The notes under the pieces: generated by a model | Told to the model about the DNA's origin: nothing | The model's input: only the letters and a program-made list of their open reading frames with translations | Databases searched by the model: none | NCBI RefSeq assembly: GCF_014764505.1 | Contig: NZ_JACXWX010000017.1 | Location: forward strand, 1 to 64,000 | Direction of reading: 5' to 3' | From: Phormidium tenue FACHB-886 | GTDB lineage: Bacteria; Cyanobacteriota; Cyanobacteriia; Elainellales; Elainellaceae | Length of the DNA stretch: 64,000 nt | In this document: in pieces, positions 1-64,000 of the stretch | Layout: each line of letters opens with the position of its first letter | Numbering within the stretch: the stretch's first letter is position 1 | Translations under genes and position numbers: made by a program

Positions 1-97
1 GTCCCAGTAATTCAGATAGTTCTAGCAGCATTACATATTCCACATGCTAGAACAGGTCGTACTTTTCAAAACCCTTACCGTTCATACAAGTTGTTAG

Positions 98-379
98 AAG
101 CGGGGGTACAGAATCGGCGATGACACGATCGATAAGCTGGTGACGCAGTTGAGGAAGAAGACGGGCATCCAGTTTCATGCTCACCAGTTCCAGCATACTT
201 ACGCTACAAACCTGGTGCTCGATGGCATGAATCCGTATCACGTGATGACGTTGACGCGGCACAAGTTGGTGCAGAGCTTTCGCCTCTACACGAAAGCAGC
301 GGACCAAAAAGCAGCAGAAGCGGCGTTTTATGAGACGCAGCAGCGCAAGAAAAATCAGTCGTCCCAACTGGAGCAGTAA
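98..379 (+). pseudogene. Tyrosine recombinase (integrase) C-terminal relic
   Basis: The reading frame is open from just after a stop at 95-97 and ends at 379. It reads like the C-terminal catalytic part of a phage-type integrase: a box-II-like HQFQHTYATNL stretch followed about 20 residues later by TRH and SFRLYTKA, where the tyrosine nucleophile would sit. The conserved arginine of the usual H-x-L-R-H-T box is Q here (HQFQHT), which should abolish catalysis. The N-terminal domain and first catalytic arginine are missing, and no credible start or ribosome site precedes the frame. I read it as a non-functional remnant of an integrated element. Confidence 0.6.
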
Positions 380-459
380 TCTGATGTTGCCCGCTTGAGC
401 GGTGGAAGCAATTGGAAGTGAGTTGGGCGACTGGGAGTCAATTTTGGGAAGCATTGAGC

Positions 460-540
460 TTTGACGATCGCACTCGTATCCGCGATCGAGCAATTGTCGC
501 AGTGATGGCATATATTGTTGTTCACTGCGAAGCCAGCTAA
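460..540 (+). pseudogene. Possible second integrase fragment
   Basis: This 27-codon open stretch ends in TAA and encodes RIRDRAIVAVMAY, which resembles the box-I region of tyrosine recombinases (R-D-x-A-x-x-x-x-M-x-Y). It lies downstream of the C-terminal relic at 98-379, so the order is reversed relative to one gene. That suggests two recombinase remnants or a rearrangement. The fragment is too short to be certain. Confidence 0.25.
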
Positions 541-589
541 CGGTGAAGATGAGCGGCGACAGATGTACCTTAAACGAAGCTGAAAAACT

Positions 590-1510
590 TTATTCGCCGC
601 TCCATAGCATTGTTCGATCGCGTATGCTCTCACTACCCAACGGGAGGCTTATTTGATCTTTCATCTGTTGGTCTTCATCGTACAAATTCCTGAGCTTTTG
701 AAATCGTTCAACCGTTCCTGACTCAGGTAAAGGTGTATAGACCATGAGTGATAACTCTGGTGTCTCAGTCACCTGAAGAAGCGTGTACTCGAATTCTAAA
801 AAACCAACAGTAGGATGTTTGTAAACCTTTAACCCGATGTTTTTCCGCTGAACCTCGTGCTGTAGCCAGCCTTGCCGAAACTCTGGACTGACGCGCTGCA
901 AATCCTCGGCAAGTTCGGTGAGTTTGACATCCCCTAAATACCGTCCACAAGTATTACGGAACCATGCCAGCATCACCTGAGCGTGTTCTTCCCAGTCCAC
1001 TAACATCCGGCGACACTCAGCGTTGGTGAAGAAATCCCACATTCGATTTCGCTCTCTTGCTGGCATGACAGCAAAATCACCAAACAAAAGACAAGTTGCC
1101 TGATTCCACGCCAGCACATCAAATTGGTAGCTGATGATGAACGCTGGACAACATTCTAGCTGGTCAATCAAATGCTGAAGGGCGAAATTCACTGACCGCT
1201 TCTGAAGAAAAGTTTCTGAGGGAGGTTGCTGCATTGCCAGCATAAATAAGTGAGTTCGTTCATCAGATGTTAGCTGTAGGGCTTGTGCAACACTTTCAAG
1301 CACCTGAGCCGAGACTCGGATATCACGTCCTTGTTCCAAAAAGGTGTACCAGGTCACACTCACATTCGCCAGTTGTGCCACTTCTTCACGCCTCAATCCC
1401 GGTGTGCGACGACGCGAACCCTTTGGTAATCCCACCTGTGCAGGTGTGAGCCGAGCACGACGGGTTTTGAGAAAATTCGCTAATTCTTGCAATCGATGCA
1501 GATCGCCCAT
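590..1510 (-). CDS. XRE-family regulator with MmyB-like ligand-binding domain (MltR type)
   Basis: The 306-residue protein begins with an XRE helix-turn-helix (about residues 8-75, with RRRTPGLRREEVAQLANVS and WYTFLEQGRD). The rest has the PAS-like ligand-binding fold of MmyB-like regulators, seen in the signatures DVLAWNQA, LFGDF, RNRMWDFF and LEFEYTLLQV. Known members are predicted ligand-responsive regulators often encoded beside a short-chain dehydrogenase. Exactly that arrangement is seen here, with a divergent SDR at 1623. An inverted repeat lies between the two genes. A weak GAGG precedes the ATG at 1510. The family call is firm; the ligand is unknown. Confidence 0.9.
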   Translation of the reverse strand: MGDLHRLQELANFLKTRRARLTPAQVGLPKGSRRRTPGLRREEVAQLANVSVTWYTFLEQGRDIRVSAQVLESVAQALQLTSDERTHLFMLAMQQPPSETFLQKRSVNFALQHLIDQLECCPAFIISYQFDVLAWNQATCLLFGDFAVMPARERNRMWDFFTNAECRRMLVDWEEHAQVMLAWFRNTCGRYLGDVKLTELAEDLQRVSPEFRQGWLQHEVQRKNIGLKVYKHPTVGFLEFEYTLLQVTETPELSLMVYTPLPESGTVERFQKLRNLYDEDQQMKDQISLPLGSESIRDRTMLWSGE

Positions 1511-1545
1511 TTTGAACGGTAGCCTCGTTAACCTGGCAGTGTTAA

Positions 1546-1569
1546 TACCAGTATAAATTCAATCTGGTA
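1546..1569. promoter_or_regulatory. Inverted repeat between mltR-like gene and SDR (putative operator)
   Basis: The perfect 6-bp arms TACCAG (1546-1551) and CTGGTA (1564-1569) are separated by 12 bp of AT-rich sequence. The site is about 35 bp from the regulator start and 54 bp from the SDR start, where an autoregulatory operator controlling both divergent genes would be expected. Binding is inferred from position and symmetry only. Confidence 0.45.
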
Positions 1570-1622
1570 CTAGCTTAGTCGAGCTGATACAGTGGAATTG
1601 TTCAGGATTGGAGAAAAGAACA

Positions 1623-2384
1623 ATGACAAACAATCAGATTGCCTTGGTGACAGGATCAAGTCGAGGATTAGGCAAAAGTATGGCGATCGCGCTGGCGAAG
1701 AAAGGCGTTGGTGTGGTTGTGACCTATTACAGCAACCTTGAGGAAGCAAAGAGTGTGGTTTCTGAGATTGAGGCGAGTGGAGCGAAAGCGGCTGCATTGC
1801 AACTTGATACCTCCAACACCAAAACCTTTGATGACTTCGTAGTGCAATTCAAGCAAGCGCTACAAGATAAATGGCAAACCGAGCAGTTCGATTTTCTGGT
1901 CAATAATGCTGGCATTGGCATTGCTGCTCCGTTTGCCGAAGCGACTGAGGAACAGTTTGACCAATTGTTTAATATCAATGTCAAAGGTGTGTTCTTTTTG
2001 ACGCAGAAACTCCTGCCTTTGATCAAAGATGGCGGACGAATTGTGAATTTGTCTACGGGTTTAACGCGGATTACACTACCAAACTATTCCGTCTATGCTA
2101 GTGCCAAGGGCGCGATCGAAGCCTTAACCCGGTACATGGCGAAAGAGTTGGGACATCGACAAATTGCGGTGAATGCGGTTGCACCGGGCGCGATCGAAAC
2201 TGACTTTGGGGGTGGAACCGTGCGGGACAATCCAGAAGTGAATCAATTCTTTGCGTCTTTAACAGCGCTCGGTCGGGTAGGTTTGCCCGATGATATTGGC
2301 GGCGCAGTCGCGCTATTGCTGTCTGAAGAGAACCGCTGGATCACAGGACAAAGAATCGAAATCTCTGGCGGTCAATCTCTATAG
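1623..2384 (+). CDS. Short-chain dehydrogenase/reductase (SDR)
   Basis: This classical 253-residue SDR has the NAD(P)-binding TGSSRGLG at residues 10-17, the NNAG motif at 94-97, catalytic Ser144 and the YxxxK pair Tyr158/Lys162. It should catalyse NAD(P)H-dependent carbonyl or hydroxyl interconversion in the cytoplasm; the substrate cannot be read from sequence. I chose the ATG at 1623 because GGAG at 1610-1613 is 9 bp upstream; a TTG at 1608 would add five residues but has no such site. The gene is divergent from the MmyB-like regulator, which probably controls it. Confidence 0.92.
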   Translation: MTNNQIALVTGSSRGLGKSMAIALAKKGVGVVVTYYSNLEEAKSVVSEIEASGAKAAALQLDTSNTKTFDDFVVQFKQALQDKWQTEQFDFLVNNAGIGIAAPFAEATEEQFDQLFNINVKGVFFLTQKLLPLIKDGGRIVNLSTGLTRITLPNYSVYASAKGAIEALTRYMAKELGHRQIAVNAVAPGAIETDFGGGTVRDNPEVNQFFASLTALGRVGLPDDIGGAVALLLSEENRWITGQRIEISGGQSL

Positions 2385-2646
2385 TTCTAGTGCATCAATC
2401 GCATCAGAAGCGATGAACCAATCCCATCTAAAGCATTCCAAATCGGGTTTTGCAGCACTGGAACAAAGGGGCGCGATCGTGCCATTCTCGTTTGAGCGAT
2501 GGGCGGCGCAATCGCATTTGATCGACAACTCCCAAATGACGCCTCAACGATTGAAACGAAGCGATCGAACGGTTCGGGTCAGTGGTTGCCAGAATCTTTG
2601 CAACTCCACAAGCGACTTCGAAAAATCCGCTGCACCCGACTTGTTA

Positions 2647-3520
2647 GGTTGTGTCGCAAAAACTGGTGGGTGGTAAGGTAGATAGGACGGTTGTGTCGCA
2701 AAAACCAGTCAATGATAAGGTAGGTAAGCTCAGACACGCCCGATTCCTCCACTATGTCTACTGCTTCTTTGTTTAAGGGGCGGCACTTTTTGCCAGAAAT
2801 CATCCTGCTGAACGTACGGTGGTATTGTCGCTACTCACTGAGTCTTCGGGATTTGGAGGAAATGATGGCTGAGCGTGGAGTGAACGTGGATCAGTGGACA
2901 ATCAATCGCTCTCGTGCTGAAGTATGCGCCAGAACTGGACAAACGCATTCGACCGCACCTGAAGCCGACGAATGACTCCTGGAGAGTTGACGAGACGTAT
3001 ATCAAAATTAAAGGCAAGTGGAAGTCTCTCTATCGGGCTGTCGATTCAGAGGGGAATACACTGGACTTTATGCTGAGTGCGCTCGCGAGACAGCAAAGCA
3101 GCGGCACGATTTTTCTGTAAAGTGCACAAAGGTCAGCACATCCAGCCTCCACGGGTGAACACAGTGGATAAGAATGCCGCTTATCGGGCGGCAATGGAGA
3201 CTCTCAAAGCGGATGAAACGATTGAAAAAGAGACCGAATTAAGGCAGAGCAAATATTTGAATAATGTAGTTGAACAGGAGCATCGGCACATCAAGCGAAT
3301 TGTAAAACCGATGATGGGGTTCAAGACGTTTAACAGCGCGAGAAGCAGGTTGAGCGGAATCGAAGCGATGAATATGGTTCGCAAAGGACAAGTAAAAGGA
3401 ATCGACCAAGGGGATATTGTCTCTCAGGTCAGATTTATCGAAGCGCTCTTTGGAATTGCTGCTTAAGAGAATGCAAACGATACCGATCGGTTGTCCTTTA
3501 TAAGTTTTTGCGACACAACC
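2647..3520 (+). mobile_element. IS6-family insertion sequence, degenerate
   Basis: The element is bounded by an exact 18-bp inverted repeat, GGTTGTGTCGCAAAAACT at 2647-2664 and its reverse complement at 3503-3520. A second left-end copy (17 of 18 bases) lies inside it at 2689-2706, so two alternative left boundaries exist. The total length of about 0.87 kb fits IS6 elements. I see no 8-bp target duplication at either candidate boundary, which points to age or rearrangement. The right end sits within a coiled-coil gene on the other strand (3521-4088). Confidence 0.85.
2754..3466 (+). pseudogene. IS6-family transposase, two frameshifts
   Basis: Three overlapping frames together give one transposase. 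The N-terminal part runs from 2754 (FKGRHFLPEIILLNVRWYCRY). The middle is in another frame, with YAPELDKRIRPHLKPTN and VDETYIKIKGKW. The C-terminal part (3077-3466) is in a third, with VDKNAAY, VVEQEHRHIKR and a conserved EAMNM tail. The catalytic aspartates (DETY, DKN) and glutamate (VEQEH) of the DDE triad are all visible but not in one frame. Shifts fall near 2910 and 3090. The element is therefore not autonomously active unless rescued by frameshifting. Confidence 0.85.
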
Positions 3521-4088
3521 CCTTTCTTTGCCAATTTGCGAGCTACTGAGACTAAACACTGCCATAGCGTAATCCGAGTAGAACTCAATAGGCTTTAGCT
3601 TTTCAGAAGAAGCAATATCCTCACAAAATTTGTTGAGCGGTTTCATTAATGCTCTTCTGTCGGTTCTCCCATATGCTAGAAAAGTTCTAACGAATTCCTT
3701 CATCTTCCGCTTGGCGGTGGAGAAGATTAGGGACACGAGAATTCAATATTTGCCGATTCTCTCCAACCAACTGTTGAATCTCCTTAAGCAACCGTTGATT
3801 CTCCCTAATCAATTGCTGATTCTCCCTAATTAACTGCTGATTTTCTATATTTAACTGCTTGTTCTCTATATTCATCCGCATCAATTCTTGGTTAGCTTCA
3901 TTCAGTTCGTTTTCTATCACTTGTTGCTGCCGCAGTTGTTCACACAGATATTGCTGATAAGAGGCAACCTGTGTACGCAAAAACTCAAATTCCGCCTGAG
4001 GATTTTCAGGGAAAAATCCTTGATTCCACTGCTCATTTACTCGCTCGCTATTAGAAATGGCTTGCTGGTCAGAATTGAAGGGCTGCAT
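3521..4088 (-). pseudogene. Coiled-coil protein gene truncated by the IS6 element
   Basis: From the ATG at 4088 the frame encodes a 133-residue hydrophilic protein with a strong coiled coil (repeats of IENQQLI and RENQRLL). The frame then stops, but the adjacent frame continues with plausible coding sequence (TAKRKMKEFVRTFLAYGRTD, then FYSDYAMAVFSLSSSQIG) up to the exact IS6 right end at 3520. The simplest reading is one gene with a single-base shift near 3730 whose 3' end was removed by the insertion. The N-terminal half may still be made as a 133-residue product. I do not recognise the family. Confidence 0.55.
3789..3872. repeat. Four 21-bp tandem units within the coiled-coil gene
   Basis: Four imperfect 21-bp units (3789-3809, 3810-3830, 3831-3851, 3852-3872) share a core like TGATTCTCCCTAAT. 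Each encodes one seven-residue heptad of the coiled coil (I/L-x-x-E-N-x-Q), so the coiled coil probably grew by unit duplication. Confidence 0.7.
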
Positions 4089-4167
4089 TCTTCAGAAGTT
4101 ATTAGTTGATGTTTGAAAAACAGATAAGGTAGATAGAGACTATCTATAATTGGGCGACGCAATTCTG

Positions 4168-4434
4168 TTAAATCTGCGCAGTTATAACAGTTAGGCGATC
4201 GCAAGCAACAACCTCGACTAGAGCTACAGCAGAAAATTGCATTATGTAAATCTTTAGCTCAGCTTCTAGCGGCGCTTCGAACAGAAGGCATTCTTTCGGA
4301 AAAACAACTCACTCAAAGTACCAGTCTGAGATGTTTGTAATTCGAGCAATCTTGATCTGGTGATCGTTGTCGATGTAGCAGCAAAAAATTCGATCAATAC
4401 AATCAGCAGGCAAGCTATCTAGAATTTAAGTCAT
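4168..4434 (-). pseudogene. DUF1830 protein gene with two nonsense codons
   Basis: Read on the minus strand from the ATG at 4434, the frame is M-T-stop-ILDSLPAD, then CIDRIFCCYI, RITNISDWYFE, stop, VVFP and LLFEAPLEAEL, ending at TAA 4168-4170. This matches the cyanobacterial DUF1830 family, whose members carry a CCY-x-N motif and NIPNWYFERVVFPGQ-like sequence. The two in-frame stops sit where the family would have a glutamine (CAA to TAA, codon 3) and an arginine (CGA to TGA). Length and frame are otherwise intact, so this is a recent pseudogene. It is too interrupted to appear as an ordinary open reading frame. Confidence 0.75.
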
Positions 4435-4652
4435 CAGAATGCAGACGGTGATTTGTCGATGAAAACAGCTTGACATACTGCTATTTAAGATCGCGCATGA
4501 GTAAATGTTTTACTTGTGTATAAGTTATACAAGCCTCGGTGAAGTATTCAAAAGCTATAGAAGATGCTTGATTTCTTCACCTAAAAAAGATACAAGATTT
4601 ATTTGCTGCTTTCTGATTTAGTAAAAAGTATCAGTAGTGAGCAAAAAAACTA

Positions 4653-4865
4653 ATGACTGCAACATTCATCAACCGACCTAGATTTAGCCTCACGCAACAG
4701 GTTCGTTTTGTGGGTGGAGAAGGCATTGTGCGAAGCAACGAACCTATTGCTGGAACTTGGACGTACCTCGTCGAGATGCCATTGGGGATAGAACCTGACT
4801 TTAGCAGAGTGGGGCCAGAGACTAAGGTCTTTCTCAACGAGGCAAATTTACGTGCAGCGTACTAA
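4653..4865 (+). CDS. Small conserved cyanobacterial protein, function unknown
   Basis: This is a 70-residue soluble protein with an N-terminal RPRFSLTQQV stretch, a central VGGEGIVRS-x-EPIAGTWTYLVEM core and an FLNEA-containing tail. The pattern of glycines and aromatics looks like a small beta barrel, and I recall similar small unknown proteins in other cyanobacteria. No strong ribosome site precedes the ATG. The IS701-like element inserted about 75 bp downstream. No function is proposed. Confidence 0.65.
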   Translation: MTATFINRPRFSLTQQVRFVGGEGIVRSNEPIAGTWTYLVEMPLGIEPDFSRVGPETKVFLNEANLRAAY

Positions 4866-4939
4866 GTATTTTGAACAGGAATTTGGGATTATTCAACCCT
4901 CTCGCTCTAACTTAACAATTCAGCAACCGCTCATATTAA

Positions 4940-6083
4940 CAGGACTTACGCAGTGGTACTAAATGCGATGTGGGACTCACCCAGCCTCATAGGAAGAGTG
5001 GGTGACTTGAGTTGCGCAATCAAATAGCTCGATAACAACCCATTCTTGAGCTGATAAACTGTTGTCGCTGTAGCCTGAGCAATCTGCTTTAGACGGATCC
5101 AAACAAGCAAAGCGCAGGCAATATGATTGCGTTGAATGCGCTGCTTGCGGCATTGACAAGATTCAATGCCCGTCGTTTGTTTGACTTCCCGATGAAACTG
5201 CTCAATTTTCCAACGCATGGCACACACTTTTTGTGCGTCATCTGTCGAATCTTGAGTCAAGTCGTTGGTGACGACATATTCCGTCTTGTCGGTGGAGACA
5301 ATGACGCGGAACAATTTCACCTTTTTGTCTTTGGGGAATCCTCGCAGCTTGATGAGCTTTCCTTGTTTGGCTTCAGTAGCACTCCAGTTGAGCTGGTCAA
5401 TGCGTTTGTATGGCTCATCACCGCCACTATCATCCACTAGACGGTTCGTCTTCAACGGACAGTAGTAGACCTTGCCTAACTCCTCAATCTGCCCCATCAG
5501 CTTCTTAGCAGCATACCAACTGTCCATCAGCACGGTCGCGAACGGCAATTGTTTAGCAAAGACCGCATTTTGGAGCATCTGTTGAACATGGTCAAGCTTA
5601 CTGTTGCCGTCACCGTCCGGGTTGTACAAGCGGTAGTCGATGACCCAGAACTCTCCAGTGCTTGCGTTGACGGACAAGCAGCGAATTAGCCCAATGCCGC
5701 GAATGACTCGGTGTTCGTTGCCACTGTATTGCCGCCTGACTAGTTCAATTGCTTGACTGGAGCGTTTGTCCAACACAGTGTCATCAAACAGCAAATATCC
5801 TGCTGCATCTGGCGCAAGCAGTGGTTTAACGTTCTCCCACAACAGCCGTGGCGTGAGCTTGTCGCTGCTCAAATAGCGATTGATGGCATCGTGGCTGAAC
5901 TGCTGAAGATGCTCGGCTAGATAAGTCAGCGTGTAATTGGTCTGGCTACTCAGCAGATATTGGCAATAGTTGAGCTTGGTGAACGTCATCGGACTGGCGG
6001 TTTGATGCACTCATACAGGAACTGTAGCGAGGATGGCTCGCTTGTGCAATCCCTACTCCTAGTGCCCCTGCGTAAGTCCTGAG
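4940..6083 (-). mobile_element. IS701-family-like insertion sequence, apparently intact
   Basis: Fourteen-base inverted repeats, CAGGACTTACGCAG at 4940-4953 and its exact complement at 6068-6081, enclose one intact transposase gene. A TTAA tetranucleotide flanks both sides (4936-4939 and 6084-6087). IS701-type elements typically duplicate a four-base YTAR-like target, so these fit a target duplication if the right end is placed at 6083. The total length is about 1.14 kb. Confidence 0.8.
4946..6010 (-). CDS. IS701-like DDE transposase
   Basis: The intact 354-residue transposase has the three acidic catalytic positions of the IS4/IS701 DDE group: LLFDDTVLDK near residue 78, ATVLMDSWYA near 165, and MRWKIEQFHREVKQTTG near 270, which carries the Y/W-x-x-E-x-F-H-x-x-x-K signature. 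It would cut and paste the element through the 14-bp inverted repeats at 4940 and 6068. The frame has no interruption, so this is the only insertion sequence in the window that could still be mobile. Its coding region fills almost the entire element. Confidence 0.9.
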   Translation of the reverse strand: MHQTASPMTFTKLNYCQYLLSSQTNYTLTYLAEHLQQFSHDAINRYLSSDKLTPRLLWENVKPLLAPDAAGYLLFDDTVLDKRSSQAIELVRRQYSGNEHRVIRGIGLIRCLSVNASTGEFWVIDYRLYNPDGDGNSKLDHVQQMLQNAVFAKQLPFATVLMDSWYAAKKLMGQIEELGKVYYCPLKTNRLVDDSGGDEPYKRIDQLNWSATEAKQGKLIKLRGFPKDKKVKLFRVIVSTDKTEYVVTNDLTQDSTDDAQKVCAMRWKIEQFHREVKQTTGIESCQCRKQRIQRNHIACALLVWIRLKQIAQATATTVYQLKNGLLSSYLIAQLKSPTLPMRLGESHIAFSTTA

Positions 6084-7096
6084 TTAATTTCTTGTAGAGC
6101 CTGCGCAATGGACAATGCCTTGCGCTGAAACAAAATTAGATTGCTTTTTGAAAACTATGCTCCGCACACTCCTCAAAAAACAACTTGGAGACTTGCAAGC
6201 GAGAATTGCTGTAGCTGTAAAACCATGTGAAATTAGAGGAAATGTAATAAAGCATCTACAAGACGACTAGAGCAACGTTTCTAAGAACGGTAAACAGAAG
6301 AGTAAATAGAATCAGATATTACTAAATTCAAGTATAAAATTTGTAGAAATAGGAACATTTTAGAGTCTAAGTTGATAAAGCAGCAATCGAACTGCTTGCT
6401 CTAGTTCACCTCTTTTTTGACCTCACTTTTTTAGCCTCATTACAGTGAAATAGAAAATTGCACTTCGGCACTTAGCCAGATCGATTGCTTACAAGCGCCA
6501 CCGATCGTCGCTCCAACAAAGCTAGACTCGATATTCTTCCTGCTGATAGGGTCAACGAATTTTGACAATAAGGGAAATAGTACCCGCACGGGCACTATAC
6601 CGATCGCCGCCAAGATTCGACAATTTGTCACAGGTCTCATTCGGAAGCAGCGTTAGGGCAAGCATCTGGTGCAAATACTTTAGCTAATTTCTTCAAATAT
6701 AGCGGTTCCTAATCGCCTGAGGGACTGATTTGCTGCTGTGTGCCACGCTTTGCGCAGTACACAATAGAAACCTGCCTTTATTTAGTGTGGAGCACTCTAA
6801 GGAGCGTAACTTAAAACATGTTAAAGACTCTACCAAAAGACAGATGCTAAAGGTAGAGTAATAGGGATACGCCAGCTAGCAGTATTGCAAATCAATGCGC
6901 TAAATACTGGTTTGAAGGTTGGTATAGCCAATCCTTATCTTTGGGCTCCATAGCTTAAGCAAGCTCTTGAATAACCTGCGTGATCGATGCGGCAGCTGAG
7001 CTACACCTCAGATTAGTAACACTTCTTGTTTTACTAACTCAGCAAAAGTAGAAGAAGTTAGATGATTCTATAACTTTGATATTAGGAATAACCCAT
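6084..7096. other. Non-coding stretch of about 1 kb
   Basis: I see no supportable gene here. A 66-codon minus-strand frame (6440-6640) has no family resemblance and no ribosome site. The sequence is AT-rich with many short stops. The only local signal is AGGA at 7084-7087, which serves the lysozyme gene downstream. Confidence 0.5.
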
Positions 7097-7999
7097 ATGG
7101 AACGATCGCTTGAGCTTTATAGTGACGGTCGCCTATACGAACTGGAAGGAGATTACGCGGTTAAAGTCACTGAAACCCAGGGGCAGGTTAATGCCCTCAT
7201 CACCGCACTACAGTTCAGCACTGCTCAAACACTGTCCATTGCCCCTCCCGAAAAACAACCCCCAACCGTCATTGCTCCTAGAGGATCACGCCGCATCAAC
7301 GACGAGGGCTTTAAGCTGTTAACCACTTTTGAGGGCTGTAAGCTCCAGGCTTATGATGATGGGGTAGGTGTCTGGACGATCGGCTATGGACATACAAAAG
7401 ACGTTTCTGAGGAAATGACTATCACCCAGGCGCAGGCAGAGCAGTTTCTATACAAAGACCTAGAGCAGTTTGAATCCTATGTTGAAGATGCTGTTCAGGT
7501 CGATATCAATGAGGATCAATTCTCTGCCTTAGTCTGCTTCTGTTTCAACGTGGGTCCAGGAAGCGAGGGATTTGGTGGCTCAACATTATTAAGAAAACTC
7601 AACGCTGGAGATTATCCAGGCGCAATTGCACAGTTTCCTGTTTGGAACAAAGCTAATGGAGAACCCTGGCTTGGACTCACGCGCAGAAGACTGGCAGAAC
7701 AAGCGCTCTTCCTTAGCAAGCCTTGGCAGGCTTTCCTCACCTACGAAGGAGACGGACTAACAGGTGAGCAGACAAGCAGCACTCGAACCCTGAAACTGAC
7801 CCATCCCATTATGCAGGGAGAAGATGTGCGCCGAGTGCAAGAAGCGCTGATCAAAGCAGGATTTAATCTTGAACCTGATGGAGCAGATGGATTTTTTGGG
7901 AAAGCAACCAATGCTGCTGCTCAGCAATTTCAGCGGCAAAAAGGATTGACTGTAGATGGAGTTGTGGGGACCCAAACCCTGCAGGCGCTGGGTCTATAA
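7097..7999 (+). CDS. GH24 lysozyme (T4-type) with C-terminal peptidoglycan-binding domain
   Basis: A 300-residue muramidase that should cleave the MurNAc-GlcNAc bond of peptidoglycan. Residues 1-60 form an unrecognised N-terminal region. The GH24 domain (about 65-210) has the catalytic triad Glu79 (TTFEG), Asp88 (YDDG) and Thr94 (WTIGYGHT) at exactly the E-x8-D-x5-T spacing of T4 lysozyme. A PG_binding_1 domain occupies about 232-300 (VRRVQEAL, DGFFGKATNAAAQQFQ). There is no signal peptide, so export or release would need a helper or cell lysis. The ATG at 7097 has AGGA 9 bp upstream; a TTG at 7076 is less likely. The M15 peptidase begins 39 bp downstream. Confidence 0.92.
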   Translation: MERSLELYSDGRLYELEGDYAVKVTETQGQVNALITALQFSTAQTLSIAPPEKQPPTVIAPRGSRRINDEGFKLLTTFEGCKLQAYDDGVGVWTIGYGHTKDVSEEMTITQAQAEQFLYKDLEQFESYVEDAVQVDINEDQFSALVCFCFNVGPGSEGFGGSTLLRKLNAGDYPGAIAQFPVWNKANGEPWLGLTRRRLAEQALFLSKPWQAFLTYEGDGLTGEQTSSTRTLKLTHPIMQGEDVRRVQEALIKAGFNLEPDGADGFFGKATNAAAQQFQRQKGLTVDGVVGTQTLQALGL

Positions 8000-8038
8000 A
8001 TTTTTTTATTACACGATCGAACAGAACAGGAGATAGTT

Positions 8039-8917
8039 GTGGACTCTAATATCATTGAACTTTGCCTAGAGATTAACGAGCGTGATAAAACCGGTATCAG
8101 AGCTAGTTTTCGAGGACCGCTGCAAGATGCACCGAGTGCAGCCTCAACTGCGATCGTCAATGGCTTATCTCAGCAGTTGATCCATCAGCTTCAACTGATT
8201 CTGCCCAATGTGTTTGTCAGCTTTGATGATCTCAGCGTTGATTTGCTTGACGCTGCATATGCCTATGTTCAAGCTGCCGCAAAGCAGGGGCTAGAGCGTG
8301 CTATTCAGGAGCGGGGAACGAAAATGCTAGTGAACTCCTGCTACCGAACGATCGCGCAGCAAATGCTGCTCTACAACGATCGATACAACAACTCTAACCC
8401 CGTTGCCCCTCCAGGAACCAGCAATCATCAAACCGGATTAGCAATCGATATTGAAGATCCCATAGGCTGGGAACCTTACCTGATGCGATATGGCTGGAAT
8501 CCTCTAGCAGGCGATCCACCTCACTTTGACTATACAGGGGGCAACACAGTTGATATTCGTAGCAAATCTATTCTGGCATTCCAGCAGCTTTGGAATAAAA
8601 ACAACCCGAATGACAAGATCGGTGAAGATGGAGCCTTTGGACCTCAGACGGAGGGGGCGCTGAATCAATCCCCGGCTCATGGCTTTGCTAAAGCTCCGTG
8701 GGATGATAAACCAAGAGTATTGAAACTCAGCCAACCTCGAATGGAAGGGTCTGACGTGGAGCAACTGCAGAACGCACTGAAGAAGGCGGGCATTACGGTT
8801 GCGGTAGATGGTGAATTTGGACCGGGAACCGATAAAGCTGTGAAGGAATTTCAGCAGAAGAAAAGCCTGACTGCAGACGGTGTTGTGGGACTTAACACAC
8901 GTGCAGTGATGGTGTGA
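8039..8917 (+). CDS. M15-family D,D-peptidase with peptidoglycan-binding domains
   Basis: A 292-residue zinc peptidase starting at GTG with AGGAGA just upstream. The M15 (VanY/D-Ala-D-Ala carboxypeptidase) motif S-x-H-x-x-G-x-A-x-D supplies His130 and Asp137. The D-x-x-H motif in GDPPHFDY supplies Asp159 and the third zinc ligand His162. It should cut peptide crosslinks or D-Ala-D-Ala stems of peptidoglycan. Two C-terminal segments resemble PG_binding_1: a partial one near 175-212 (GEDGAFGPQTEGAL) and a full one at 226-292. As in the lysozyme, there is no signal peptide and the N-terminal ~90 residues are unassigned. It lies 39 bp after the lysozyme, probably in one transcript. Confidence 0.9.
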   Translation: MDSNIIELCLEINERDKTGIRASFRGPLQDAPSAASTAIVNGLSQQLIHQLQLILPNVFVSFDDLSVDLLDAAYAYVQAAAKQGLERAIQERGTKMLVNSCYRTIAQQMLLYNDRYNNSNPVAPPGTSNHQTGLAIDIEDPIGWEPYLMRYGWNPLAGDPPHFDYTGGNTVDIRSKSILAFQQLWNKNNPNDKIGEDGAFGPQTEGALNQSPAHGFAKAPWDDKPRVLKLSQPRMEGSDVEQLQNALKKAGITVAVDGEFGPGTDKAVKEFQQKKSLTADGVVGLNTRAVMV

Positions 8918-9051
8918 CATACTTCCAAAAGTTTCAACTAAAGCCTAAATGTCTGCTGCATCCGTGTTGCTGAGACTAAGTTATTGGTCTGTCAGGGCGC
9001 TGATGCAGCAATTATCTAGAGATAGAAAAGCCCCGAAATACTGAACGACCC

Positions 9052-11175
9052 ATGACAAAACAAGCCCCAAATATTTATGTCCTCCTAATTGGCATCGACT
9101 ACTACACGCCCAATCGTTGGTACAAAAGCCTCAAAGGAGCTGTACGAGATATTAATTTGGTAAATACAGTCCTTGAGAAAACACTAAAGAACCAATTAAA
9201 ACGAGTTCATCGATTGCTCTCTCCCAACCCAGAAGAGCCAGCTCCTACAGAAGTCAAAGAAGCGCAAAAACCAACCTACGAAAATATTGTTAACACCTTT
9301 AAGACCATTACCGATGAAGCTGCTCCGGGAGAATTGGTTTATATCCACTACTCTGGGCATGGAGGACAAGCAACCACAATTTATCCTGAATTGAAGCAGG
9401 GTGTCGATCAAAACGATGAAGGCATCGTACCAATGGATATTGGAGATCAGGAGGGGCGTTATCTGCGCGATGTTGAGATTACAACGCTCCTGAAACGGAT
9501 GACCGACAAAGGGTTAGTTGTCACGGTGATTCTAGATAGCTGCCATTCTGGTGGAGCAACGCGAGGAGATGCTCAAATTAGAAGTTCAGAACTCGGAGTC
9601 GATACAACAGAGCGATCGGCTGAGAGCCTGGTGGCATCACGCGAAGAATTGCTGAGCAACTGGCGGGAACAGGCTGAGCGAGGCATTGGAGTGGCAGGAT
9701 TGCCCCAAGCCAAAGATTATGTTTTGCTTGCGGCTTGTCGTTCTAATGAATTTGCCTATGAATACCCGGTAAACGGCAGCGATCGTCATGGCGCCTTGAC
9801 CTATTGGATGGTCGATACCTTGACGAGCAGTGCAACCAAAGGACAACCGTTGACGTACAAATTGCTGCACGATCGCATCAACGCCCAAATTCAAAGTAAG
9901 TTTCCCCAACAGCTGCCGATGATCTTGGGTGAGAGCAGCCGACTGGTGTTTGGCAGTGAGATCTGGTCTACTCCCTACACAGTTCAAGTCATCAAGGTGC
10001 AGCCAGAGATTACCCTCAATGCCGGCATGGCACAGGGACTGAGCAAAGGGACGCAATTTTCCATCTATCCGCTCAGCACCACCGATTTCACAGACAAAAC
10101 AAAACAAGTGGCGATCGTTGAAGTCACTAGTGTTGCAGGCGGAGGTTCCTCTGCTAGAGTGTTGCAGCCAGAGGAAGGAGGAATTGCAATTAATGGGACG
10201 ATCGAATCCGGTGCACCCGCGGTTATGGTGTCGGCACCAGTTGATTTGGTTCAACGGGTTCGTCTGGTTGTGGATAAGGAGCCAGGGAATGCAGAGAATC
10301 AGCTTCCTCCAAACTTAGTGAGCAGGCAAAAAGAAGCCCTGGAAAACGTCCGGCAAGCCTTGGCTGGAAATGGCTGGGTGCTTGAGATGAAGCAGGGTGA
10401 GGTAGATCGCTATCAGCTTGCCGTTGGGCGATCGGGTGAGTATGAAATCTGTACACAAAGTGTGATTGAAAACCTGCGCCCTGCCCTGTCTATTGATGAT
10501 CCGAATGCGGCTACTACAGTTGTGCAACGTCTGGTTCACCTGGCAAAATATCAAGCAGTTCAAAGCCTGGATAATCCTGGTTCAAAGCTGGCTCAAGCCC
10601 TAGAAGTTGAGCTACTTACAGCGGATGAGAAGCCCTTTGCGGAACCTGGAAATCCAACGATAACCACGGGTGATATCGTCTGTCTGCGCGTCAAGAACAA
10701 GGGAAATCAACCGCTCAAAGTCGCGGTCTTGGATCTCGAGCCAACCTGGGCAATTTCACAAATCCCGCTGGATGGGTTAGAATCTGCATTTTTCAACCTG
10801 CCACGAGGGGCAGTCCAGGATGTCAAACTGAGTCTAGTTTTACCAGAGGATGGGCAATATCAGGAAGCAAAAGAAACGATCAAGGTTTTTGCCGTCCAGA
10901 ACGGGTTGGCAGACTTCCGGTGGCTCACCTTGCCTGCACTGGATGAGCAGCCTGAAAGCCGGGGCAACAGCCTCAACCAGCAGCTTGAAGGGTTAAAAGG
11001 AGAGATTACGCGAGGGGGAGAGCCAGAGGATATTAATCCACTGAACAATCTTTTGGCAGCGATCGGCGCCGACTTGGAACAACCGCCACTTCCTACAACG
11101 CGAGCAGCCAGAGTGGTTACTAATCCTAAGGATGAGTGGGTGACACAACAAATTCAAATTGTGGTCAAGCAGTAA
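9052..11175 (+). CDS. Caspase-like (C14 / metacaspase) protease, 707 residues
   Basis: The N-terminal ~300 residues form a caspase-hemoglobinase-fold domain. Catalytic His103 is in HYSGHGG and Cys164 in LDSCHSGG, with the first strand at YVLLIGIDYY. Prokaryotic orthocaspases cut after basic residues and are linked to regulated cell death or stress. The C-terminal ~400 residues are beta-rich; a segment near 535-610 looks like an accessory beta-sandwich (DIVCLRVKNKGNQPLKVAVLD). No transmembrane segment or signal peptide is visible. It follows the two peptidoglycan hydrolases by 134 bp on the same strand, so co-function is plausible. The family assignment is firm; the role is inferred. Confidence 0.92.
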   Translation: MTKQAPNIYVLLIGIDYYTPNRWYKSLKGAVRDINLVNTVLEKTLKNQLKRVHRLLSPNPEEPAPTEVKEAQKPTYENIVNTFKTITDEAAPGELVYIHYSGHGGQATTIYPELKQGVDQNDEGIVPMDIGDQEGRYLRDVEITTLLKRMTDKGLVVTVILDSCHSGGATRGDAQIRSSELGVDTTERSAESLVASREELLSNWREQAERGIGVAGLPQAKDYVLLAACRSNEFAYEYPVNGSDRHGALTYWMVDTLTSSATKGQPLTYKLLHDRINAQIQSKFPQQLPMILGESSRLVFGSEIWSTPYTVQVIKVQPEITLNAGMAQGLSKGTQFSIYPLSTTDFTDKTKQVAIVEVTSVAGGGSSARVLQPEEGGIAINGTIESGAPAVMVSAPVDLVQRVRLVVDKEPGNAENQLPPNLVSRQKEALENVRQALAGNGWVLEMKQGEVDRYQLAVGRSGEYEICTQSVIENLRPALSIDDPNAATTVVQRLVHLAKYQAVQSLDNPGSKLAQALEVELLTADEKPFAEPGNPTITTGDIVCLRVKNKGNQPLKVAVLDLEPTWAISQIPLDGLESAFFNLPRGAVQDVKLSLVLPEDGQYQEAKETIKVFAVQNGLADFRWLTLPALDEQPESRGNSLNQQLEGLKGEITRGGEPEDINPLNNLLAAIGADLEQPPLPTTRAARVVTNPKDEWVTQQIQIVVKQ

Positions 11176-11309
11176 GTAATAAGAGGATGTCTAAAAAGCT
11201 GTAAACGCTACCCGATTCGCCCCCTGAATCTCCCAATCAAGAGGACTTTCGATCTAGATCGTGCTTAAAGTCCCGCAAATTGTGAGTTTCGGGATGTAGA
11301 GCGAAGAAA

Positions 11310-11516
11310 TCAGTGTCCTTGACGAAGAATTATTTGTCAATCCCGTGTGACCTTTTCAATTCAGACTTTGTCAAGGTTTGAAGTTTCTTCTAAAAGTTCC
11401 GTAGCTGAAATGAGCTATAGGAGCAAGCCTTTAGGTACCCAATGCGTCCTTCCTTTGGAAGTTGGGAAGAGTTGAAAACTCCTCTGTGACATTTAATTCT
11501 TCGTTAAGGACACTTA
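11310..11516. repeat. 207-bp element with 23-bp terminal inverted repeats
   Basis: The segment begins TCAGTGTCCTTGACGAAGAA (from 11310) and ends with its near-complement at 11494-11516, matching at 21 of 23 positions. The interior contains no gene. The arrangement suggests a miniature inverted-repeat element or a long hairpin after the caspase gene. No target duplication is evident at the edges. The rest of 11176-11655 shows nothing recognisable. Confidence 0.5.
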
Positions 11517-11655
11517 CTTCTTTACCCTATATTTAAGGAGTTTAAGCAAGCAGAAGTTGAAGCATACCTGAAGGGGATTGGCGGGGAAATAGAAAAATCG
11601 TGATGATTTGAAGTACCCTGCTTGAAGAGTGTATTAAATCATTAGACATCAATCT

Positions 11656-11886
11656 ATGAATTATCTCTTCTTCTGGATGCTTGGCTTTGGCACACTTTGG
11701 GCTGGTCTGAAACTATTTGACGATGAAGTTGTCCTCATTGTCTGTGCGCTTGTCGGTTCAGCTTTTATCGTAGCTGGGCTGATTGCTGCTCCCCTAGCGT
11801 TGCAGATTCCTATTGAAGTTGCATTCGTACTCGCCTTGTTTAACGTTTGTATGCAGTGCATTCAGAGGGGCAATCGATCCCACTAA
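11656..11886 (+). CDS. Small hydrophobic membrane protein, unknown
   Basis: The 76-residue product has two or three predicted membrane spans (roughly residues 3-20, 25-48 and 52-68) and a short basic tail (QRGNRSH). No family is recognised and there is no obvious ribosome site before the ATG. Its length and hydrophobicity make it more credible than a chance frame, but it could be non-coding. It ends 11 bp before an IS6-like MITE. Confidence 0.45.
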   Translation: MNYLFFWMLGFGTLWAGLKLFDDEVVLIVCALVGSAFIVAGLIAAPLALQIPIEVAFVLALFNVCMQCIQRGNRSH

Positions 11887-11897
11887 GCAAGATATAC

Positions 11898-12072
11898 GGT
11901 TGTGTCGCAAGAATTAATCAATAGATAAGTGGGTTCGACCTCATTTGAGACAGACGAACGATTACTCTAACGAATCCTAGAAGTTCATAACACACTCTAT
12001 GACAGATTCGCTATCCACACCTCGATGTGTGAACAATGCAGATCGTTACTAAAAAGTTTTTGCGACAGAACC
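11898..12072. mobile_element. 175-bp IS6-derived MITE
   Basis: The left end GGTTGTGTCGCAAGAAT (11898) and right end TTTTTGCGACAGAACC (to 12072) match the IS6-family ends at 2647 and 3520. Subterminal sequence also matches, for example TCAAT-x-GATAAG after the left end and a GATCGTTA-like motif before the right end. The interior has no transposase, so this looks like an internally deleted, non-autonomous derivative of the IS6 family in this window. Confidence 0.65.
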
Positions 12073-12135
12073 GTCAAATTTACCCCTAACTGATTCCAGT
12101 ATTGCTTTGGCTTTTATCAGTCAAAATCACTTGCC

Positions 12136-13422
12136 CTAGCCAAGGAGAGGCAAGTGAATCACAAATTCACTGCCACTGTTGCTATCAGAATTTACTTCAA
12201 TCACTCCGCCATGTTTTTCCACTATAATTTGATGGGCGATCGCCAATCCTAATCCTGTTCCTTTTCCGACCGCTTTCGTCGTAAATAAATGATCAAAAAT
12301 GTGAGCTTTCACCTCTTCGGTCATGCCAATTCCATTGTCAGCAATTCCAATTTTGATTTGCTCATCTTCTACACTCGTCCAAATCGTAATTTGATTGGGA
12401 TTTGCTTCAATTTCAGCAAAACTGCGTTCCTGATTTGCTGCCTCCAACGCATCGATCGCATTGGACAAAATGTTCATAAATACTTGATTGAGCTGTCCAG
12501 GAAAGCAGTTAACTTCCGGGAGGTGATCGTAATGGGTAATAACTTCGATGGCTGGACGGTGTTCGTTCGCTTTGAGGCGATGGCGTAGGATCAGCACAGT
12601 GCTGTCAATGCCATCATGTAGGTTGAATGGTTGCTTCTGGACACTGTCAATACGCGAAAAGGTACAAAGGCTTTTACTAATCGCTATGATGCGATCGCCT
12701 CCAGCTTTCATGGCTTTAATTAGTTTCGGTAGATCTTGAAGCAGGTACTCTAAATCAACCGCTGCAAGTTGATCGGCAATTCTGGCACTCGGTTGTGGAT
12801 ATTCCTGGCTATATAGGTCGATGACGCTGAGTAAATCGTCAATGCAATTCTGCACGAAATCAACATTGCCAACAATACAACTGACAGGATTATTAATTTC
12901 GTGAGCAACCCCGGCGACTAGATTTCCTAAAGCAGACATTTTCTCACTTTGCACCAATTGCAGTTGAGACTGGCGTAATTTCTCCAAGGCTGTTTCTAGC
13001 TCAATCGTTCGTTCTGCAACGCTGCGCTCTAGATGTTGACTCAGACGCTGTAGGTGCAGGTGAGTATGAACTCGAGCTAGCATCTCGTTCGCTTCGAACG
13101 GTTTGGTGATGTAGTCTACTGCACCAAGCGTAAACCCTTTGACTTTGCTTTCAGCATCAGAAAGCGCCGTGATGAAAATGATGGGAATGCTGACGGTGGC
13201 AGGATTCGACTTCAGCCGATGGCAAGTTTCAAAGCCGTCAATTCCGGGCATTTCAACATCGAGCAAGATTAAATCGGGTGGATGGGTGTGCACCCGCTTG
13301 AGCGCACGTTCACCATCGATCGCCGTCATGACGAAGTAGCCTGCTTCACTCAGCATTTGACAGATTACTTCTAAGTTGGCAGGCGTATCATCAACAACTA
13401 GAATCCGTCCTTTACTCAACAT
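12136..13422 (-). CDS. Response regulator-histidine kinase hybrid (REC-HisKA-HATPase)
   Basis: A soluble 428-residue hybrid. An N-terminal receiver domain (1-120) has phospho-acceptor Asp55 ([10 protein letters not shown]), the acidic pair D11/D12 and Lys107 (ITKPFE). A coiled coil follows (125-160). The dimerisation domain carries His174 (GVAHEINNP), and the ATPase domain shows the N box ([10 protein letters not shown]), G1 (IADNGIGM) and G2 ([11 protein letters not shown]). Receiver-first hybrids like this usually pass signals from an upstream kinase. Its start overlaps the end of the 938-residue kinase gene by 11 bp, so the two are translationally coupled and probably form one relay. Confidence 0.93.
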
Positions 13423-16228
13423 TCACCTTCTCCTCAACCAGGTATTGTTGGAGTAATTCCTCGATCTCTTCGGCTTTAAATTGTTTGGCAAGCTGGAGAA
13501 TTGGAGCAGCGAATCCAGCGTAGCGGTCATCCGCTTGAACCAAGCGGTCAATTTGTTCACGTAATGCTTGCAAATTGGCATCTTGTATGGCTTCTAGCAT
13601 TGCGGCAAGATCAGGAGTTGGCGGCAAAATTATCGTTTGCGAATCGAATGCTTGAGCGCGATCGCTCACAATGGTTTCATAAATCCACTCTAGCTGCAAG
13701 TGAGTTGCCACGAGGTTAAACAACTCGTTTGCCTCAACGGGTTTAGCCAGAAAATCATCTCCGCCTGCCTTCAGTGCCATCTGCTGATCGGCTTGGGCGA
13801 CCGAAGCAGAAGAAACAAGTATCTTCAAATGCTTGAGATCTTCAGTCCGACGTACCTGTTTGAGCAGTTCAAAGCCATCCATCACTGGCATCACAATGTC
13901 TGTAAACACCAGATCCGGCCGTAGCTGGCGCATTTTTTCTAATCCCTCTTGTCCATTCCCAGCTTCGCTGAGTACAAATCCTAGGGGTTCTAACAAGTTG
14001 ACTAGAACGGCGCGGTTTTGCCAGTGATCATCGATCACTAAAACGGAGCGAGCCGCTCCGCGATAGCCTGTAATGCGGTTGCCCGCAGCGCTAACGTTTC
14101 GTTCGACCCAATTTGCAGCGATCGGTAGTTCCACTTCAAAGCTGAAATCGCTGCCCACACCCAGTTGGCTCTTAACCTGAATTTGTCCCTGCATCAGATG
14201 AACAATTTGTTGGCTGATTGCCAGTCCTAAACCTGTTCCTTCGGTTTGTCGTTTGCGATCGCCCACCTGTTCAAAGGCCTGAAATAACTTGCCCAGATGT
14301 TCAGGAGCAATTCCGATTCCGGTGTCTTGAATCGTGAAGCGAGTGAGGACAGTGGTGGAAGATGGGTTTACCTGATCACATGCCGGAACTACCTCGACGG
14401 TAAACGTCACACTACCGCGATCGGTAAACTTGATGGCATTTCCTAATAGGTTAATTAACACCTGCCGCAGCCGTTTTTCATCGACTTCGATTCCTTCTGG
14501 TAAATCAGGAGCAGCGTGATAAATGAAATCAATTTCTTTTTGCTCTGCTCGAATCCGGCAAATTTCTACGACACTTTGCAATAATGAACCAAAGTAGATT
14601 GCTTTGGGCATCAGTTCAAGTTTGCGGGCTTCGATTTTGGACAAATCCAAAATGTCGTTGATCAAGGTGAGTAGATGAGATCCGCATTGGTGAATGATGT
14701 TAATACCATGCTGCTCTTTATCGGCTAGCATTTTGGAGCGACTGAGGATCTGGGCATAGCCAAGAATGCCGTTGAGCGGTGTGCGAAGCTCGTGACTCAT
14801 GTTGGCTAAAAATTCGCTCTTCGCTTGATTTGCGCTATCGGCTAAATGTTTCGCTTCTTTCAGTTCAACGGTTCGTTTCTCCACGCGCTGTTCCAGTTCT
14901 TGGTTAGTGTTCTCCAAAGCAGCAAATGAATCTCTAAGTTGCTCTGCCATCTGATTAAACGAGCGAGACAAAACGTCTAATTCATTAATCTGGATTTCTG
15001 AAATCTTTTGGTTTAGTTCTCCCTTGGCGATCGCTTCAGAAGCTTGGCTCAGCCGCAAAATTGGTTGAGTAATGAGACGAGAGGTGTAAAAGCCCAACAC
15101 GGTCGCAACAGCTAACGCGCCCAAACAAAGCAGTATAGTTGTGCGGGTATTGCTATTAATTTGAGCGAGGAAGTCTGACTCTGGCACAACCACAACCACA
15201 AGCCAATCAAGCCCCTGCTCGTCTTGATAAGGCAGAACTTGTAAGAATTGCCGCTCATTATTAATGTCAAAATCAAGTTGATGCGTTTGCTGAATTTGTT
15301 GCAAACTACCAAACTGCTTCTGCAAAAAAACGACCGAGTCACGGATGATCGGCTCTTTACTGTCAATGGCATTGAGTCGTTGTGGATCGGCTTCTGTACT
15401 ATTGGGGGCAAAGGGGAGTTCTGTTGTGGAACTGCTGACTACCTCGCCCGATCGCTCAATCACAAAAATCTCACCGTTTGAACTGAAATCCAAACGGCGT
15501 AAAAACTCACCGATTGTTTTAATCCACAAATCTGCCGCCAACACTCCCCGAAAACGTCCTGTACTGTCATACAGGGGAGCGGTAGCTGTAATCCCTAGCC
15601 CTTCGTTGGAGACAAAAGGATAGATCCGACTCCAAGCTGGTTTTCGCAACTTTATGCCATCTTGATACCAGGGACGAGCCGCTGGATCGTAGTCCTCAAT
15701 TTCTTCGTCATCCGATGGAACATAATTCCCTTGCGCATCCACCTGATACCAGCGGCGTTTTGGAAAGGTAGTACGCTCTGCTGCCCAAATTCCTTCATGG
15801 TCGATCGTGGCTGAAAAATGCTCGTTTTTCTCTCCACCTAGATAGATATAGCTGATGTCTCTAAACATCTGCAATTGCTGAGTAAAAGTGCGAACAACCG
15901 TTGTGGGATCTTCTAGCTTGAGCTGTCCGCCTCGAAATGCTCTGGCATTGAGGTCATTGACGATTTGAGGTTTTTCTAAATATTGGTCAAGGTATTGCTC
16001 CGCCCGCTTGCTCACCTGACTACGCACCTGAGCAGCCAGATCGTTCACGGATTTCTGCCCGTTGCGAAACGACAGATACCCAACTAACCCGACCGCTCCA
16101 AAAATTTGCAGCACAAAGGGAACAATCAAAATTAAACGCAGCGGTAGCGATCGCTGCGGTTGATTGCCAGGTGCAATGTTGGCTTTAATCGGGCGTTGAG
16201 GATGATTCAACGGTTTTCTCGCTATCAA
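13412..16228 (-). CDS. Membrane hybrid sensor histidine kinase (Cache-HAMP-HisKA-HATPase-REC)
   Basis: The 938-residue kinase starts with a membrane span (about 31-53). A periplasmic dCache-type sensor follows (about 55-360, with [20 protein letters not shown] and an SRIYPFVS strand typical of small-ligand Cache domains). A second span lies near 370-390, then HAMP, a coiled coil, HisKA with the phospho-histidine near 480 ([12 protein letters not shown]), HATPase_c ([24 protein letters not shown]) and a receiver domain with its aspartate near 777 ([12 protein letters not shown]). A C-terminal ~70-residue helical tail is unassigned. It probably senses an extracytoplasmic organic ligand and phosphorylates the downstream hybrid. 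Confidence 0.93.
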
Positions 16229-16377
16229 ACAATAGGTCTAATGTCTTTATAATTCCCCAAGTGCCCAGACACTAACTCAACTTCTGGGGTAAGCCACTGG
16301 TTCGACCAGTGCGGTTAGATTCGCAAGGACAGGAAAACAGGTTGCCCTTTGAGATGTATCTCTTCAGTTAGATGCAG

Positions 16378-16606
16378 ATCAAGCGAATTGTGAGAGCGAT
16401 GATGGGGGTTCAAGATATTCAAGAGCGGAAGGAGAACCTTGAGCGGAATTGAAGCGATGAACATGATCAAGAAAGGATAAGTGAAAGAAATAGACCAAGG
16501 GAATAGTGTGTTTCAAGCCAAGTTTATCGAAGCAATCTTTGAAATTACTGCTTAGAAACGCGAAGACACAAAGCGTTCGTCACTCAAAAATCTTGGCAAC
16601 ACAACC
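16378..16606 (+). pseudogene. IS6-family transposase C-terminal relic with right end
   Basis: Residues IKRIVRAMMG, then after a one-base insertion FKIFKSG-RRTLSGIEAMNM, then a stop and KEIDQGNSVFQAKFIEAIFEITA, follow the C-terminus of the transposase at 3077-3466 almost residue for residue. The segment ends with a degraded right repeat, ATCTTGGCAACACAACC, at 16590-16606. Everything upstream of the C-terminal fifth is gone. Confidence 0.75.
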
Positions 16607-16925
16607 GCAAAAGTTAGGATTTGCCCGAAAAGCGGTACTGCCCCCATAGGCTTAATACGACAGATTTATGTTTGAGAGGTGTGCTCTGGTCATCCAGCAA
16701 TTCTAATTTTAAGCTTGGTTTCAAAATGAGAACTGCTGCCGGTCATCCCTCAAAAATGAACTTCTGCCCGGAATCTGTTAAGATGGACATCGCCAGTACA
16801 TTCCGGTCTGTACGCTGGCGCATTGGAACTTACTTGTTCGAGGTATCCAACTGAATCACAGAATTCCTGCTTCTAGACTGGTCCCGACATTGGGGATAGG
16901 GGCACCACTAGGAGCAATTGCATCC

Positions 16926-18221
16926 ATGACATTTAATACCCTCGGTCTTTCGACCGCTCTGCTTCGTGCTGTTGCCGATCAAGGCTACAGCGAGCCAACA
17001 CCCATTCAGCAGCAAGCTATCCCGGCTATTTTGCAAGGGCAAGATATTTTTGCGAGCGCCCAAACCGGCACCGGCAAAACGGCTAGCTTTACCTTACCTC
17101 TGCTGCATCGCCTCAACGATCGCTCTAGCTTGACCAAGGGCGGCAATCGCACGCCTCGCGCCCTCATCCTGACGCCGACTCGCGAATTGGCAGCTCAGGT
17201 TAGTGATAGTGTCAAAACTTATGGCAAATACCTGCCCTTGCGATCGACTGTCGTTTACGGCGGCGTCGGCATTGTGCCACAAATTCAAGCGCTGCGGCGT
17301 GGGGTGGATATTCTCGTCGCGACTCCCGGTCGGCTACTTGATCACCTTGGGCAAAAGACGCTGGATCTTTCCCAGGTTGAAATCTTGGTGCTAGATGAGT
17401 GCGATCGAATGTTAGACATGGGCTTCATCCACGATATTCGCAAGATTCTGGCGGTTCTGCCTGCGGCTCGGCAAACACTAATGTTTTCTGCCACGTTCTC
17501 TAAACCGATCCAGCAGCTTGCCAACACGCTACTTAAGTCTCCAACCTTAATTGAAGTCGCTCCTCGCAACACTGCCGCAGAGCAGGTGAAACAGGTGGTG
17601 CATTTGGTGGATCGCCATCGCAAGCGAGAACTGCTGTCTCACATGATCGGCTTCTACAACTGGCAACAGGTGCTGGTCTTCACTCGGACAAAACACGGCG
17701 CGAATCGTTTAGCCGAACAGCTTGCCGAAGATGGACTGAAAACTACGGCAATTCACGGCAACAAAACTCAGGCGGCCCGCACTCGTGCCTTAAACGATTT
17801 TAAGCGGGGTAAGGTGCAGGTATTAGTGGCAACGGATGTGGCATCGCGCGGGCTAGATATCGACCAGCTCCCGTATGTGGTGAATTATGATTTACCTGAT
17901 GTGCCAGAGGATTATGTGCATCGCATTGGTCGTACTGGTCGGGCAGGCAACGAAGGACAAGCAGTTTCCCTGATTTCTCGAGATGAATATCCACTGCTGA
18001 AAGGCATTGAACAACTGCTTAACCGAACGCTTGCCCAAGACGTGATAGCGGGATACGAGCCAACTGCTACTGCGCAGGTAAGCACAGAGAACCGCCAACG
18101 ATCGAGTCAAGGTCGCAGCAACAGTCGAGGTGGTAATCGAGCAAAGGGTCAGGCTCCATCTGCTCGCCGCAAAAGCACCTCAACAGGAGCGCGCGATCGC
18201 AAACGGCTCTATACGGCTTAA
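16926..18221 (+). CDS. DEAD-box-type RNA helicase, RhlE group (DECD variant)
   Basis: A 431-residue ATP-dependent RNA helicase. Visible motifs are the Q motif ([13 protein letters not shown]), Walker A (AQTGTGKT, 45-52), Ia (PTRELAAQ), motif II as Asp147-Glu-Cys-Asp150 rather than DEAD, SAT at 178-180, and motif VI (HRIGRTGR). A basic, serine/arginine/glycine-rich tail after about 385 probably binds RNA. Cyanobacterial RhlE/CrhR-type helicases remodel RNA in cold or redox stress. The ATG at 16926 has TAGGAG upstream; a TTG at 16890 is possible but less likely. The 5' region is long and starts after an IS6 relic, so leader-based control is possible. Confidence 0.93.
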
Positions 18222-18281
18222 GCAATTTGCGCTCCAGTACCTTTGGAGCAATCAGGGCTTGTGCAATCTAGATTCAGTACA

Positions 18282-18326
18282 TTTTTGAAGTGGGTGGTGA
18301 GTGAGGCCCCTCACACACTTCAAAAA
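18282..18326. terminator. Hairpin downstream of the helicase gene
   Basis: The 11-bp arms TTTTTGAAGTG (18282-18292) and CACTTCAAAAA (18316-18326) enclose a further GTGAG/CTCAC pairing. It lies 60 bp after the helicase stop and could act as a weak terminator or an mRNA 3'-end stabiliser. Confidence 0.5.
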
Positions 18327-18367
18327 TTGCGCAAATCCTGAGTGATTTTCGATAAGTAGCAAAATTG

Positions 18368-18409
18368 AAAATCTGGTCTTTAAAGGAACTCCTTAAAGAC
18401 CAGATTTTT
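18368..18409 (+). terminator. Rho-independent terminator after the RNA helicase
   Basis: A long stem pairs AAAATCTGGTCTTTAA with TTAAAGACCAGATTTT, plus an AGGA/TCCT extension across one bulged A, and closes with a three-base loop. A run of T follows. It is about 145 bp after the stop at 18221 and is the second hairpin in this interval. Confidence 0.8.
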
Positions 18410-18639
18410 GTATAGCTGTAACCGTCACGATCAACACGTCTTGCGAGCGCATTAATATCAAAGTCCTTAGATTTCCTGCCGATCGTAGCTATGGGTCTGT
18501 GCTTGATTTACATGACTTAACGATCTGCTTGAGGCTTTAATGATAAGATCGGCTTAACTTAAAAAAATGGACAATAAATAAAGTTTATTTTAGATTTTAT
18601 CGGCTGCTCAAAGCGCTACTTTTAACAGGAGACTTTAAA

Positions 18640-18858
18640 ATGACTGACAATATTTACAACTTCGGTGTTGAAGCGGGAACTCGCAACCACAAAGGTGCTT
18701 TTGTTCGATATACGGTTTATAAATTGATGGGAATTGAGCAATCAGGTTGGGCTTTGATCTGTCAGGACGACTCCACGTGTCATTACGTCGACCCCAGTTG
18801 CCTGCGCGAAATGCGTCATCCAACTCCTGAATCTGACAGTGCTGTTAGCCCAGAGTGA
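18640..18858 (+). CDS. Small conserved hypothetical protein
   Basis: The 72-residue soluble protein starts at an ATG with GGAG about 8 bp upstream (CAGGAGACTTTAAAATG context). It has an aromatic-rich core (RYTVYKLMGIEQSGWALICQDD) and two cysteines that could pair or bind metal (CQ and DSTCHYVDPSCLREM, C-x6-C spacing), then a disordered acidic tail. It stands alone between a terminator upstream and a strong hairpin downstream, so it is probably a single-gene transcript. I do not recognise a family. Confidence 0.65.
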   Translation: MTDNIYNFGVEAGTRNHKGAFVRYTVYKLMGIEQSGWALICQDDSTCHYVDPSCLREMRHPTPESDSAVSPE

Positions 18859-18874
18859 AGCACTGATTAGGTGT

Positions 18875-18916
18875 AATTATTTAGCCCTCCAGGGAAATCT
18901 GGGGGGCTAAATAATT
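18875..18916. terminator. Strong hairpin after the 72-residue protein
   Basis: An 18-bp stem pairs AATTATTTAGCCCTCCAG with its near-complement (one G-T pair), with a six-base loop. It lies 17 bp after the stop at 18858. The AT-rich outer stem could serve termination in either direction. Confidence 0.75.
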
Positions 18917-19178
18917 GAATGGTTTCAAAAATATCTTTTGCAGGTATTTGCCCCTACATCTTATTTACCTTAATTAGCTGCCGAGGCATTTACTCAGCAT
19001 CATTTCACGGGTGCAATAGCATCTCCAATTTTTTCTTAGTTTAAATCTGTAATATTTTCAGTTTTGGAGATTTTTGCTGCTGGTAAAGCGCTTGCTCCTC
19101 TCTATCTCTCTCCATCTTTGATTCATGAACAGATGATCCTATGAGTTCTTCCAATGATTCAATCGCCTCATCATGCCC

Positions 19179-20588
19179 TTATATGCCTTGACGCCGTACA
19201 GCTACTTCTAGTGATTTAGCTGACTTGTCAACGATCGCAACTTTTTTAATCCGCACAGGTGTCCCTTGACCCAAGGTGAGCCCCCGTCGAGCAGGCTCTA
19301 CAGGACGTTTATTCTCCAAGACCAACTCCATCTGGCTCACTATCGTGCTTAAAACAATCTTCATTTCATATTGCGCCAAGGCAGACCCGATACAGCGCCG
19401 CACTCCCCCACCAAAGGGCATGAACTCGTAGGGCGAAAACTGCCTTTCCAGGAATCGCTCCGGACGAAACTGGTGCGGCTGTGGATACAGCTCTTCTCGC
19501 TGATGGACCAGGTAAATACAACCCATCAACAATGTACCTGGCGCTAGCTGATACCCACAGAGTTCTAAGGGAATCTCAACTCGCCGAGGAAAGGTCAACA
19601 TTGCAACGGGATGAATGCGCAAGGTTTCATTGCAAACAGCAGCCAGATAGGGCAAGCGCAGTAGTTGCTCCACCTCAGCCGGCTGATCCAGGCTATCCAG
19701 TTCTGCCACTAAGGTTCGCTTCACCTCTGGCAGCGAATGCACCCAATACATCGCCCAAGTCAACGCGGTAGCGGTCGTTTCATGCCCAGCGACCAGCAGG
19801 GTCATCAGCTCATCGCGCAGGTCTTGATCGCTAAGACCGTTTCCCTCCTCATCTTTTGCAGCTAGCAGCAGCGAGAGGATATCAATGCGATCTGCGTTGG
19901 GATTTGCTCGTCGCTCTGCAATTTCGGCAAACAGGATGGCATCTGTTTCCTCTGCCATTTGGCGCATGCGGGCACCAAGGCTCCAGCGACCCATATCCTT
20001 TCTTAGCCAAGGCAGGAAAAACAGAGTTGCAGCGGCTAAGGGTGTAACAGACGTATTCAGGCGTATACTCAACAACCGCTCTAACTTTTCATACCGTTCG
20101 CCCTGGTGCAGCCCAAACACGACCTGAAGAATCACGCGCATGGTGATTTTCTGCATGAGAGCACGGGTCTCTAAGACTTCTCCAGTGGTCCACTGGGCAA
20201 TCACATCCTGGGTAATCTGTTGAATCTTTTGAGCGTAAGCATGGAGATGCTCGCCATGGAACGGAGGCATGATCAATTGCCGTCGATGCCGATGCTGTTT
20301 TCCACTGGAGAGGATGACGTTCTGCCGCCCTAGCAGCGGTACAACTGCTTCATTTACCTCCCCGGGTGCTGAAAATTCTTTCCCAGTATCATGGCTGAGC
20401 AGGTATTGAAGTGTTTTAGGCTCATTCACGAAGCACAGAGAATTCGTGCTATCTGGATCTGGGAGAATTGCAGCCTGAAAGATATCTCCGTAGCGGTTAA
20501 AGTTTGTCTGCATGTAGCGGACTGGATTGAGAATCCACTGGGCTAGTTGTACAAACTTAGGCGTTTTGGAGCAAGGAATAGGATTCAT
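19179..20588 (-). CDS. Cytochrome P450, CYP110-like
   Basis: A 469-residue soluble P450. The I-helix oxygen-binding motif AGHETT is near residue 268, the K-helix ETLR near 320, the RPERF element follows, and the heme-ligating cysteine is near 398 in FGGGVRRCIGSALA. There is no N-terminal anchor. The sequence pattern is that of CYP110, the P450 family typical of cyanobacteria, whose members hydroxylate fatty acids, alkanes or terpenes. Redox partners are not encoded nearby. The ATG at 20588 is about 230 bp from an unusual operator-like palindrome array (20805-20915) that probably controls it. Confidence 0.9.
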   Translation of the reverse strand: MNPIPCSKTPKFVQLAQWILNPVRYMQTNFNRYGDIFQAAILPDPDSTNSLCFVNEPKTLQYLLSHDTGKEFSAPGEVNEAVVPLLGRQNVILSSGKQHRHRRQLIMPPFHGEHLHAYAQKIQQITQDVIAQWTTGEVLETRALMQKITMRVILQVVFGLHQGERYEKLERLLSIRLNTSVTPLAAATLFFLPWLRKDMGRWSLGARMRQMAEETDAILFAEIAERRANPNADRIDILSLLLAAKDEEGNGLSDQDLRDELMTLLVAGHETTATALTWAMYWVHSLPEVKRTLVAELDSLDQPAEVEQLLRLPYLAAVCNETLRIHPVAMLTFPRRVEIPLELCGYQLAPGTLLMGCIYLVHQREELYPQPHQFRPERFLERQFSPYEFMPFGGGVRRCIGSALAQYEMKIVLSTIVSQMELVLENKRPVEPARRGLTLGQGTPVRIKKVAIVDKSAKSLEVAVRRQGI

Positions 20589-20804
20589 ATCTGCGATTTC
20601 TAGCTAATTTTGCAGCTTGGGTAGGGTTAGGGGTGTCTATTCGCCAGGACCATTGTTGTGCAGTTGCAGACAAGGCTCTCATCGATCCTAATTCATTGGA
20701 TGATGCTTCTGACACGCTATCACAGATGGGGATTGGGCTAAGCTGCTCCGTCGCCGCAGCAGCTTGTCTCCAGAACCGTGCTTGAGACGTTAACCGCACA
20801 CAGC

Positions 20805-20915
20805 GAAAGTGTCGAAATTGAGTACTCAATTCTCAACGACATTGAGAATTTTCTCAATAGGACTAATGCAGGAATAAGGGTTTCACTAGAAAAAAGGAAT
20901 AGTTCTGACACTTTC
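20805..20915. promoter_or_regulatory. Dense palindrome array upstream of the P450 gene
   Basis: A 111-bp block is framed by the inverted pair GAAAGTGTC (20805-20813) and GACACTTTC (20907-20915). Inside lie ATTGAGTACTCAAT (20817-20830, perfect palindrome), ATTCTCAA/TTGAGAAT (arms around a 5-base spacer) and ATTGAGAATTTTCTCAAT (20841-20858). Five TTGAG/CTCAA half-sites thus fall within about 42 bp. This looks like a multi-dimer operator, probably for the P450 gene. The rest of the gap 20589-21101 has no credible gene. Confidence 0.55.
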
Positions 20916-21101
20916 CTAACGAGAGTGCGAGCAGCAGAAATAGTCCGGTCTCGATCGCCGGGAAATCTAAGGAGGGCGGAGCAGCTTTGAAGACAACGAT
21001 ATTTACTACGATCGTAATTTACTACGGTCGTGATTCAGCAGAGCGCCCCCACTAAGCAGCTGCTCGACAGGACAAGTAGACCTGCCTGAACAGACTTACA
21101 G

Positions 21102-24100
21102 CTACGCCACAATAGAGAACTGACTCAGCGACAAACTTGCAGGGCGAGTGGCTAGCTTGGCGATCTCCACTCTGTTGCCTGCCCCAGTTCCATCTAGATC
21201 GAACCAAAGCGAACCATTGCTGTAGAGGAAGGTGGGATCGCCGCTGATGGCGTTGTCCCCATTCACCAGCACACCTGTGCTTGCCGCTGAACCGCTGAGG
21301 TTGACACCCGCCGCCAAGCCACCGCCAAAGCCCGATGCAGAAAGCTGGAAGCGATCGTCCCCATCAAAGTCGGCGATTGTATCTGTGCCATCGCTGGCAG
21401 CCTGGTAGAAGAAGGTATCTGCTCCGCCGTTGCCGCGTAGACTATCGCTGCCATAGCCGCCCGTCAGCAGGTTGCTGCTGCTGTTGCCGCTGAGGCTGTC
21501 GTTGTAGACAGAGCCGATTAGATTTTCGATGCTGACGAGCGTGTCTTGATCGACTTTGTAGGTTCCTTGGGCTGTCGTAATCTGCGACAGGGAGTTGAAC
21601 CAAAGATTGCCGATCTTGTCGTAGCCTCCATCAGTTGGATGGACGCGGCTAGTTTCAGGAATAACAATGTCTTTGCTTGTGGCTGTGAGACCGAGTGTTT
21701 CACCTAGCGTTTCGGCGCGATTATCGACGAATTCTACGTCTCGCCCTGTCGATTTTTTGCTTGCCACCACACCGGGAATGAGATTATTGAAGTCTCTGCC
21801 CAGTTGAGCTTGCCCTGTCCAGTCTTCACCACCGTTTGGCGAACCGCCTGGTGGAATGGGTGCAATCGTGGCTACGCGCACTTTAACATCAGGTGAGTAG
21901 GTAAGGACTTTATCGATCAAGCTGCTAAGCTGATCTGCCATCTTTGGTGCGGTGTCTACTGTGCCGTTTCGGATGTAGGTATCGTTTGTACCGGCCATCA
22001 CCAGCACGATATCTGGACGGGTAGAGCTAAGGTAACTGTTAACGCGTTGATCTAACCAATCGATCGTCTGACCACCGTGCCCTTCATGATCCTTGTCTCC
22101 AACTTGGCTACCGTCTGACTGCGTCCCTACAAAATCGACCGCCAAGTTATTCTGTTGAAATTTGCTCCAGAGCACGGCACGGTAACCGCCTTTTCCTGTG
22201 TAAATATAGGGCTGGGAGGTCGGCTCAGACGTTCTATCAGAGCTGGCATTGTCGGTAATTCCCAGCGTAATAGAGTCGCCTAATGGCATAATACGAGCGA
22301 CCCGGCTCGCCACCCCTTGGCTCAAATCTGCTGTAATGCTGTTTAGCAAATAGACATAGCTGACGGTATCAATGCCATCGCCGCCGTCTAGCAGATCGTT
22401 GCCCGTGCCGCCCAGCAGCAGATCGTCTCCACTATTACCCCGCAAACTATCGTTGCCACCATTGCCCCAAATTTCGTCACTGCCCGCCGTGCCCTCGATC
22501 GTTTCAGCCGCATCGCTGCCCTGGATTAAATTGAAATTGGGCGTAGGGGTCGGGGTGGGTGGACGAGTGGGGCTAGAGGTTGAGAACTCCCAATTTTCAA
22601 TATCTTGCTGATTGGTCAGCCCACCGGTTGCCGCCGAGAAGCCCACAAAGGCTCTAGAGCCAACCACATTAGCTAAATCAATCTGGCTGGAGAGCAGCGA
22701 TGTCGTTGGCTTCGTGGTGCTGCTCGACAAATAGACGTTGAGCTGATCGCTCAATCCGTTGTAGTCGATCCAAGCGTTGATCGAACTGCCGCCGTTTAAA
22801 TCGATCGAAGGGGGCGCTGTCGCGATCTGGCGATTGGGATAGCCATCCCGCAGCAGTGCGACGTGATTATCGTTTGGATCCCAACTGCTCTTGTGCGTAT
22901 CAAATTCGATCGCTAGACTCTTGCGGATGGCATAAGTTTTGGGAGTTGTTGAACCTGGAGTGAGATCAACATAGCCTCCATAGCCTTCTGCCCCGCCTGC
23001 TCCCCCAAGTGCCCCACTTGTGCCATCTGCCCCAATGCTACGCTCATCGTTCTGCAGCATGAAAACAATACCGTTAGCGCCTTTAGTGCCATCACCGCCT
23101 GAAAGACGGAACTGGAAGCGGGTGCTAAAGGAGGTATTGGTATCGATGCTGTAGGGCGTAGCGGTGAAGGCACTGCTCACCTGGCTTTTCTCGGCGCGGG
23201 TAAGCCGCAGGACAGCACTAGCAATTCTGTCAATGTCGCCGTTTAGGGTCAGGTTGTTCTTATCGGTGAAGTCGCTGTAGTTGAAACTAACTGCACCCGC
23301 CGACGGTATTAAAGGGGGTGGAGCAGATGGCGAGGGTGGCGGAGGTGGTGGAGGGGGAGCGGGGTTGGAAGCGACAAACTCCCAGTTTCGCAAGTCTTGC
23401 TGATTTGTCAATCCGCCTGTGGCTGCTGAGAAGCCGACATAAGCTTTGGAACCTACTACCGAGGCAAGATCAATTTTGCTAGTAAAGAGTGCACTGGCTG
23501 GCTGGCTGCTGCCGGAGGACAAGTAAACGCTGAGCTGGTCGCTGAGACCATCGTAGTCAATCCAAGCGTTGAGGGCACTGCCGCCGTTGAGGTCGATGTT
23601 AGCAGAGGCGACAGCCAGTGATTTAGTCACATCTCCATCTCGCAGCAGCGCCACATGGTTATTGTTGGGATCCCAGCTGCTTTTGTGGGTGTCGAACTCG
23701 ATCGCCAGACTCTTGCCAATACCGCTATAGCCCTCGCCACCTCCCAAACTACCTAAGGCGCCACTGCCGCTGTTACTGTTCTGCAGCATGAATACAAGAC
23801 CGTTAGCACCGCCTGTACCATCACCGCCTGAGAGGCGGAACTGAAAGCGAGTTTTGAAGGAGGTATTGCCGTCAATACTATAGGGTGTATTTAGAAAAGC
23901 GCTACCTGCTTGATTCGTTTGAGCTGGAGTGAGCCGCAACACACCTCCGGTGCTGCTGCTGTTGCCGTTGAGCGTCAGCTGAGACACATTAGAAAAATCA
24001 CTATACTGAACCGCATCGTTTGCAGTCCGGAACAGCCTGGCTCGTTTGGCATGCTTGCGGCGCTTGGGGTGTTTTGATTTAGACTGATGTTTGTTCTTGG

Positions 24101-24266
24101 CGTGCTTACTTTCAGAGGGCTGGATCGCCTCAGCATGAGCTTTAGAGCGTTTATGAGTTAAAGGAAGATCTAAGCGATGATCTAAGGTGCGAATTGATTT
24201 AGAGAAATCTCCGGCTAACCGTTGAACTGTCAGCTTTTCTGCCGAAGAGTGCTTATGTGGCGTCAT
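21102..24266 (-). CDS. Secreted lectin-SGNH hydrolase-RTX exoprotein
   Basis: A 1054-residue multidomain protein. Residues 1-85 are basic and low-complexity. Two legume-type (L-type) lectin domains follow (about 85-305 and 330-560), each with IEFDTHKSSWDPN-(N/D)-NHVALLRDG and GFSAATGGLTNQQD, joined by proline-rich linkers. Next are RTX-type calcium repeats (GNGGNDSLRGNSGDDLL) and then an SGNH/GDSL esterase with the nucleophile block MPLGDSITLG, MAGTND and a catalytic D/H block (RVHPTDGGYDK). More RTX repeats and a C-terminal ~90-residue tail resemble type I secretion substrates. No Sec signal is present. It probably binds and deacylates or trims surface polysaccharide outside the cell. Confidence 0.85.
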   Translation of the reverse strand: MTPHKHSSAEKLTVQRLAGDFSKSIRTLDHRLDLPLTHKRSKAHAEAIQPSESKHAKNKHQSKSKHPKRRKHAKRARLFRTANDAVQYSDFSNVSQLTLNGNSSSTGGVLRLTPAQTNQAGSAFLNTPYSIDGNTSFKTRFQFRLSGGDGTGGANGLVFMLQNSNSGSGALGSLGGGEGYSGIGKSLAIEFDTHKSSWDPNNNHVALLRDGDVTKSLAVASANIDLNGGSALNAWIDYDGLSDQLSVYLSSGSSQPASALFTSKIDLASVVGSKAYVGFSAATGGLTNQQDLRNWEFVASNPAPPPPPPPPSPSAPPPLIPSAGAVSFNYSDFTDKNNLTLNGDIDRIASAVLRLTRAEKSQVSSAFTATPYSIDTNTSFSTRFQFRLSGGDGTKGANGIVFMLQNDERSIGADGTSGALGGAGGAEGYGGYVDLTPGSTTPKTYAIRKSLAIEFDTHKSSWDPNDNHVALLRDGYPNRQIATAPPSIDLNGGSSINAWIDYNGLSDQLNVYLSSSTTKPTTSLLSSQIDLANVVGSRAFVGFSAATGGLTNQQDIENWEFSTSSPTRPPTPTPTPNFNLIQGSDAAETIEGTAGSDEIWGNGGNDSLRGNSGDDLLLGGTGNDLLDGGDGIDTVSYVYLLNSITADLSQGVASRVARIMPLGDSITLGITDNASSDRTSEPTSQPYIYTGKGGYRAVLWSKFQQNNLAVDFVGTQSDGSQVGDKDHEGHGGQTIDWLDQRVNSYLSSTRPDIVLVMAGTNDTYIRNGTVDTAPKMADQLSSLIDKVLTYSPDVKVRVATIAPIPPGGSPNGGEDWTGQAQLGRDFNNLIPGVVASKKSTGRDVEFVDNRAETLGETLGLTATSKDIVIPETSRVHPTDGGYDKIGNLWFNSLSQITTAQGTYKVDQDTLVSIENLIGSVYNDSLSGNSSSNLLTGGYGSDSLRGNGGADTFFYQAASDGTDTIADFDGDDRFQLSASGFGGGLAAGVNLSGSAASTGVLVNGDNAISGDPTFLYSNGSLWFDLDGTGAGNRVEIAKLATRPASLSLSQFSIVA

Positions 24267-24737
24267 AGAACTAACCTGTCCCCAGGATTCAGTTGCAGCG
24301 AGGGTGAATGGAATTTAGGACAGCCTGATTCGCTCTTGGAAGCGTTTCTCTCGTCTGTTCAAAAGCAAGCTAATGAGTGCGACATACCTTGTGCCGTCAA
24401 TTAACTAACTTAAGACGATCGCGAAACGGGTAAGAGCGGTGTCCCTGTCTGCACAGAGCTAGTAGATGCAAGTGTTGCTGTCACAAACGAAGCAGATTCT
24501 GTCACACCATAGCGAATTGACCACTGATTCTCTGGAGCGAGTTGGGGCTATTCACTTAGTCTTTACACTAGGCGGTCGATTGTAATACAACTGTTGCGAC
24601 TGAGTGCGACTGAGCAATCAATCTGGCGCAATTAGCGAATAAGTTGGGCTTTTTCACTAGAGGCATAACTGGGCGCAGACGCCAGCGGTGAATACAGTTG
24701 AAGCTCTACCCGATGCAGAAAAGGCTGAATACAGAAA
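24267..24737. other. Intergenic region without a recognisable gene
   Basis: This 471-bp stretch precedes the start of the lectin/RTX gene and should hold its promoter, but no clear -35/-10 pair or operator stands out. No coding frame here has family resemblance. Confidence 0.5.
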
Positions 24738-24759
24738 GACCTAGCTAAAGGGCTAGGTC
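24738..24759 (-). terminator. Terminator of the DUF4278 gene
   Basis: On the minus strand, GACCTAGC pairs with GCTAGGTC across a six-base loop and is followed by TTTCTGT. It lies about 43 bp beyond the stop at 24802 and fits a small intrinsic terminator. Confidence 0.65.
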
Positions 24760-24801
24760 ATGAGGTCATTCATCTCTTAACTTCTCAAACTCAACCTGCT
24801 G

Positions 24802-25002
24802 CTATGCAGTCGGAGCGGCAATTCCTTCATCAAACGCCACACCCCGATAGATTAGGTGCAGCACCCGTTGCATAGCCGGCAGTTTTACAGCTTGATGAAA
24901 TGTAACAGTTGCCCCCCGATACTGCCCAGTAACAGGAGCATCAACGACATCCACCTGTGCAGGGGTGGCGGTATAACGGACACCACGATAAATCAGTTCC
25001 AT
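24802..25002 (-). CDS. DUF4278 family protein
   Basis: The 66-residue protein begins MELIYRGVRY and repeats the same motif near its C-terminus as LHLIYRGVAFD. The LIYRG-x-x-Y opening is the hallmark of DUF4278, a family of small cyanobacterial proteins of unknown function; carrying two motif copies is common in it. There is no signal peptide or membrane segment. It is probably a stand-alone transcript closed by the hairpin at 24738-24759. Confidence 0.8.
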   Translation of the reverse strand: MELIYRGVRYTATPAQVDVVDAPVTGQYRGATVTFHQAVKLPAMQRVLHLIYRGVAFDEGIAAPTA

Positions 25003-25325
25003 GTGCTTTGCCTCTTTTTTGTAGCGGTGGGTGGAGGCGCGTTCCTTCAGGACTGAACCCTTACTTCCGTCTCCAAACTTGCGTGAAGGGGTTTGGAGAT
25101 GAACGATTTCTATACTTTGAATGTACCAAAACCAGCCTTGTTGCCCATCCTACGACTGGGTGATCCGATCGACCCATCTGCATAAGCAGGCTTAGGAGCC
25201 GCCTGAACATTGCTCCTAAACATCGATGCTGCAGCGAGTTCGGCAGTATCTGGGCACCCATCTGGTTCACCTCCAGTATTGGCAGTTCAATACAAAGGCG
25301 GTTCTTTGCTGTACGAACTCTGGCA
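25003..25325. other. Intergenic region, nothing recognised
   Basis: This 323-bp stretch between two minus-strand genes gives only short chance frames. No IS end, hairpin with T-run or clear promoter was found. Confidence 0.5.
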
Positions 25326-25826
25326 CTACCGGGTTGCAGGAGGTTCAATCAGCACAGGACCTTCAGGAATGAAGCGAGCTTGATAGTTCGTTTTCTTATT
25401 CCTTCCGCGCAAGCTGCCGATCGCAATCGGGCTCTTAAGCTGCTCTAACTCTTGCACCTCCCAAAACACTGCCCAAGTTGGGGTATCACTAGCAGTTGAT
25501 TGGGGACGATAGATTGATTTTCCTGGATAACGACCTCGACGAGAGCCGACATAACCTATGTACAACCCGCGCCAAGTTACCCTTGGGTTTAAGGGTTGAT
25601 CGCCTTTGGCATGCGAAGCATAGATGAAAACTTCGACCGCCTTGCTCTCCCTCAGCTTTTCAATCTCAGCGAACCCCTCAAAGTCCATACTGCCAAACGC
25701 TACTTTGGGCAGCTGGTCAGGCGGTAGATCGTCAGCATCGAGTTGAGCGGCAATTGCTTCGAGTCCTGAAATCAGATGCATTTCCGGGACGGGGGCAAGA
25801 ATTGCGAAGGCGTGAGTCTTTTGCAT
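25326..25826 (-). CDS. Hypothetical protein, 166 residues
   Basis: A soluble protein beginning MQKTHAFAILAPVPEMHLISGLEAI. The middle carries a VFIYASHAKGD stretch, the sequence WRGLYIGYVGSRRGRYPG, and a WAVFWEVQELEQL segment near residue 120. The pattern of strands and short helices suggests a compact alpha/beta domain. I have a faint recollection of similar unannotated cyanobacterial proteins but no named family. The frame is long, starts cleanly and has balanced composition, so it is probably real. No function is proposed. Confidence 0.7.
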   Translation of the reverse strand: MQKTHAFAILAPVPEMHLISGLEAIAAQLDADDLPPDQLPKVAFGSMDFEGFAEIEKLRESKAVEVFIYASHAKGDQPLNPRVTWRGLYIGYVGSRRGRYPGKSIYRPQSTASDTPTWAVFWEVQELEQLKSPIAIGSLRGRNKKTNYQARFIPEGPVLIEPPATR

Positions 25827-25907
25827 GGATTGTCGAAACCATTGAACAAGAAGTCAGCTTTTCTAGCCTACTAGAAACGGATCAGCTTTTGGGGAACCAG
25901 GAATGTC

Positions 25908-26817
25908 GGTTCTGTCGCAAAAATATTTTAGAGACGAACGATTTGTATCATTTACATTGCTTTAAGCAGTAATTCCAAAGATTGATTCAATAAACTTTAC
26001 CTCAGATACACTGTCCTCTTGTTCGACCCCTTCCACCTTTCCTAATCGTATTTATTGCCTCTACCCCTCTCAAGGTTCTCCTCGCACTCTTGAGTGTTTT
26101 GAGCCTCATCATCGGTCTCACTATTCGCTTGATGTTCCAATGATCCTGTTCAACTATGTGTTCAAATACTTGCGCTGCCTCAACTCCGTCTCCTTGCCGA
26201 TCGTCGCTTTTGCTTGAGATCGTCCCTCGCTGGGTAAGCAACGTTCTTATCTACATTGAGGGTTCGATCGAGGGCTCGATTGAGGGCTCGATTGACGACT
26301 CAAGTGATGGCTCGTGACCCTTGTGTATGCTGGACTTTGAGCACTTTATGGAAGAATCAGGCAGCTGCCTTGCTATCTCGCTTCGCACTCAACATGCAAT
26401 CAAGGGTGTTGCCTTCTGAATTCACCGCTCGGTACAACTGTTTCCACTTCCCGCGTCACTGTAAGTCTGGTCCACCCGCCCTAGCGCAGCCATACCAGAA
26501 GGGCTATTGAGTCATCGGTAGGGTTCAGTGAGGTGGAACCCGCTTCTCTAGTTCTGGCGCATATTTCAGCATCCATTAATTGGCAGTTAGTTGGCAGTGG
26601 AGTGATCCATTTCTACCCCTCGTTGCAGCATTTCTTCTCAGTTCCGATGGGATAAGCCATAGCGGCAATACCAATGCACATTGAACACGATGATCTTAGG
26701 TACAAAGTGCCGCCATTTGTAGCTTGCTTCCCGGAGGGTACAGGGAGCGAGCAGCCATTTAGGTTTAGAAGGGAGAAAATTAATTTCTTTACCCTACCAT
26801 TTTTGGAACATTACCCG
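25908..26817 (-). mobile_element. Decayed IS6-family element (minus strand)
   Basis: The right end GGTTCTGTCGCAAAAAT is at 25908 and a strongly eroded left end (GGGTAATGTTCCAAAAAT on the minus strand) near 26817. Between them the minus strand still spells transposase pieces in several frames with many stops: KWRHFVPKI and CRYGLSH, MLKYAPELEKR, KQLYRAVNSEGNTLD, MLSAKRDSKAAA, EQDHWNIKRIVRPMM and KFIESIFGITA. The order and overall length of about 0.9 kb match the element at 2647-3520. It is far more degraded than that copy. Confidence 0.75.
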
Positions 26818-26894
26818 CCAGTCGGCTTCCAAATCACTTAAAGAGTGATTGCTCCTCCGATCGGACGATTTTCTGCCACTGATTAAAACAGGGC

Positions 26895-26925
26895 TTGACT
26901 TAGAGTGCACTCTAAGTTTTAAGGT
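26895..26925 (+). promoter_or_regulatory. MerR-type promoter/operator
   Basis: A -35 box TTGACT (26895-26900) and a -10-like TAAGGT (26920-26925) are separated by 19 bp. The perfect 18-bp palindrome CTTAGAGTGCACTCTAAG (26899-26916) fills the spacer. A long spacer occupied by the operator is the signature of promoters that MerR-family activators remodel. The palindrome resembles those of the NmlR/AdhR aldehyde-responsive group. It sits 28 bp before the MerR gene start, implying autoregulation and possibly control of the downstream genes. Confidence 0.85.
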
Positions 26926-26952
26926 GGATTCATGCTTCTGGAGGTTAATCCA

Positions 26953-27468
26953 ATGCCTGCCCTTACGATTCAACAAGTTGCTCAACAAACAGGGTTAAGC
27001 GTTCACACTTTGCGCTACTACGAGCGTAATGGGCTTCTAGAACCCATCGATCGCTCTAGCAGTGGGCATCGGCGGTACTCTGAGGAAGATATTGCTCGTA
27101 TTGAATTTCTTACTCGTTTACGGTTAACGGGAATGTCGATTCGACGGATGCAGGAGTTTGCCCGGTTGTTTCGGGAGCAACCCGGGGCGATCTCTGCGCG
27201 TCGCGCCATTTTAGAGGCACATGAGCGTGAGGTGCAGACACACATTGAGGAACTCCAGCGCAACCTGGAAGCAATTCAGTGGAAGATTGGCTACTACAAA
27301 CAACTAGAAGCCTGTCAACAAATGGATGGGATAGTAGGTTCTGAGCATCAACAACGGCAAAGCTGTATTGCAGCGGGGCAAGCATTCCTGCTGGAACAAT
27401 CGCTTAAACGAGCGGAGGTAAGTGAGCCGGAGCCTCCAACCAATGACATCTCCCATGTCATGACGTAA
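26953..27468 (+). CDS. MerR-family transcriptional regulator
   Basis: A 171-residue regulator. A winged HTH (about 1-70) carries TIQQVAQQTGLSVHTLRYYERNG and GHRRYSEEDIARIEFL. A dimerisation coiled coil follows (about 80-125, EREVQTHIEELQRNLE). Family members bend and untwist promoters with long spacers. A cysteine near residue 117 (LEACQQM) and another near 136 (RQSC) could be sensing residues. GGAGG lies 8 bp upstream of the ATG at 26953, so that start is chosen over an ATG at 26932. A reductase cluster follows on the same strand, suggesting response to reactive carbonyls. Confidence 0.92.
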   Translation: MPALTIQQVAQQTGLSVHTLRYYERNGLLEPIDRSSSGHRRYSEEDIARIEFLTRLRLTGMSIRRMQEFARLFREQPGAISARRAILEAHEREVQTHIEELQRNLEAIQWKIGYYKQLEACQQMDGIVGSEHQQRQSCIAAGQAFLLEQSLKRAEVSEPEPPTNDISHVMT

Positions 27469-27575
27469 CAAGCTAGAACTTCCTTCTACAGCATATTTGA
27501 CTACAAGGCTGTCCGTTTGGATACGCCGAACGATCGTGCTGCTTTTTCAACCGCATACTCAATCGAGAAATTACC

Positions 27576-28361
27576 GTGAATAACTTACACAACAAGGTTG
27601 CTCTAGTTACGGGTGGCAGTTCTGGAATTGGTCGAGCCGCTGCTGTGCAATTTGCAAAACAGGGTGCAAAAGTCGTCGTAGCGGCGCGGCGAGAAGCCGA
27701 AGGCAACGCAACCGTAGAGCAGATTCGGCAGATGGGTGGCGAAGCCAGCTTTGTCAGAACAGATGTTTCACAGCCTGCAGAAATTGAGGCACTGATTCAA
27801 AAGACGATCGCGCTCTATGGTCAGTTAGACTATGCCTTTAATAATGCCGGGACTGAAGGCATGTTTGCACCGATGACGCAACTGACTGAAGCAAACTGGG
27901 ATCACACCATTACCACTAATCTAAAAGCAGTTTGGCTCTGTTTGAAATACGAAATTGAACAAATGATCAAGCAGGGTACGGGTGGAGCGATCGTCAACAC
28001 CTCCTCCTGGTTGGCAAAAGGTGGATTGCTCGGCTCCACCATTTACTCTGCCAGCAAAGGTGGTTTGGATGGTATGGTGCGAGCAGCAGCGCTGGAATGT
28101 GCTCAATATGGTGTTCGGGTCAATAACGTGAACCCTGGCATCATTGACACCGAGATGTTTCGGCGCTTTGGCAATCCAAACGATCCAAATGATGCAGTGG
28201 TTCAAGCATTCACCCATCACATTCCGGTGAAGAGGTTGGGCAATTCAGAAGAAGTGGCAGAGGCAGTGATCTGGCTGTGTTCTGATGCTGCCGCCTACAT
28301 CACCGGACAGACGATCGCGGTTGATGGTGGTTTTGCCATTCCAGGACATCGTGTTGCTTAA
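27576..28361 (+). CDS. Short-chain dehydrogenase/reductase (glucose-1-dehydrogenase-like)
   Basis: A 261-residue classical SDR with TGGSSGIG at 12-19, NNAG at 89-92, serine at 143-144 and Tyr157/Lys161. It ends with the common C-terminal TGQTIAVDGGF. It should reduce or oxidise a small carbonyl/alcohol with NAD(P)(H). The start is GTG with GAGAAA upstream. It lies 107 bp after the MerR regulator and 24 bp before the SMP-30-like gene, so the last two at least are co-transcribed. Confidence 0.92.
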   Translation: MNNLHNKVALVTGGSSGIGRAAAVQFAKQGAKVVVAARREAEGNATVEQIRQMGGEASFVRTDVSQPAEIEALIQKTIALYGQLDYAFNNAGTEGMFAPMTQLTEANWDHTITTNLKAVWLCLKYEIEQMIKQGTGGAIVNTSSWLAKGGLLGSTIYSASKGGLDGMVRAAALECAQYGVRVNNVNPGIIDTEMFRRFGNPNDPNDAVVQAFTHHIPVKRLGNSEEVAEAVIWLCSDAAAYITGQTIAVDGGFAIPGHRVA

Positions 28362-28385
28362 TCGGGAGAAGGAAAAGGAAGTAGG

Positions 28386-29372
28386 ATGAAACGACGAGAT
28401 GTATTGTTTGCTTTCGGCTGCATCAGTGCGATCGCCCTATCACCGTTGCGTCCTGTTGTTGCTTCAGTAAAGGAATTAGACTCACTTGAGTTGCCCGCTG
28501 GCTTTCAATACCCTAATGGAATTACCCGATCCCAGAATGGCAAGCTGTATGTGGGTTCTGTTCTCAGCGGTCGTATTCTACAGATTAATTCTGCTGGCGA
28601 AGTGCAAACATTCTTTGAGGGAAATGGCGATATTTTTTCGGTGACGAGTTTACGTCTTGATGAGCCACGTAGCCTTTTGTGGGGTGCATCCCCTGATGTG
28701 CTAGGTACACCGCAAGACAATGGCGAAACAGTTCAGAAACTCCACCGAATCTTTGCAATTGATATTCGCTCTAGTGAAGTTCGGTACGTCATCCCAATGC
28801 CAGATGGAGGGTTTGGGAATGACATCGCTCTCGATCCGCAAGGGGGAGTTTATGTAACGGACTCTTTGCGCCCTCGAATTCACTATCTTCCGCCAGGAGC
28901 AACTCAATTCCAGACTTGGGCAGAAGACGATCGATTCCGCACTCAGCTTAGATTCGGATTATCTGGAATTGCCCGTAACTCAGATGGCGTTTTGTTTGTA
29001 ACGCTGTACTCAGATGGTCGTCTGTTTAAGGTCACTCCACAGTCAACAGGAAATCCCATCGTCGATGAAATTGAGCTGCCACGCAAAATCGATGGTTCTG
29101 ATGCAATCCAGTTCGCTGCGGATGGATCTTTGATCATGATTGAGGGTGGTATCGAAAGTGGCAATGGTCGCCTGTTGCAATTGCGTGGCTTAGAAACTGA
29201 TACCAGACCTCAATTCAACATATTGGCATCAGGGATGAATCTGCCTGTGAATTTAACCGTTGCGGGTGGTGAAATCTGGTTGACGGAATCGCTTTTCCGT
29301 CATCGCCTTGTGGCAGGGCAGGAAAACGTCATTCCCGATCGCTTCTTTGTTCGCCGATTTACGCTTTCGTAA
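28386..29372 (+). CDS. SMP-30/gluconolactonase-like beta-propeller protein, exported
   Basis: The 328-residue product starts MKRRDVLFAFGC, with a hydrophobic stretch and an alanine-rich cleavage region (VVASVKE) that make an export signal, possibly a lipoprotein-like or Tat-type one (paired R3-R4). The rest has six-bladed propeller features: FQYPNGITRSQNGKLYVGS, GGFGNDIALDPQGGVYVTDSL and DAIQFAADGSLIMIEGG. SMP-30-like proteins hydrolyse lactones in a metal-dependent way. The start follows a purine-rich site (GGAGAAGGAAAAGGAAGTAGG). A periplasmic lactonase beside an SDR suggests sugar or lactone oxidation; this is inference. Confidence 0.82.
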   Translation: MKRRDVLFAFGCISAIALSPLRPVVASVKELDSLELPAGFQYPNGITRSQNGKLYVGSVLSGRILQINSAGEVQTFFEGNGDIFSVTSLRLDEPRSLLWGASPDVLGTPQDNGETVQKLHRIFAIDIRSSEVRYVIPMPDGGFGNDIALDPQGGVYVTDSLRPRIHYLPPGATQFQTWAEDDRFRTQLRFGLSGIARNSDGVLFVTLYSDGRLFKVTPQSTGNPIVDEIELPRKIDGSDAIQFAADGSLIMIEGGIESGNGRLLQLRGLETDTRPQFNILASGMNLPVNLTVAGGEIWLTESLFRHRLVAGQENVIPDRFFVRRFTLS

Positions 29373-29487
29373 AGATAGGTGATTGTTCCATAGCGATCGT
29401 TAGAGAGATACCAGTGAGATCAATCAAGACTCTATCTCTGAACAAAACTGAGCTTTTGTAATCAGGTTCGTATATTGGAAAATACTC

Positions 29488-30552
29488 ATGCAATACAAAC
29501 TTTTGGGTAACACTGGGCTGAGAGTATCTGAATTGTGCCTTGGTGCCATGACGTTCGGTGAGGATTGGAATTGGGGTGCAAACAAGGAAACTAGCCAATC
29601 GATATTTGAGGCATTTGTAGAGGCAGGCGGTAACTTCATCGACACAGCCAATATCTACACCAATGGTACAAGTGAGAGGATGTTGGGTGAGTTTGTCGGA
29701 TCAGAACGCGATCGCTTTGTCATCGCAACTAAGTACTCAGTGATGACGCATCCCAATGACCCTAATTCCAGCGGCAATCAGCGCAAGAACCTGATGCGAT
29801 CGCTCGAAGCCAGTCTCAACCGGTTGAATACGGATTACATCGATCTTTACTGGGTCCATATGTGGGATACTGTGACTCCAGTTGAAGAGATAATGCGGGC
29901 GTTGGATGATGTGGTTCGATCGGGCAAAGTGATGTACGTCGGCATCTCCGATGCACCTGCCTGGATTGTCAGTCGTGCTCAAACACTAGCAGAACTCAGA
30001 AACATGACCCCGTTCGCTGCAATTCAACTGGAATACAACTTGGTAGAGCGCACGGTAGAACGAGATTTGTTGCCAATGGCAGAAGACTTGAATTTAAGCA
30101 TTTTAGATTGGTCACCCTTGGGTGGTGGGGTTCTCACCGGAAAGTATCTGAACGCTGATTTGGGGCAGGATAATCGACTTAACAAGGCAGAATATTTTCG
30201 GCAGTATACGGTTGATCGCGCCATGCAAATTGCTCAAGTGGTGGTGGATGTTGCAAAGGAAATAGATTGCAGTGCAGCCCAAGTTGCCCTTGCCTGGATT
30301 CGTCAGCAATCACCTCGCCATATTCCTATCATTGGCGCACGCACGCTTGGTCATCTCAGAGATAATCTTGGTTGCCTAAATATCACGCTAAATGGCGATC
30401 AGCTTGCTCGTCTAAATGCAGCCAGCGAGATCGATCCGGGCTTTGTTCTAGGGTTTCTGCGTCGATTACAGAACCTATTTTTAGGTGCAGCAACAGAGAC
30501 GTTAGATTTAAGTCTACATCCCCTTTCACGGCTAGTACTTGACCGCAAATAA
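29488..30552 (+). CDS. Aldo/keto reductase
   Basis: A 354-residue NADPH-dependent (beta/alpha)8 reductase. The catalytic tetrad is visible as Asp52, Tyr57 (FIDTANIY), Lys82 (IATKY) and His124 (WVHMWD). Phosphate-binding residues lie toward the C-terminus (IIGARTLGHLRDNL). Such enzymes reduce aldehydes and ketones. It lies 115 bp downstream of the lactonase gene and may be the last member of the MerR-controlled cluster, though the gap could hold its own promoter. Confidence 0.93.
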   Translation: MQYKLLGNTGLRVSELCLGAMTFGEDWNWGANKETSQSIFEAFVEAGGNFIDTANIYTNGTSERMLGEFVGSERDRFVIATKYSVMTHPNDPNSSGNQRKNLMRSLEASLNRLNTDYIDLYWVHMWDTVTPVEEIMRALDDVVRSGKVMYVGISDAPAWIVSRAQTLAELRNMTPFAAIQLEYNLVERTVERDLLPMAEDLNLSILDWSPLGGGVLTGKYLNADLGQDNRLNKAEYFRQYTVDRAMQIAQVVVDVAKEIDCSAAQVALAWIRQQSPRHIPIIGARTLGHLRDNLGCLNITLNGDQLARLNAASEIDPGFVLGFLRRLQNLFLGAATETLDLSLHPLSRLVLDRK

Positions 30553-30794
30553 TCAGAACTCATTGATGTGCAACTTATTTAGGGCCTGCTGAAAAAGTTG
30601 GGTGATTCCCGGAAGGGGAATTTGTTTGGCTATCCTTCCTGTCTGTTTTGGCGTTGCTCTAATTCCTGCATTGTGAATAAGGCAACACCAATCAGTCAGA
30701 AAGAGAAGATGGTTGTTAACGCTCATGCAGGCTCTTGATTTAGCTAGTCAGTTGTCCGACTGATAAATCTTTGCAGGGAACCCATAATGGTCAA

Positions 30795-31097
30795 ATGAAT
30801 TTGTTCCTATCCGAATCCCAATATACATTCGTGCGCTGGCTGACCAGTCTGGATACTGCTACGGAAGACAAGGTTGCCTTTGCTCGGTTGGCAACACCTG
30901 TTATTGTTGTCCTGCAATGCCGGGGGAAGCATCGTATCCGTGAAACTAGCAACTTATTCGCGCATATAGCCAATATTCCAATGCGACAGTTTGATCTGCT
31001 ACCTCACGAATGGTTTAAAGCAGAGAGCGGCTTAGCTGCGCAAGTGAGTTACATGGTCGAAGATACGATCGATCGCGATGTTCAGAAACCTACTTAG
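30795..31097 (+). CDS. Hypothetical protein, about 100 residues
   Basis: I chose the ATG at 30795 (MNLFLSESQYTFVRWL), since AGGGAA lies upstream; a TTG at 30771 would add eight residues. The protein is soluble with mixed helix and strand and no recognised motif. The gap before it (from 30553) includes GGGCCTGCTGAAAAAGTTG, which looks like an insertion-sequence end, so this could be genomic debris. It converges with the GT20 gene. Confidence 0.4.
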   Translation: MNLFLSESQYTFVRWLTSLDTATEDKVAFARLATPVIVVLQCRGKHRIRETSNLFAHIANIPMRQFDLLPHEWFKAESGLAAQVSYMVEDTIDRDVQKPT

Positions 31098-31128
31098 GCG
31101 ATAAAAGAGGGATAGTTTTTCGACAGCA

Positions 31129-32694
31129 CTATGTCGAAAGTAAATTTTTTGCTTCTAGTAACGCATTGATATGAGCAGTAAAATAGGTTTTATCATTCAT
31201 TCTTAAGCTTTTCTGCTGCATTTGATTGAATCGCGCAATGAGTTGTTCCTTAGATGTATTGATTGCTTCTGCAAACACAGCTGCTGTAGCTTTAGGGTCA
31301 GACAAATCTTGACATAAAAAAACGTCTTCACATCCAATATAGTCCACCATACCAGCCCCTTCTACTGCAATTATCCCTTTAGATGAGTTTCGGGGAGCAA
31401 CTTTTAGCATTTCAGGAGCAATTAGATTATGCCCATCGGTATGGGTCGCCATAATCAGGACAAAATCAATGTGATCCCGCAGTAATAGCATGAGTTCATC
31501 ATGAGGAATTCCTTGATTGATATAAATAACCTTGTCAGCCCATGTTGTTCTTAGCGCTTCGGTCTCCCGATCGACTAGCTGATGGTATTTCTCATATCCA
31601 ACTACTTCGGCACGAGTAGGCTGCAAAATAAACAAGAATTTTGCATTTCCAGGGTACATCTCAAAATAGACATTAATAGCTGCGATCGTTTCACGAATGC
31701 CTTTGGTGTAGTCATTACGGCTCACTAAGGCTAGAACTTTTTGGGAACAAGATTGATGAATCAGATCTCGATCAATGAGATCTTTCACCGGTTGGCTCAA
31801 TTTCCCTTGCTCATATTTTTTTCTAGCGACATTGGCTTCTGTTTGCAAACTTTTTACATTTTGCCCGATTGGAATATCTAGGAACCGGACAAGATTGCCA
31901 AATGCCCAATAAATACTTTTGCTCAAATTTATTTTTCTAAAATTTGGATCTAGTTCTGAGCTGATCTCAAGCAAGTTCTCCAAATCGTGGAACCGTTGTA
32001 AGGTAACCAAATGATATTGACATAATTCCTCTATCCATCTCCTGAAATCAGGCATTTCAAGTAATGTCTTGCTTCCAACATACATTCGGCTGAGGTGCTC
32101 AATATCTGGAATTGGGGTACAGTTGGAGTACATCATCCGAGTTCCCTCGATCGTCGAATAGACTCCAACCATCTGATAATCAACGCACCAAATAATCCCT
32201 CCTGGTTCAATCCAGCGATCGACTACCCTCGTTGCTATTTCATTAAACTGCCAATATTGGGCAAACGCCTCGGAAAACTGGCGCTCAGGATTCGTTCGAC
32301 CAAATAGATTTTCAATATTCTCATTAAATTGCTGCTCCAACCCATGCAATGCTGCCCACAATACTCCATTGGCAATAATTGAATAGTGAGCCTGTCTTAG
32401 AGTCGCTGGAACAGGATATTGAACGAGTAGAAACTGGTCTCGATGTTTCTGGATCTCAAGTGGCAATTGAGAGGACCATTTCTCATCTGGCACAACTGAG
32501 CCAGGACCCGCCCAGATGACCGCTTGCGAGGAAGATATCGACGTTAATAGTTTGACTACCCCTCCTGCATCATTTGCGCTAGGTAATCGATTGCTCAAAA
32601 TAATTAAAGGATATTTACGATCGGAATCGCGGAGTTGATCGTTGCTTCGTCCAGATCTATAACAGGTATGGAATAAAGTTCTTCTAGAAAACAT
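31129..32694 (-). CDS. GT20 glycosyltransferase, trehalose-6-phosphate synthase-like variant
   Basis: A 521-residue GT20 protein. It retains donor-side residues equivalent to OtsA: Arg36 in ILSNRLPS, Trp61 in WAGPG, the Arg326/Lys331 pair in SRNDYTKGI (spacing 5, as in OtsA R262/K267), and Asp420/Glu428 in TDGHNLIAPE (spacing 8, as in D361/E369). The canonical V-H-D-Y-H-L motif is C-V-D-Y-Q-M at 170-174, so the active-site histidine is replaced by valine. The YRLD-like acceptor region is also unrecognisable. It may use another acceptor or be a pseudo-enzyme. It starts 53 bp after the STAND gene on the same strand, so the two probably share a transcript. Confidence 0.82.
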   Translation of the reverse strand: MFSRRTLFHTCYRSGRSNDQLRDSDRKYPLIILSNRLPSANDAGGVVKLLTSISSSQAVIWAGPGSVVPDEKWSSQLPLEIQKHRDQFLLVQYPVPATLRQAHYSIIANGVLWAALHGLEQQFNENIENLFGRTNPERQFSEAFAQYWQFNEIATRVVDRWIEPGGIIWCVDYQMVGVYSTIEGTRMMYSNCTPIPDIEHLSRMYVGSKTLLEMPDFRRWIEELCQYHLVTLQRFHDLENLLEISSELDPNFRKINLSKSIYWAFGNLVRFLDIPIGQNVKSLQTEANVARKKYEQGKLSQPVKDLIDRDLIHQSCSQKVLALVSRNDYTKGIRETIAAINVYFEMYPGNAKFLFILQPTRAEVVGYEKYHQLVDRETEALRTTWADKVIYINQGIPHDELMLLLRDHIDFVLIMATHTDGHNLIAPEMLKVAPRNSSKGIIAVEGAGMVDYIGCEDVFLCQDLSDPKATAAVFAEAINTSKEQLIARFNQMQQKSLRMNDKTYFTAHINALLEAKNLLST

Positions 32695-32747
32695 AGTGCA
32701 TTCCAGAATAAAGCGTTACACATCCTGAAGCGAGTGAAATATTCGAG

Positions 32748-35700
32748 CTACTCACTGCCATTGGCTCCTAAAGCTCTCAATGCAGCTTTCTGTGCCTCTG
32801 TCAAACCAATGACTCCATTAATATTCATTCCCTCGTAAAGTTTTGGAGACTTGAGTGTTTTTAGGCTCTTACCTGTTTCAAGATTCCAGAGAATAATGAC
32901 TTCGTCTTCACCACTACTCGCCAAAATGTGACCATCTGGGCTAAAGGCAACGGAACGCACCCAATTCGTATGTTTTGCAAAAGTGTTCAAACATTTGCCA
33001 CTACGAGTATCCCAAACTTTCACCGTTTGATCGTCACTACCGCTGGCAAGCATTGTACCATCCGGGCTAAAGGCAACAGACCAGATCCGATCGCGATGTC
33101 CCTTTAAGTTCAGACAATTCCCAGTCTCCAGATTCCAGAGTTTGATAGTCTGGTCTTCACTGCCGCTGGCAAGCATTGTACCATCCGGGCTAAAGGCAAC
33201 AGACCAGACTCGGTTTGTATGTCCTTTCAGGGTTTCGACAGATTTGCCGATTGTCAGATTCCAGAGGTTAATGGTCTGGTTCTCGCCCCCACCCGCTAGC
33301 AGTGCACCATCAGGACTGAAGGCAATAGACCAAACTTTACCGTTATATCCACGCAGCGTTTTGAGGCATTCGCCTGTGATAGGATTCCAGAGCTTAATAG
33401 TTTGGTCTTCACTGCCGCTAGCAAGGAGTTGACCGTTGGGGCTGAAGGTAACGCAGCATACCCAGTTAGTATGTCCATGCAAGGTTGTGCATTTTCCAGT
33501 CCTCAAATTCCAGAGTTTCACCGTTTGATCATCACTACTACTCGCTAATAGCTGACCGCTTGGGCTGAAGGCAACAGACCAAACTCGACTAGCATGTCCT
33601 TCAAGGGATTGCAGGCATTCACCTGTTGTGGAATTCCAAAGTTTGACCGTCTGGTCTTCGCTGCCGCTAGCCAGTAATTGCCCGTTGGGGCTGAAAGCAA
33701 TCGACCAAACTTTGTTGGTGTATCCTTTCAAAGTCTTGAGACATTCTCCTGTCGCAAGATTCCACAGTTTAACGGTTTTGTCTTCCCCACTGCTAGCCAG
33801 CAGTTGACCATCAGGGCTAAAGGCAACAGACCAAACCCGATTGGCATGTTCCAGACTTTTGAAGCATTCTCCTGTCGCAAGATTCCACAGTTTAACGGTT
33901 TTGTCTTCCCCACTGCTAGCCAGCAGTTGACCATCGGGGCTAAAGGCAACAGACCAAACCCGATCGCTATGTCCCTCCAACGTGCTAAAACATTTGCCTG
34001 TTAAAGAGCTCCAGAGTTTGATGGTTTTGTCTTCGCTGCCGCTGGCTAGGGTTTGACCATCAGGGCTAAAGCGGACTGAACTGACTCGCTTTGTATGACC
34101 TTGCAAGGTTTTGAGACATTGACCTGTATGAACGTCCCAAATCTTGATGGTTTGATCTTCACTGCCGCTGGTAAGCAATTGACCATCAGGACTAAAGGAA
34201 ACCGAACAAACCCAATTGCAGTGTCCCTCTAGAGTTTTGAGACATTGACCTGTATGAACATCCCAAAGCTTGATGGTTTGATCATCACTACCACTTGCTA
34301 GAGTTTGACCATCAGGGCTAAAAGTCACTGACCAGATGCGGCTATTGTGTCCTTCTAAAGTTCTGAGACATTCGCCTGTTCTCAGATCCCAGATTTTCAC
34401 AGTCTTGTCTTCGCTGCCGCTGGCTAGTTTCTGCCCATCAGGACTAAAAACGATCGACCAGACTCGATTGGTATGCCCTTTACAAACTAGAGCCTGTTGA
34501 AACTGAGACACTTGCCACAAGCAAATGACTCCGTTGTTATCTCCAACTGCCAGCAGTTTTCCATCTAGTTGGAATGCTAGTGAAAGCGCACTACTAAAAG
34601 GTTCACTAAAAGTAGATTGGCTGAAATTAGAATGTGAAAAATCTACGTGAGGTAGACTGATTCCCTGCAGGTAAGCTTGACGGATAATGAGATGAGATAA
34701 ATCATATCCTGTTAAATCAATTCCTACTTCATGGAGCAGATTAATCACATTTCCAGCCGTATAATTCTTCAATGGTAGAGGTTGGCGTCTTAGGGCTGAG
34801 AGTACCTGAACTGCCCATTTACCTATTTCTGCTTTGCTGAAGCAAGCAGTTAAATAGGACGCAATCGGCTGTAGAATCAGACGAGTTTCACTCTCCCTTA
34901 TGTAATCTTTAGCTGTTGCTTTAATTAACGCATGATTGTGGAGCAAACGAAAATCTTGATGGTTGATCTCATGACAAACTCGTTCCACCAATCGTTCAAT
35001 CGTATATTCCATCACAACTGGCTGTTGTGTAAAGCTAGCTGTGGGTTTTTCCGATGTTTTTTCAATTAGCGATCGTCCCACTAGTCCCGTCAGCGCTTCC
35101 AACAGCCGGTGTTTGAGTACAGGAGGAATGATATCCTCAAGTAACTCTTGAACAGTTACGGGCTCGCGGTTAATCGCCAGCCAATACATAATAGACTGCT
35201 CTAAGCCTGATAAGCGATCGAAATGCTGATCCAGCAATACTCGAATTTCATTAAAGGCAATTGTCTCTTCTTTCAAAAATTCAGCAATGTTGCCAGCAAA
35301 CAACTCTTGAATAGTTGTAGCAATCAGTTTCAGTGCCAACGGATTACCTGCATAGCGACGAATCAATTCTCTTGCCTGCTCTTCCGCCTCCGAGAGCTGT
35401 AGCCCTTTCGCCTTTAAAATCTCCTGTCCACTGGCATCCTCAATCCCTTGCATCTGATAGCAGCGCACAGGTAGGGTTTCTCCCTCCAGAGCAGCAAGTG
35501 CCCTCGGCTTCTCTCGACTGGTGATAATGAAGCAACTTTGATGGAACGATTCGCCTACTTGCTGAAATAATTCTCCATAGCTCTCATATCCTTCTCGGTA
35601 GACTCCTGTTTGCCCTCCTTGAAGAATTGACTCGACGTTATCAAGAATTAACAGACAGCGATGGTTTCGTAGATGCTCTAACAGTCTGGTAATGCTATTC

Positions 35701-36299
35701 GTGGTCGTTTCAGGTGAGTTGGTCTCTGTTTCTTGCTGATTTGAAAGAAACTTAATCATGTTGCTCAAAAGCTGTTTGAAAGGTGGTGCGTCTTTGAGCG
35801 ATCGCCAAATCACATACTCAAACTGTCCTTCAACCATCTGAGCCAGTTTTACCGATAGGGCTGTTTTACCAATTCCTCCCATTCCCAATATCGCTATCAA
35901 CCGGCAACGATGTCTAACAATCCATGTTTCTAAGATTTTTAATTCCTCTACCCGTCCATAGAAAACGGAAACGTCTGGTGCTTCTTCCAAACCAGACAGC
36001 CGCTGTCCAAAACCAGATTGGGATTGGATGAAATCTTCTCCGGAGGACTGGTACTGCTCCTTCAGAAGCCCTCTTAAAACCTCTAGCTTTCCAGCCGGAC
36101 CTGCCGGTGGAAGCCCAAACTTTTCATAAATAGATTTGAGCCGCTTCCGTACGGCTGATGCTTTGATATCCCCAAGCGTAGCAGCAATCTTTTCGGCAGT
36201 GTGCCCTGCCAAAGCCAAACGCAAAGTCCGCAACTCTTCTTCGGAGACACTGCGCTGAGTCGCGATAGTTCTCAAAAAATCTTCAGGAATTTCAAACAC
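32748..36299 (-). CDS. STAND ATPase with 14 WD40 repeats
   Basis: A 1183-residue signal-transduction ATPase. Residues 15-80 form a helix-turn-helix-like domain ([21 protein letters not shown]). An NB-ARC/NACHT-type ATPase follows (about 110-420), with Walker A GMGGIGKT at 139-146, Walker B LLILDNVE, a sensor-like ITSREKPR and a GNPLALKL motif. A winged-helix and helical arm come next (420-570). Fourteen WD40 repeats (about 575-1155) could fold as two seven-bladed propellers. Such proteins oligomerise when the propeller senses a trigger. A classic effector is not evident; the N-terminal HTH may recruit one. The divergent CHAT protease is a candidate partner. Confidence 0.9.
32850..34590. repeat. 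Fourteen ~126-bp WD40-coding repeats
   Basis: The DNA encoding the 14 WD40 units is visibly repetitive, with recurrent blocks such as AGCAGTTGACCATC and GGGCTAAAGGCAAC. Units 6 and 7 (about 33725-33960) are almost identical at DNA level, implying recent duplication or gene conversion. Such arrays can recombine to change blade number and specificity. Confidence 0.8.
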
Positions 36300-36374
36300 A
36301 CATTAGCCTTAGATAGCGCGAGGTACGTAACGTACTGAGAGGTCCGGGATTCTTAACTCTCAGTATACTTCAGA

Positions 36375-36487
36375 TTGACAAAGCCTGAAAGCGCAAATTG
36401 ACAAGTTGTCAAAAGTAGCATTGACAAGTAGAGTAAAGACTTCTAAGATTTCTTAAAAGACCGGATTGAAAGTTGACAACTTGTCAA
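36375..36487. promoter_or_regulatory. TTGACAA repeat array between the STAND and 127-residue genes
   Basis: TTGACAA occurs at 36375, 36398, 36421 and 36473. The first three are spaced exactly 23 bp apart. Two are completed as palindromes, TTGACAAGTTGTCAA (36398-36412) and TTGACAACTTGTCAA (36473-36487). The array lies in the 288-bp divergent intergenic region, 76 bp from the STAND start and about 100 bp from the start of the other gene. It looks like a regulator-binding array, and TTGACA could also serve as -35 elements. Confidence 0.6.
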
Positions 36488-36587
36488 CTTGTACGAATTG
36501 CAGCTTAAAAGTCAATACTTTAAAGCGTTCCAATCAGCAGTGTGAGGTTGAAGGGGAAATAGGTCCACCATTCGGTAAACTCGCAGT

Positions 36588-36971
36588 ATGTTGTCACCCA
36601 GAAGTCCAAACTCTCCTGAAGCGGTTTTTGCAGCTTTGGAAGAAGGAATTTATATTTGCGATCAGCAAACCGACGGAGAAGTAAGCTTATCCATTCGACA
36701 AATTGGAGGAGAGGAGTTTGAGCTAAGCGTCTTCTCACTACGCGGATCATTTCGTTGTCGGCGTGCTGAGTTACAGCGTTTCTTGGAGCATTGTCCGGAG
36801 GAGGAGCAGAATTCAATCTCCAAGTATCGAGAACGCTTTAGACGTGGGTTGCAGCATATCTTACCAAATGGATTTGGTTTGCTGAAGCTAGATTTTACCG
36901 AATGTAGGAGAGGAAGAATCTTTCCCAAATTTTCTTCAACGATTACTAAGTTATGTAAGCATGACAACTAG
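36588..36971 (+). CDS. Hypothetical protein, 127 residues
   Basis: The protein starts MLSPRSPNSPEAVFAALEEGIYICDQ and has a hydrophilic, charge-rich body (RCRRAELQRFLEHCPEEEQNSISKYRERFRRGLQ), predicted as mixed strand and helix. No family is recognised. It is the first of three plus-strand genes leading to the CHAT protease, and it diverges from the STAND gene across the TTGACAA array. An adaptor or regulatory role would fit the context but is speculation. The frame has good length and an ATG start. Confidence 0.6.
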   Translation: MLSPRSPNSPEAVFAALEEGIYICDQQTDGEVSLSIRQIGGEEFELSVFSLRGSFRCRRAELQRFLEHCPEEEQNSISKYRERFRRGLQHILPNGFGLLKLDFTECRRGRIFPKFSSTITKLCKHDN

Positions 36972-37180
36972 GAAGAAGCTCAAAGCACTTGCAAATCTAT
37001 AGCAAGATGTGCGCGAAGTCGTTGTAACAGCGGCTCACGCTCGAGCTTGCTCAAGCGAATCAAATAATTTACTAGCTGAGAGAGTTTGGTTACCAACTAC
37101 AGACGCTGGGGTGAAAACCACAGCGTTTTTGGTTGTTGTATTGCCGTTGAGATTTGTTGAGATTTTCTAAGGACAACATT

Positions 37181-37471
37181 ATGAGATTTCTAAATTTGCT
37201 CCTTTTTTCAAGAAGTCAGCCCTTAAAAGACCCAATAGCCTCCGATGGAAGGAGATTCACCAATCTTCCCCCCAGGTTGTTTTCAACTTCTAGTAGAGGA
37301 AGTATTCAGGTGCAGCAGGGATCTTCTCCTTTGATCAAGTTTGCAGGAACATTGTGGCGCTTCCGAGTCTGTGGATCTAAACCACGCAGGTTCGTAGATG
37401 GGCAGATGGTAAAAATTTTGGGAAGACAGGGAAATTGCCTCTTGATTGAACTGGAGCCAAGCAATGACTAG
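37181..37471 (+). CDS. NfeD-like OB-fold protein (C-terminal domain only)
   Basis: A 96-residue protein. A short hydrophobic start (MRFLNLLLFSR) and a linker are followed by a region resembling the OB-fold of NfeD proteins (SPLIKFAGTLWRFRVC, GQMVKILGRQGNCLLIELEP). NfeD OB domains usually pair with stomatin-like membrane proteases; neither is nearby. The ATG at 37181 has AAGGA upstream; a TTG at 37154 is less likely. It lies 137 bp before the CHAT gene on the same strand. The assignment rests on the WR...VKILGRQGN-LLIE pattern and is moderate. Confidence 0.55.
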   Translation: MRFLNLLLFSRSQPLKDPIASDGRRFTNLPPRLFSTSSRGSIQVQQGSSPLIKFAGTLWRFRVCGSKPRRFVDGQMVKILGRQGNCLLIELEPSND

Positions 37472-37607
37472 ATTAGCGTAGGTTTTGCTTTAAAAAGATA
37501 CTGATTTAAGTACCTCAAACCGAACATTTAACGTAACAGAATTGACACTAATTCTTTCCCATTAATAAACATTTTGACGAAACCTAAGAAATAGCCGTGA
37601 GGAAAAC

Positions 37608-39353
37608 ATGAGATTTCGTTTAAAGGTGCAGAGAATTGAGCAAAGCTGCTTGTTTGAACTGACATGGGGACAAGCTCAGCAGCTTATTGCCACCCTCAAC
37701 TATTCTCTGCTGCTTGCAGAACGGTATCAGGACTGGCATCGTATCTACCTTAGCTTCTACAAAACTGCAGAGCCTCCGCTTCTTTCAACAGCTTCCCCCA
37801 CCGATGTTCCACTGCGTGGTTGGACTGTTGCGGGCGGGCAACTCGCACCAACGGCGATTAATTGGCACTCTAAGCTCGTTGAAGCTGAAATCAAGCTGCT
37901 TGATGAATTTCATCGCTGGCTACGGAGCGCAGAATTATTTGAGATTCGAGCGACACTTGCCCGTGCGAGTCAGGAAGTAGTCAGCAATCGCCTGCATCAA
38001 ACGCTAGATCTATTTCTCACCTGTAGCCCAATCGAACTGGCTCGGTTGCCCTGGGAAGCTTGGAAGATTGGTGCTGATCTTGCCACTACCGGAACAATTC
38101 GGATTGTCCGCACTCCCGCCACAATTCGATCAACCGTAGAGCCAACGCTGCGACGACCACGAGGACGAAGCAGAATTCTAGCCATTTTGGGGGATGAGAC
38201 AGGCTTAAATTTCCAAACCGATCGCGAAGCGGTGCGATCGCTGGCTCACCTCGCAGAAGTAAAGTTTGTGAGCTGGCAGCCCGGACAGACGGTAACTGAG
38301 GCAAAAGTGCAAATTCGAGATGCAATCGTGGCTGAACCTGGGTGGGACATGCTGTTCTTTGCCGGACATAGCAACGAAACAGACATTGCAGGCGGCGAAC
38401 TAACAATTGCGCCTAATGTTGCGATCACCATTCGTGATATTGCTCCACAGCTTACGGTGGCAAAAGAACGAGGGTTGCAGGTTGCCATTTTTAATTCGTG
38501 CAGTGGTTTGAGCATTGCTGAGTCTTTAATTGATCTCGGCTTTGGTCAAGTCGTCATTATGCGTGAACCGATCCATAATGATGTAGCGCAGGAGTTTCTG
38601 GTGCAGTTTCTTCGGGGGCTCGCCGATCGACAGGATATGTATGAGTCGTTGCTGTCAGCCTGTCAATTTTTGCGCTCAGAAAAGAATCTAATTTACCCGT
38701 CTGCCTATCTTGTCCCTTCTTTGTTTTGCCATCCCAATGGGTCGCGGTTTCGGCTAGCATCTAGTCAATTGCAGCAGTGGGTACGGCGTCTTCAGTCAGT
38801 CCTGCCCACCCACTTAGAAGCGATCGCGGTAGCAGTTGGTCTAGCCCTCAGCCTTTCATCTGCCCAAGCAGTTGGCTTAAACACCCAAATTTGGGCACAA
38901 GCGATCTATTGCGATCTGCCGCATCAAGTTTCCATTTGCCCAGAGCTGCCCCGCGTCATTAATACGACTTTTGCTCAGCAGATTGAGATGACCGCACCAG
39001 GCGCAGACGAGCATTTGGGGATAGCTCCGCGTGACCCCGATCGCACTTACGCCCCTGTTGCCCTGCGATACTGGCAGCCTCAACATTGCTTAAATGGGGA
39101 AGAAGCGCTCGCCTGTGTAATTCATCATCAGCTTAACCAGCGGTTAGCGGTTCCAACGCCTGATCTGTGGATGCTTGGCATCGCGGTTCTGCTAGGGAAG
39201 GGAGCCGAACTTCGCAATCGATCGGGACTGCAAAAACAGCATATTACTCGATTCGCAGCTGCAACACTTTTGTATGGTCTCATCAGTCTGCAGCTTTATA
39301 TTTCCGCTACAGCCCTATTGCCCTGGCTCCTTGTACAGTACCAAATTAAGTGA
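37608..39353 (+). CDS. CHAT-domain protease with CHASE2-like membrane C-terminus
   Basis: A 581-residue protein. An N-terminal ~150 residues of the type seen in cyanobacterial CHAT proteins (VQRIEQSCLFELTWGQ) lead into a CHAT (caspase-HetF) protease domain with His254 (FFAGHSNE) and Cys298 (FNSCSG). The C-terminal ~180 residues hold a hydrophobic segment near 405-420 and two spans near 525-575. These resemble the flanking membrane segments of CHASE2 sensors, but the usual extracytoplasmic core is much reduced. It should be a membrane-tethered protease with its active site in the cytoplasm. GAGG precedes the ATG. Proximity to the STAND gene suggests a trigger-protease relationship. Confidence 0.85.
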   Translation: MRFRLKVQRIEQSCLFELTWGQAQQLIATLNYSLLLAERYQDWHRIYLSFYKTAEPPLLSTASPTDVPLRGWTVAGGQLAPTAINWHSKLVEAEIKLLDEFHRWLRSAELFEIRATLARASQEVVSNRLHQTLDLFLTCSPIELARLPWEAWKIGADLATTGTIRIVRTPATIRSTVEPTLRRPRGRSRILAILGDETGLNFQTDREAVRSLAHLAEVKFVSWQPGQTVTEAKVQIRDAIVAEPGWDMLFFAGHSNETDIAGGELTIAPNVAITIRDIAPQLTVAKERGLQVAIFNSCSGLSIAESLIDLGFGQVVIMREPIHNDVAQEFLVQFLRGLADRQDMYESLLSACQFLRSEKNLIYPSAYLVPSLFCHPNGSRFRLASSQLQQWVRRLQSVLPTHLEAIAVAVGLALSLSSAQAVGLNTQIWAQAIYCDLPHQVSICPELPRVINTTFAQQIEMTAPGADEHLGIAPRDPDRTYAPVALRYWQPQHCLNGEEALACVIHHQLNQRLAVPTPDLWMLGIAVLLGKGAELRNRSGLQKQHITRFAAATLLYGLISLQLYISATALLPWLLVQYQIK

Positions 39354-39745
39354 CATGAGATAAATTTGTGTCATTAGGGACTAGAGAGATTTTGAAACAA
39401 GAGAAGGTAGCAAGAAATGAACCCATTCGTTTTATAGCGTTGGTGACTAGCCCCAACACGTAAGTACGACTGAATATGCGGTTCCATAAACCCGCCTCCT
39501 GGGAAATTATATTTGATAGGAAGCTGAACAGCCTGAGTTCCACAGATTCAAGTTGATGAACAGCGATCGCTAGAAGAAATTGCATCTGCAATCTACTCAC
39601 ACTTTGCTACTTATCTAGTGCACGCCTGATTGTTAGTAGCTGAGCAGTCGTCGAAATTCGCCAGTAAGTAGCTTCATAGCTATGCCTGCAAACAGGGTAT
39701 AGGGTATAAGGGTATAAAGATATTGCCGCGGCAGGGACAACGGCA
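39354..39745. other. Intergenic region with short GGGTATA tandem repeat
   Basis: No gene is evident. Near 39695-39716 the heptamer GGGTATA(A) is repeated three times. It lies downstream of the minus-strand LuxR-type gene and converges on the CHAT gene end. Confidence 0.5.
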
Positions 39746-40000
39746 TTAAATCAACTGATGCCGGATAGCAAAGACAGCGGCCTGCGTACGATGGGTAACG
39801 CCTAGCTTGCTGAAGATGTTGCGTGTATGCGATTTTACAGTTGAAATACTGAGATAAAGCATAGATGCAATTTCGATATTGCTGTAACCCTCACTAATTA
39901 GTTTAAGAATCTCTAGCTCGCGAAGAGAAAGAGGATTACTTGCATCCGAGACAGGTAATACCGAAACAGGAGCTTGGGCGGATTCGAAGACTTTAGACAT
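39746..40000 (-). CDS. Stand-alone LuxR/GerE-type DNA-binding protein
   Basis: An 84-residue protein that is almost entirely a GerE helix-turn-helix (LSLRELEILKLISEGYSNIEIASMLYLSISTVKSHTRNIFSKLGVTHRTQAAVFAIRH split across residues 24-80), without a receiver or ligand domain. Such minimal factors bind DNA as dimers and may be regulated by abundance or by partners. A ribosome-site-like AAGG lies upstream of the ATG. It could control the neighbouring CHAT or pentapeptide-repeat gene, but nothing shows this directly. Confidence 0.85.
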   Translation of the reverse strand: MSKVFESAQAPVSVLPVSDASNPLSLRELEILKLISEGYSNIEIASMLYLSISTVKSHTRNIFSKLGVTHRTQAAVFAIRHQLI

Positions 40001-40783
40001 TACAGTTTCTTACACCTTGAACCAAAATGAACTTCGTATAAAAGCCTTGACTTATTGCCTCTGCTGTAAGCTTTACTACATTTTGAACAATCCAAAGCTA
40101 GCTGCTGCCGCCCTGCGGCAACCTGGTCTCATTTCTGCAAGCGACTGAACCTAATCAAAGGTAAAATAACTGTGTCGTTGTGCTTAAATCGACAACAATA
40201 TTTCCTTTTAGCTGATGTTCGGTTTGTTGTTCTACCTGCTGTTCCTAACTCTACAGAAAAATTTGATTCTTTAAATCCGCTTTAAGCTCTGTTTTTTTAC
40301 TAGTAAAAAGATTGATCATCACTGATGCTTGAGATCAGCAACAAGCCTAAACTTTCGATCAGTCGTCATTAACTCCATACCTAAAAATTTTGAGAATGAA
40401 GCTGTTCGTTTTCGAAGTAAGATTCAGCGATTCATTCTGCATAAGCCTATTCCCAAGGCAGCCTGACGAAAAGATATTGTTTCAATTGGACAGCGCAAGA
40501 AGTGCTTTAATCGCTGAAATTGCCGCACCTTAGGCGGGTTATCCCAATTCTAAATGTGAAAAGGGATCGCTAAGCTCTTTGTGTGGATGCTAGAGCTTTA
40601 GTCAAGGTGATACCGAATTAAGGGGTGGATCGTGTCAGGAGCCACTCAGAGTTCTTGAGCGATCGCCTGCTCTACTTCGACAAATTCTGTGACTGGATAT
40701 TCAAATCATTGAAACCTTCTTGTTACTTTTGCCTGGCAATCTAGAGAGTAAGCGAGCAAGCAGTTACTCTCTGCTACCATCAG
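40001..40783. other. Intergenic region of 783 bp, nothing recognised
   Basis: Both strands give only short frames. No insertion-sequence ends, tandem repeats or strong hairpins were seen. It should contain the promoters of the LuxR-type gene (minus strand) and the pentapeptide gene (plus strand). Confidence 0.5.
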
Positions 40784-41251
40784 ATGCAAAATAATGACCA
40801 TGATGTAGCTGACCTATTAAGTCGGTCTTTAACACTGAAGCTAATTGACCTCAATCAGCTGCGAGGCGCAAATTTAATAGAAGCCGATCTAAGTGGAATA
40901 GATTTGAGCGGAGCAGATTTAGCCCATGTAGATTTGAGTGGAGCAAATTTACAGGGAACAAATCTACAAGGGGCAAACCTAGCAGGCGCCTATTTACGAG
41001 CGGTCGATTTGCGTGAGGCAGATTTAACCGATGCCAATCTGAGTGGAGCAGATTTGGCAGATGCAGACCTCAGATATGCGCGTTTATGCAGGGCACGGCT
41101 AGAAGATACCCATTTAGCCCGCACTGATTTTAGCCACGCAGATTTGACAGAAGCTAAGTTGCATCGAGCTTTCATTTGGCAAGTAAATTTAGCTGGCACA
41201 AAATTAGTTGGTGTCGATCTTAGCCAAGCCAGCGGACAACAAATTGATTGA
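40784..41251 (+). CDS. Pentapeptide-repeat protein
   Basis: A 155-residue protein. From about residue 25 to 150 it is a continuous run of A(D/N)LxX repeats (GANLIEADLSGIDLSGADLAH and so on) that forms a right-handed quadrilateral beta helix of about 25 repeats. Cyanobacteria encode many such proteins; most have unknown roles and some mimic DNA. The first 24 residues are a helical cap. There is no signal peptide. No partner is evident from the context. Confidence 0.9.
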   Translation: MQNNDHDVADLLSRSLTLKLIDLNQLRGANLIEADLSGIDLSGADLAHVDLSGANLQGTNLQGANLAGAYLRAVDLREADLTDANLSGADLADADLRYARLCRARLEDTHLARTDFSHADLTEAKLHRAFIWQVNLAGTKLVGVDLSQASGQQID

Positions 41252-42563
41252 CAAAATGCTTGAAACTGCTGAGAACTTGTAGGTTAGGTTGTGTTAGTGC
41301 TTCATTCAACCTGCCCAGCAGAATTTTTCAGTCAACCAAGCTTCTCTCGTGGCTTTCCTTTGAGTCTTCCTTGTTGCGTCAGCCAAGTTACGTCAGTTAG
41401 GCAGTTGTGCCAGCCAAGCAGGGGATATGCATAGCATGGGCACAATTCTAGTTGCAGTTGAACAAGGGCAGTTGTTTAGGTCGTCCGGAGAAGACTCTAC
41501 GACAAAGGCTGGGAGTAACTGCAGTTGGCGGACACAGATTATAGAGCTGATTAACACCAAAACGATTAACTTAAATAATTTGAGTTATTAGTCGAAGACG
41601 GTTTGGGCATTGCTTAACAGGGGGATAATTTTTGAGTGAGAGTGGCGCGGAGTGCTCCTCTCACTCAAAAATCATCCCCGAAATCAGCAACACTGTTTGA
41701 GCGTTTTGAAAGAAGTGAGTACTTGCCAAAAGCAATTGCCAACTCTGCTGATGGAGGACTTGACGAGTGAGACCGATCGACCAACGTATAGATGAAATGG
41801 GGGAAGTTTTGTTACATCCATTTACCTTAGGAGGTCTGACTAGGTGAGTGAATGTATAAGTTATATCTTTCCCCTATTCCACACTGAATTTTGCTAAATC
41901 CACTCTCCTGCCTGCAGCCGAGTGTCGTTCTAAATCTTTTCTAGATCATCCTTTAAATCATCGCGAAAATGTGCTGTTGCGGCGGATGATCGCGGTTCTT
42001 TTAAGCCTGGCTAAAATTGTTTCCACGCTTAAGCTATAGCAATCAATTCCATAACTCATTTAGGGCTACTGTTATGGAATCGATGGCCAGTATATAGGGA
42101 AGGTTATGGTTGCCCTAAAAACACCCAGGAAGAGCGCAGGATATTGATACTTAACATAGTAAAACCCTTAATTATTTAGGTAGAAGAGAGCTACCTCTAT
42201 CATTGATTATTTCTTGCTTTTCAATAGATTACATCCGCAGCAAATACCACATCTATCTGCAGAAAAATTTCGTTACATCACGATCGAGTGGGATATGACT
42301 GCAATTGTATGTTGCTACATTCCTTGAAGTAGCGGGTTTTCGGTTAAATCCTCAAGATTTGCTTCTATGGGAATTGAATGTAATACCTACCCTAACAGCG
42401 CCCTAGGATAGCTACCGATCCCCATAGAAACAATACTTATGAAAACCATTTAATAATTATTTCCAAATTGATTTCTGGAAACTGATTATTTTTGCTTAAA
42501 GACTGTATTCTTACATATAAGGTGAAATTGATTTTCAATTGAACACCGAACAAGTGACTCCGC
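41252..42563. other. Long intergenic region before the transporter operon
   Basis: About 1.3 kb with no supportable gene. It contains a strong hairpin at 41621-41679 (listed separately). AT-rich sequence toward the 3' side probably includes the promoter of the transporter operon. I could not assign a specific regulator site with confidence. Confidence 0.5.
41621..41679. terminator. Long hairpin in the intergenic region
   Basis: A 22-bp arm starting GGGGATAATTTTTGAGTG pairs with a downstream arm ending TCAAAAATCATCCCC with one mismatch, around a GC-rich 15-base loop. It lies 370 bp from the pentapeptide gene. It could be a terminator or a small structured RNA; no T-run follows. Confidence 0.5.
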
Positions 42564-42593
42564 GATACTTTAGCAAAAGCTTGCTAAAGTATC
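42564..42593. promoter_or_regulatory. Perfect 13-bp inverted repeat in the cmpA leader region
   Basis: GATACTTTAGCAA (42564-42576) and TTGCTAAAGTATC (42581-42593) are exact complements around AAGC. The site lies 134 bp before the first transporter gene. It could form an mRNA hairpin in the leader or be a protein-binding operator. Confidence 0.6.
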
Positions 42594-42726
42594 AGTTTAA
42601 TGTGGCGTCAACACCTGCTTGGGATTCTCTACAGCAGGGTTCCACGCACCGTTATCAAGTTTTGTCCACTCTTAATTAACCTGATATCACTAGCCTTGTG
42701 AATCTTGCAGGCTATAGGGAGGTATT

Positions 42727-44091
42727 ATGTCTATTTCTTCTCGATTCACCCGTCGAAAGTTTCTTATTGCCGCTGGAGCATCGGCGACCGGCTCAGTATT
42801 TCTCAAAGGATGTGTGGGCAATCCGCCTCCTGAAATGTTGGGTATCTCCGCCCCGACCACTGCAGCAGTGGCTGCCAGCCCGCTTGCTTCAACAGAAACC
42901 CCTGAAACAACAGCCGTCAAGTTAGGTTTTATTCCCATTGTCGAGGCTGCTCCACTGATTGTGGCTCAAGCCAAAGGATTCTTTGCCAAGTATGGAATGA
43001 CGAATGTAGAAATTGCCAAGCAGGCAAACTGGGCATCTGCACGAGACAATGTTGCCATTGGTTCTCAGGGCGGTGGTATTGATGGGGGACAGTGGCAAAT
43101 GCCCATGCCTCATCTCCTTTCTGAAGGCATTATTACCGATGGCAATAAAGTGCCAATGTATGCTCTTGCACAGCTAAATACTCATGGTAATGGGATTGCG
43201 ATCGCCAACATCCACCAGGGTAAAGGCTTAGGCTTGAAGATTAATAATGCAGCTGACTACGTCAGGGAAGTTCAAAGAACGCAGGGCAGAAAGTTCAAAG
43301 CGGCATACACCTTTCCCAATGTGAATCAAGATTTCTGGATTCGCTACTGGTTGGCAGCAGGCGGTGTTGATCCAGACAATGACGTTGATCTAATTGCTGT
43401 TCCTCCCGCTGAAACTGTTCAGGGAATGCGAAATGGCACAATGGATGCCTTCAGCACAGGCGACCCATGGCCGTATCGAATCGTATCTGACAAGATCGGA
43501 TTCATGGCTGCTCTGACTTCAGAGATTTGGAAATTTCATCCGGAAGAGTATCTCGCCATTCGCGCGGACTGGGTGGATCAAAATCCTAAGGCAACCAAAG
43601 CATTGCTCAAAGGCATTATGGAAGCCCAGCAGTGGTGCGATAAGCCAGAGAACCGGGCAGAGCTAGTCCAGATTGTTGCAGGACGCAATTTCTTCAACAT
43701 TCCCAAAGCCGTGATTGAGCCTCCCTACGCCGGAAAATATGCGATGGGTGATGGCAAAGCTGCGATCGATGATATTAAACAGGGACCGCTGTACTGGAAA
43801 GATGACATTGGTAATGTGTCCTACCCCTACAAGAGCCACGATTTGTGGTTCCTGACAGAAACAATGCGCTGGAATTTCCACAATGGCGCAATCGCAGATG
43901 TCGACACTGCCAAACAGCTTGTCGATCGGGTTAACCGTGAAGACCTATGGCGAGAAGCGGCGCAGGAAGCTGGATTTAGCGATATTCCCAGCAGCACATC
44001 GAGGGGCGTTGAAACCTTCTTCGACGGCGTGAAGTTTGATCCTGAGAACCCAGAAGCTTATCTCAATAGCTTGAAGATCAAGCGAGCTTAG
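42727..44091 (+). CDS. cmpA: Bicarbonate (CmpA)-type ABC transporter binding lipoprotein
   Basis: A 454-residue CmpA/NrtA-family solute-binding protein. The N-terminus has a twin-arginine stretch (FTRRKFL) and a candidate lipidated Cys29 (LKGC), then a long proline/alanine/threonine linker. From recall of the CmpA and NrtA structures, NrtA uses a histidine and a lysine near the ligand where CmpA has glutamine and glutamate. The equivalent positions here are Gln201 (before [12 protein letters not shown]) and Glu274 (HPEEYLA). This favours bicarbonate over nitrate. AGGGAGG lies upstream of the ATG. It leads a four-gene operon. The specificity call is moderate; the family call is firm. Confidence 0.85.
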
Positions 44092-44151
44092 AAAGCAAGA
44101 CAGTTCACTAGTTTTTGTTCACTTGACCTTACTGCACACAAGGAAAGAAAG

Positions 44152-45000
44152 ATGGTTGCTGATACAAGAGTCCAAACCAGAAATTCAAATCCACTGAGCC
44201 AGATCGGCACAATTTGGCGCAAACGATCGAAAGACATCGTGCCTCCCATCATTGGTATCCTGGCATTTCTGACGATCTGGCAAATTCTTTCATCCACAGG
44301 GGTAACGCGGTTACCTGGTCCGCTCAGCATCTGGACAGATCAACGTACACGCGTTTTGCTGCTTTATCCTTTCTATGATTTTGGAGGACTGGATAAGGGG
44401 CTATTCTGGCAAACATTGGCAAGCTTGGGGAGGGTTGCCCTAGGTTATACAGCAGCAGCGGTAGTTGGTATTGGTGTGGGTGTTTTAGTGGGTGTCAACC
44501 CGCTGCTAAATCGAGCGCTAGATCCAATTTTCCAATTCCTTCGCATGGTGGCTCCTCTGGCTTGGGTGCCGATCGCCTTGGTGGCATTACAACAGAACCA
44601 ACCCGCTGCGATCTTCGTCATCTTCATCACCTCTCTGTGGCCGATTCTAATCAACACCACTGAAGGAGTACGGCAGGTTCCTCAAGACTACATCAACGTG
44701 GCTAGGGTGTTGCGGATTTCTCGCTGGAAGTATTTCTACAAGATTCTCATGCCCTCGGCGCTACCCTACATTTTCACGGGGCTGCGGATTGCGATCGGTC
44801 TTGCTTGGTTAGCCATTATTGCTGCCGAAATCGTGATGTCTGGGATTGTTGGGATTGGATTTTTCATCTGGGATGCCTATCAGCAGAATTACGTCAGCGA
44901 AATTCTCTTGGCGGTGCTGTACATCGGTGCAGTGGGCTTGCTTCTCGATAAGTTGATTGCCTATGTGCAGCGGCTCATTCTGCCCCAAGAGCAACGGTAA
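44152..45000 (+). CDS. cmpB: ABC transporter permease, CmpB/NrtB family
   Basis: A 282-residue inner-membrane permease with about six spans. It includes the BPD_transp_1 coupling motif near residues 180-205 (EGVRQVPQDYINVARVLRISRWKYFYKILMPSALP, split here as an E-G-V to P-S-A-L-P loop). It forms the translocation channel, presumably as a dimer. It begins 60 bp after the binding-protein gene. Its product and the two ATPases below make the transporter core. Confidence 0.9.
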   Translation: MVADTRVQTRNSNPLSQIGTIWRKRSKDIVPPIIGILAFLTIWQILSSTGVTRLPGPLSIWTDQRTRVLLLYPFYDFGGLDKGLFWQTLASLGRVALGYTAAAVVGIGVGVLVGVNPLLNRALDPIFQFLRMVAPLAWVPIALVALQQNQPAAIFVIFITSLWPILINTTEGVRQVPQDYINVARVLRISRWKYFYKILMPSALPYIFTGLRIAIGLAWLAIIAAEIVMSGIVGIGFFIWDAYQQNYVSEILLAVLYIGAVGLLLDKLIAYVQRLILPQEQR

Positions 45001-45010
45001 ATCGGTCTTT

Positions 45011-45106
45011 TCCGTTTCAAATCCTACTTAGGAAAGCAGCTTAAGCGGCTCTGCCGTTCCAAATCAGGTAGAGCCTTTAACTACTCCGGCAAAAGCTTGA
45101 AACGGA
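45011..45106. repeat. Inverted repeat in the cmpB-cmpC spacer
   Basis: TCCGTTTCAA (45011-45020) and TTGAAACGGA (45097-45106) are exact complements. A small CGGC/GCCG hairpin (about 45045-45055) lies between them. This 171-bp spacer is the longest in the operon and could hold a processing or attenuation structure that sets subunit ratios. Confidence 0.4.
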
Positions 45107-45171
45107 AGCAAAACCTTAATCCAGCTTGCGACCTGAAAACCCGAATCCTCGACTCCTACACCTAAGCCACT

Positions 45172-47166
45172 ATGTCTACATTCGTTGCAATCGATCAAAT
45201 TGAAAAAGTATTTCCTTTGTCCGGCGGGAACCAGTATATTGCACTCAAAGGCATTGACCTTGAAATCAAGAAGGGAGAATTTATTTCTCTAATTGGACAC
45301 TCTGGCTGCGGCAAGTCTACCCTGTTGAACATGGTTGCCGGACTGGATTTACCGACGGATGGCGTTGTAACGCTAGAAGGACAGCGAGTAAACAATCCTG
45401 GACCCGATCGCATGGTTGTGTTCCAAAACTACTCGTTGCTACCTTGGCTCACCGTTCGAGAAAACATTGCTCTAGCTGTTGACGAAGTATTGACTGATTT
45501 ACCAAAATCAGAACGCACCAAGATCGTCAATGATCACATTCAGCTAGTCGGATTGCAGCATGCGGTTGATAAACCTCCAGCACAGCTTTCAGGCGGAATG
45601 AAGCAACGAGTTGCGATCGCACGGGCACTGGCAATTCGACCAAAATTACTATTGCTTGATGAACCCTTCGGCGCACTTGATGCATTGACCCGAGGCAACC
45701 TGCAAGAGCAGCTGATGCGCATCTGCGAAGAATACCAGGTGACCGCAATCATGGTGACGCACGATGTTGATGAGGCAGTTTTGCTTTCCGATCGCATTGT
45801 GATGCTGACCAACGGACCCGCATCTAAAATTGGCGGAATTTTGGAGGTTGATATTCCTCGTCCACGTAAGCGTATGGAGGTAGTTAACCACCCCAGCTAT
45901 TACAGTTTGCGGTCAGAGCTGATTTATTTCCTGAATCAACAGAAGCGCATCAAAAAAATTCGCGCCAAGAAGACAACGGCGATCGCTCGTCATGGATTAG
46001 AGAAAGTCAATTTAGAAATTGGTTTTCTGCCCCTGACGGCTTGTGCCCCGCTTGTGGTGGCGAAAGAGAAGGGATTCTTTACTAAGCATGGTTTGGATGA
46101 AGTCAGTTTAGTTCGCGAAACAAGCTGGCGCGGTATTGTAGACGGTATTTCAGGGGGCTATCTTGACGCTGCCCAAATGCCTGCCGGAATGCCAGTTTGG
46201 CTAACGGTTGGTGGACATCAAGACACACCGTTACCCACCGTGAGTTCACTCACAATGACTCGTAATGGTAACGCCATTACCTTGTCAAAGTCGTTCTACG
46301 AGCATGGCGTTTACACGACTGCGGATCTAAAACGCTTGCTATTAGAAACAGACCAGCACCATACGCTTGGCATGGTGCATCCCTCCTCTATGCACAACAT
46401 TTTGTTGCGCTACTGGTTGGCGGCAGGCGGCATCGATCCCGATCGCGACGTGTCACTCAAAACAATTCCACCCGCTCAGATGATTGCCGACCTCAAAGCA
46501 GGCACGATCGATGGGTATTGCGTGGGAGAACCCTGGAATTTGCGGGCAGCGATCGAGGAAATTGGGTTTACGGTTGCTACCGATCTAGAAATTTGGCAAG
46601 GGCATCCGGGCAAGGTATTGGGTGTGCGAGAAGATTGGGCGCTCGCCTATCCCAACACGCATATTGCCTTAGTCAAAGCGCTATTGGAAGCTTGCCAATA
46701 CTGTGCTGATGATGCAAATCGAGAAGAGCTTCGCTATCTCCTCGCTCAGCGTGAGTATGTCAGCACTGACATAGACTACATTCATTTGAACGATCCAAAC
46801 TCGTATGTTTGTAGCCTGGATCGTCCAATGCGAGAGTATGCGCATCATTTGTTCTACGGAGCAGGCGTCAACCGTCCCAGCCGAACTGAGCATTTGTGGA
46901 TGATGACTCAAATGGCGCGTTGGGGGGATATTCCCTTCCCACGCAACTGGATGGAAATTTTAGAGCGAGTTTGTCGGGTCAATGTGTTTAGCACAGCTGC
47001 TCGCGAGATTGGAGTGCTGGACATGAAATACCATCGCGGTCCGATCACACTTTTCGACAATGTGGCGTTTGATGCAGAAGATCCCATTGGTTATCTCAAC
47101 CACCTCGCCATTAAGCGCGACTTTAGCGTAGCAGAAGTGGTAATTGACCCCAGAAGAGCTGCCTAA
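45172..47166 (+). CDS. cmpC: ABC ATPase fused to a CmpA-like binding domain, CmpC/NrtC type
   Basis: A 664-residue fusion. The N-terminal ~260 residues are an ABC ATPase with Walker A GHSGCGKST, signature LSGGMKQRVAIARA, Walker B LLLLDEPFGALDA and a switch histidine (VTHDVDEA). The C-terminal ~380 residues resemble the binding protein itself ([31 protein letters not shown]). In known CmpC/NrtC proteins this cytoplasmic domain senses substrate and gates transport. Its pocket positions read His (SMHNILLRYW) and Lys (HPGKVLG) rather than the Gln/Glu of the binding protein here, so the two domains differ. Confidence 0.92.
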   Translation: MSTFVAIDQIEKVFPLSGGNQYIALKGIDLEIKKGEFISLIGHSGCGKSTLLNMVAGLDLPTDGVVTLEGQRVNNPGPDRMVVFQNYSLLPWLTVRENIALAVDEVLTDLPKSERTKIVNDHIQLVGLQHAVDKPPAQLSGGMKQRVAIARALAIRPKLLLLDEPFGALDALTRGNLQEQLMRICEEYQVTAIMVTHDVDEAVLLSDRIVMLTNGPASKIGGILEVDIPRPRKRMEVVNHPSYYSLRSELIYFLNQQKRIKKIRAKKTTAIARHGLEKVNLEIGFLPLTACAPLVVAKEKGFFTKHGLDEVSLVRETSWRGIVDGISGGYLDAAQMPAGMPVWLTVGGHQDTPLPTVSSLTMTRNGNAITLSKSFYEHGVYTTADLKRLLLETDQHHTLGMVHPSSMHNILLRYWLAAGGIDPDRDVSLKTIPPAQMIADLKAGTIDGYCVGEPWNLRAAIEEIGFTVATDLEIWQGHPGKVLGVREDWALAYPNTHIALVKALLEACQYCADDANREELRYLLAQREYVSTDIDYIHLNDPNSYVCSLDRPMREYAHHLFYGAGVNRPSRTEHLWMMTQMARWGDIPFPRNWMEILERVCRVNVFSTAAREIGVLDMKYHRGPITLFDNVAFDAEDPIGYLNHLAIKRDFSVAEVVIDPRRAA

Positions 47167-47213
47167 GCCTGAAAACTCACTCAATCCCCATCTCCTCATC
47201 CATCACAACAGCC

Positions 47214-48065
47214 ATGCAAATTCTGAAACAGACTGACACTTCGCCTATGACTGCTTCGATTCAGCGCCAAGAGACTTCTTCACTCGTGACATTCTCCAAT
47301 GTCTCTAAAGTCTATCCAACTCCGAAAGGCGCTTACGTTGTTCTCAAAGATATTAACCTTACCTTGGCGGAAGGTGAGTTTATCTGCCTGATCGGTCACT
47401 CCGGCTGTGGTAAAACCACGCTGTTAAACATGGTTTCTGGGTTCAATCAGCCCACAGAAGGCAGTGTACAGCTGCGGGGGAAAACCATCACTGAACCTGG
47501 ACCCGATCGCATGGTCGTCTTTCAAAACTATGCGCTACTGCCCTGGTTGACCGCATTTGAGAACGTTTATCTGGCAGTGGATGCTGCTCATCCTAAGAAG
47601 CTAGAAGCTGAGAAACGTGCCCTTGTGAAAGAGCACTTGGCCTTAGTAGGGCTGTCAGATGCGATGGACAAAAAGCCACCCCAATTATCGGGTGGTATGA
47701 AACAACGGGTCGCGATCGCCCGGGCGCTAGCCATTCGTCCTCCAGTTCTAATCCTAGATGAACCGTTTGGGGCATTGGATGCGATTACCAAGGAAGAACT
47801 TCAGGAAGAGCTACTGAAGATTTGGAATAGTCACCGTTGTACGGTATTGATGATTACTCACGATATTGATGAGGCACTGTTCTTAGCCGATCGTCTGGTG
47901 ATGATGACGAATGGCCCGGCTGCAACCGTGGGTGAAATTTTGGAAATTCCGTTCCCCCGTCCCCGTGATCGCGATCGCATCATGGAAGACCCCGAATACT
48001 ACAAGCTGCGGAACCATGCCCTAGACTTTCTCTATAATCGTTTTGCCCATGACGATGTAGACTAA
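47214..48065 (+). CDS. cmpD: ABC transporter ATPase, CmpD/NrtD type
   Basis: A 283-residue ATPase with Walker A GHSGCGKTT, signature LSGGMKQRVAIARA, Walker B LILDEPFGALDA and ITHDIDEA. It is the second, non-fused ATPase that pairs with the CmpC-like subunit. It begins 48 bp after that gene. A second methionine at residue 13 (MTASIQRQE) is a possible alternative start. The operon ends at the strong hairpin 48103-48133. Confidence 0.92.
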   Translation: MQILKQTDTSPMTASIQRQETSSLVTFSNVSKVYPTPKGAYVVLKDINLTLAEGEFICLIGHSGCGKTTLLNMVSGFNQPTEGSVQLRGKTITEPGPDRMVVFQNYALLPWLTAFENVYLAVDAAHPKKLEAEKRALVKEHLALVGLSDAMDKKPPQLSGGMKQRVAIARALAIRPPVLILDEPFGALDAITKEELQEELLKIWNSHRCTVLMITHDIDEALFLADRLVMMTNGPAATVGEILEIPFPRPRDRDRIMEDPEYYKLRNHALDFLYNRFAHDDVD

Positions 48066-48102
48066 TTTAACCTGGCTAACAGTTAGCCCTGAATAAGTAA
48101 TG

Positions 48103-48133
48103 TTTTGGGGGTGTGCGAAGCACACCCCCAAAA
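48103..48133 (+). terminator. Terminator of the transporter operon
   Basis: A perfect 14-bp stem (TTTTGGGGGTGTGC with GCACACCCCCAAAA) closes with a GAA loop, and TTGTTTTTG follows. It lies 38 bp after the last gene and can serve the convergent AlkB-like gene as well. Confidence 0.9.
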
Positions 48134-48156
48134 TTGTTTTTGTGAATCTGAAAACT

Positions 48157-48741
48157 TTAGCAAATCATCCGAAAGGTTAAGTTGATCCGGGGAGCCACCG
48201 CACGTTTAGTTTTAGGAACCTGATGCTGCCAATAGTGTTGCGTTGTTCCCTGCATTAGCAAGAAACTGCCAGAAGTTAGCTCCAATTCATGCTTTAAGCC
48301 TTGCTCAAATCGATGCCGCAGCACAAACCGTCGTGTTCCGCCCAAGCTAAGAGAGCCAATGACCGGATTCTGCCCCAGTTCTGATTCATCATCACTATGC
48401 CAACCCATGCTGTCGTTCCCATTGCGGTAGAGGTTGAGCAACACGCTATTAAACATCACGCCCGAAACCGCCTCTACTTTTGCCTTGAGATCGAGCAATG
48501 TAGATGTCCAAGGTGCAGGAAGCATGGTGATATTGGAGTAGGTGTAGGATTTGCCGGGGTCGGCATACCAGGCAGTCAATCTCGGCTGAGGCAGGGAACG
48601 CCCGTAGATTGTAATGCAGTCCTGCCGCCAGCCGATCGTTTGAGTCAAAACGGTGAAGTAACGATCGCTTTCCTGCTCATTTAGGAAAGATGGATAAAAC
48701 ACAACATCTGCATTAGAAAGCTGAAGCGAAGTAGAAATCAT
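48157..48741 (-). CDS. AlkB-like Fe(II)/2-oxoglutarate dioxygenase
   Basis: Using the ATG at 48741, a 194-residue protein. It has the iron ligands His115/Asp117 (MGWHSDDE) and His173 (QHQVP), and the 2-oxoglutarate/AlkB signature R185-x-N-x-T-x-R191. A substrate-side YG-RSLPQPR stretch is present as in AlkB family DNA repair enzymes. It probably removes alkyl lesions from DNA or RNA. A longer start at 48783 would overlap the upstream hydrolase gene by 23 bp and lacks support. The gene is third in a minus-strand run with TrpB2 and the hydrolase. Confidence 0.88.
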   Translation of the reverse strand: MISTSLQLSNADVVFYPSFLNEQESDRYFTVLTQTIGWRQDCITIYGRSLPQPRLTAWYADPGKSYTYSNITMLPAPWTSTLLDLKAKVEAVSGVMFNSVLLNLYRNGNDSMGWHSDDESELGQNPVIGSLSLGGTRRFVLRHRFEQGLKHELELTSGSFLLMQGTTQHYWQHQVPKTKRAVAPRINLTFRMIC

Positions 48742-48760
48742 ACTGTGAATAATCGAGTAA

Positions 48761-49693
48761 TCAAATCCTGATACGTTGCGCAAATGTCAGCAGATGGGCG
48801 GCAACAGATTGAGGCTGCTCAAAGTGGGGGACATGACCAGCCTTTGGTATCCAGGCAAGCTGGCTTCCTGAGATCGCTTGCTTAAACTGGGTTGCATCCT
48901 CTGTTCCCAATACATCATCGGCTTCTCCCCAAAGAATCAAAGTGGGATGATTCACCTGAGCAATGCGATCGCTCAAGCTAGAATATCCTCCACTTTGAGT
49001 AAATGAAGTAATTGCCGCCTTCCATCCGGGCATCTCCTGATGCAGTAGAGAACAGCGGAGCACATTAGTTAAGCTTGGATCAAGCATCGGCAGAACTGAG
49101 CTAACGGTGAGGGCAGCCCGTTTTCGGAAGTACAGCCAGTCTGCACCAAGCTCAATTAAGGGATGTGGGAAAAACTGCCCAATTGGGAAACTGCCAGAGA
49201 AGCCAACGCTATCAATCAAGACGAGCGATCGCACCCAATTGGAATGATGCAACGCAAAATCAATCGCCACCGCACCCCCCAAAGATGCACCTACCAAAAC
49301 TACAGGCTGACCGATCCAAGTTTCCATAACACTAAAGAGGTGCCGCCGAATGGTTTGAGGATTGACAGCAACGGTGGGAACGTAATCTGTGAATCCAAAA
49401 CCAAACAGATCTAGTGCCCAACTTTCGTGTTGAGCTGCTAATGCGGGAAGCAACCGCCGAAACTCTAGAAGAGAACTGTCAAATCCGTGGAGCAGCACAA
49501 TCGGCGGGTTGGACTGGGAAGCTGGTTGAGCAGGAGAGTAACGAACATAAGCTGTTGCGATCGCAGTCGGATTTTGCGCAAACGGAACCTGAACCGTCTG
49601 CCGCTGAAGCTGTTGCAGAAGGTCGATCGCCTCTGAATCCTGAATTTCGCTTACAGAGGGCGGTAGAAACTCAGCAAACATTGCCCTAGCCAA
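48761..49693 (-). CDS. Alpha/beta hydrolase
   Basis: A 310-residue alpha/beta-fold hydrolase: oxyanion region [10 protein letters not shown], nucleophile Ser137 in VGASLGGA, acid in [10 protein letters not shown], and histidine in [10 protein letters not shown]. The substrate is not predictable. It may begin at 49693, overlapping the TrpB2 stop by 8 bp, or at the methionine at 49681 just past it. Either way it is likely translationally coupled to TrpB2. Confidence 0.88.
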
Positions 49694-51044
49694 CTGCAGG
49701 CAGCCCTGCCAGAGCCATTGCCACTTCCTCAGCGCTGTACTCGGTGTCTATCAGCTTTCCTGCCTGATAGTCCATGTACGCCTGCATATCAAAGTGTCCG
49801 TGACCGCACAGGTTAAACAAAATTACCTTGCTCTCTCCAGATTCCTTGCATTTCAGTGCCTCGTCGATCGCTGCTTTAACCGCATGATTGGCTTCAGGCG
49901 CAGGAAGAATGCCTTCGCTACGCGCAAAGGACAACCCTGCCGCAAAACAGCCCAGCTGATATTCGGAACGAGGCTGTGCCAGCCCCAAATTCACCACATG
50001 GCTAACCAGTGCAGCCATCCCGTGATAGCGTAGACCGCCCGCATGGATTCCTTCCGGCACAAAAGTGCTGCCCAGCGTGTGCATCTTGACGAGCGGGGTC
50101 AGGTGTGCCGTATCCCCAAAATCATAGGCGTATTTGCCCCGCGTCAAAGTGGGACAGGCAGCAGGTTCTACAGCAATGATCTCTACGTCTCGTTCACCCC
50201 GTAGCTTTGCACCCAAAAATGGAAAGGCAATTCCAGCAAAGTTGCTGCCTCCACCCGTACAGCCAATCACAATATCGGGATAATCGCCTGCCATTTCTAG
50301 CTGTGCCAATGCCTCCTGTCCAATCACCGTTTGGTGCAGCAAAACATGGTTGAGAACACTTCCCAGCGCGTACTTACTTCCTTCATCCTGAGCGGCAACT
50401 TCTACCGCCTCACTAATAGCAATGCCCAGACTCCCTGTGCTATGCGGATAGGCTGCCAGGATCGATCGCCCCGGCTGAGTCTCTTCGCTGGGGCTAGCAA
50501 CCACTCTAGCTCCATAGGCTTCCATCAATGCTCGCCGGTACGGCTTCTGGTTATAGCTGACTTTCACCATATAGACCAGCACTTTCAGCCCAAACAAAGC
50601 GCCCGCAAAGGCGAGTGAAGCCCCCCACTGTCCGGCTCCGGTTTCCGTGGTCAGTCGTTTTACACCTGCTTGCTTGTTGTAGTACGCCTGAGGCACGGCA
50701 GTATTCGGCTTATGGCTTCCGGCAGGGCTAACTCCTTCATACTTGTAGTAGATCTTGGCAGGGGTACCGAGGGACTTCTCCAGCTGGCGCGCCCGGTATA
50801 GGGGAGTCGGTCGCCACTGCCGGTAAATAGACTGCACCTCGTCGGGAATCTCGATCCAGCGCTCTTGACTGACTTCTTGTTCAATCAGGCTCATGGGAAA
50901 CAGAGGAGCCAAGTCATTAGGCGTAATTGATTGTCCGGTGCCCGGATGGAGGACAGGTGGGAGAGGCGTTGGCAAATCTGCCTGGAGGTTGTACCAGGCA
51001 GTGGGCATTTGGTCTTCCGACAGGAGGTACTTGATCGTGTCCAT
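49686..51044 (-). CDS. trpB2: TrpB2-type tryptophan synthase beta-like PLP enzyme
   Basis: A 452-residue PLP-dependent enzyme. The Schiff-base lysine is Lys112 in AGSHKPNTA, the phosphate-binding glycine loop is [11 protein letters not shown], and the N-terminal extension ([13 protein letters not shown]) is characteristic of TrpB2 rather than TrpB1. TrpB2 joins indole and serine, or salvages indole, often without a TrpA partner; none is present here. It is the first gene of the three-gene minus-strand run 51044-48157. Confidence 0.92.
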
Positions 51045-51209
51045 TCTAGATTGCAGAAAGGGTAGCGACAGACGAAGTTAAGGCTTCTATTGTCGCCCAT
51101 TGCTCTTGTTGAGCGAAACCCTAAGCAAGCAAGTGTTATGGCGCTACAGCCACGCGCTAGGAAAAATTGTTTGTAAAAGCCTGGCATAGCGGAACTTTTA
51201 CATCTAGGC

Positions 51210-53018
51210 TCAAGCTGGTCTCTTCGACACGGGCCTAGTATGAGCCTGAGATTTAGTGAAATTTAGCACAAAAGATTTTTCAGCATATGTGCCTCTTCCA
51301 TCAAGGCGACCGACTACGATCGTATGGCTGATACTATCCTGGCTTTCAAACAAAGTTTCGTCATTAATTCTCAGCTCATTGCCTCTCAGCCCAAAACGCC
51401 CCTCACCATTACTAACTAGCGAGTAAGTGTAGAGCGTTCCTGTTTCAGGATCTTTTGGCGGCAACATGGCGACTAAAGCACCCAACTTATCGGCGTTCTC
51501 TACACTTTTAGAAGGTTCCTTAGAAGCGCTGGAAGATGGGTCAGATTTCTTCTGATTAACAGCCTTTGGAAAGGGATTAACCTTCTCTTTTTTCTGCTTT
51601 GGAACGTCTGCGCTAGAAGTTCCAGGCAAATTAAGCAATAGGTTTCTCAGCGGTTCAGCTACACCTCCGTTTGCCACTATTGCTACCAATTCGTGTTCAG
51701 TAGATTTGGCTGTACCCGGTGATGTTTTTTGCAAAACGCGAGTATTTGTTGAACTTTTTGCTGTCGTGGAGGTTACACCTCTACCGAAGTCTTCCATGCT
51801 GGCGACATACGACTGCGGAGGGCTATTTAGCTTTCCAGTCTGATAGAACGGGGGCTGTCTAGTTGCACCCATCTTTGAGGACTGAGCAGAATTGTAGGAG
51901 ATGGCATGGCTGATGAAAGGCGGAGCATTGCCACTGACTATACTCTCAGCCTTCTTGAAAGTCTCAACGGGCTGTGCGGGATGGGGTTGAATAGCCTTCT
52001 TTGGCATCTCAACGGGCTGTGCGGGATGGGCTTGCACAGCCTCAAGCGGTTCTCCTGAGTTTAGAGGCTGGCTGCCAATGGCTCTGCGCCTGTGGCTGTT
52101 TCTATAGATGAAGGTAAACCCGCCGATGTAGACGATCGCCCAACCGGATACCCAGAAGTACGCCCGTCCCAAATCTGCAAGGTTCTCAGACATAGCAGGC
52201 GGTTCAGCAAGGCGAGGAGAAGGCTGTGCTGGAGAAGGCTGTGCTGGAGAAGGCTGTGCTGGAGAAGACTGCGCTGGAGAAGATTGTTCTGGAGAAGACT
52301 GCGCTGGAGAAGATTGTTCAGCAGGGCGCTGCTCAGAAGAAGGGTTGGGCTGCGGAAGGCGGATGGACGGCTGAGGGAGAGCACTTTGGCTAGGGGGAGC
52401 CTCTCGCTTTTGAGTTGGAGCAGTGTTGGGTGAGGAAGTCCGTGGTTGCTTTTCTGCAGTAGAAGAACGCGACGGCTGCTGTAGCTTAGCCCAAGTTGAG
52501 CGTCCAACAACGCCATCTACATCCAAGCCTTCTGCCCGTTGAAATTCTGAGACCGCTTCCACGGTTAGATCGCCATAGACACCGTCAAGCGCTCCCTTGT
52601 AGTAGCCTAGCTGACGTAATCTTTCCTGCAGCTGGCTTACAGTTTTACTCTGGCTCCCAAACCTAAGCAAAGGAGCTGAGGCTGCGTCAAGACGGTTTTC
52701 CGGGCGAATTTCCGAGCGATCTGCTGCCGCTGGCAATTGGGCAAGTCGTTCAGGGGGAGCAGGACGAGGAGCTACTCCAATATATCTCGTGTTTTCAGCA
52801 GTTGCCCTGGCAACGGTGGAGCGCACGGCTGAAGCATCTGGCGCAGAGTCTGACGAGCGAATAGATTCTGGTGGGCTAACGCAAGGGACGGCAACCGCTT
52901 CGTCGCTCTGATGTTGCTCATGAGACTGGACGCAAACACTGTCCGCTTGGGGCGAACTGTCAAGGACATCCGTACAGGTGACACAGGTTAGTAGCAAGAG
53001 GGTGGAGGGGTCAGACAT
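51210..53018 (-). CDS. Membrane protein with peptidoglycan-binding domain and repeat linker
   Basis: A 602-residue protein. A disordered N-terminal third leads to a PG_binding_1 domain near residues 118-176 (VSQLQERLRQLGYYKGALDGVYGDLTVEAVSEFQ). A proline/serine/glutamine linker built from five-residue units (about 233-268) follows, then a single membrane span (about 287-308, YFWVSGWAIVYIGGF). A ~290-residue tail on the other side has a beta-rich C-terminal domain (TYSLVSNGEGRFGLRGNELRI), cadherin-like in feel. It could tether the envelope to peptidoglycan. The orientation and role are uncertain. Confidence 0.75.
   Translation of the reverse strand: MSDPSTLLLLTCVTCTDVLDSSPQADSVCVQSHEQHQSDEAVAVPCVSPPESIRSSDSAPDASAVRSTVARATAENTRYIGVAPRPAPPERLAQLPAAADRSEIRPENRLDAASAPLLRFGSQSKTVSQLQERLRQLGYYKGALDGVYGDLTVEAVSEFQRAEGLDVDGVVGRSTWAKLQQPSRSSTAEKQPRTSSPNTAPTQKREAPPSQSALPQPSIRLPQPNPSSEQRPAEQSSPAQSSPEQSSPAQSSPAQPSPAQPSPAQPSPRLAEPPAMSENLADLGRAYFWVSGWAIVYIGGFTFIYRNSHRRRAIGSQPLNSGEPLEAVQAHPAQPVEMPKKAIQPHPAQPVETFKKAESIVSGNAPPFISHAISYNSAQSSKMGATRQPPFYQTGKLNSPPQSYVASMEDFGRGVTSTTAKSSTNTRVLQKTSPGTAKSTEHELVAIVANGGVAEPLRNLLLNLPGTSSADVPKQKKEKVNPFPKAVNQKKSDPSSSASKEPSKSVENADKLGALVAMLPPKDPETGTLYTYSLVSNGEGRFGLRGNELRINDETLFESQDSISHTIVVGRLDGRGTYAEKSFVLNFTKSQAHTRPVSKRPA
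52216..52320. repeat. Seven tandem 15-bp units
   Basis: Seven consecutive 15-bp units like GGAGAAGGCTGTGCT run from 52216 to 52320, all in frame. On the minus strand each encodes five residues (P-A-Q-P/S-S or P-E-Q-S-S type). The first three are identical, so slippage can change linker length. Confidence 0.9.
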
Positions 53019-53272
53019 CAGCCGCAGCTTTGTAAAAAACTTCTCTCAAGAAATTAGCCTCAAGCAAGTCCTCTTTAGGGAACCTATGCCTGTTGCTGGC
53101 TTTTAAAGTACGAATCCTTGATTCATACTTTGGTAAAGCAATGTTATTTAACTTAAAATTTGTGCGCTTAGTTAACGAAGGTAGAAGCACAATCGAGCAT
53201 GAAGCAGCGAGTCAAATTAATGTTGATAGGTTTAGTATGAAAAACCTACCCATGATGTCTCGCATCTGCTAG

Positions 53273-53455
53273 AAATCCCTAAACTCCGCTAAGCCTGGCG
53301 AAGTCTTCCCGGAGATCCTCACAATACTACAAGAGTTTGGAAAAAGGGTAGCACTCGACAAGGAATGCGGACGTAATTTCATCAAGTCTTCAAAGTTGCT
53401 TAAAAAATTCGCCTTCAAAGCAACTGCTGAGGAGATAGAAAGAAGCAAGCGTTAG
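53273..53455 (+). pseudogene. Possible coding remnant without a start codon
   Basis: An open stretch of 60 codons after a TAG (53270-53272) reads as a helical, lysine-rich protein segment (GEVFPEILTILQEFGKRVA and KLLKKFAFKATAEEIERSKR) and stops at 53453-53455. It lacks an ATG/GTG start but looks coding in composition. It may be the end of a lost gene. The family is unknown. The rest of 53019-53546 holds nothing else. Confidence 0.3.
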
Positions 53456-53495
53456 GGAGCAGCTCCAGAAGCAGCGTGTATTTACATCTCATGCG

Positions 53496-53528
53496 AAAAG
53501 TGGAGCGGGCTTAGCCCGCTCCACTTTT
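53496..53528. terminator. Bidirectional terminator
   Basis: A perfect 15-bp stem (AAAAGTGGAGCGGGC with GCCCGCTCCACTTTT) closes with TTA. The A- and T-rich outer ends make it functional both ways. It lies 18 bp beyond the stop of the minus-strand gene at 53547. Confidence 0.88.
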
Positions 53529-53546
53529 CAAGACGAAAGCCCGACG

Positions 53547-53780
53547 CTATTTGTCTGCTTCTTGGTCTAGCGTAGAATTGCTAGGACGTTCGGTTGCAGC
53601 AGGATTAGGCTGTATATCTTCTGCCTCGCCTTGTACTTTACCTTGTGCATTGAAGGGATAGCCTTCTGCTTCATCCAGGATATCTTCTGGATTACTGGGT
53701 GTAGTGGCAGCAGAATCGAGCTGCCCCGTATCGTGACTGTGTTTAACTTTGCCTTTGTGGCTGGCGTGACCGCTACTCAT
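53547..53780 (-). CDS. Small hydrophilic protein, unknown
   Basis: The 77-residue product is highly polar and probably disordered (HASHKGKVKHSHDTGQLD near the start, then EDILDEAEGYPFNAQGKVQGEAED). Low hydrophobicity and many acidic and glycine residues recall small stress-related hydrophilic proteins, but no family motif is present. A perfect terminator follows, which supports a real transcript. Confidence 0.6.
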   Translation of the reverse strand: MSSGHASHKGKVKHSHDTGQLDSAATTPSNPEDILDEAEGYPFNAQGKVQGEAEDIQPNPAATERPSNSTLDQEADK

Positions 53781-53989
53781 CGTTATATTCCACCGCTTGC
53801 TAGAATTTGTTCAGTAGTTAATCTCGTGAGGCTCAAGATATTATCACCACTCTAAGACCAGCGACAATGCTCACCTAGATTTTCTACTTTATCTGATTTG
53901 TTCTACTTATCTATCTATTGAAAATCACATCCAGGATTTTCACCTCATCCTTTTAGCCAGTATCCACTATGCAAAATGAGTATTTATGT

Positions 53990-55081
53990 TTAATCTTTAT
54001 CTAGAGAAACAGAGACGGACTGCAGTTCTTTTGCCTTTTCCTCTGGTAAGGCATCATTGGCAAACATGCCTGCTGCCAGTTCAGTTCCTGCCAGGTATTT
54101 GAGCTTGTCGGGCGTGCGATAAGGCGGGTAAAACTCAGCGTGGAGGTGCCATTCTGGATGGGGTTGTCCATCAGTGGGGGCTTGGAACCATGCCATTAAA
54201 TAAGGGAAAGCGCGATTCCACAACCCGTCGTATTTAAGCGTCACCGTCTTGAGTGCTTTAGCAAGTCCCTGCTGCTGGGCCAGCGTCAGATCGGCAAGTG
54301 TGGCGGTTGGTTGAATTGGCGCAATCCAAACTTCGTAAGGGTAACGTGCACAAGCTGGCACAAAGGCGATCGCCTCCTGATCGCGGTACAAAATTCGGCG
54401 ATCGTCCTCAATTTCTTTTTGAATCAAGTCCTGCAGCAGTCCCCGCTGATGCTGCTCGTAGTACGCCTGCTGGCACTGCTGCATACGGGCAGGCACAGGC
54501 GGCACAAATGGGTAGGCATAAATCTGACCGTGGGGATGGTGCAGCGTTACCCCCACTTCAACTCCTTTATTCTCGAATGGCAAAACGTACTGAATTGGCG
54601 CATTGTTGCCAATGATGCGAGTGCGATCGCCCCACACCTGCAGCAGTAGCTCTAAGTGATCGAGCGGCAAACGGCTGAGTGAGGACTGTGGATCTTGAGC
54701 GAAAACAACGACTTCACAAGCCCCATTCGCGGGCAGAGTTTCTACGATCTGGGAAGGCGGGTCGTGAGCCGCTAACGTTAACGAGGGAAACCGATTATCA
54801 AAAACCGCGACGTCATAATTTCCCTGGGGTAATTCGGTTGGAAACTGCGGGTCGACCGTGGGAGCCAATGGATTGTATTCCGGAGGTGGCATAAAAGTTC
54901 GTCCCTGCCGATGGCTGGCATAGGCAACCCACTCTCCTCGCAGGGGATGCCAGCGGAGATGGGGGTTTGCCTGAATTGGGTCGGGGCTGGGGCTGGGCGC
55001 AGCAATATCTGGTGGAATGGGAAAGCGGCTGTAGAGCGTCAGTTTGCGTCCGTCCGGCTTGAGCAACGCTTGGGAATACAT
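53990..55081 (-). CDS. galT: Galactose-1-phosphate uridylyltransferase
   Basis: A 363-residue HIT-superfamily enzyme of the Leloir pathway that exchanges UMP between UDP-glucose and galactose-1-phosphate. The active-site HPHGQ is at 182-186 with nucleophile His184. An N-terminal [21 protein letters not shown] and a later HLHAEFYPP complete the usual conserved segments. The ATG at 55081 lacks a clear Shine-Dalgarno site. It lies downstream of, and on the same strand as, a GH2 glycosidase that could release galactose, so the two may work together. Confidence 0.92.
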
Positions 55082-55363
55082 GGTTTTGCACTAAAGGAGG
55101 GTTCAGCCTTGGCAGGTGTTTTCAGGGTAGCGCTCCCCTCATCTTTGCTGCCCCTACCTGGAGGTGCAGATGCCGTTGTCGAATTCCTGTTATGGTTAGA
55201 ACTTTTTGTGGCTGCGCCCAGAAAAAGTTTAATATTTCTGATCTAATTTTGGTGTAATTACTGTAGCGGTAGCTATAGAATGTGCAAAGAAAAAATACGG
55301 GTTTTGGCAACGTTTACCAAAACCCGTTTAGAGCAGCAAGACATGAGTTTAGCGACTGTGAAT

Positions 55364-57304
55364 TTAGTAGCAGTGACTGCTGCCACAATGAGGAGTTTGC
55401 ATCGGCTGCACTTCTGCCCCAATCAGGTTGGGCAAAGTATTTGGCAAGAACCGATCGTCTCCTCGTCCTAACGTTGCCGACGCAATCGCTGCGATCGGAA
55501 ATTTGGGAGTGCGATCGGCGTAGAGTAGCCCGTTGGCTTCCTGGAACGTGTCAGTTAACTGGGTATAGCAGAATCCACTGAATCGTTCGATTTGGTTAAC
55601 GGCTCTCAGTAGTGAGCTATACCGAGATTGAAGATCGGCAACTTCAGCCGAACGAACATATCCCCAGATCTTTTCCTCCTGCCCGTAGGCAATGCCGCCA
55701 AACTCCGTGAGCATAATGGGCTGACCTTGATGCGGATAGCCATCGAGGGTTAGCACTCGCCCACCGGGACGTTGGCGATCGAACAAATCGGATAGCTTCA
55801 CCTCTGCGCCATAGCGGTTTGCCAAGCGCTCTGGATTGTTGTCGTAGTCGTGAATTGCCAGAATGTCTGTCGCTGCGCTCTCCCAACCATCGTTACCAAT
55901 CACTGGACGAGTTGGGTCTAGGGTTTTGGTGAGGTGATAGAGCGCCTGCACATAGTTACGGTGTGCAGGGGTGGCAGTCAGATCCGGCACTCCCCAGGAT
56001 TCATTAAATGGAACCCATACGACAATGCACGGATGGCTGGCGTCTCGCTCAATCACCTCCGCCCACTCTTTCATCATGCGCCCGACTGCTTTAGGCGTGA
56101 AACGGTAGGCGCTCGGCATTTCTTCCCACACCAGTAGCCCTAGGACATCCGCCCAATACAAAAAGCGTGGGTCTTCGATCTTCTGATGCTTCCGTACCCC
56201 ATTGAACCCCATCTGCTTCACGAGTTCGACATCGCGGCGCAGCGCTTCACCGGATGGAGGGGTCATCAGGGACTCTGCCCAATAGCCTTGATCGAGGACT
56301 AGCCGTAAATAGTAAGGCTGCCCATTCAGCATGAAGCGATCGCGCTGGATGCTAACGGTTCGCATCGCCGTGTAGGATTGCACAACATCAAGGAGCTGGG
56401 TGCCTTGCCAGAGCTGCACCTCCGCCTGAATCAGCGTTGGCTTTTCTGGGCTCCAGAGTAGCTCGTTGCGGTAGTCATCAATGCCAGGGTCAGATAAAGC
56501 AATGCGACGATGAATCTCGCCGTTCAGCACCTCGTAGGTATCATTAACCAGGAGCTGCTGACCTGCTGTCAGTTTCACCTTGATTTGAATGCCCTCGTTA
56601 GCCTGACTGCCCAGTGGAGCAGCGGGTTGACTTTTGACAAAGGCTTCAAAGCCAATTTCCCAGCGCTCAAAGTGGGGTGTCCAGCAGATACGAGCGATGT
56701 AAGTCTCTGGAACCCGCTCTATCCACACCGTTTGCCAAATGCCGCTGGTGCGCGGATACCAGATGCTATGCGGCTGCAATTGCCAATCTTGCTTGCCCCG
56801 TGGCTTCGCCAGATCAAAGGGATCGTCTTCTGCCCAAACGGTAATGCGCTGCGTCCCATTAGGATTAAGCACAGGGGTCATGTCGATACTGAAGGGTGTG
56901 TGTCCGCCTTCGTGATCTGCCATGAGCTGCCCATTTACCCAAACGCGAGCGCGGTAATCCACTGCACCAAAGTGAAGCAGGAGGCGATCGGTGTCAAGCG
57001 CCTCAGTCACTTCTATTTCTTTCTCATACCAGCAGTTAGGGTGAAATCCTGAATCATGAATCTTACTTTGGATAGATTCGGGTGCAAACGGAACTTCGAT
57101 ACTATGCGTCCAGTCAGTGATGTCGCTGGGCTGGGTGTAGCGCCCTGCGTCATCGAACGTAAACTTCCAAGTGCCATTGAGCGATTGCCAATTCGCTCGG
57201 CGGAGCAATGGGCGGGGATATTCCAGATCTGGCAGAGCTAGGTCGCCAGTATTTCCTATGTCGCAAGGATAGTCATCCTCAAGGCATTTACCAAATGCTT
57301 TCAT
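55364..57304 (-). CDS. Glycoside hydrolase family 2 (beta-galactosidase/glucuronidase-like)
   Basis: A 646-residue GH2 enzyme. It has an N-terminal sugar-binding jelly roll ([37 protein letters not shown]), an immunoglobulin-like domain, then a TIM barrel ([32 protein letters not shown]). The acid/base Glu is near 434 in PFNESWG and the nucleophile Glu near 536 in MLTEFGG. No signal peptide is seen, so the substrate is probably imported. Its 5' end lies in a tandem duplication (57270-57617), and no ribosome site stands before the ATG. The 282-bp gap to galT could hold a promoter. Confidence 0.9.
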
Positions 57305-57617
57305 TGCAGTTTCGACTTTTAGAATCTCTAGAGGGGGGGAGCTTTTCTAGGCTAAGAGATCTATCGCGTTCTTACAAGTCTTCTTCCTCCTTCTTCTATT
57401 GTATTCCGTGATACTACCGATCGGGTGCTCCTTCTAGGGAGTTATTCCAAAGGCATTTAATAAATGCTTTCACTGCATTTTCAACTTTGCCATTCCAGAG
57501 AGGGAGGCGTTTTCAGGTTTAGGAGCCTATCGCATTAAGAGCTGTTGTGTTCCTACAAACCCTCTTTTGGCTTTTGCTAGCTGATTGCGTGATACTACGG
57601 ATTTGCATTACCTCTAT
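57270..57617. repeat. Imperfect tandem duplication of the GH2 5' region
   Basis: Two copies of about 170-180 bp lie end to end. AAGGCATTTA...AAATGCTTTCA occurs at 57281 and again at 57450, and CGTGATACTAC at 57407 and 57588. The first copy contains the start of the GH2 gene (M-K-A-F-G-K-C-L on the minus strand). The second holds a degraded version (V-K-A-F-I-K-C-L) without the ATG in place. The upstream copy may act as a displaced leader. Confidence 0.75.
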
Positions 57618-58131
57618 ATATAAAATTCTTTCTAAGAAGAACCTCCAGAGAAGAAGTTATACTCTCCTGGATGATAATTTCATGATCTCAGTTAGCAGCT
57701 GCAATGTTTTTGCGGTACAAATAAATCGCTGTCGTAGATAAATTGCTTTAGGTGCCCCACGGGCAGGGTCTAAGTTAAACCCGTTAATGTCTTAGTTCTG
57801 CAGTAAATATCGGTCCTGCAGTAAATATCTCAGTTTAGTACAGGCGTTTGCACCAAGTTTCAGATGCGGACGTAGTTTAGAATGTAAGGCTTTGATGCCC
57901 AAATAAATTCTGCGGATGAATCCTTTGCCCTAAGGCAAAAGGAGGCATTTCTATAGAGAAAATTCGTGTTCAGGGCATACATGCATTACTTTTTGATGTA
58001 GTAAAACCATTCCTAACTTTCTTTACATTTCATGTTGCTATCACCCTGATGCCTCTGCCCAAGGGAATAATAGAAAGTGTATTGAGCAATACTCTTTTTG
58101 CAGAGATTGGCATTCGCTTTGGCAGTTTGGT
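57618..58131. other. Intergenic region before the PhyH-type gene
   Basis: No credible gene. It contains a close direct repeat of CTGCAGTAAATATC (about 57800 and 57818). It should include the promoters of the PhyH-type gene (plus) and of the GH2 gene (minus). Confidence 0.5.
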
Positions 58132-58950
58132 ATGGATAGTAGTGTGATTCAAAGCATTAGCAAAACGCATTTCACAGCAGATGATCTCGATCGATTGGCA
58201 GCAGAGCTGAAATGGGACGGTATTTGCGTAATCCGTGGCTTGTTTCAGCCGGACTTAATTGCAGAATGGACAGCCGCATTTGAGCAATTGCTTCGGCAAC
58301 GGCAAAATCAACCGGGTGGGCTGGCACCCCGCGAACAAGCTCGCTACTACTTGACTTTGCCATGGATGGCTCCGTTCAACACTCCGACTGTATTCGCGAA
58401 CACGGTCATTTTGGAAATACTCAATCGTGTATTTTTTCAGGAGTATCGATTGGTGCAGCTGGGAGCAGATGTACCTATGCAGGGGTCAACATATCAGGAC
58501 ATTCACCGTGACTTTCGCCCGCTCTTCTCTGAGCAATTCGTTACACCGCTTTATGCCCTGGCAGTTAACTTTCCTCTGGTAAAAGTGACTGCCGAGAATG
58601 GAGCATTCCAGATGGCGCGAGGAACGCATGTCTTGTCGCGTGAGGAAGGCTTGACTAAAGTCAAGTCTGGCGAAATCCCAATGGAATCTTTTTATCTTCA
58701 GCCCGGAGACGCAATGATTCGATCGCCCCTCGCTCTCCACCGGGGTTCGCCCAACCGCACCAGTCAGCCCAGACCAATGATTGTTATGGGATATGTGATG
58801 CACTGGCTCCACACGCCCAAAGTCGAACTGACGGTTCCGCGTGACTATTACGAGAGCCTACCCGAACAGATAAGGCAGTTGCTCCGCTGTCAAGTGGTCG
58901 ATCGCCTCCCGGAGCAGAATATTGAAACCTATATCAATTTCAAGTACTAA
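58132..58950 (+). CDS. Phytanoyl-CoA dioxygenase (PhyH)-family oxygenase
   Basis: A 272-residue Fe(II)/2-oxoglutarate dioxygenase. Iron ligands are His125 and Asp127 (YQDIHRDFRP) and His203 (LALHRGSPNR), with Arg209 six residues on for 2-oxoglutarate. An ENGAFQMARGTH segment lies between, as in the PhyH fold. Family members hydroxylate lipids, amino acids or secondary metabolites; the substrate here is unknown. A bidirectional terminator separates it from the convergent hflX. Confidence 0.88.
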   Translation: MDSSVIQSISKTHFTADDLDRLAAELKWDGICVIRGLFQPDLIAEWTAAFEQLLRQRQNQPGGLAPREQARYYLTLPWMAPFNTPTVFANTVILEILNRVFFQEYRLVQLGADVPMQGSTYQDIHRDFRPLFSEQFVTPLYALAVNFPLVKVTAENGAFQMARGTHVLSREEGLTKVKSGEIPMESFYLQPGDAMIRSPLALHRGSPNRTSQPRPMIVMGYVMHWLHTPKVELTVPRDYYESLPEQIRQLLRCQVVDRLPEQNIETYINFKY

Positions 58951-58981
58951 TTCAAGTGCTAGGTAGAGCCATGTCCTAAAG

Positions 58982-59024
58982 GTTAGGTTTTTGCATTGTG
59001 TTTTACACAATGCAAAAACCTAAC
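58982..59024. terminator. Bidirectional terminator between PhyH-type gene and hflX
   Basis: A perfect 19-bp stem (GTTAGGTTTTTGCATTGTG paired with its complement) and a TTTTA loop. It lies 31 bp after the PhyH-type stop and just 5 bp beyond the end of hflX, serving both convergent genes. Confidence 0.92.
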
Positions 59025-59028
59025 TGAT

Positions 59029-60732
59029 TTACTGCAGATCGTTAATTAACTGCAGCAATCTTTGCTTCAAAGTATCGAGTTCCTGTCGTTCAGTCGCAGA
59101 AATGAAGGCCGCGTCAGGATAGAGCTGTTGAGCATACGACAGCGTTTTGGCATCCACGCGATCGATTTTGTTGAAGGTGAGCAGGGCTGGACCAGGTAGT
59201 GCAGGTAGATCTGACAAAATTTCTTCAACCGATCGGATTTGGTCTGCCCGGGCAGGATGAGATAGATCCACCACATGCAGCAAGGCATCAGCTTCTGTGA
59301 CTTCTTCCAGCGTGGCGCGAAAGGCATCCATCAAGGCTGGGGGCAGGTGATGAATGAAGCCAACTGTATCAGTAAGCAAAATATCGCGGCGTTCTTCGGT
59401 TGCGCCAATGCTGAGTCGGCGCGTGGTGGGGTCAAGGGTAGCAAAAAGCTGATCCGCCGTATAAACTTCGGCATGTGTCAGCACATTTAGCAGGGTTGAT
59501 TTTCCAGCATTGGTATAGCCGACTAGCGCAATGGTGGGAATTGTCTGCTGCTCGCGCTGTTGCCGCAGACGCGATCGATGGGCTTGAAGTTGATTTACTT
59601 CTTGCTGGAGTTGAGCAATTCGGCGCTGAATCGTGCGGCGTTCGGTTTCCAGTTTGGTTTCTCCAGGTCCGCGTGTGCCAATACCTGCACCCAAGCGAGA
59701 CATTTCCTGCCCGCGCCCCCGCAGACGAGGCAACTGATATTCGAGCTGCGCTAATTCAACCTGCAATTTGCCAGCCTGGGACTGGGCGCGTTGCGCAAAA
59801 ATGTCTAAAATTACTTCTGTGCGATCGACCACCCGCAGCCCTATCTGTTCCTCCAGGTTACGGGCTTGTGAGGCAGAAATCACGCGATCAAATACCACTA
59901 GCGTTGCGCCTGCCGTTCGGGACTGTAAGGCAATCTCTTCCACTTTTCCCTGTCCCACAACCGTCTGGGGATGAGGCTGCGATCGCTTCTGGTGGGTAAT
60001 TCCGACGACTTCGCCGCCTGCACTTTCCACGAGCCGTTCTAATTCGGCTAAGCCGTCCTGAAACTGTTGCTCGCTCAAGTCTGCCGTCATTAATCCCACG
60101 AGCAAAACCCGATCGCGATCGCTAGTGTGGGGCTGTAATTGATTGAGGTCAAAACCCGCCTCACGAAGCTCTGTTTCCCATTCACGCACCAAACCACTAA
60201 AGTCTGCTTCAGCCAGTTCTGCCACCGTCAGCGGCTCAGAAACTGACCAAGGTTGCTCAAAATCTGGAACGAGATGGGCTAAGTAAGCAGCTTTAATTGG
60301 CTCGCCGGTAGCCTCTCCGTCGCGGTTTCCAGTGCCGTTTCTATGTTTGCGGTTTGACAAACTTTCTGTTTGCAGAACCATTAGCGCATCCAATCGTTGC
60401 CGCGCCATTGCAACAAGCGAAGCCGGATCTGGAGCCTGAGGTTGAACGGTTAGACAGCGAATGCCGCTCAGCCGCTCCGAACTCTGGCGTGGCAGATCCG
60501 CGAGAGCAAGCTGAGTCTGTGCTGGCGTGCCAACACCCACCCGCACAATTTGCCCACGCCGATTAATATAGCTGCACAGCGGCTGATGAATTGCTTGACT
60601 AAGGCTGGCAAGCTGTTGGGCAAATTCTGGAGTCGTGATGCGATCACTCGGTTGCCGCTGCTCATATAGCTTTTGAAGCTGCTTGATCTGGCTGGACTTA
60701 ATGCCCTGCAAGTTGCCGTAAATCGTCTCCAT
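59029..60732 (-). CDS. hflX: GTPase HflX
   Basis: A 567-residue ribosome-associated GTPase. The N-terminal ~200 residues are the cyanobacterial-type extension (METIYGNLQGIKSSQIKQLQ). The HflX domain (about 200-395) follows, with a coiled coil. The G domain has G1 GYTNAGKS near 405-412, G2/G3 (DPTTRR, LTDTVGFIHHLP) and G4 (TFNKID). HflX splits stalled or stress-inactivated 70S ribosomes. The ATG at 60732 matches the conserved METIYGN start; 60753 would add seven residues. Confidence 0.93.
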   Translation of the reverse strand: METIYGNLQGIKSSQIKQLQKLYEQRQPSDRITTPEFAQQLASLSQAIHQPLCSYINRRGQIVRVGVGTPAQTQLALADLPRQSSERLSGIRCLTVQPQAPDPASLVAMARQRLDALMVLQTESLSNRKHRNGTGNRDGEATGEPIKAAYLAHLVPDFEQPWSVSEPLTVAELAEADFSGLVREWETELREAGFDLNQLQPHTSDRDRVLLVGLMTADLSEQQFQDGLAELERLVESAGGEVVGITHQKRSQPHPQTVVGQGKVEEIALQSRTAGATLVVFDRVISASQARNLEEQIGLRVVDRTEVILDIFAQRAQSQAGKLQVELAQLEYQLPRLRGRGQEMSRLGAGIGTRGPGETKLETERRTIQRRIAQLQQEVNQLQAHRSRLRQQREQQTIPTIALVGYTNAGKSTLLNVLTHAEVYTADQLFATLDPTTRRLSIGATEERRDILLTDTVGFIHHLPPALMDAFRATLEEVTEADALLHVVDLSHPARADQIRSVEEILSDLPALPGPALLTFNKIDRVDAKTLSYAQQLYPDAAFISATERQELDTLKQRLLQLINDLQ

Positions 60733-60753
60733 CGGATTTTTGCCAAAATACAA

Positions 60754-61156
60754 TTTGGTGCTGCTCTAGTGCTGTAGGTAGATTGAGCGCAGTATTAAGA
60801 CTGAGCCTACAGTACTTCTGCTTCAACGCTATCAATCTGCGCACTAACTTACTTCGTCCGCGGGTCATAGGGCATTGTTGCCACTACGGGTCAAAAGAGG
60901 GAGTTCATGTTTCATGCCTTTGTAGACAGCTTAACCAGGACTGGCTGTTGTGGGCTAAGCGCAGTGCATAAATTCAAAGAGCTATGAGTTACTCTATTCT
61001 CAGCGAAAAGATTTTGTGTCTATCCATACATCTGCTGTTAATTGTATTAGTTCGTTTGACGGAAGAGTAAATTGGAAAGAATTCGTTAAGTTAAACCAGC
61101 AGATCCAGAGTGCCTAAAAATATCCATAACCTTTTCAAAGAACAAGGAGAATTGCA
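60754..61156. other. Intergenic region, no gene recognised
   Basis: A 403-bp gap between two divergent genes. It should carry the hflX and DUF4383 promoters. AAGGAG at about 61143 is the ribosome site for the next gene. Nothing else stands out. Confidence 0.5.
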
Positions 61157-61588
61157 GTGGCAGCACGAAATTTTGCGCTCTATAGCGGTATTTTCTTTAT
61201 TGCGATTGGCATACTTGGCTTTATTCCTGGTGTCGTCACCCAACCTCTTACCCAAGCCGATCCGCCATTGCTAATAAACGGTGGGTATGGTTACTTATTC
61301 GGCCTATTTCCGGTGAATTGGGTGCATAACTTAGTTCACCTGGCAGTGGGCTTTTGGGGCTACACATCAGCCCGTAATTCCAAAAGTGCCCTGCTTTACT
61401 GTCAGGGATTTGCAATTCTCTACAGTTTGATTGCTGTGCTGGGAATTCTGCCTGTTGCAGGGACTACCTTTGGCTTGATGCCGATCTTCGGCGGTAATGT
61501 ACTGTTGAATCTAGTTGCAGCTGCGATCGCGGCTTACTACGGCTTTGTTGCAGTACTAGACCCCGATTTGGTGGAGCAAAAGAAGTAA
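61157..61588 (+). CDS. DUF4383 membrane protein
   Basis: A 143-residue integral membrane protein with four predicted spans: FALYSGIFFIAIGILGFIPG, a central VHNLVHLAVGFWGY span, then two more near 85-105 and 108-132. The span-2 motif NWVHNLVHLAVG is diagnostic of DUF4383, a family of unknown function. GTG start with AAGGAG 9 bp upstream. It appears to be a single-gene transcript closed by the hairpin at 61693-61726. Confidence 0.88.
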   Translation: MAARNFALYSGIFFIAIGILGFIPGVVTQPLTQADPPLLINGGYGYLFGLFPVNWVHNLVHLAVGFWGYTSARNSKSALLYCQGFAILYSLIAVLGILPVAGTTFGLMPIFGGNVLLNLVAAAIAAYYGFVAVLDPDLVEQKK

Positions 61589-61692
61589 CGCAAGCGAGAT
61601 TTAGATTTTATCGAATGCATTAGTCAGGAATTTCGTAGGCGGGTTTTGTATACCCTCCTGTCAGCAGACCTTTTGGTGTGAAACCATAGCGT

Positions 61693-61726
61693 ACAAAGTT
61701 GCAGCAATAACTAGCTGCGACTTTGT
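61693..61726. terminator. Hairpin after the DUF4383 gene
   Basis: The arms ACAAAGTTGCAGC and GCTGCGACTTTGT pair over 13 positions with one G-T pair around an 8-base loop. It lies about 105 bp after the stop. Confidence 0.55.
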
Positions 61727-61750
61727 GCTATTAAGTTAGAGAAATATAAA

Positions 61751-61793
61751 CGATGCAAATCGTTTGTCATTGAAAATTCCTGCGACAGAATTG
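61751..61793 (+). mobile_element. IS6-family right-end scar
   Basis: The stretch with CAAATCGTTTGTC followed by ATTCCTGCGACAGAATTG matches the right terminus plus subterminal sequence of the IS6 copy at 25908 (CAAATCGTTCGTC, then TTTTTGCGACAGAACC on its own strand). No transposase sequence precedes it. It is a solitary end left after deletion. Confidence 0.5.
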
Positions 61794-62049
61794 TTCTGCG
61801 TTCATCGGATAGTGAAGCTGATGTTCACTTAACCAGCCCCTCCCCGTGCCTCAACCGCCCGTAGTGACGTAGCTGTGGCAAATTATTTATTGCTTCTCAT
61901 TCGACCTGTGAGACTGTTGGAGGCGTGGCTGCTGAATAGAATTTTGCACTGACGTTGCTGCACTACAGAAGCTGCCAAATGAATTCTGTAGAAGAGTTAT
62001 TTCTATTTCTTGAAATACTGAAATCATCAATAGAACATCTCATTTTGTC

Positions 62050-62454
62050 CTACTGTCTAGGAGTATTGTAGGACTGTCTTACCTGGTTTGAGGGAGCTTC
62101 TTCAAAGGGTACGTGAGGATCTTCGAGACGTAATAAATCTTGTCGGATTTCTACTGCTTCACTGTTGTTTAGCAATTCTTCTGACATACTGGAGGGCTCT
62201 TGCAAACGTTGAATTTTCCTCTCAAAGCTTTCTCGTCCTGCTTCAAAAAATCTCTCAGAGGAGGACGGAACTCCAAGATTGCCTAAAAAGTTATGAGAGG
62301 CTTGAGCTTGAGCGATAGAACGATAATCCAACAAAAGCAGGGTTGGCATTACCAGTAGCAGCGTAACTGTAATCCTACTAATTAAAGTTCTGCTAAAGTT
62401 TCTACGGCTAAGAACGTAATGATGAAAAAAAATTTTACTCTGAAGATAATTCAT
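62050..62454 (-). CDS. Secreted hypothetical protein
   Basis: A 134-residue protein. The long N-terminal signal peptide has a basic region (SRRNFSRTLISR), a hydrophobic core near 29-43 (TVTLLLVMPTLLLL) and a likely cleavage site after AQA near residue 52. The mature part is short, helical and acidic (MSEELLNNSEAVEIRQDLLRLEDPHVPFEE). I recognise no family. It is probably periplasmic. Confidence 0.6.
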   Translation of the reverse strand: MNYLQSKIFFHHYVLSRRNFSRTLISRITVTLLLVMPTLLLLDYRSIAQAQASHNFLGNLGVPSSSERFFEAGRESFERKIQRLQEPSSMSEELLNNSEAVEIRQDLLRLEDPHVPFEEAPSNQVRQSYNTPRQ

Positions 62455-62930
62455 ATTGTGATGACTTTTGTAAAGAGTTGGGCAATAAATGTTGAAGAAC
62501 TTTGAACGATCGCTTATATCGATAGTCTCGAACAGGGCAGCAGCTCATTGATAAAAAGAAGTAGCCATCATTCGATAATCGTTTCATGCTGTTGCTTTAG
62601 AGCTAAAGTGGCTTTAGAATTTAGCGGTTTAACTATTAATTTAGGTTATCTAATTTAGACTATCTAAAGCTTAGCGGTTCTTCCCGTTCAGTGTTAGTAC
62701 TTGATGAGGTACCTTTTGCGGTGCTTTCTGCGCTCAGCCAGAAACAAACATCTTGCCGCTGCTCAAAACCAAATGCATTTGTATCTGTGGCTATGAACTA
62801 TGCAGCCGTGAGCAAATTTCTGTCGTGCAACTGAAACATTTGATTAGCGAGTTGACTAGGAAAGGGTGAGATGGCAACGCAAGGTGCGAGTTTTTGCTAA
62901 AAGAGAGAAGCAGGTTATTTTTCCAAACCC
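62455..62930. other. Intergenic region before the carotenoid oxygenase
   Basis: A 476-bp gap with no supportable gene. It includes close direct repeats of TTTAGA/TTATCTAA (about 62644-62672), possibly promoter-related. No clear Shine-Dalgarno site precedes the next ATG. Confidence 0.45.
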
Positions 62931-64000
62931 ATGACAGCCACCCTCAACCCTTACCTTGCAGATAACTTTGCTCCCGTCCACGGAGAGCTAGCCGTTGATG
63001 AACTGCCAGTCTTGGGCGAGCTGCCGCCTGAACTCAATGGGATGTTTGTTCGCAATGGTCCTAATCCCCAGTTTCCACCGTTAGGTCGTTATCACTGGTT
63101 TGATGGGGATGGAATGCTGCATAGTGTTCATATTCAGGATGGCAAGGCAAGCTATCGTAATCGCTATATTCGAACTCAAGGATTTGAGCAAGAGCGGCAA
63201 GCAGGACGGGCATTGTTTGGTGGGTTGATGGAACCTTCACAGGGAGGCTTCAAAAATGTTGCGAATACGGCTCTGATATGGCACCGCGATCGCTTGCTCG
63301 CTCTTTGGGAAGGCGGTGAACCTCACGGTATTGAAATGCCCAGTTTAGAGACGATCGGGGCATACACCTTTAGCAACAAGTTGGCTTCCCCTGTCACTGC
63401 CCATCCCAAAGTTGACCCAGTGACGGGTGAAATGATGTTTTTTGGCTATTCTTTGGCACAGCCCCCCTATGTGAAATATAGCGTTGTTTCTGCTGAGGGA
63501 GAGCTGCTGCGCACCGTCCCGATCGACCTGCCAGTGGGTGTGATGATGCATGACTTTGCCATCACGGAACACTACAGCATTTTTATGGACTTGCCCCTCA
63601 CATTTCGGTTGGAGCGGCTCCAGCGAGGAGAACCTGCATTCGCTTTTGAGCGCGATCGCCCCAGTCGGTTTGGGATTTTGCCCCGACATGGTGACAGTCA
63701 GACGATTCGCTGGTTTGAAGCACCAAGTTGCTATGTCTTTCATACCCTGAATGCGTATGAAGCAGGGGATGAAATTGTCCTGCTTGCCTGTCGGACGAAT
63801 AGCACTAGTGTTTTAGGTGCATCTCCTAGCTCCCATGAAGGCGACAATCGACAGATTCAGGATGATACACCACAACTTTATCGCTGGCAGTTCAACCTGA
63901 AGACAGGAAAAGTACAGGAGCAACCGCTTGACGATCGCTCTTGCGAATTTCCCCGTATCAATGAACAGTATCTAGGTCGCCCTATCCGCTATGGCTATGC
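62931..64000 (+). CDS. Carotenoid cleavage oxygenase, 5' part (runs off the window)
   Basis: From the ATG at 62931 the frame stays open to the right edge, giving 356 residues of a retinal-pigment-epithelium-65-type oxygenase. Three of the four iron-ligand histidines are visible: His158 (VTAHPKVDP), His207 (MMHDFAIT) and His271 (YVFHTLNAYE). The fourth would lie beyond the window. Other family marks are GMFVRNGPNPQF and WFDGDGMLHSV. It should cleave carotenoids or apocarotenoids, like cyanobacterial apocarotenoid oxygenase. The gene is incomplete here because the window ends. Confidence 0.9.
   Translation, partial: MTATLNPYLADNFAPVHGELAVDELPVLGELPPELNGMFVRNGPNPQFPPLGRYHWFDGDGMLHSVHIQDGKASYRNRYIRTQGFEQERQAGRALFGGLMEPSQGGFKNVANTALIWHRDRLLALWEGGEPHGIEMPSLETIGAYTFSNKLASPVTAHPKVDPVTGEMMFFGYSLAQPPYVKYSVVSAEGELLRTVPIDLPVGVMMHDFAITEHYSIFMDLPLTFRLERLQRGEPAFAFERDRPSRFGILPRHGDSQTIRWFEAPSCYVFHTLNAYEAGDEIVLLACRTNSTSVLGASPSSHEGDNRQIQDDTPQLYRWQFNLKTGKVQEQPLDDRSCEFPRINEQYLGRPIRYGY

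What the first reader, a model, noticed from the sequence alone, without database searches (positions are those of the whole stretch)
7097..11175. Lysozyme - M15 peptidase - caspase-like protease trio: candidate self-lysis module
Seen: three same-strand genes, with gaps of 39 and 134 bp, encode a GH24 muramidase with a complete E-x8-D-x5-T triad, an M15 D,D-peptidase with all zinc ligands, and a C14 caspase-like protease with its His/Cys dyad. Both hydrolases carry peptidoglycan-binding domains yet no signal peptide, and both have unassigned N-terminal regions. Known: orthocaspases are tied to regulated death in cyanobacteria, and these hydrolases break glycan and peptide bonds respectively. 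Inference: cytoplasmic pre-formed hydrolases held inactive by their N-terminal regions could be activated or released by the caspase, giving programmed lysis. No holin is evident, so membrane breach would need another route.
Basis: partly seen in the sequence, partly recalled or inferred. Interest (0 to 1): 0.82.

Follow-up and report, generated by a model that had tools for sequence, protein, structure and literature searches.

The report
Caspase-linked cyanobacterial cell-wall lysis genes
Three neighbouring genes in a cyanobacterium, two cytoplasmic wall-cutting enzymes and a caspase-like protease, stay together in many distantly related cyanobacteria beside immune-sensor genes, which suggests a built-in self-lysis weapon that could explain how dying cyanobacterial cells lose their wall.

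Summary
GH24 lysozyme, M15 peptidase and C14 caspase genes lie on one strand with gaps of 39 and 134 bp; catalytic residues are invariant in relatives, and there is no signal peptide or membrane helix. The GH24-M15 pair occurs at 19 loci, in several cyanobacterial families. In 16 the caspase follows directly, or after one LCAT-type alpha/beta hydrolase. In a 386-genome phylum sample, the other three genomes with the GH24 N-domain are exactly those with the whole trio. Downstream lie STAND/NLR-like NTPases or more caspase/CHAT proteases, sometimes the LCAT hydrolase, a possible answer to the missing holin. In the window these partners are absent: the copy is a stripped-down trio. Module M15s carry an N-terminal extension, disordered in the model, with a conserved [RK][AG] site in 22 of 25: a concrete candidate cleavage site, untested. 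Best reading: the wall-lysis arm of a protease/STAND death system. Proteolytic activation is inference. Caspase plus wall hydrolase has precedents, so this is a new variant of a known kind.

The parts
7097..7999 (+). GH24 lysozyme gene, 300 aa: N-domain aa 1-60 (7097-7276), catalytic domain aa 77-201 (7325-7699; E79/D88/T94), PG_binding_1 aa 240-298 (7814-7990)
7097..7276 (+). 60-aa beta-beta-beta-alpha N-domain, found on module GH24s and on a YkuD-type protein elsewhere
8039..8917 (+). M15-type zinc peptidase gene, 292 aa: N-extension aa 1-33, catalytic region with Zn ligands H130 (8426-8428), D137 (8447-8449), H162 (8522-8524), PG_binding_1 aa 237-291
8099..8104 (+). candidate protease site R21-A22 in the M15 N-extension; [RK][AG] site conserved in 22 of 25 module M15s, at the end of the disordered segment 1-21
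   Evidence: cleavage itself untested
9052..11175 (+). C14 caspase-like protease (orthocaspase type), 707 aa: protease aa 10-292 with H103 (9358-9360) and C164 (9541-9543), plus a 400-aa conserved C-terminal region without a Pfam match above cut-off

Best explanation
The trio is the cell-wall demolition arm of an apoptosis-like, NLR/STAND-type programmed-death system of cyanobacteria. The two peptidoglycan hydrolases are made in the cytoplasm without export signals, so they are harmless while the inner membrane is intact. On a trigger, probably sensed by a STAND NTPase (encoded next door in most relatives, elsewhere in this genome), the caspase-fold proteases become active, cut cell proteins, and may trim the hydrolases at Arg/Lys-Gly/Ala sites. 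The membrane is then breached, in some relatives plausibly by the cluster's LCAT-type lipid hydrolase. The glycan-cutting GH24 and peptide-cutting M15, both with peptidoglycan-binding domains, then dissolve the wall. Shown here: gene order, conservation, domains, lack of export signals, neighbours. Inferred: trigger, proteolytic activation, order of events, membrane breach.
For: Trio in the same order and strand in G025, G026 (FACHB-502), G043, G133, G296 and in Microcoleus, Nodosilinea (GH24 broken by a transposase), Alkalinema, Microseira and several MAGs. At 16 of 19 GH24-M15 loci the caspase follows. In the 386-genome sample the GH24 N-domain occurs only in the window genome and in G043, G133, G296, each time beside M15 and caspase. 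Other wall enzymes take the same place next to this caspase: C39-PGB in G012 and G028, M74-PGB-GH19 in G005. Nearly all complete loci have STAND/CHAT/second caspase genes downstream. LCAT hydrolase in the cluster at L137, L145, L148, G028, G005; in G017 a caspase is fused to an alpha/beta hydrolase beside an M15. In Alkalinema the caspase carries a fused full-length serpin, as expected of a protease that must be held in check. No signal peptide; purifying selection.
Against: The window copy lacks adjacent STAND and LCAT genes; LCAT is absent from the whole genome. Three hydrolase pairs have no C14 caspase of this family next to them. Caspase divergence tracks hydrolase divergence only weakly (r 0.25-0.28 against 0.55 between the hydrolases). 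Basic residues in the GH24 linker also occur in unlinked GH24s. No promoter or terminator signal above chance, so co-transcription is unproven. No biochemical or genetic data.
Confidence: 0.6

Rival explanations
1. Developmental lysis: the module forms necridia (sacrificial dead cells that break filaments) or recycles cells under stress, rather than defending against phage. Same machinery, different trigger.
For: The named hosts found are largely filamentous genera (Microcoleus, Microseira, Nodosilinea, Argonema). Stressed Anabaena ghost cells always lack peptidoglycan and outer membrane (PMC8894136).
Against: Patchy distribution (11 of 386 genomes have the caspase orthologue, 4 the trio) and sensor genes that vary from locus to locus look like an accessory conflict system, not a developmental programme.
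Confidence: 0.2
2. The hydrolases are weapons against other cells, loaded into a contractile injection system or released by lysis, and the caspase is a processing protease.
For: In G005 a related caspase locus lies directly downstream of contractile-injection-system genes (gp19 tube, Pvc16_N, AAA). Wall hydrolases are common antibacterial effectors.
Against: Only one locus shows this, and its hydrolase is of another type; no immunity gene recognised, no export signal, no such genes recognised near the other loci.
Confidence: 0.08
3. A prophage or gene-transfer-agent lysis cassette left in the chromosome.
For: Catalytic domains score as phage endolysins (phrog_7 1.5e-59, phrog_2649 7e-30) and resemble a GTA endolysin model, below cut-off.
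Against: No record among 50,697 phages covers 80% of either protein; the caspase has no PHROG match; no phage structural genes were recognised beside the trio in the window or the relatives read; no holin. Phage ancestry of the enzymes is plausible, but the unit is not a prophage.
Confidence: 0.05
4. Ordinary wall-turnover enzymes beside an unrelated caspase; adjacency without joint function.
For: Not every hydrolase pair has the caspase; the caspase also occurs without wall enzymes.
Against: Repeated identical order in several families, rare genes co-occurring exactly, and replacement by other wall enzymes at the same place.
Confidence: 0.07

Closest known systems
Caspase/STAND/NTP-dependent conflict systems of multicellular prokaryotes (Kaur et al. 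2020, PMC7159879)
   Same: Caspase-fold proteases, STAND NTPases, alpha/beta-hydrolase neighbours of caspases; its System 3 includes lysozyme and papain-like peptidoglycan peptidase effectors
   Different: There the wall enzymes are recruited by EAD1 fusion into trypsin-NucA systems, mostly of alphaproteobacteria; here a stand-alone GH24-M15 pair lies next to a C14 caspase in cyanobacteria, with no NucA or trypsin recognised
Metacaspases fused to, or in operons with, amidases (Asplund-Samuelsson et al. 2012, PMC3501461)
   Same: Caspase-type protease tied to a peptidoglycan hydrolase, proposed for autolysis
   Different: Four fusions with Amidase_2 and one Geobacter operon; other enzyme classes, not the conserved GH24-M15 pair
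LypABC of Caulobacter (PMC13236601)
   Same: NLR-like immune proteins with protease domains control host lysis and ghost-cell formation
   Different: Trypsin-like not caspase; its lytic effectors are unknown, whereas here candidate effectors are encoded in the cluster
Bacterial gasdermin operons
   Same: Caspase-like or other protease beside a cell-lysis effector (as described in PMC13236601; rest from general knowledge)
   Different: Effector is a membrane pore, not a pair of wall hydrolases
Csp protease - pro-SleC of clostridial spores
   Same: A protease activates a peptidoglycan hydrolase by cutting its pro-region (general knowledge; zymogen SleC 9h68 appears mainly through its PG-binding domain)
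   Different: Subtilisin-type protease, spore cortex, no STAND genes

Membership tests
Orthocaspase (prokaryotic C14 p20) | C14 p20 domain with His-Cys dyad | tested here: met
   Pfam C14 9.7e-19; H103 and C164 invariant in a 17-sequence alignment; metacaspase structures are best PDB hits
Orthocaspase (prokaryotic C14 p20) | cleavage after Arg/Lys | not testable with these tools
   needs enzyme assay
EACC1-associated caspase (NF047832) | curated score of the family model | tested here: not met
   31.8 bits against cut-off 140
Kaur 2020 System 3 (NucA-trypsin) | NucA endonuclease and trypsin core | tested here: not met
   no such domain in the trio or in the neighbours scanned; not every neighbour was scanned
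Kaur 2020 System 3 (NucA-trypsin) | EAD1 fused to wall hydrolases | tested here: inconclusive
   no EAD match in Pfam at E up to 1; remote similarity not excluded
CARD-NLR / LypABC | CARD, trypsin-like peptidase and NLR ATPase in one operon | tested here: not met
   window operon has none; relatives have STAND NTPases with caspase or CHAT, no trypsin among the proteins scanned
Holin-endolysin lysis cassette | endolysin-type wall hydrolase | tested here: met
   PHROG endolysin families
Holin-endolysin lysis cassette | holin (small membrane protein) | tested here: not met
   no membrane segment in the three proteins and no holin recognised next to them
Bacterial gasdermin system | gasdermin gene next to protease | tested here: inconclusive
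   no gasdermin found in the proteins scanned, but no dedicated search of every neighbour

The most novel reading that the evidence does not exclude
A caspase-fold protease, switched on by an NLR-like sensor, directly activates a matched pair of cytoplasmic endolysin-type wall hydrolases by cutting at an Arg-Gly/Ala site (R21-A22 in the M15), with a lipid hydrolase in place of a holin: a bacterial lytic cell-death pathway whose executioners are wall hydrolases instead of gasdermin pores.
Probability: 0.25. Interest if true: 0.85.

Novelty: new variant of a known kind. Interest (0 to 1): 0.66.

Why it matters
Orthocaspases have long been linked to cyanobacterial death with few proposed direct executioners, and dying Anabaena cells lose their peptidoglycan completely by an unknown agent (PMC8894136). 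A conserved gene cluster that ties a caspase to two wall hydrolases names candidate executioners and a candidate cleavage site, so the question becomes directly testable. It also offers an example of the kind of lytic effector that is still missing for LypABC-type immune lysis hubs.

Tried and rejected
Remnants of the downstream STAND and LCAT genes in the window: tblastn found none. LCAT anywhere in the window genome: none; CHAT-NACHT homologues exist on other contigs (C78 and C229, 75-78% identical), with contig ends where LCAT would be expected. Basic linker of GH24 as a caspase-specific site: rejected, because unlinked GH24s have it too. Promoter and terminator scans: no better than shuffles. 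Prophage origin: no full-length phage homologues. Structure searches: the M15 model matches VanXY, LdcB and Ply500 only weakly; the VIA-align second look at the GH24 model returned almost only lysozyme matches, so the N-domain remains untested by fold. The M15 extension was first taken as specific to caspase-linked copies; it is in fact also present in the three caspase-less loci, so it marks the module, not the caspase.

Full report
OBSERVATION. The window (contig C79 of an 8.93-Mb, 99.9% complete cyanobacterial genome) carries three + strand genes as described: GH24 lysozyme 7097-7999, M15-type peptidase 8039-8917, C14 caspase 9052-11175, with gaps of 39 and 134 bp. Domains were confirmed with Pfam: Phage_lysozyme plus PG_binding_1, VanY plus PG_binding_1, Peptidase_C14. 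Catalytic residues are invariant in relatives. No hydrophobic export signal is present. One label needs correcting: 'D,D-peptidase' is not shown. The acid of the second metal motif is Asp (D159-P-P-H162), which from general knowledge recalls Ply500-type endolysins, and the structure model matches VanXY, LdcB and Ply500 about equally and weakly.

CONSERVATION. In the window's order (36 genomes held) the closest M15 and caspase homologues are adjacent in G025 and G026, with GH24 upstream. In a 386-genome sample of the phylum, the caspase orthologue is found in 11 genomes and close M15 homologues (E below 1e-80) in four. The N-terminal domain of the GH24 occurs in the window genome and in only three others (G043, G133, G296), the same ones, each time with GH24, M15 and caspase in this order on one strand. 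A scan of about 85,000 named species genomes added Microcoleus vaginatus HSN003, Microcoleus FACHB-DQ6, Nodosilinea nodulosa PCC 7104 (its GH24 split by a transposase), Argonema antarcticum, Microseira wollei, Alkalinema sp. RU_4_3 and several MAGs. Of 19 GH24-M15 loci with enough downstream sequence, 16 have the caspase next, once with an LCAT hydrolase in between and two of them (341R, PMM_0080) near-duplicates; three (FACHB-DQ6 contig 115, Phorm 6, Argonema) instead lie near CHAT, nSTAND or CHAT-AAA proteins. The relatives are not statistically independent, but several families and many genera are involved.

SURROUNDINGS. In nearly all complete loci the genes just downstream are of the NLR/apoptosis type: a second caspase fused to nSTAND1 and WD40 repeats (G133, G296, Microseira, 341R and others), CHAT-NACHT (FACHB-502), CHAT-AAA35, CHAT-FGE, CHAT-GUN4. 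An LCAT/PGAP1-like alpha/beta hydrolase is part of the cluster in FACHB-502, a Microcoleus MAG, Alkalinema, G028 and G005, and in G017 an M15 lies beside a caspase fused to an alpha/beta hydrolase. Other wall enzymes take the hydrolase position at related caspases: C39-PGB (G012, G028) and M74-PGB-GH19 (G005). In Alkalinema the caspase carries a complete serpin at its C-terminus (PF00079, 242 bits).

THE WINDOW COPY IS REDUCED. No STAND, CHAT or LCAT gene or remnant follows the caspase; transposases lie upstream (PF13610, DDE_Tnp_1). LCAT is absent from the genome, while CHAT-NACHT homologues 75-78% identical to the FACHB-502 one exist on other contigs. So here a sensor would have to act from elsewhere. 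The genes are nonetheless conserved under purifying selection against FACHB-502: dN/dS 0.074 (GH24) and 0.047 (M15); the caspase changes about three times faster in dN (0.25; dS saturated).

N-TERMINAL REGIONS. The GH24 N-domain (about 60 aa, predicted beta-beta-beta-alpha, pLDDT 70-82) is also found on a YkuD-like wall enzyme in a different genomic setting in three relatives; it looks like a shared module rather than a dedicated inhibitor. The M15 extension is absent from unlinked M15s and present in all module M15s, including those without the caspase. Residues 1-21 are disordered in the model, and directly at their end lies [RK][AG][SGP][FW] in 22 of 25 sequences, against 1.8% in random 45-aa stretches; the 25 are related, so this is conservation, not 22 independent events. 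Orthocaspases and metacaspases cut after Arg/Lys (PMC8283722), so R21-A22 is a natural test site. The motif could equally be a docking motif. Basic residues in the GH24 linker are not specific.

MECHANISM. Most likely (0.6): cytoplasmic wall hydrolases form the demolition arm of a caspase/STAND death system; membrane damage gives them access to the wall; protease action commits the cell and may trim them. Shown: anatomy, conservation, company. Inferred: trigger, cleavage, timing. Against a strict caspase-activates-hydrolases model stand the caspase-less loci and the weak co-divergence of caspase and hydrolases.

KNOWN OR NEW. Caspase fused to, or in operons with, peptidoglycan amidases was noted in 2012 (PMC3501461), wall-attacking effectors in protease-based conflict systems in 2020 (PMC7159879), and NLR-like control of lysis in Caulobacter in 2026, with unknown lytic effectors (PMC13236601). 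No paper found in the searches here describes this GH24-M15-caspase unit; the paper library is partial. Hence a new variant of a known kind. It bears on a concrete open observation: stressed Anabaena ghost cells always lack peptidoglycan (PMC8894136).

Noticed in passing
L148:10313-13657 (Alkalinema sp. RU_4_3): Caspase fused in frame to a complete serpin; reactive loop ...EAGSEAAAATVVIATRGFNPN..., so P1 is Arg or Gly depending on hinge length. A protease carrying its own inhibitor fold.
   Followed up: partly
L048:604-4491 (G017): 1295-aa protein with an N-terminal caspase and an LCAT/DUF7379-type alpha/beta hydrolase, directly downstream of an M15-PGB gene.
   Followed up: partly
L079:700-11029 (G005): Contractile-injection-system genes (gp19 tube, Pvc16_N, AAA ATPase) directly upstream of an M74-PGB-GH19 wall enzyme and the caspase cluster.
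   Followed up: partly
L113:5435-6121, L114:5759-6460, L115:6306-6992: The GH24 N-domain fused to a YkuD-like domain, next to genes that look like nagA/nagB, in three relatives.
   Followed up: partly
L120:2771-3250, L140:9324-9803, L158:16008-16517: A conserved small protein (148-175 aa, no Pfam match) repeatedly lies beside the module, often on the opposite strand.
   Followed up: no
L150:5974-8216 (Nodosilinea nodulosa PCC 7104): GH24 gene split between catalytic and PG-binding parts by an inserted DDE transposase gene.
   Followed up: yes
L170:7953-8549 (plasmid pOSC7112.03): Truncated module-type M15 on an Oscillatoria nigro-viridis plasmid, with no caspase nearby.
   Followed up: partly
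window 32748-36299 and 37608-39353: WD40-repeat NTPase-like protein (minus strand) and a separate CHAT-domain protein (plus strand), 20-30 kb from the trio; possibly another conflict system, not shown to be linked.
   Followed up: no
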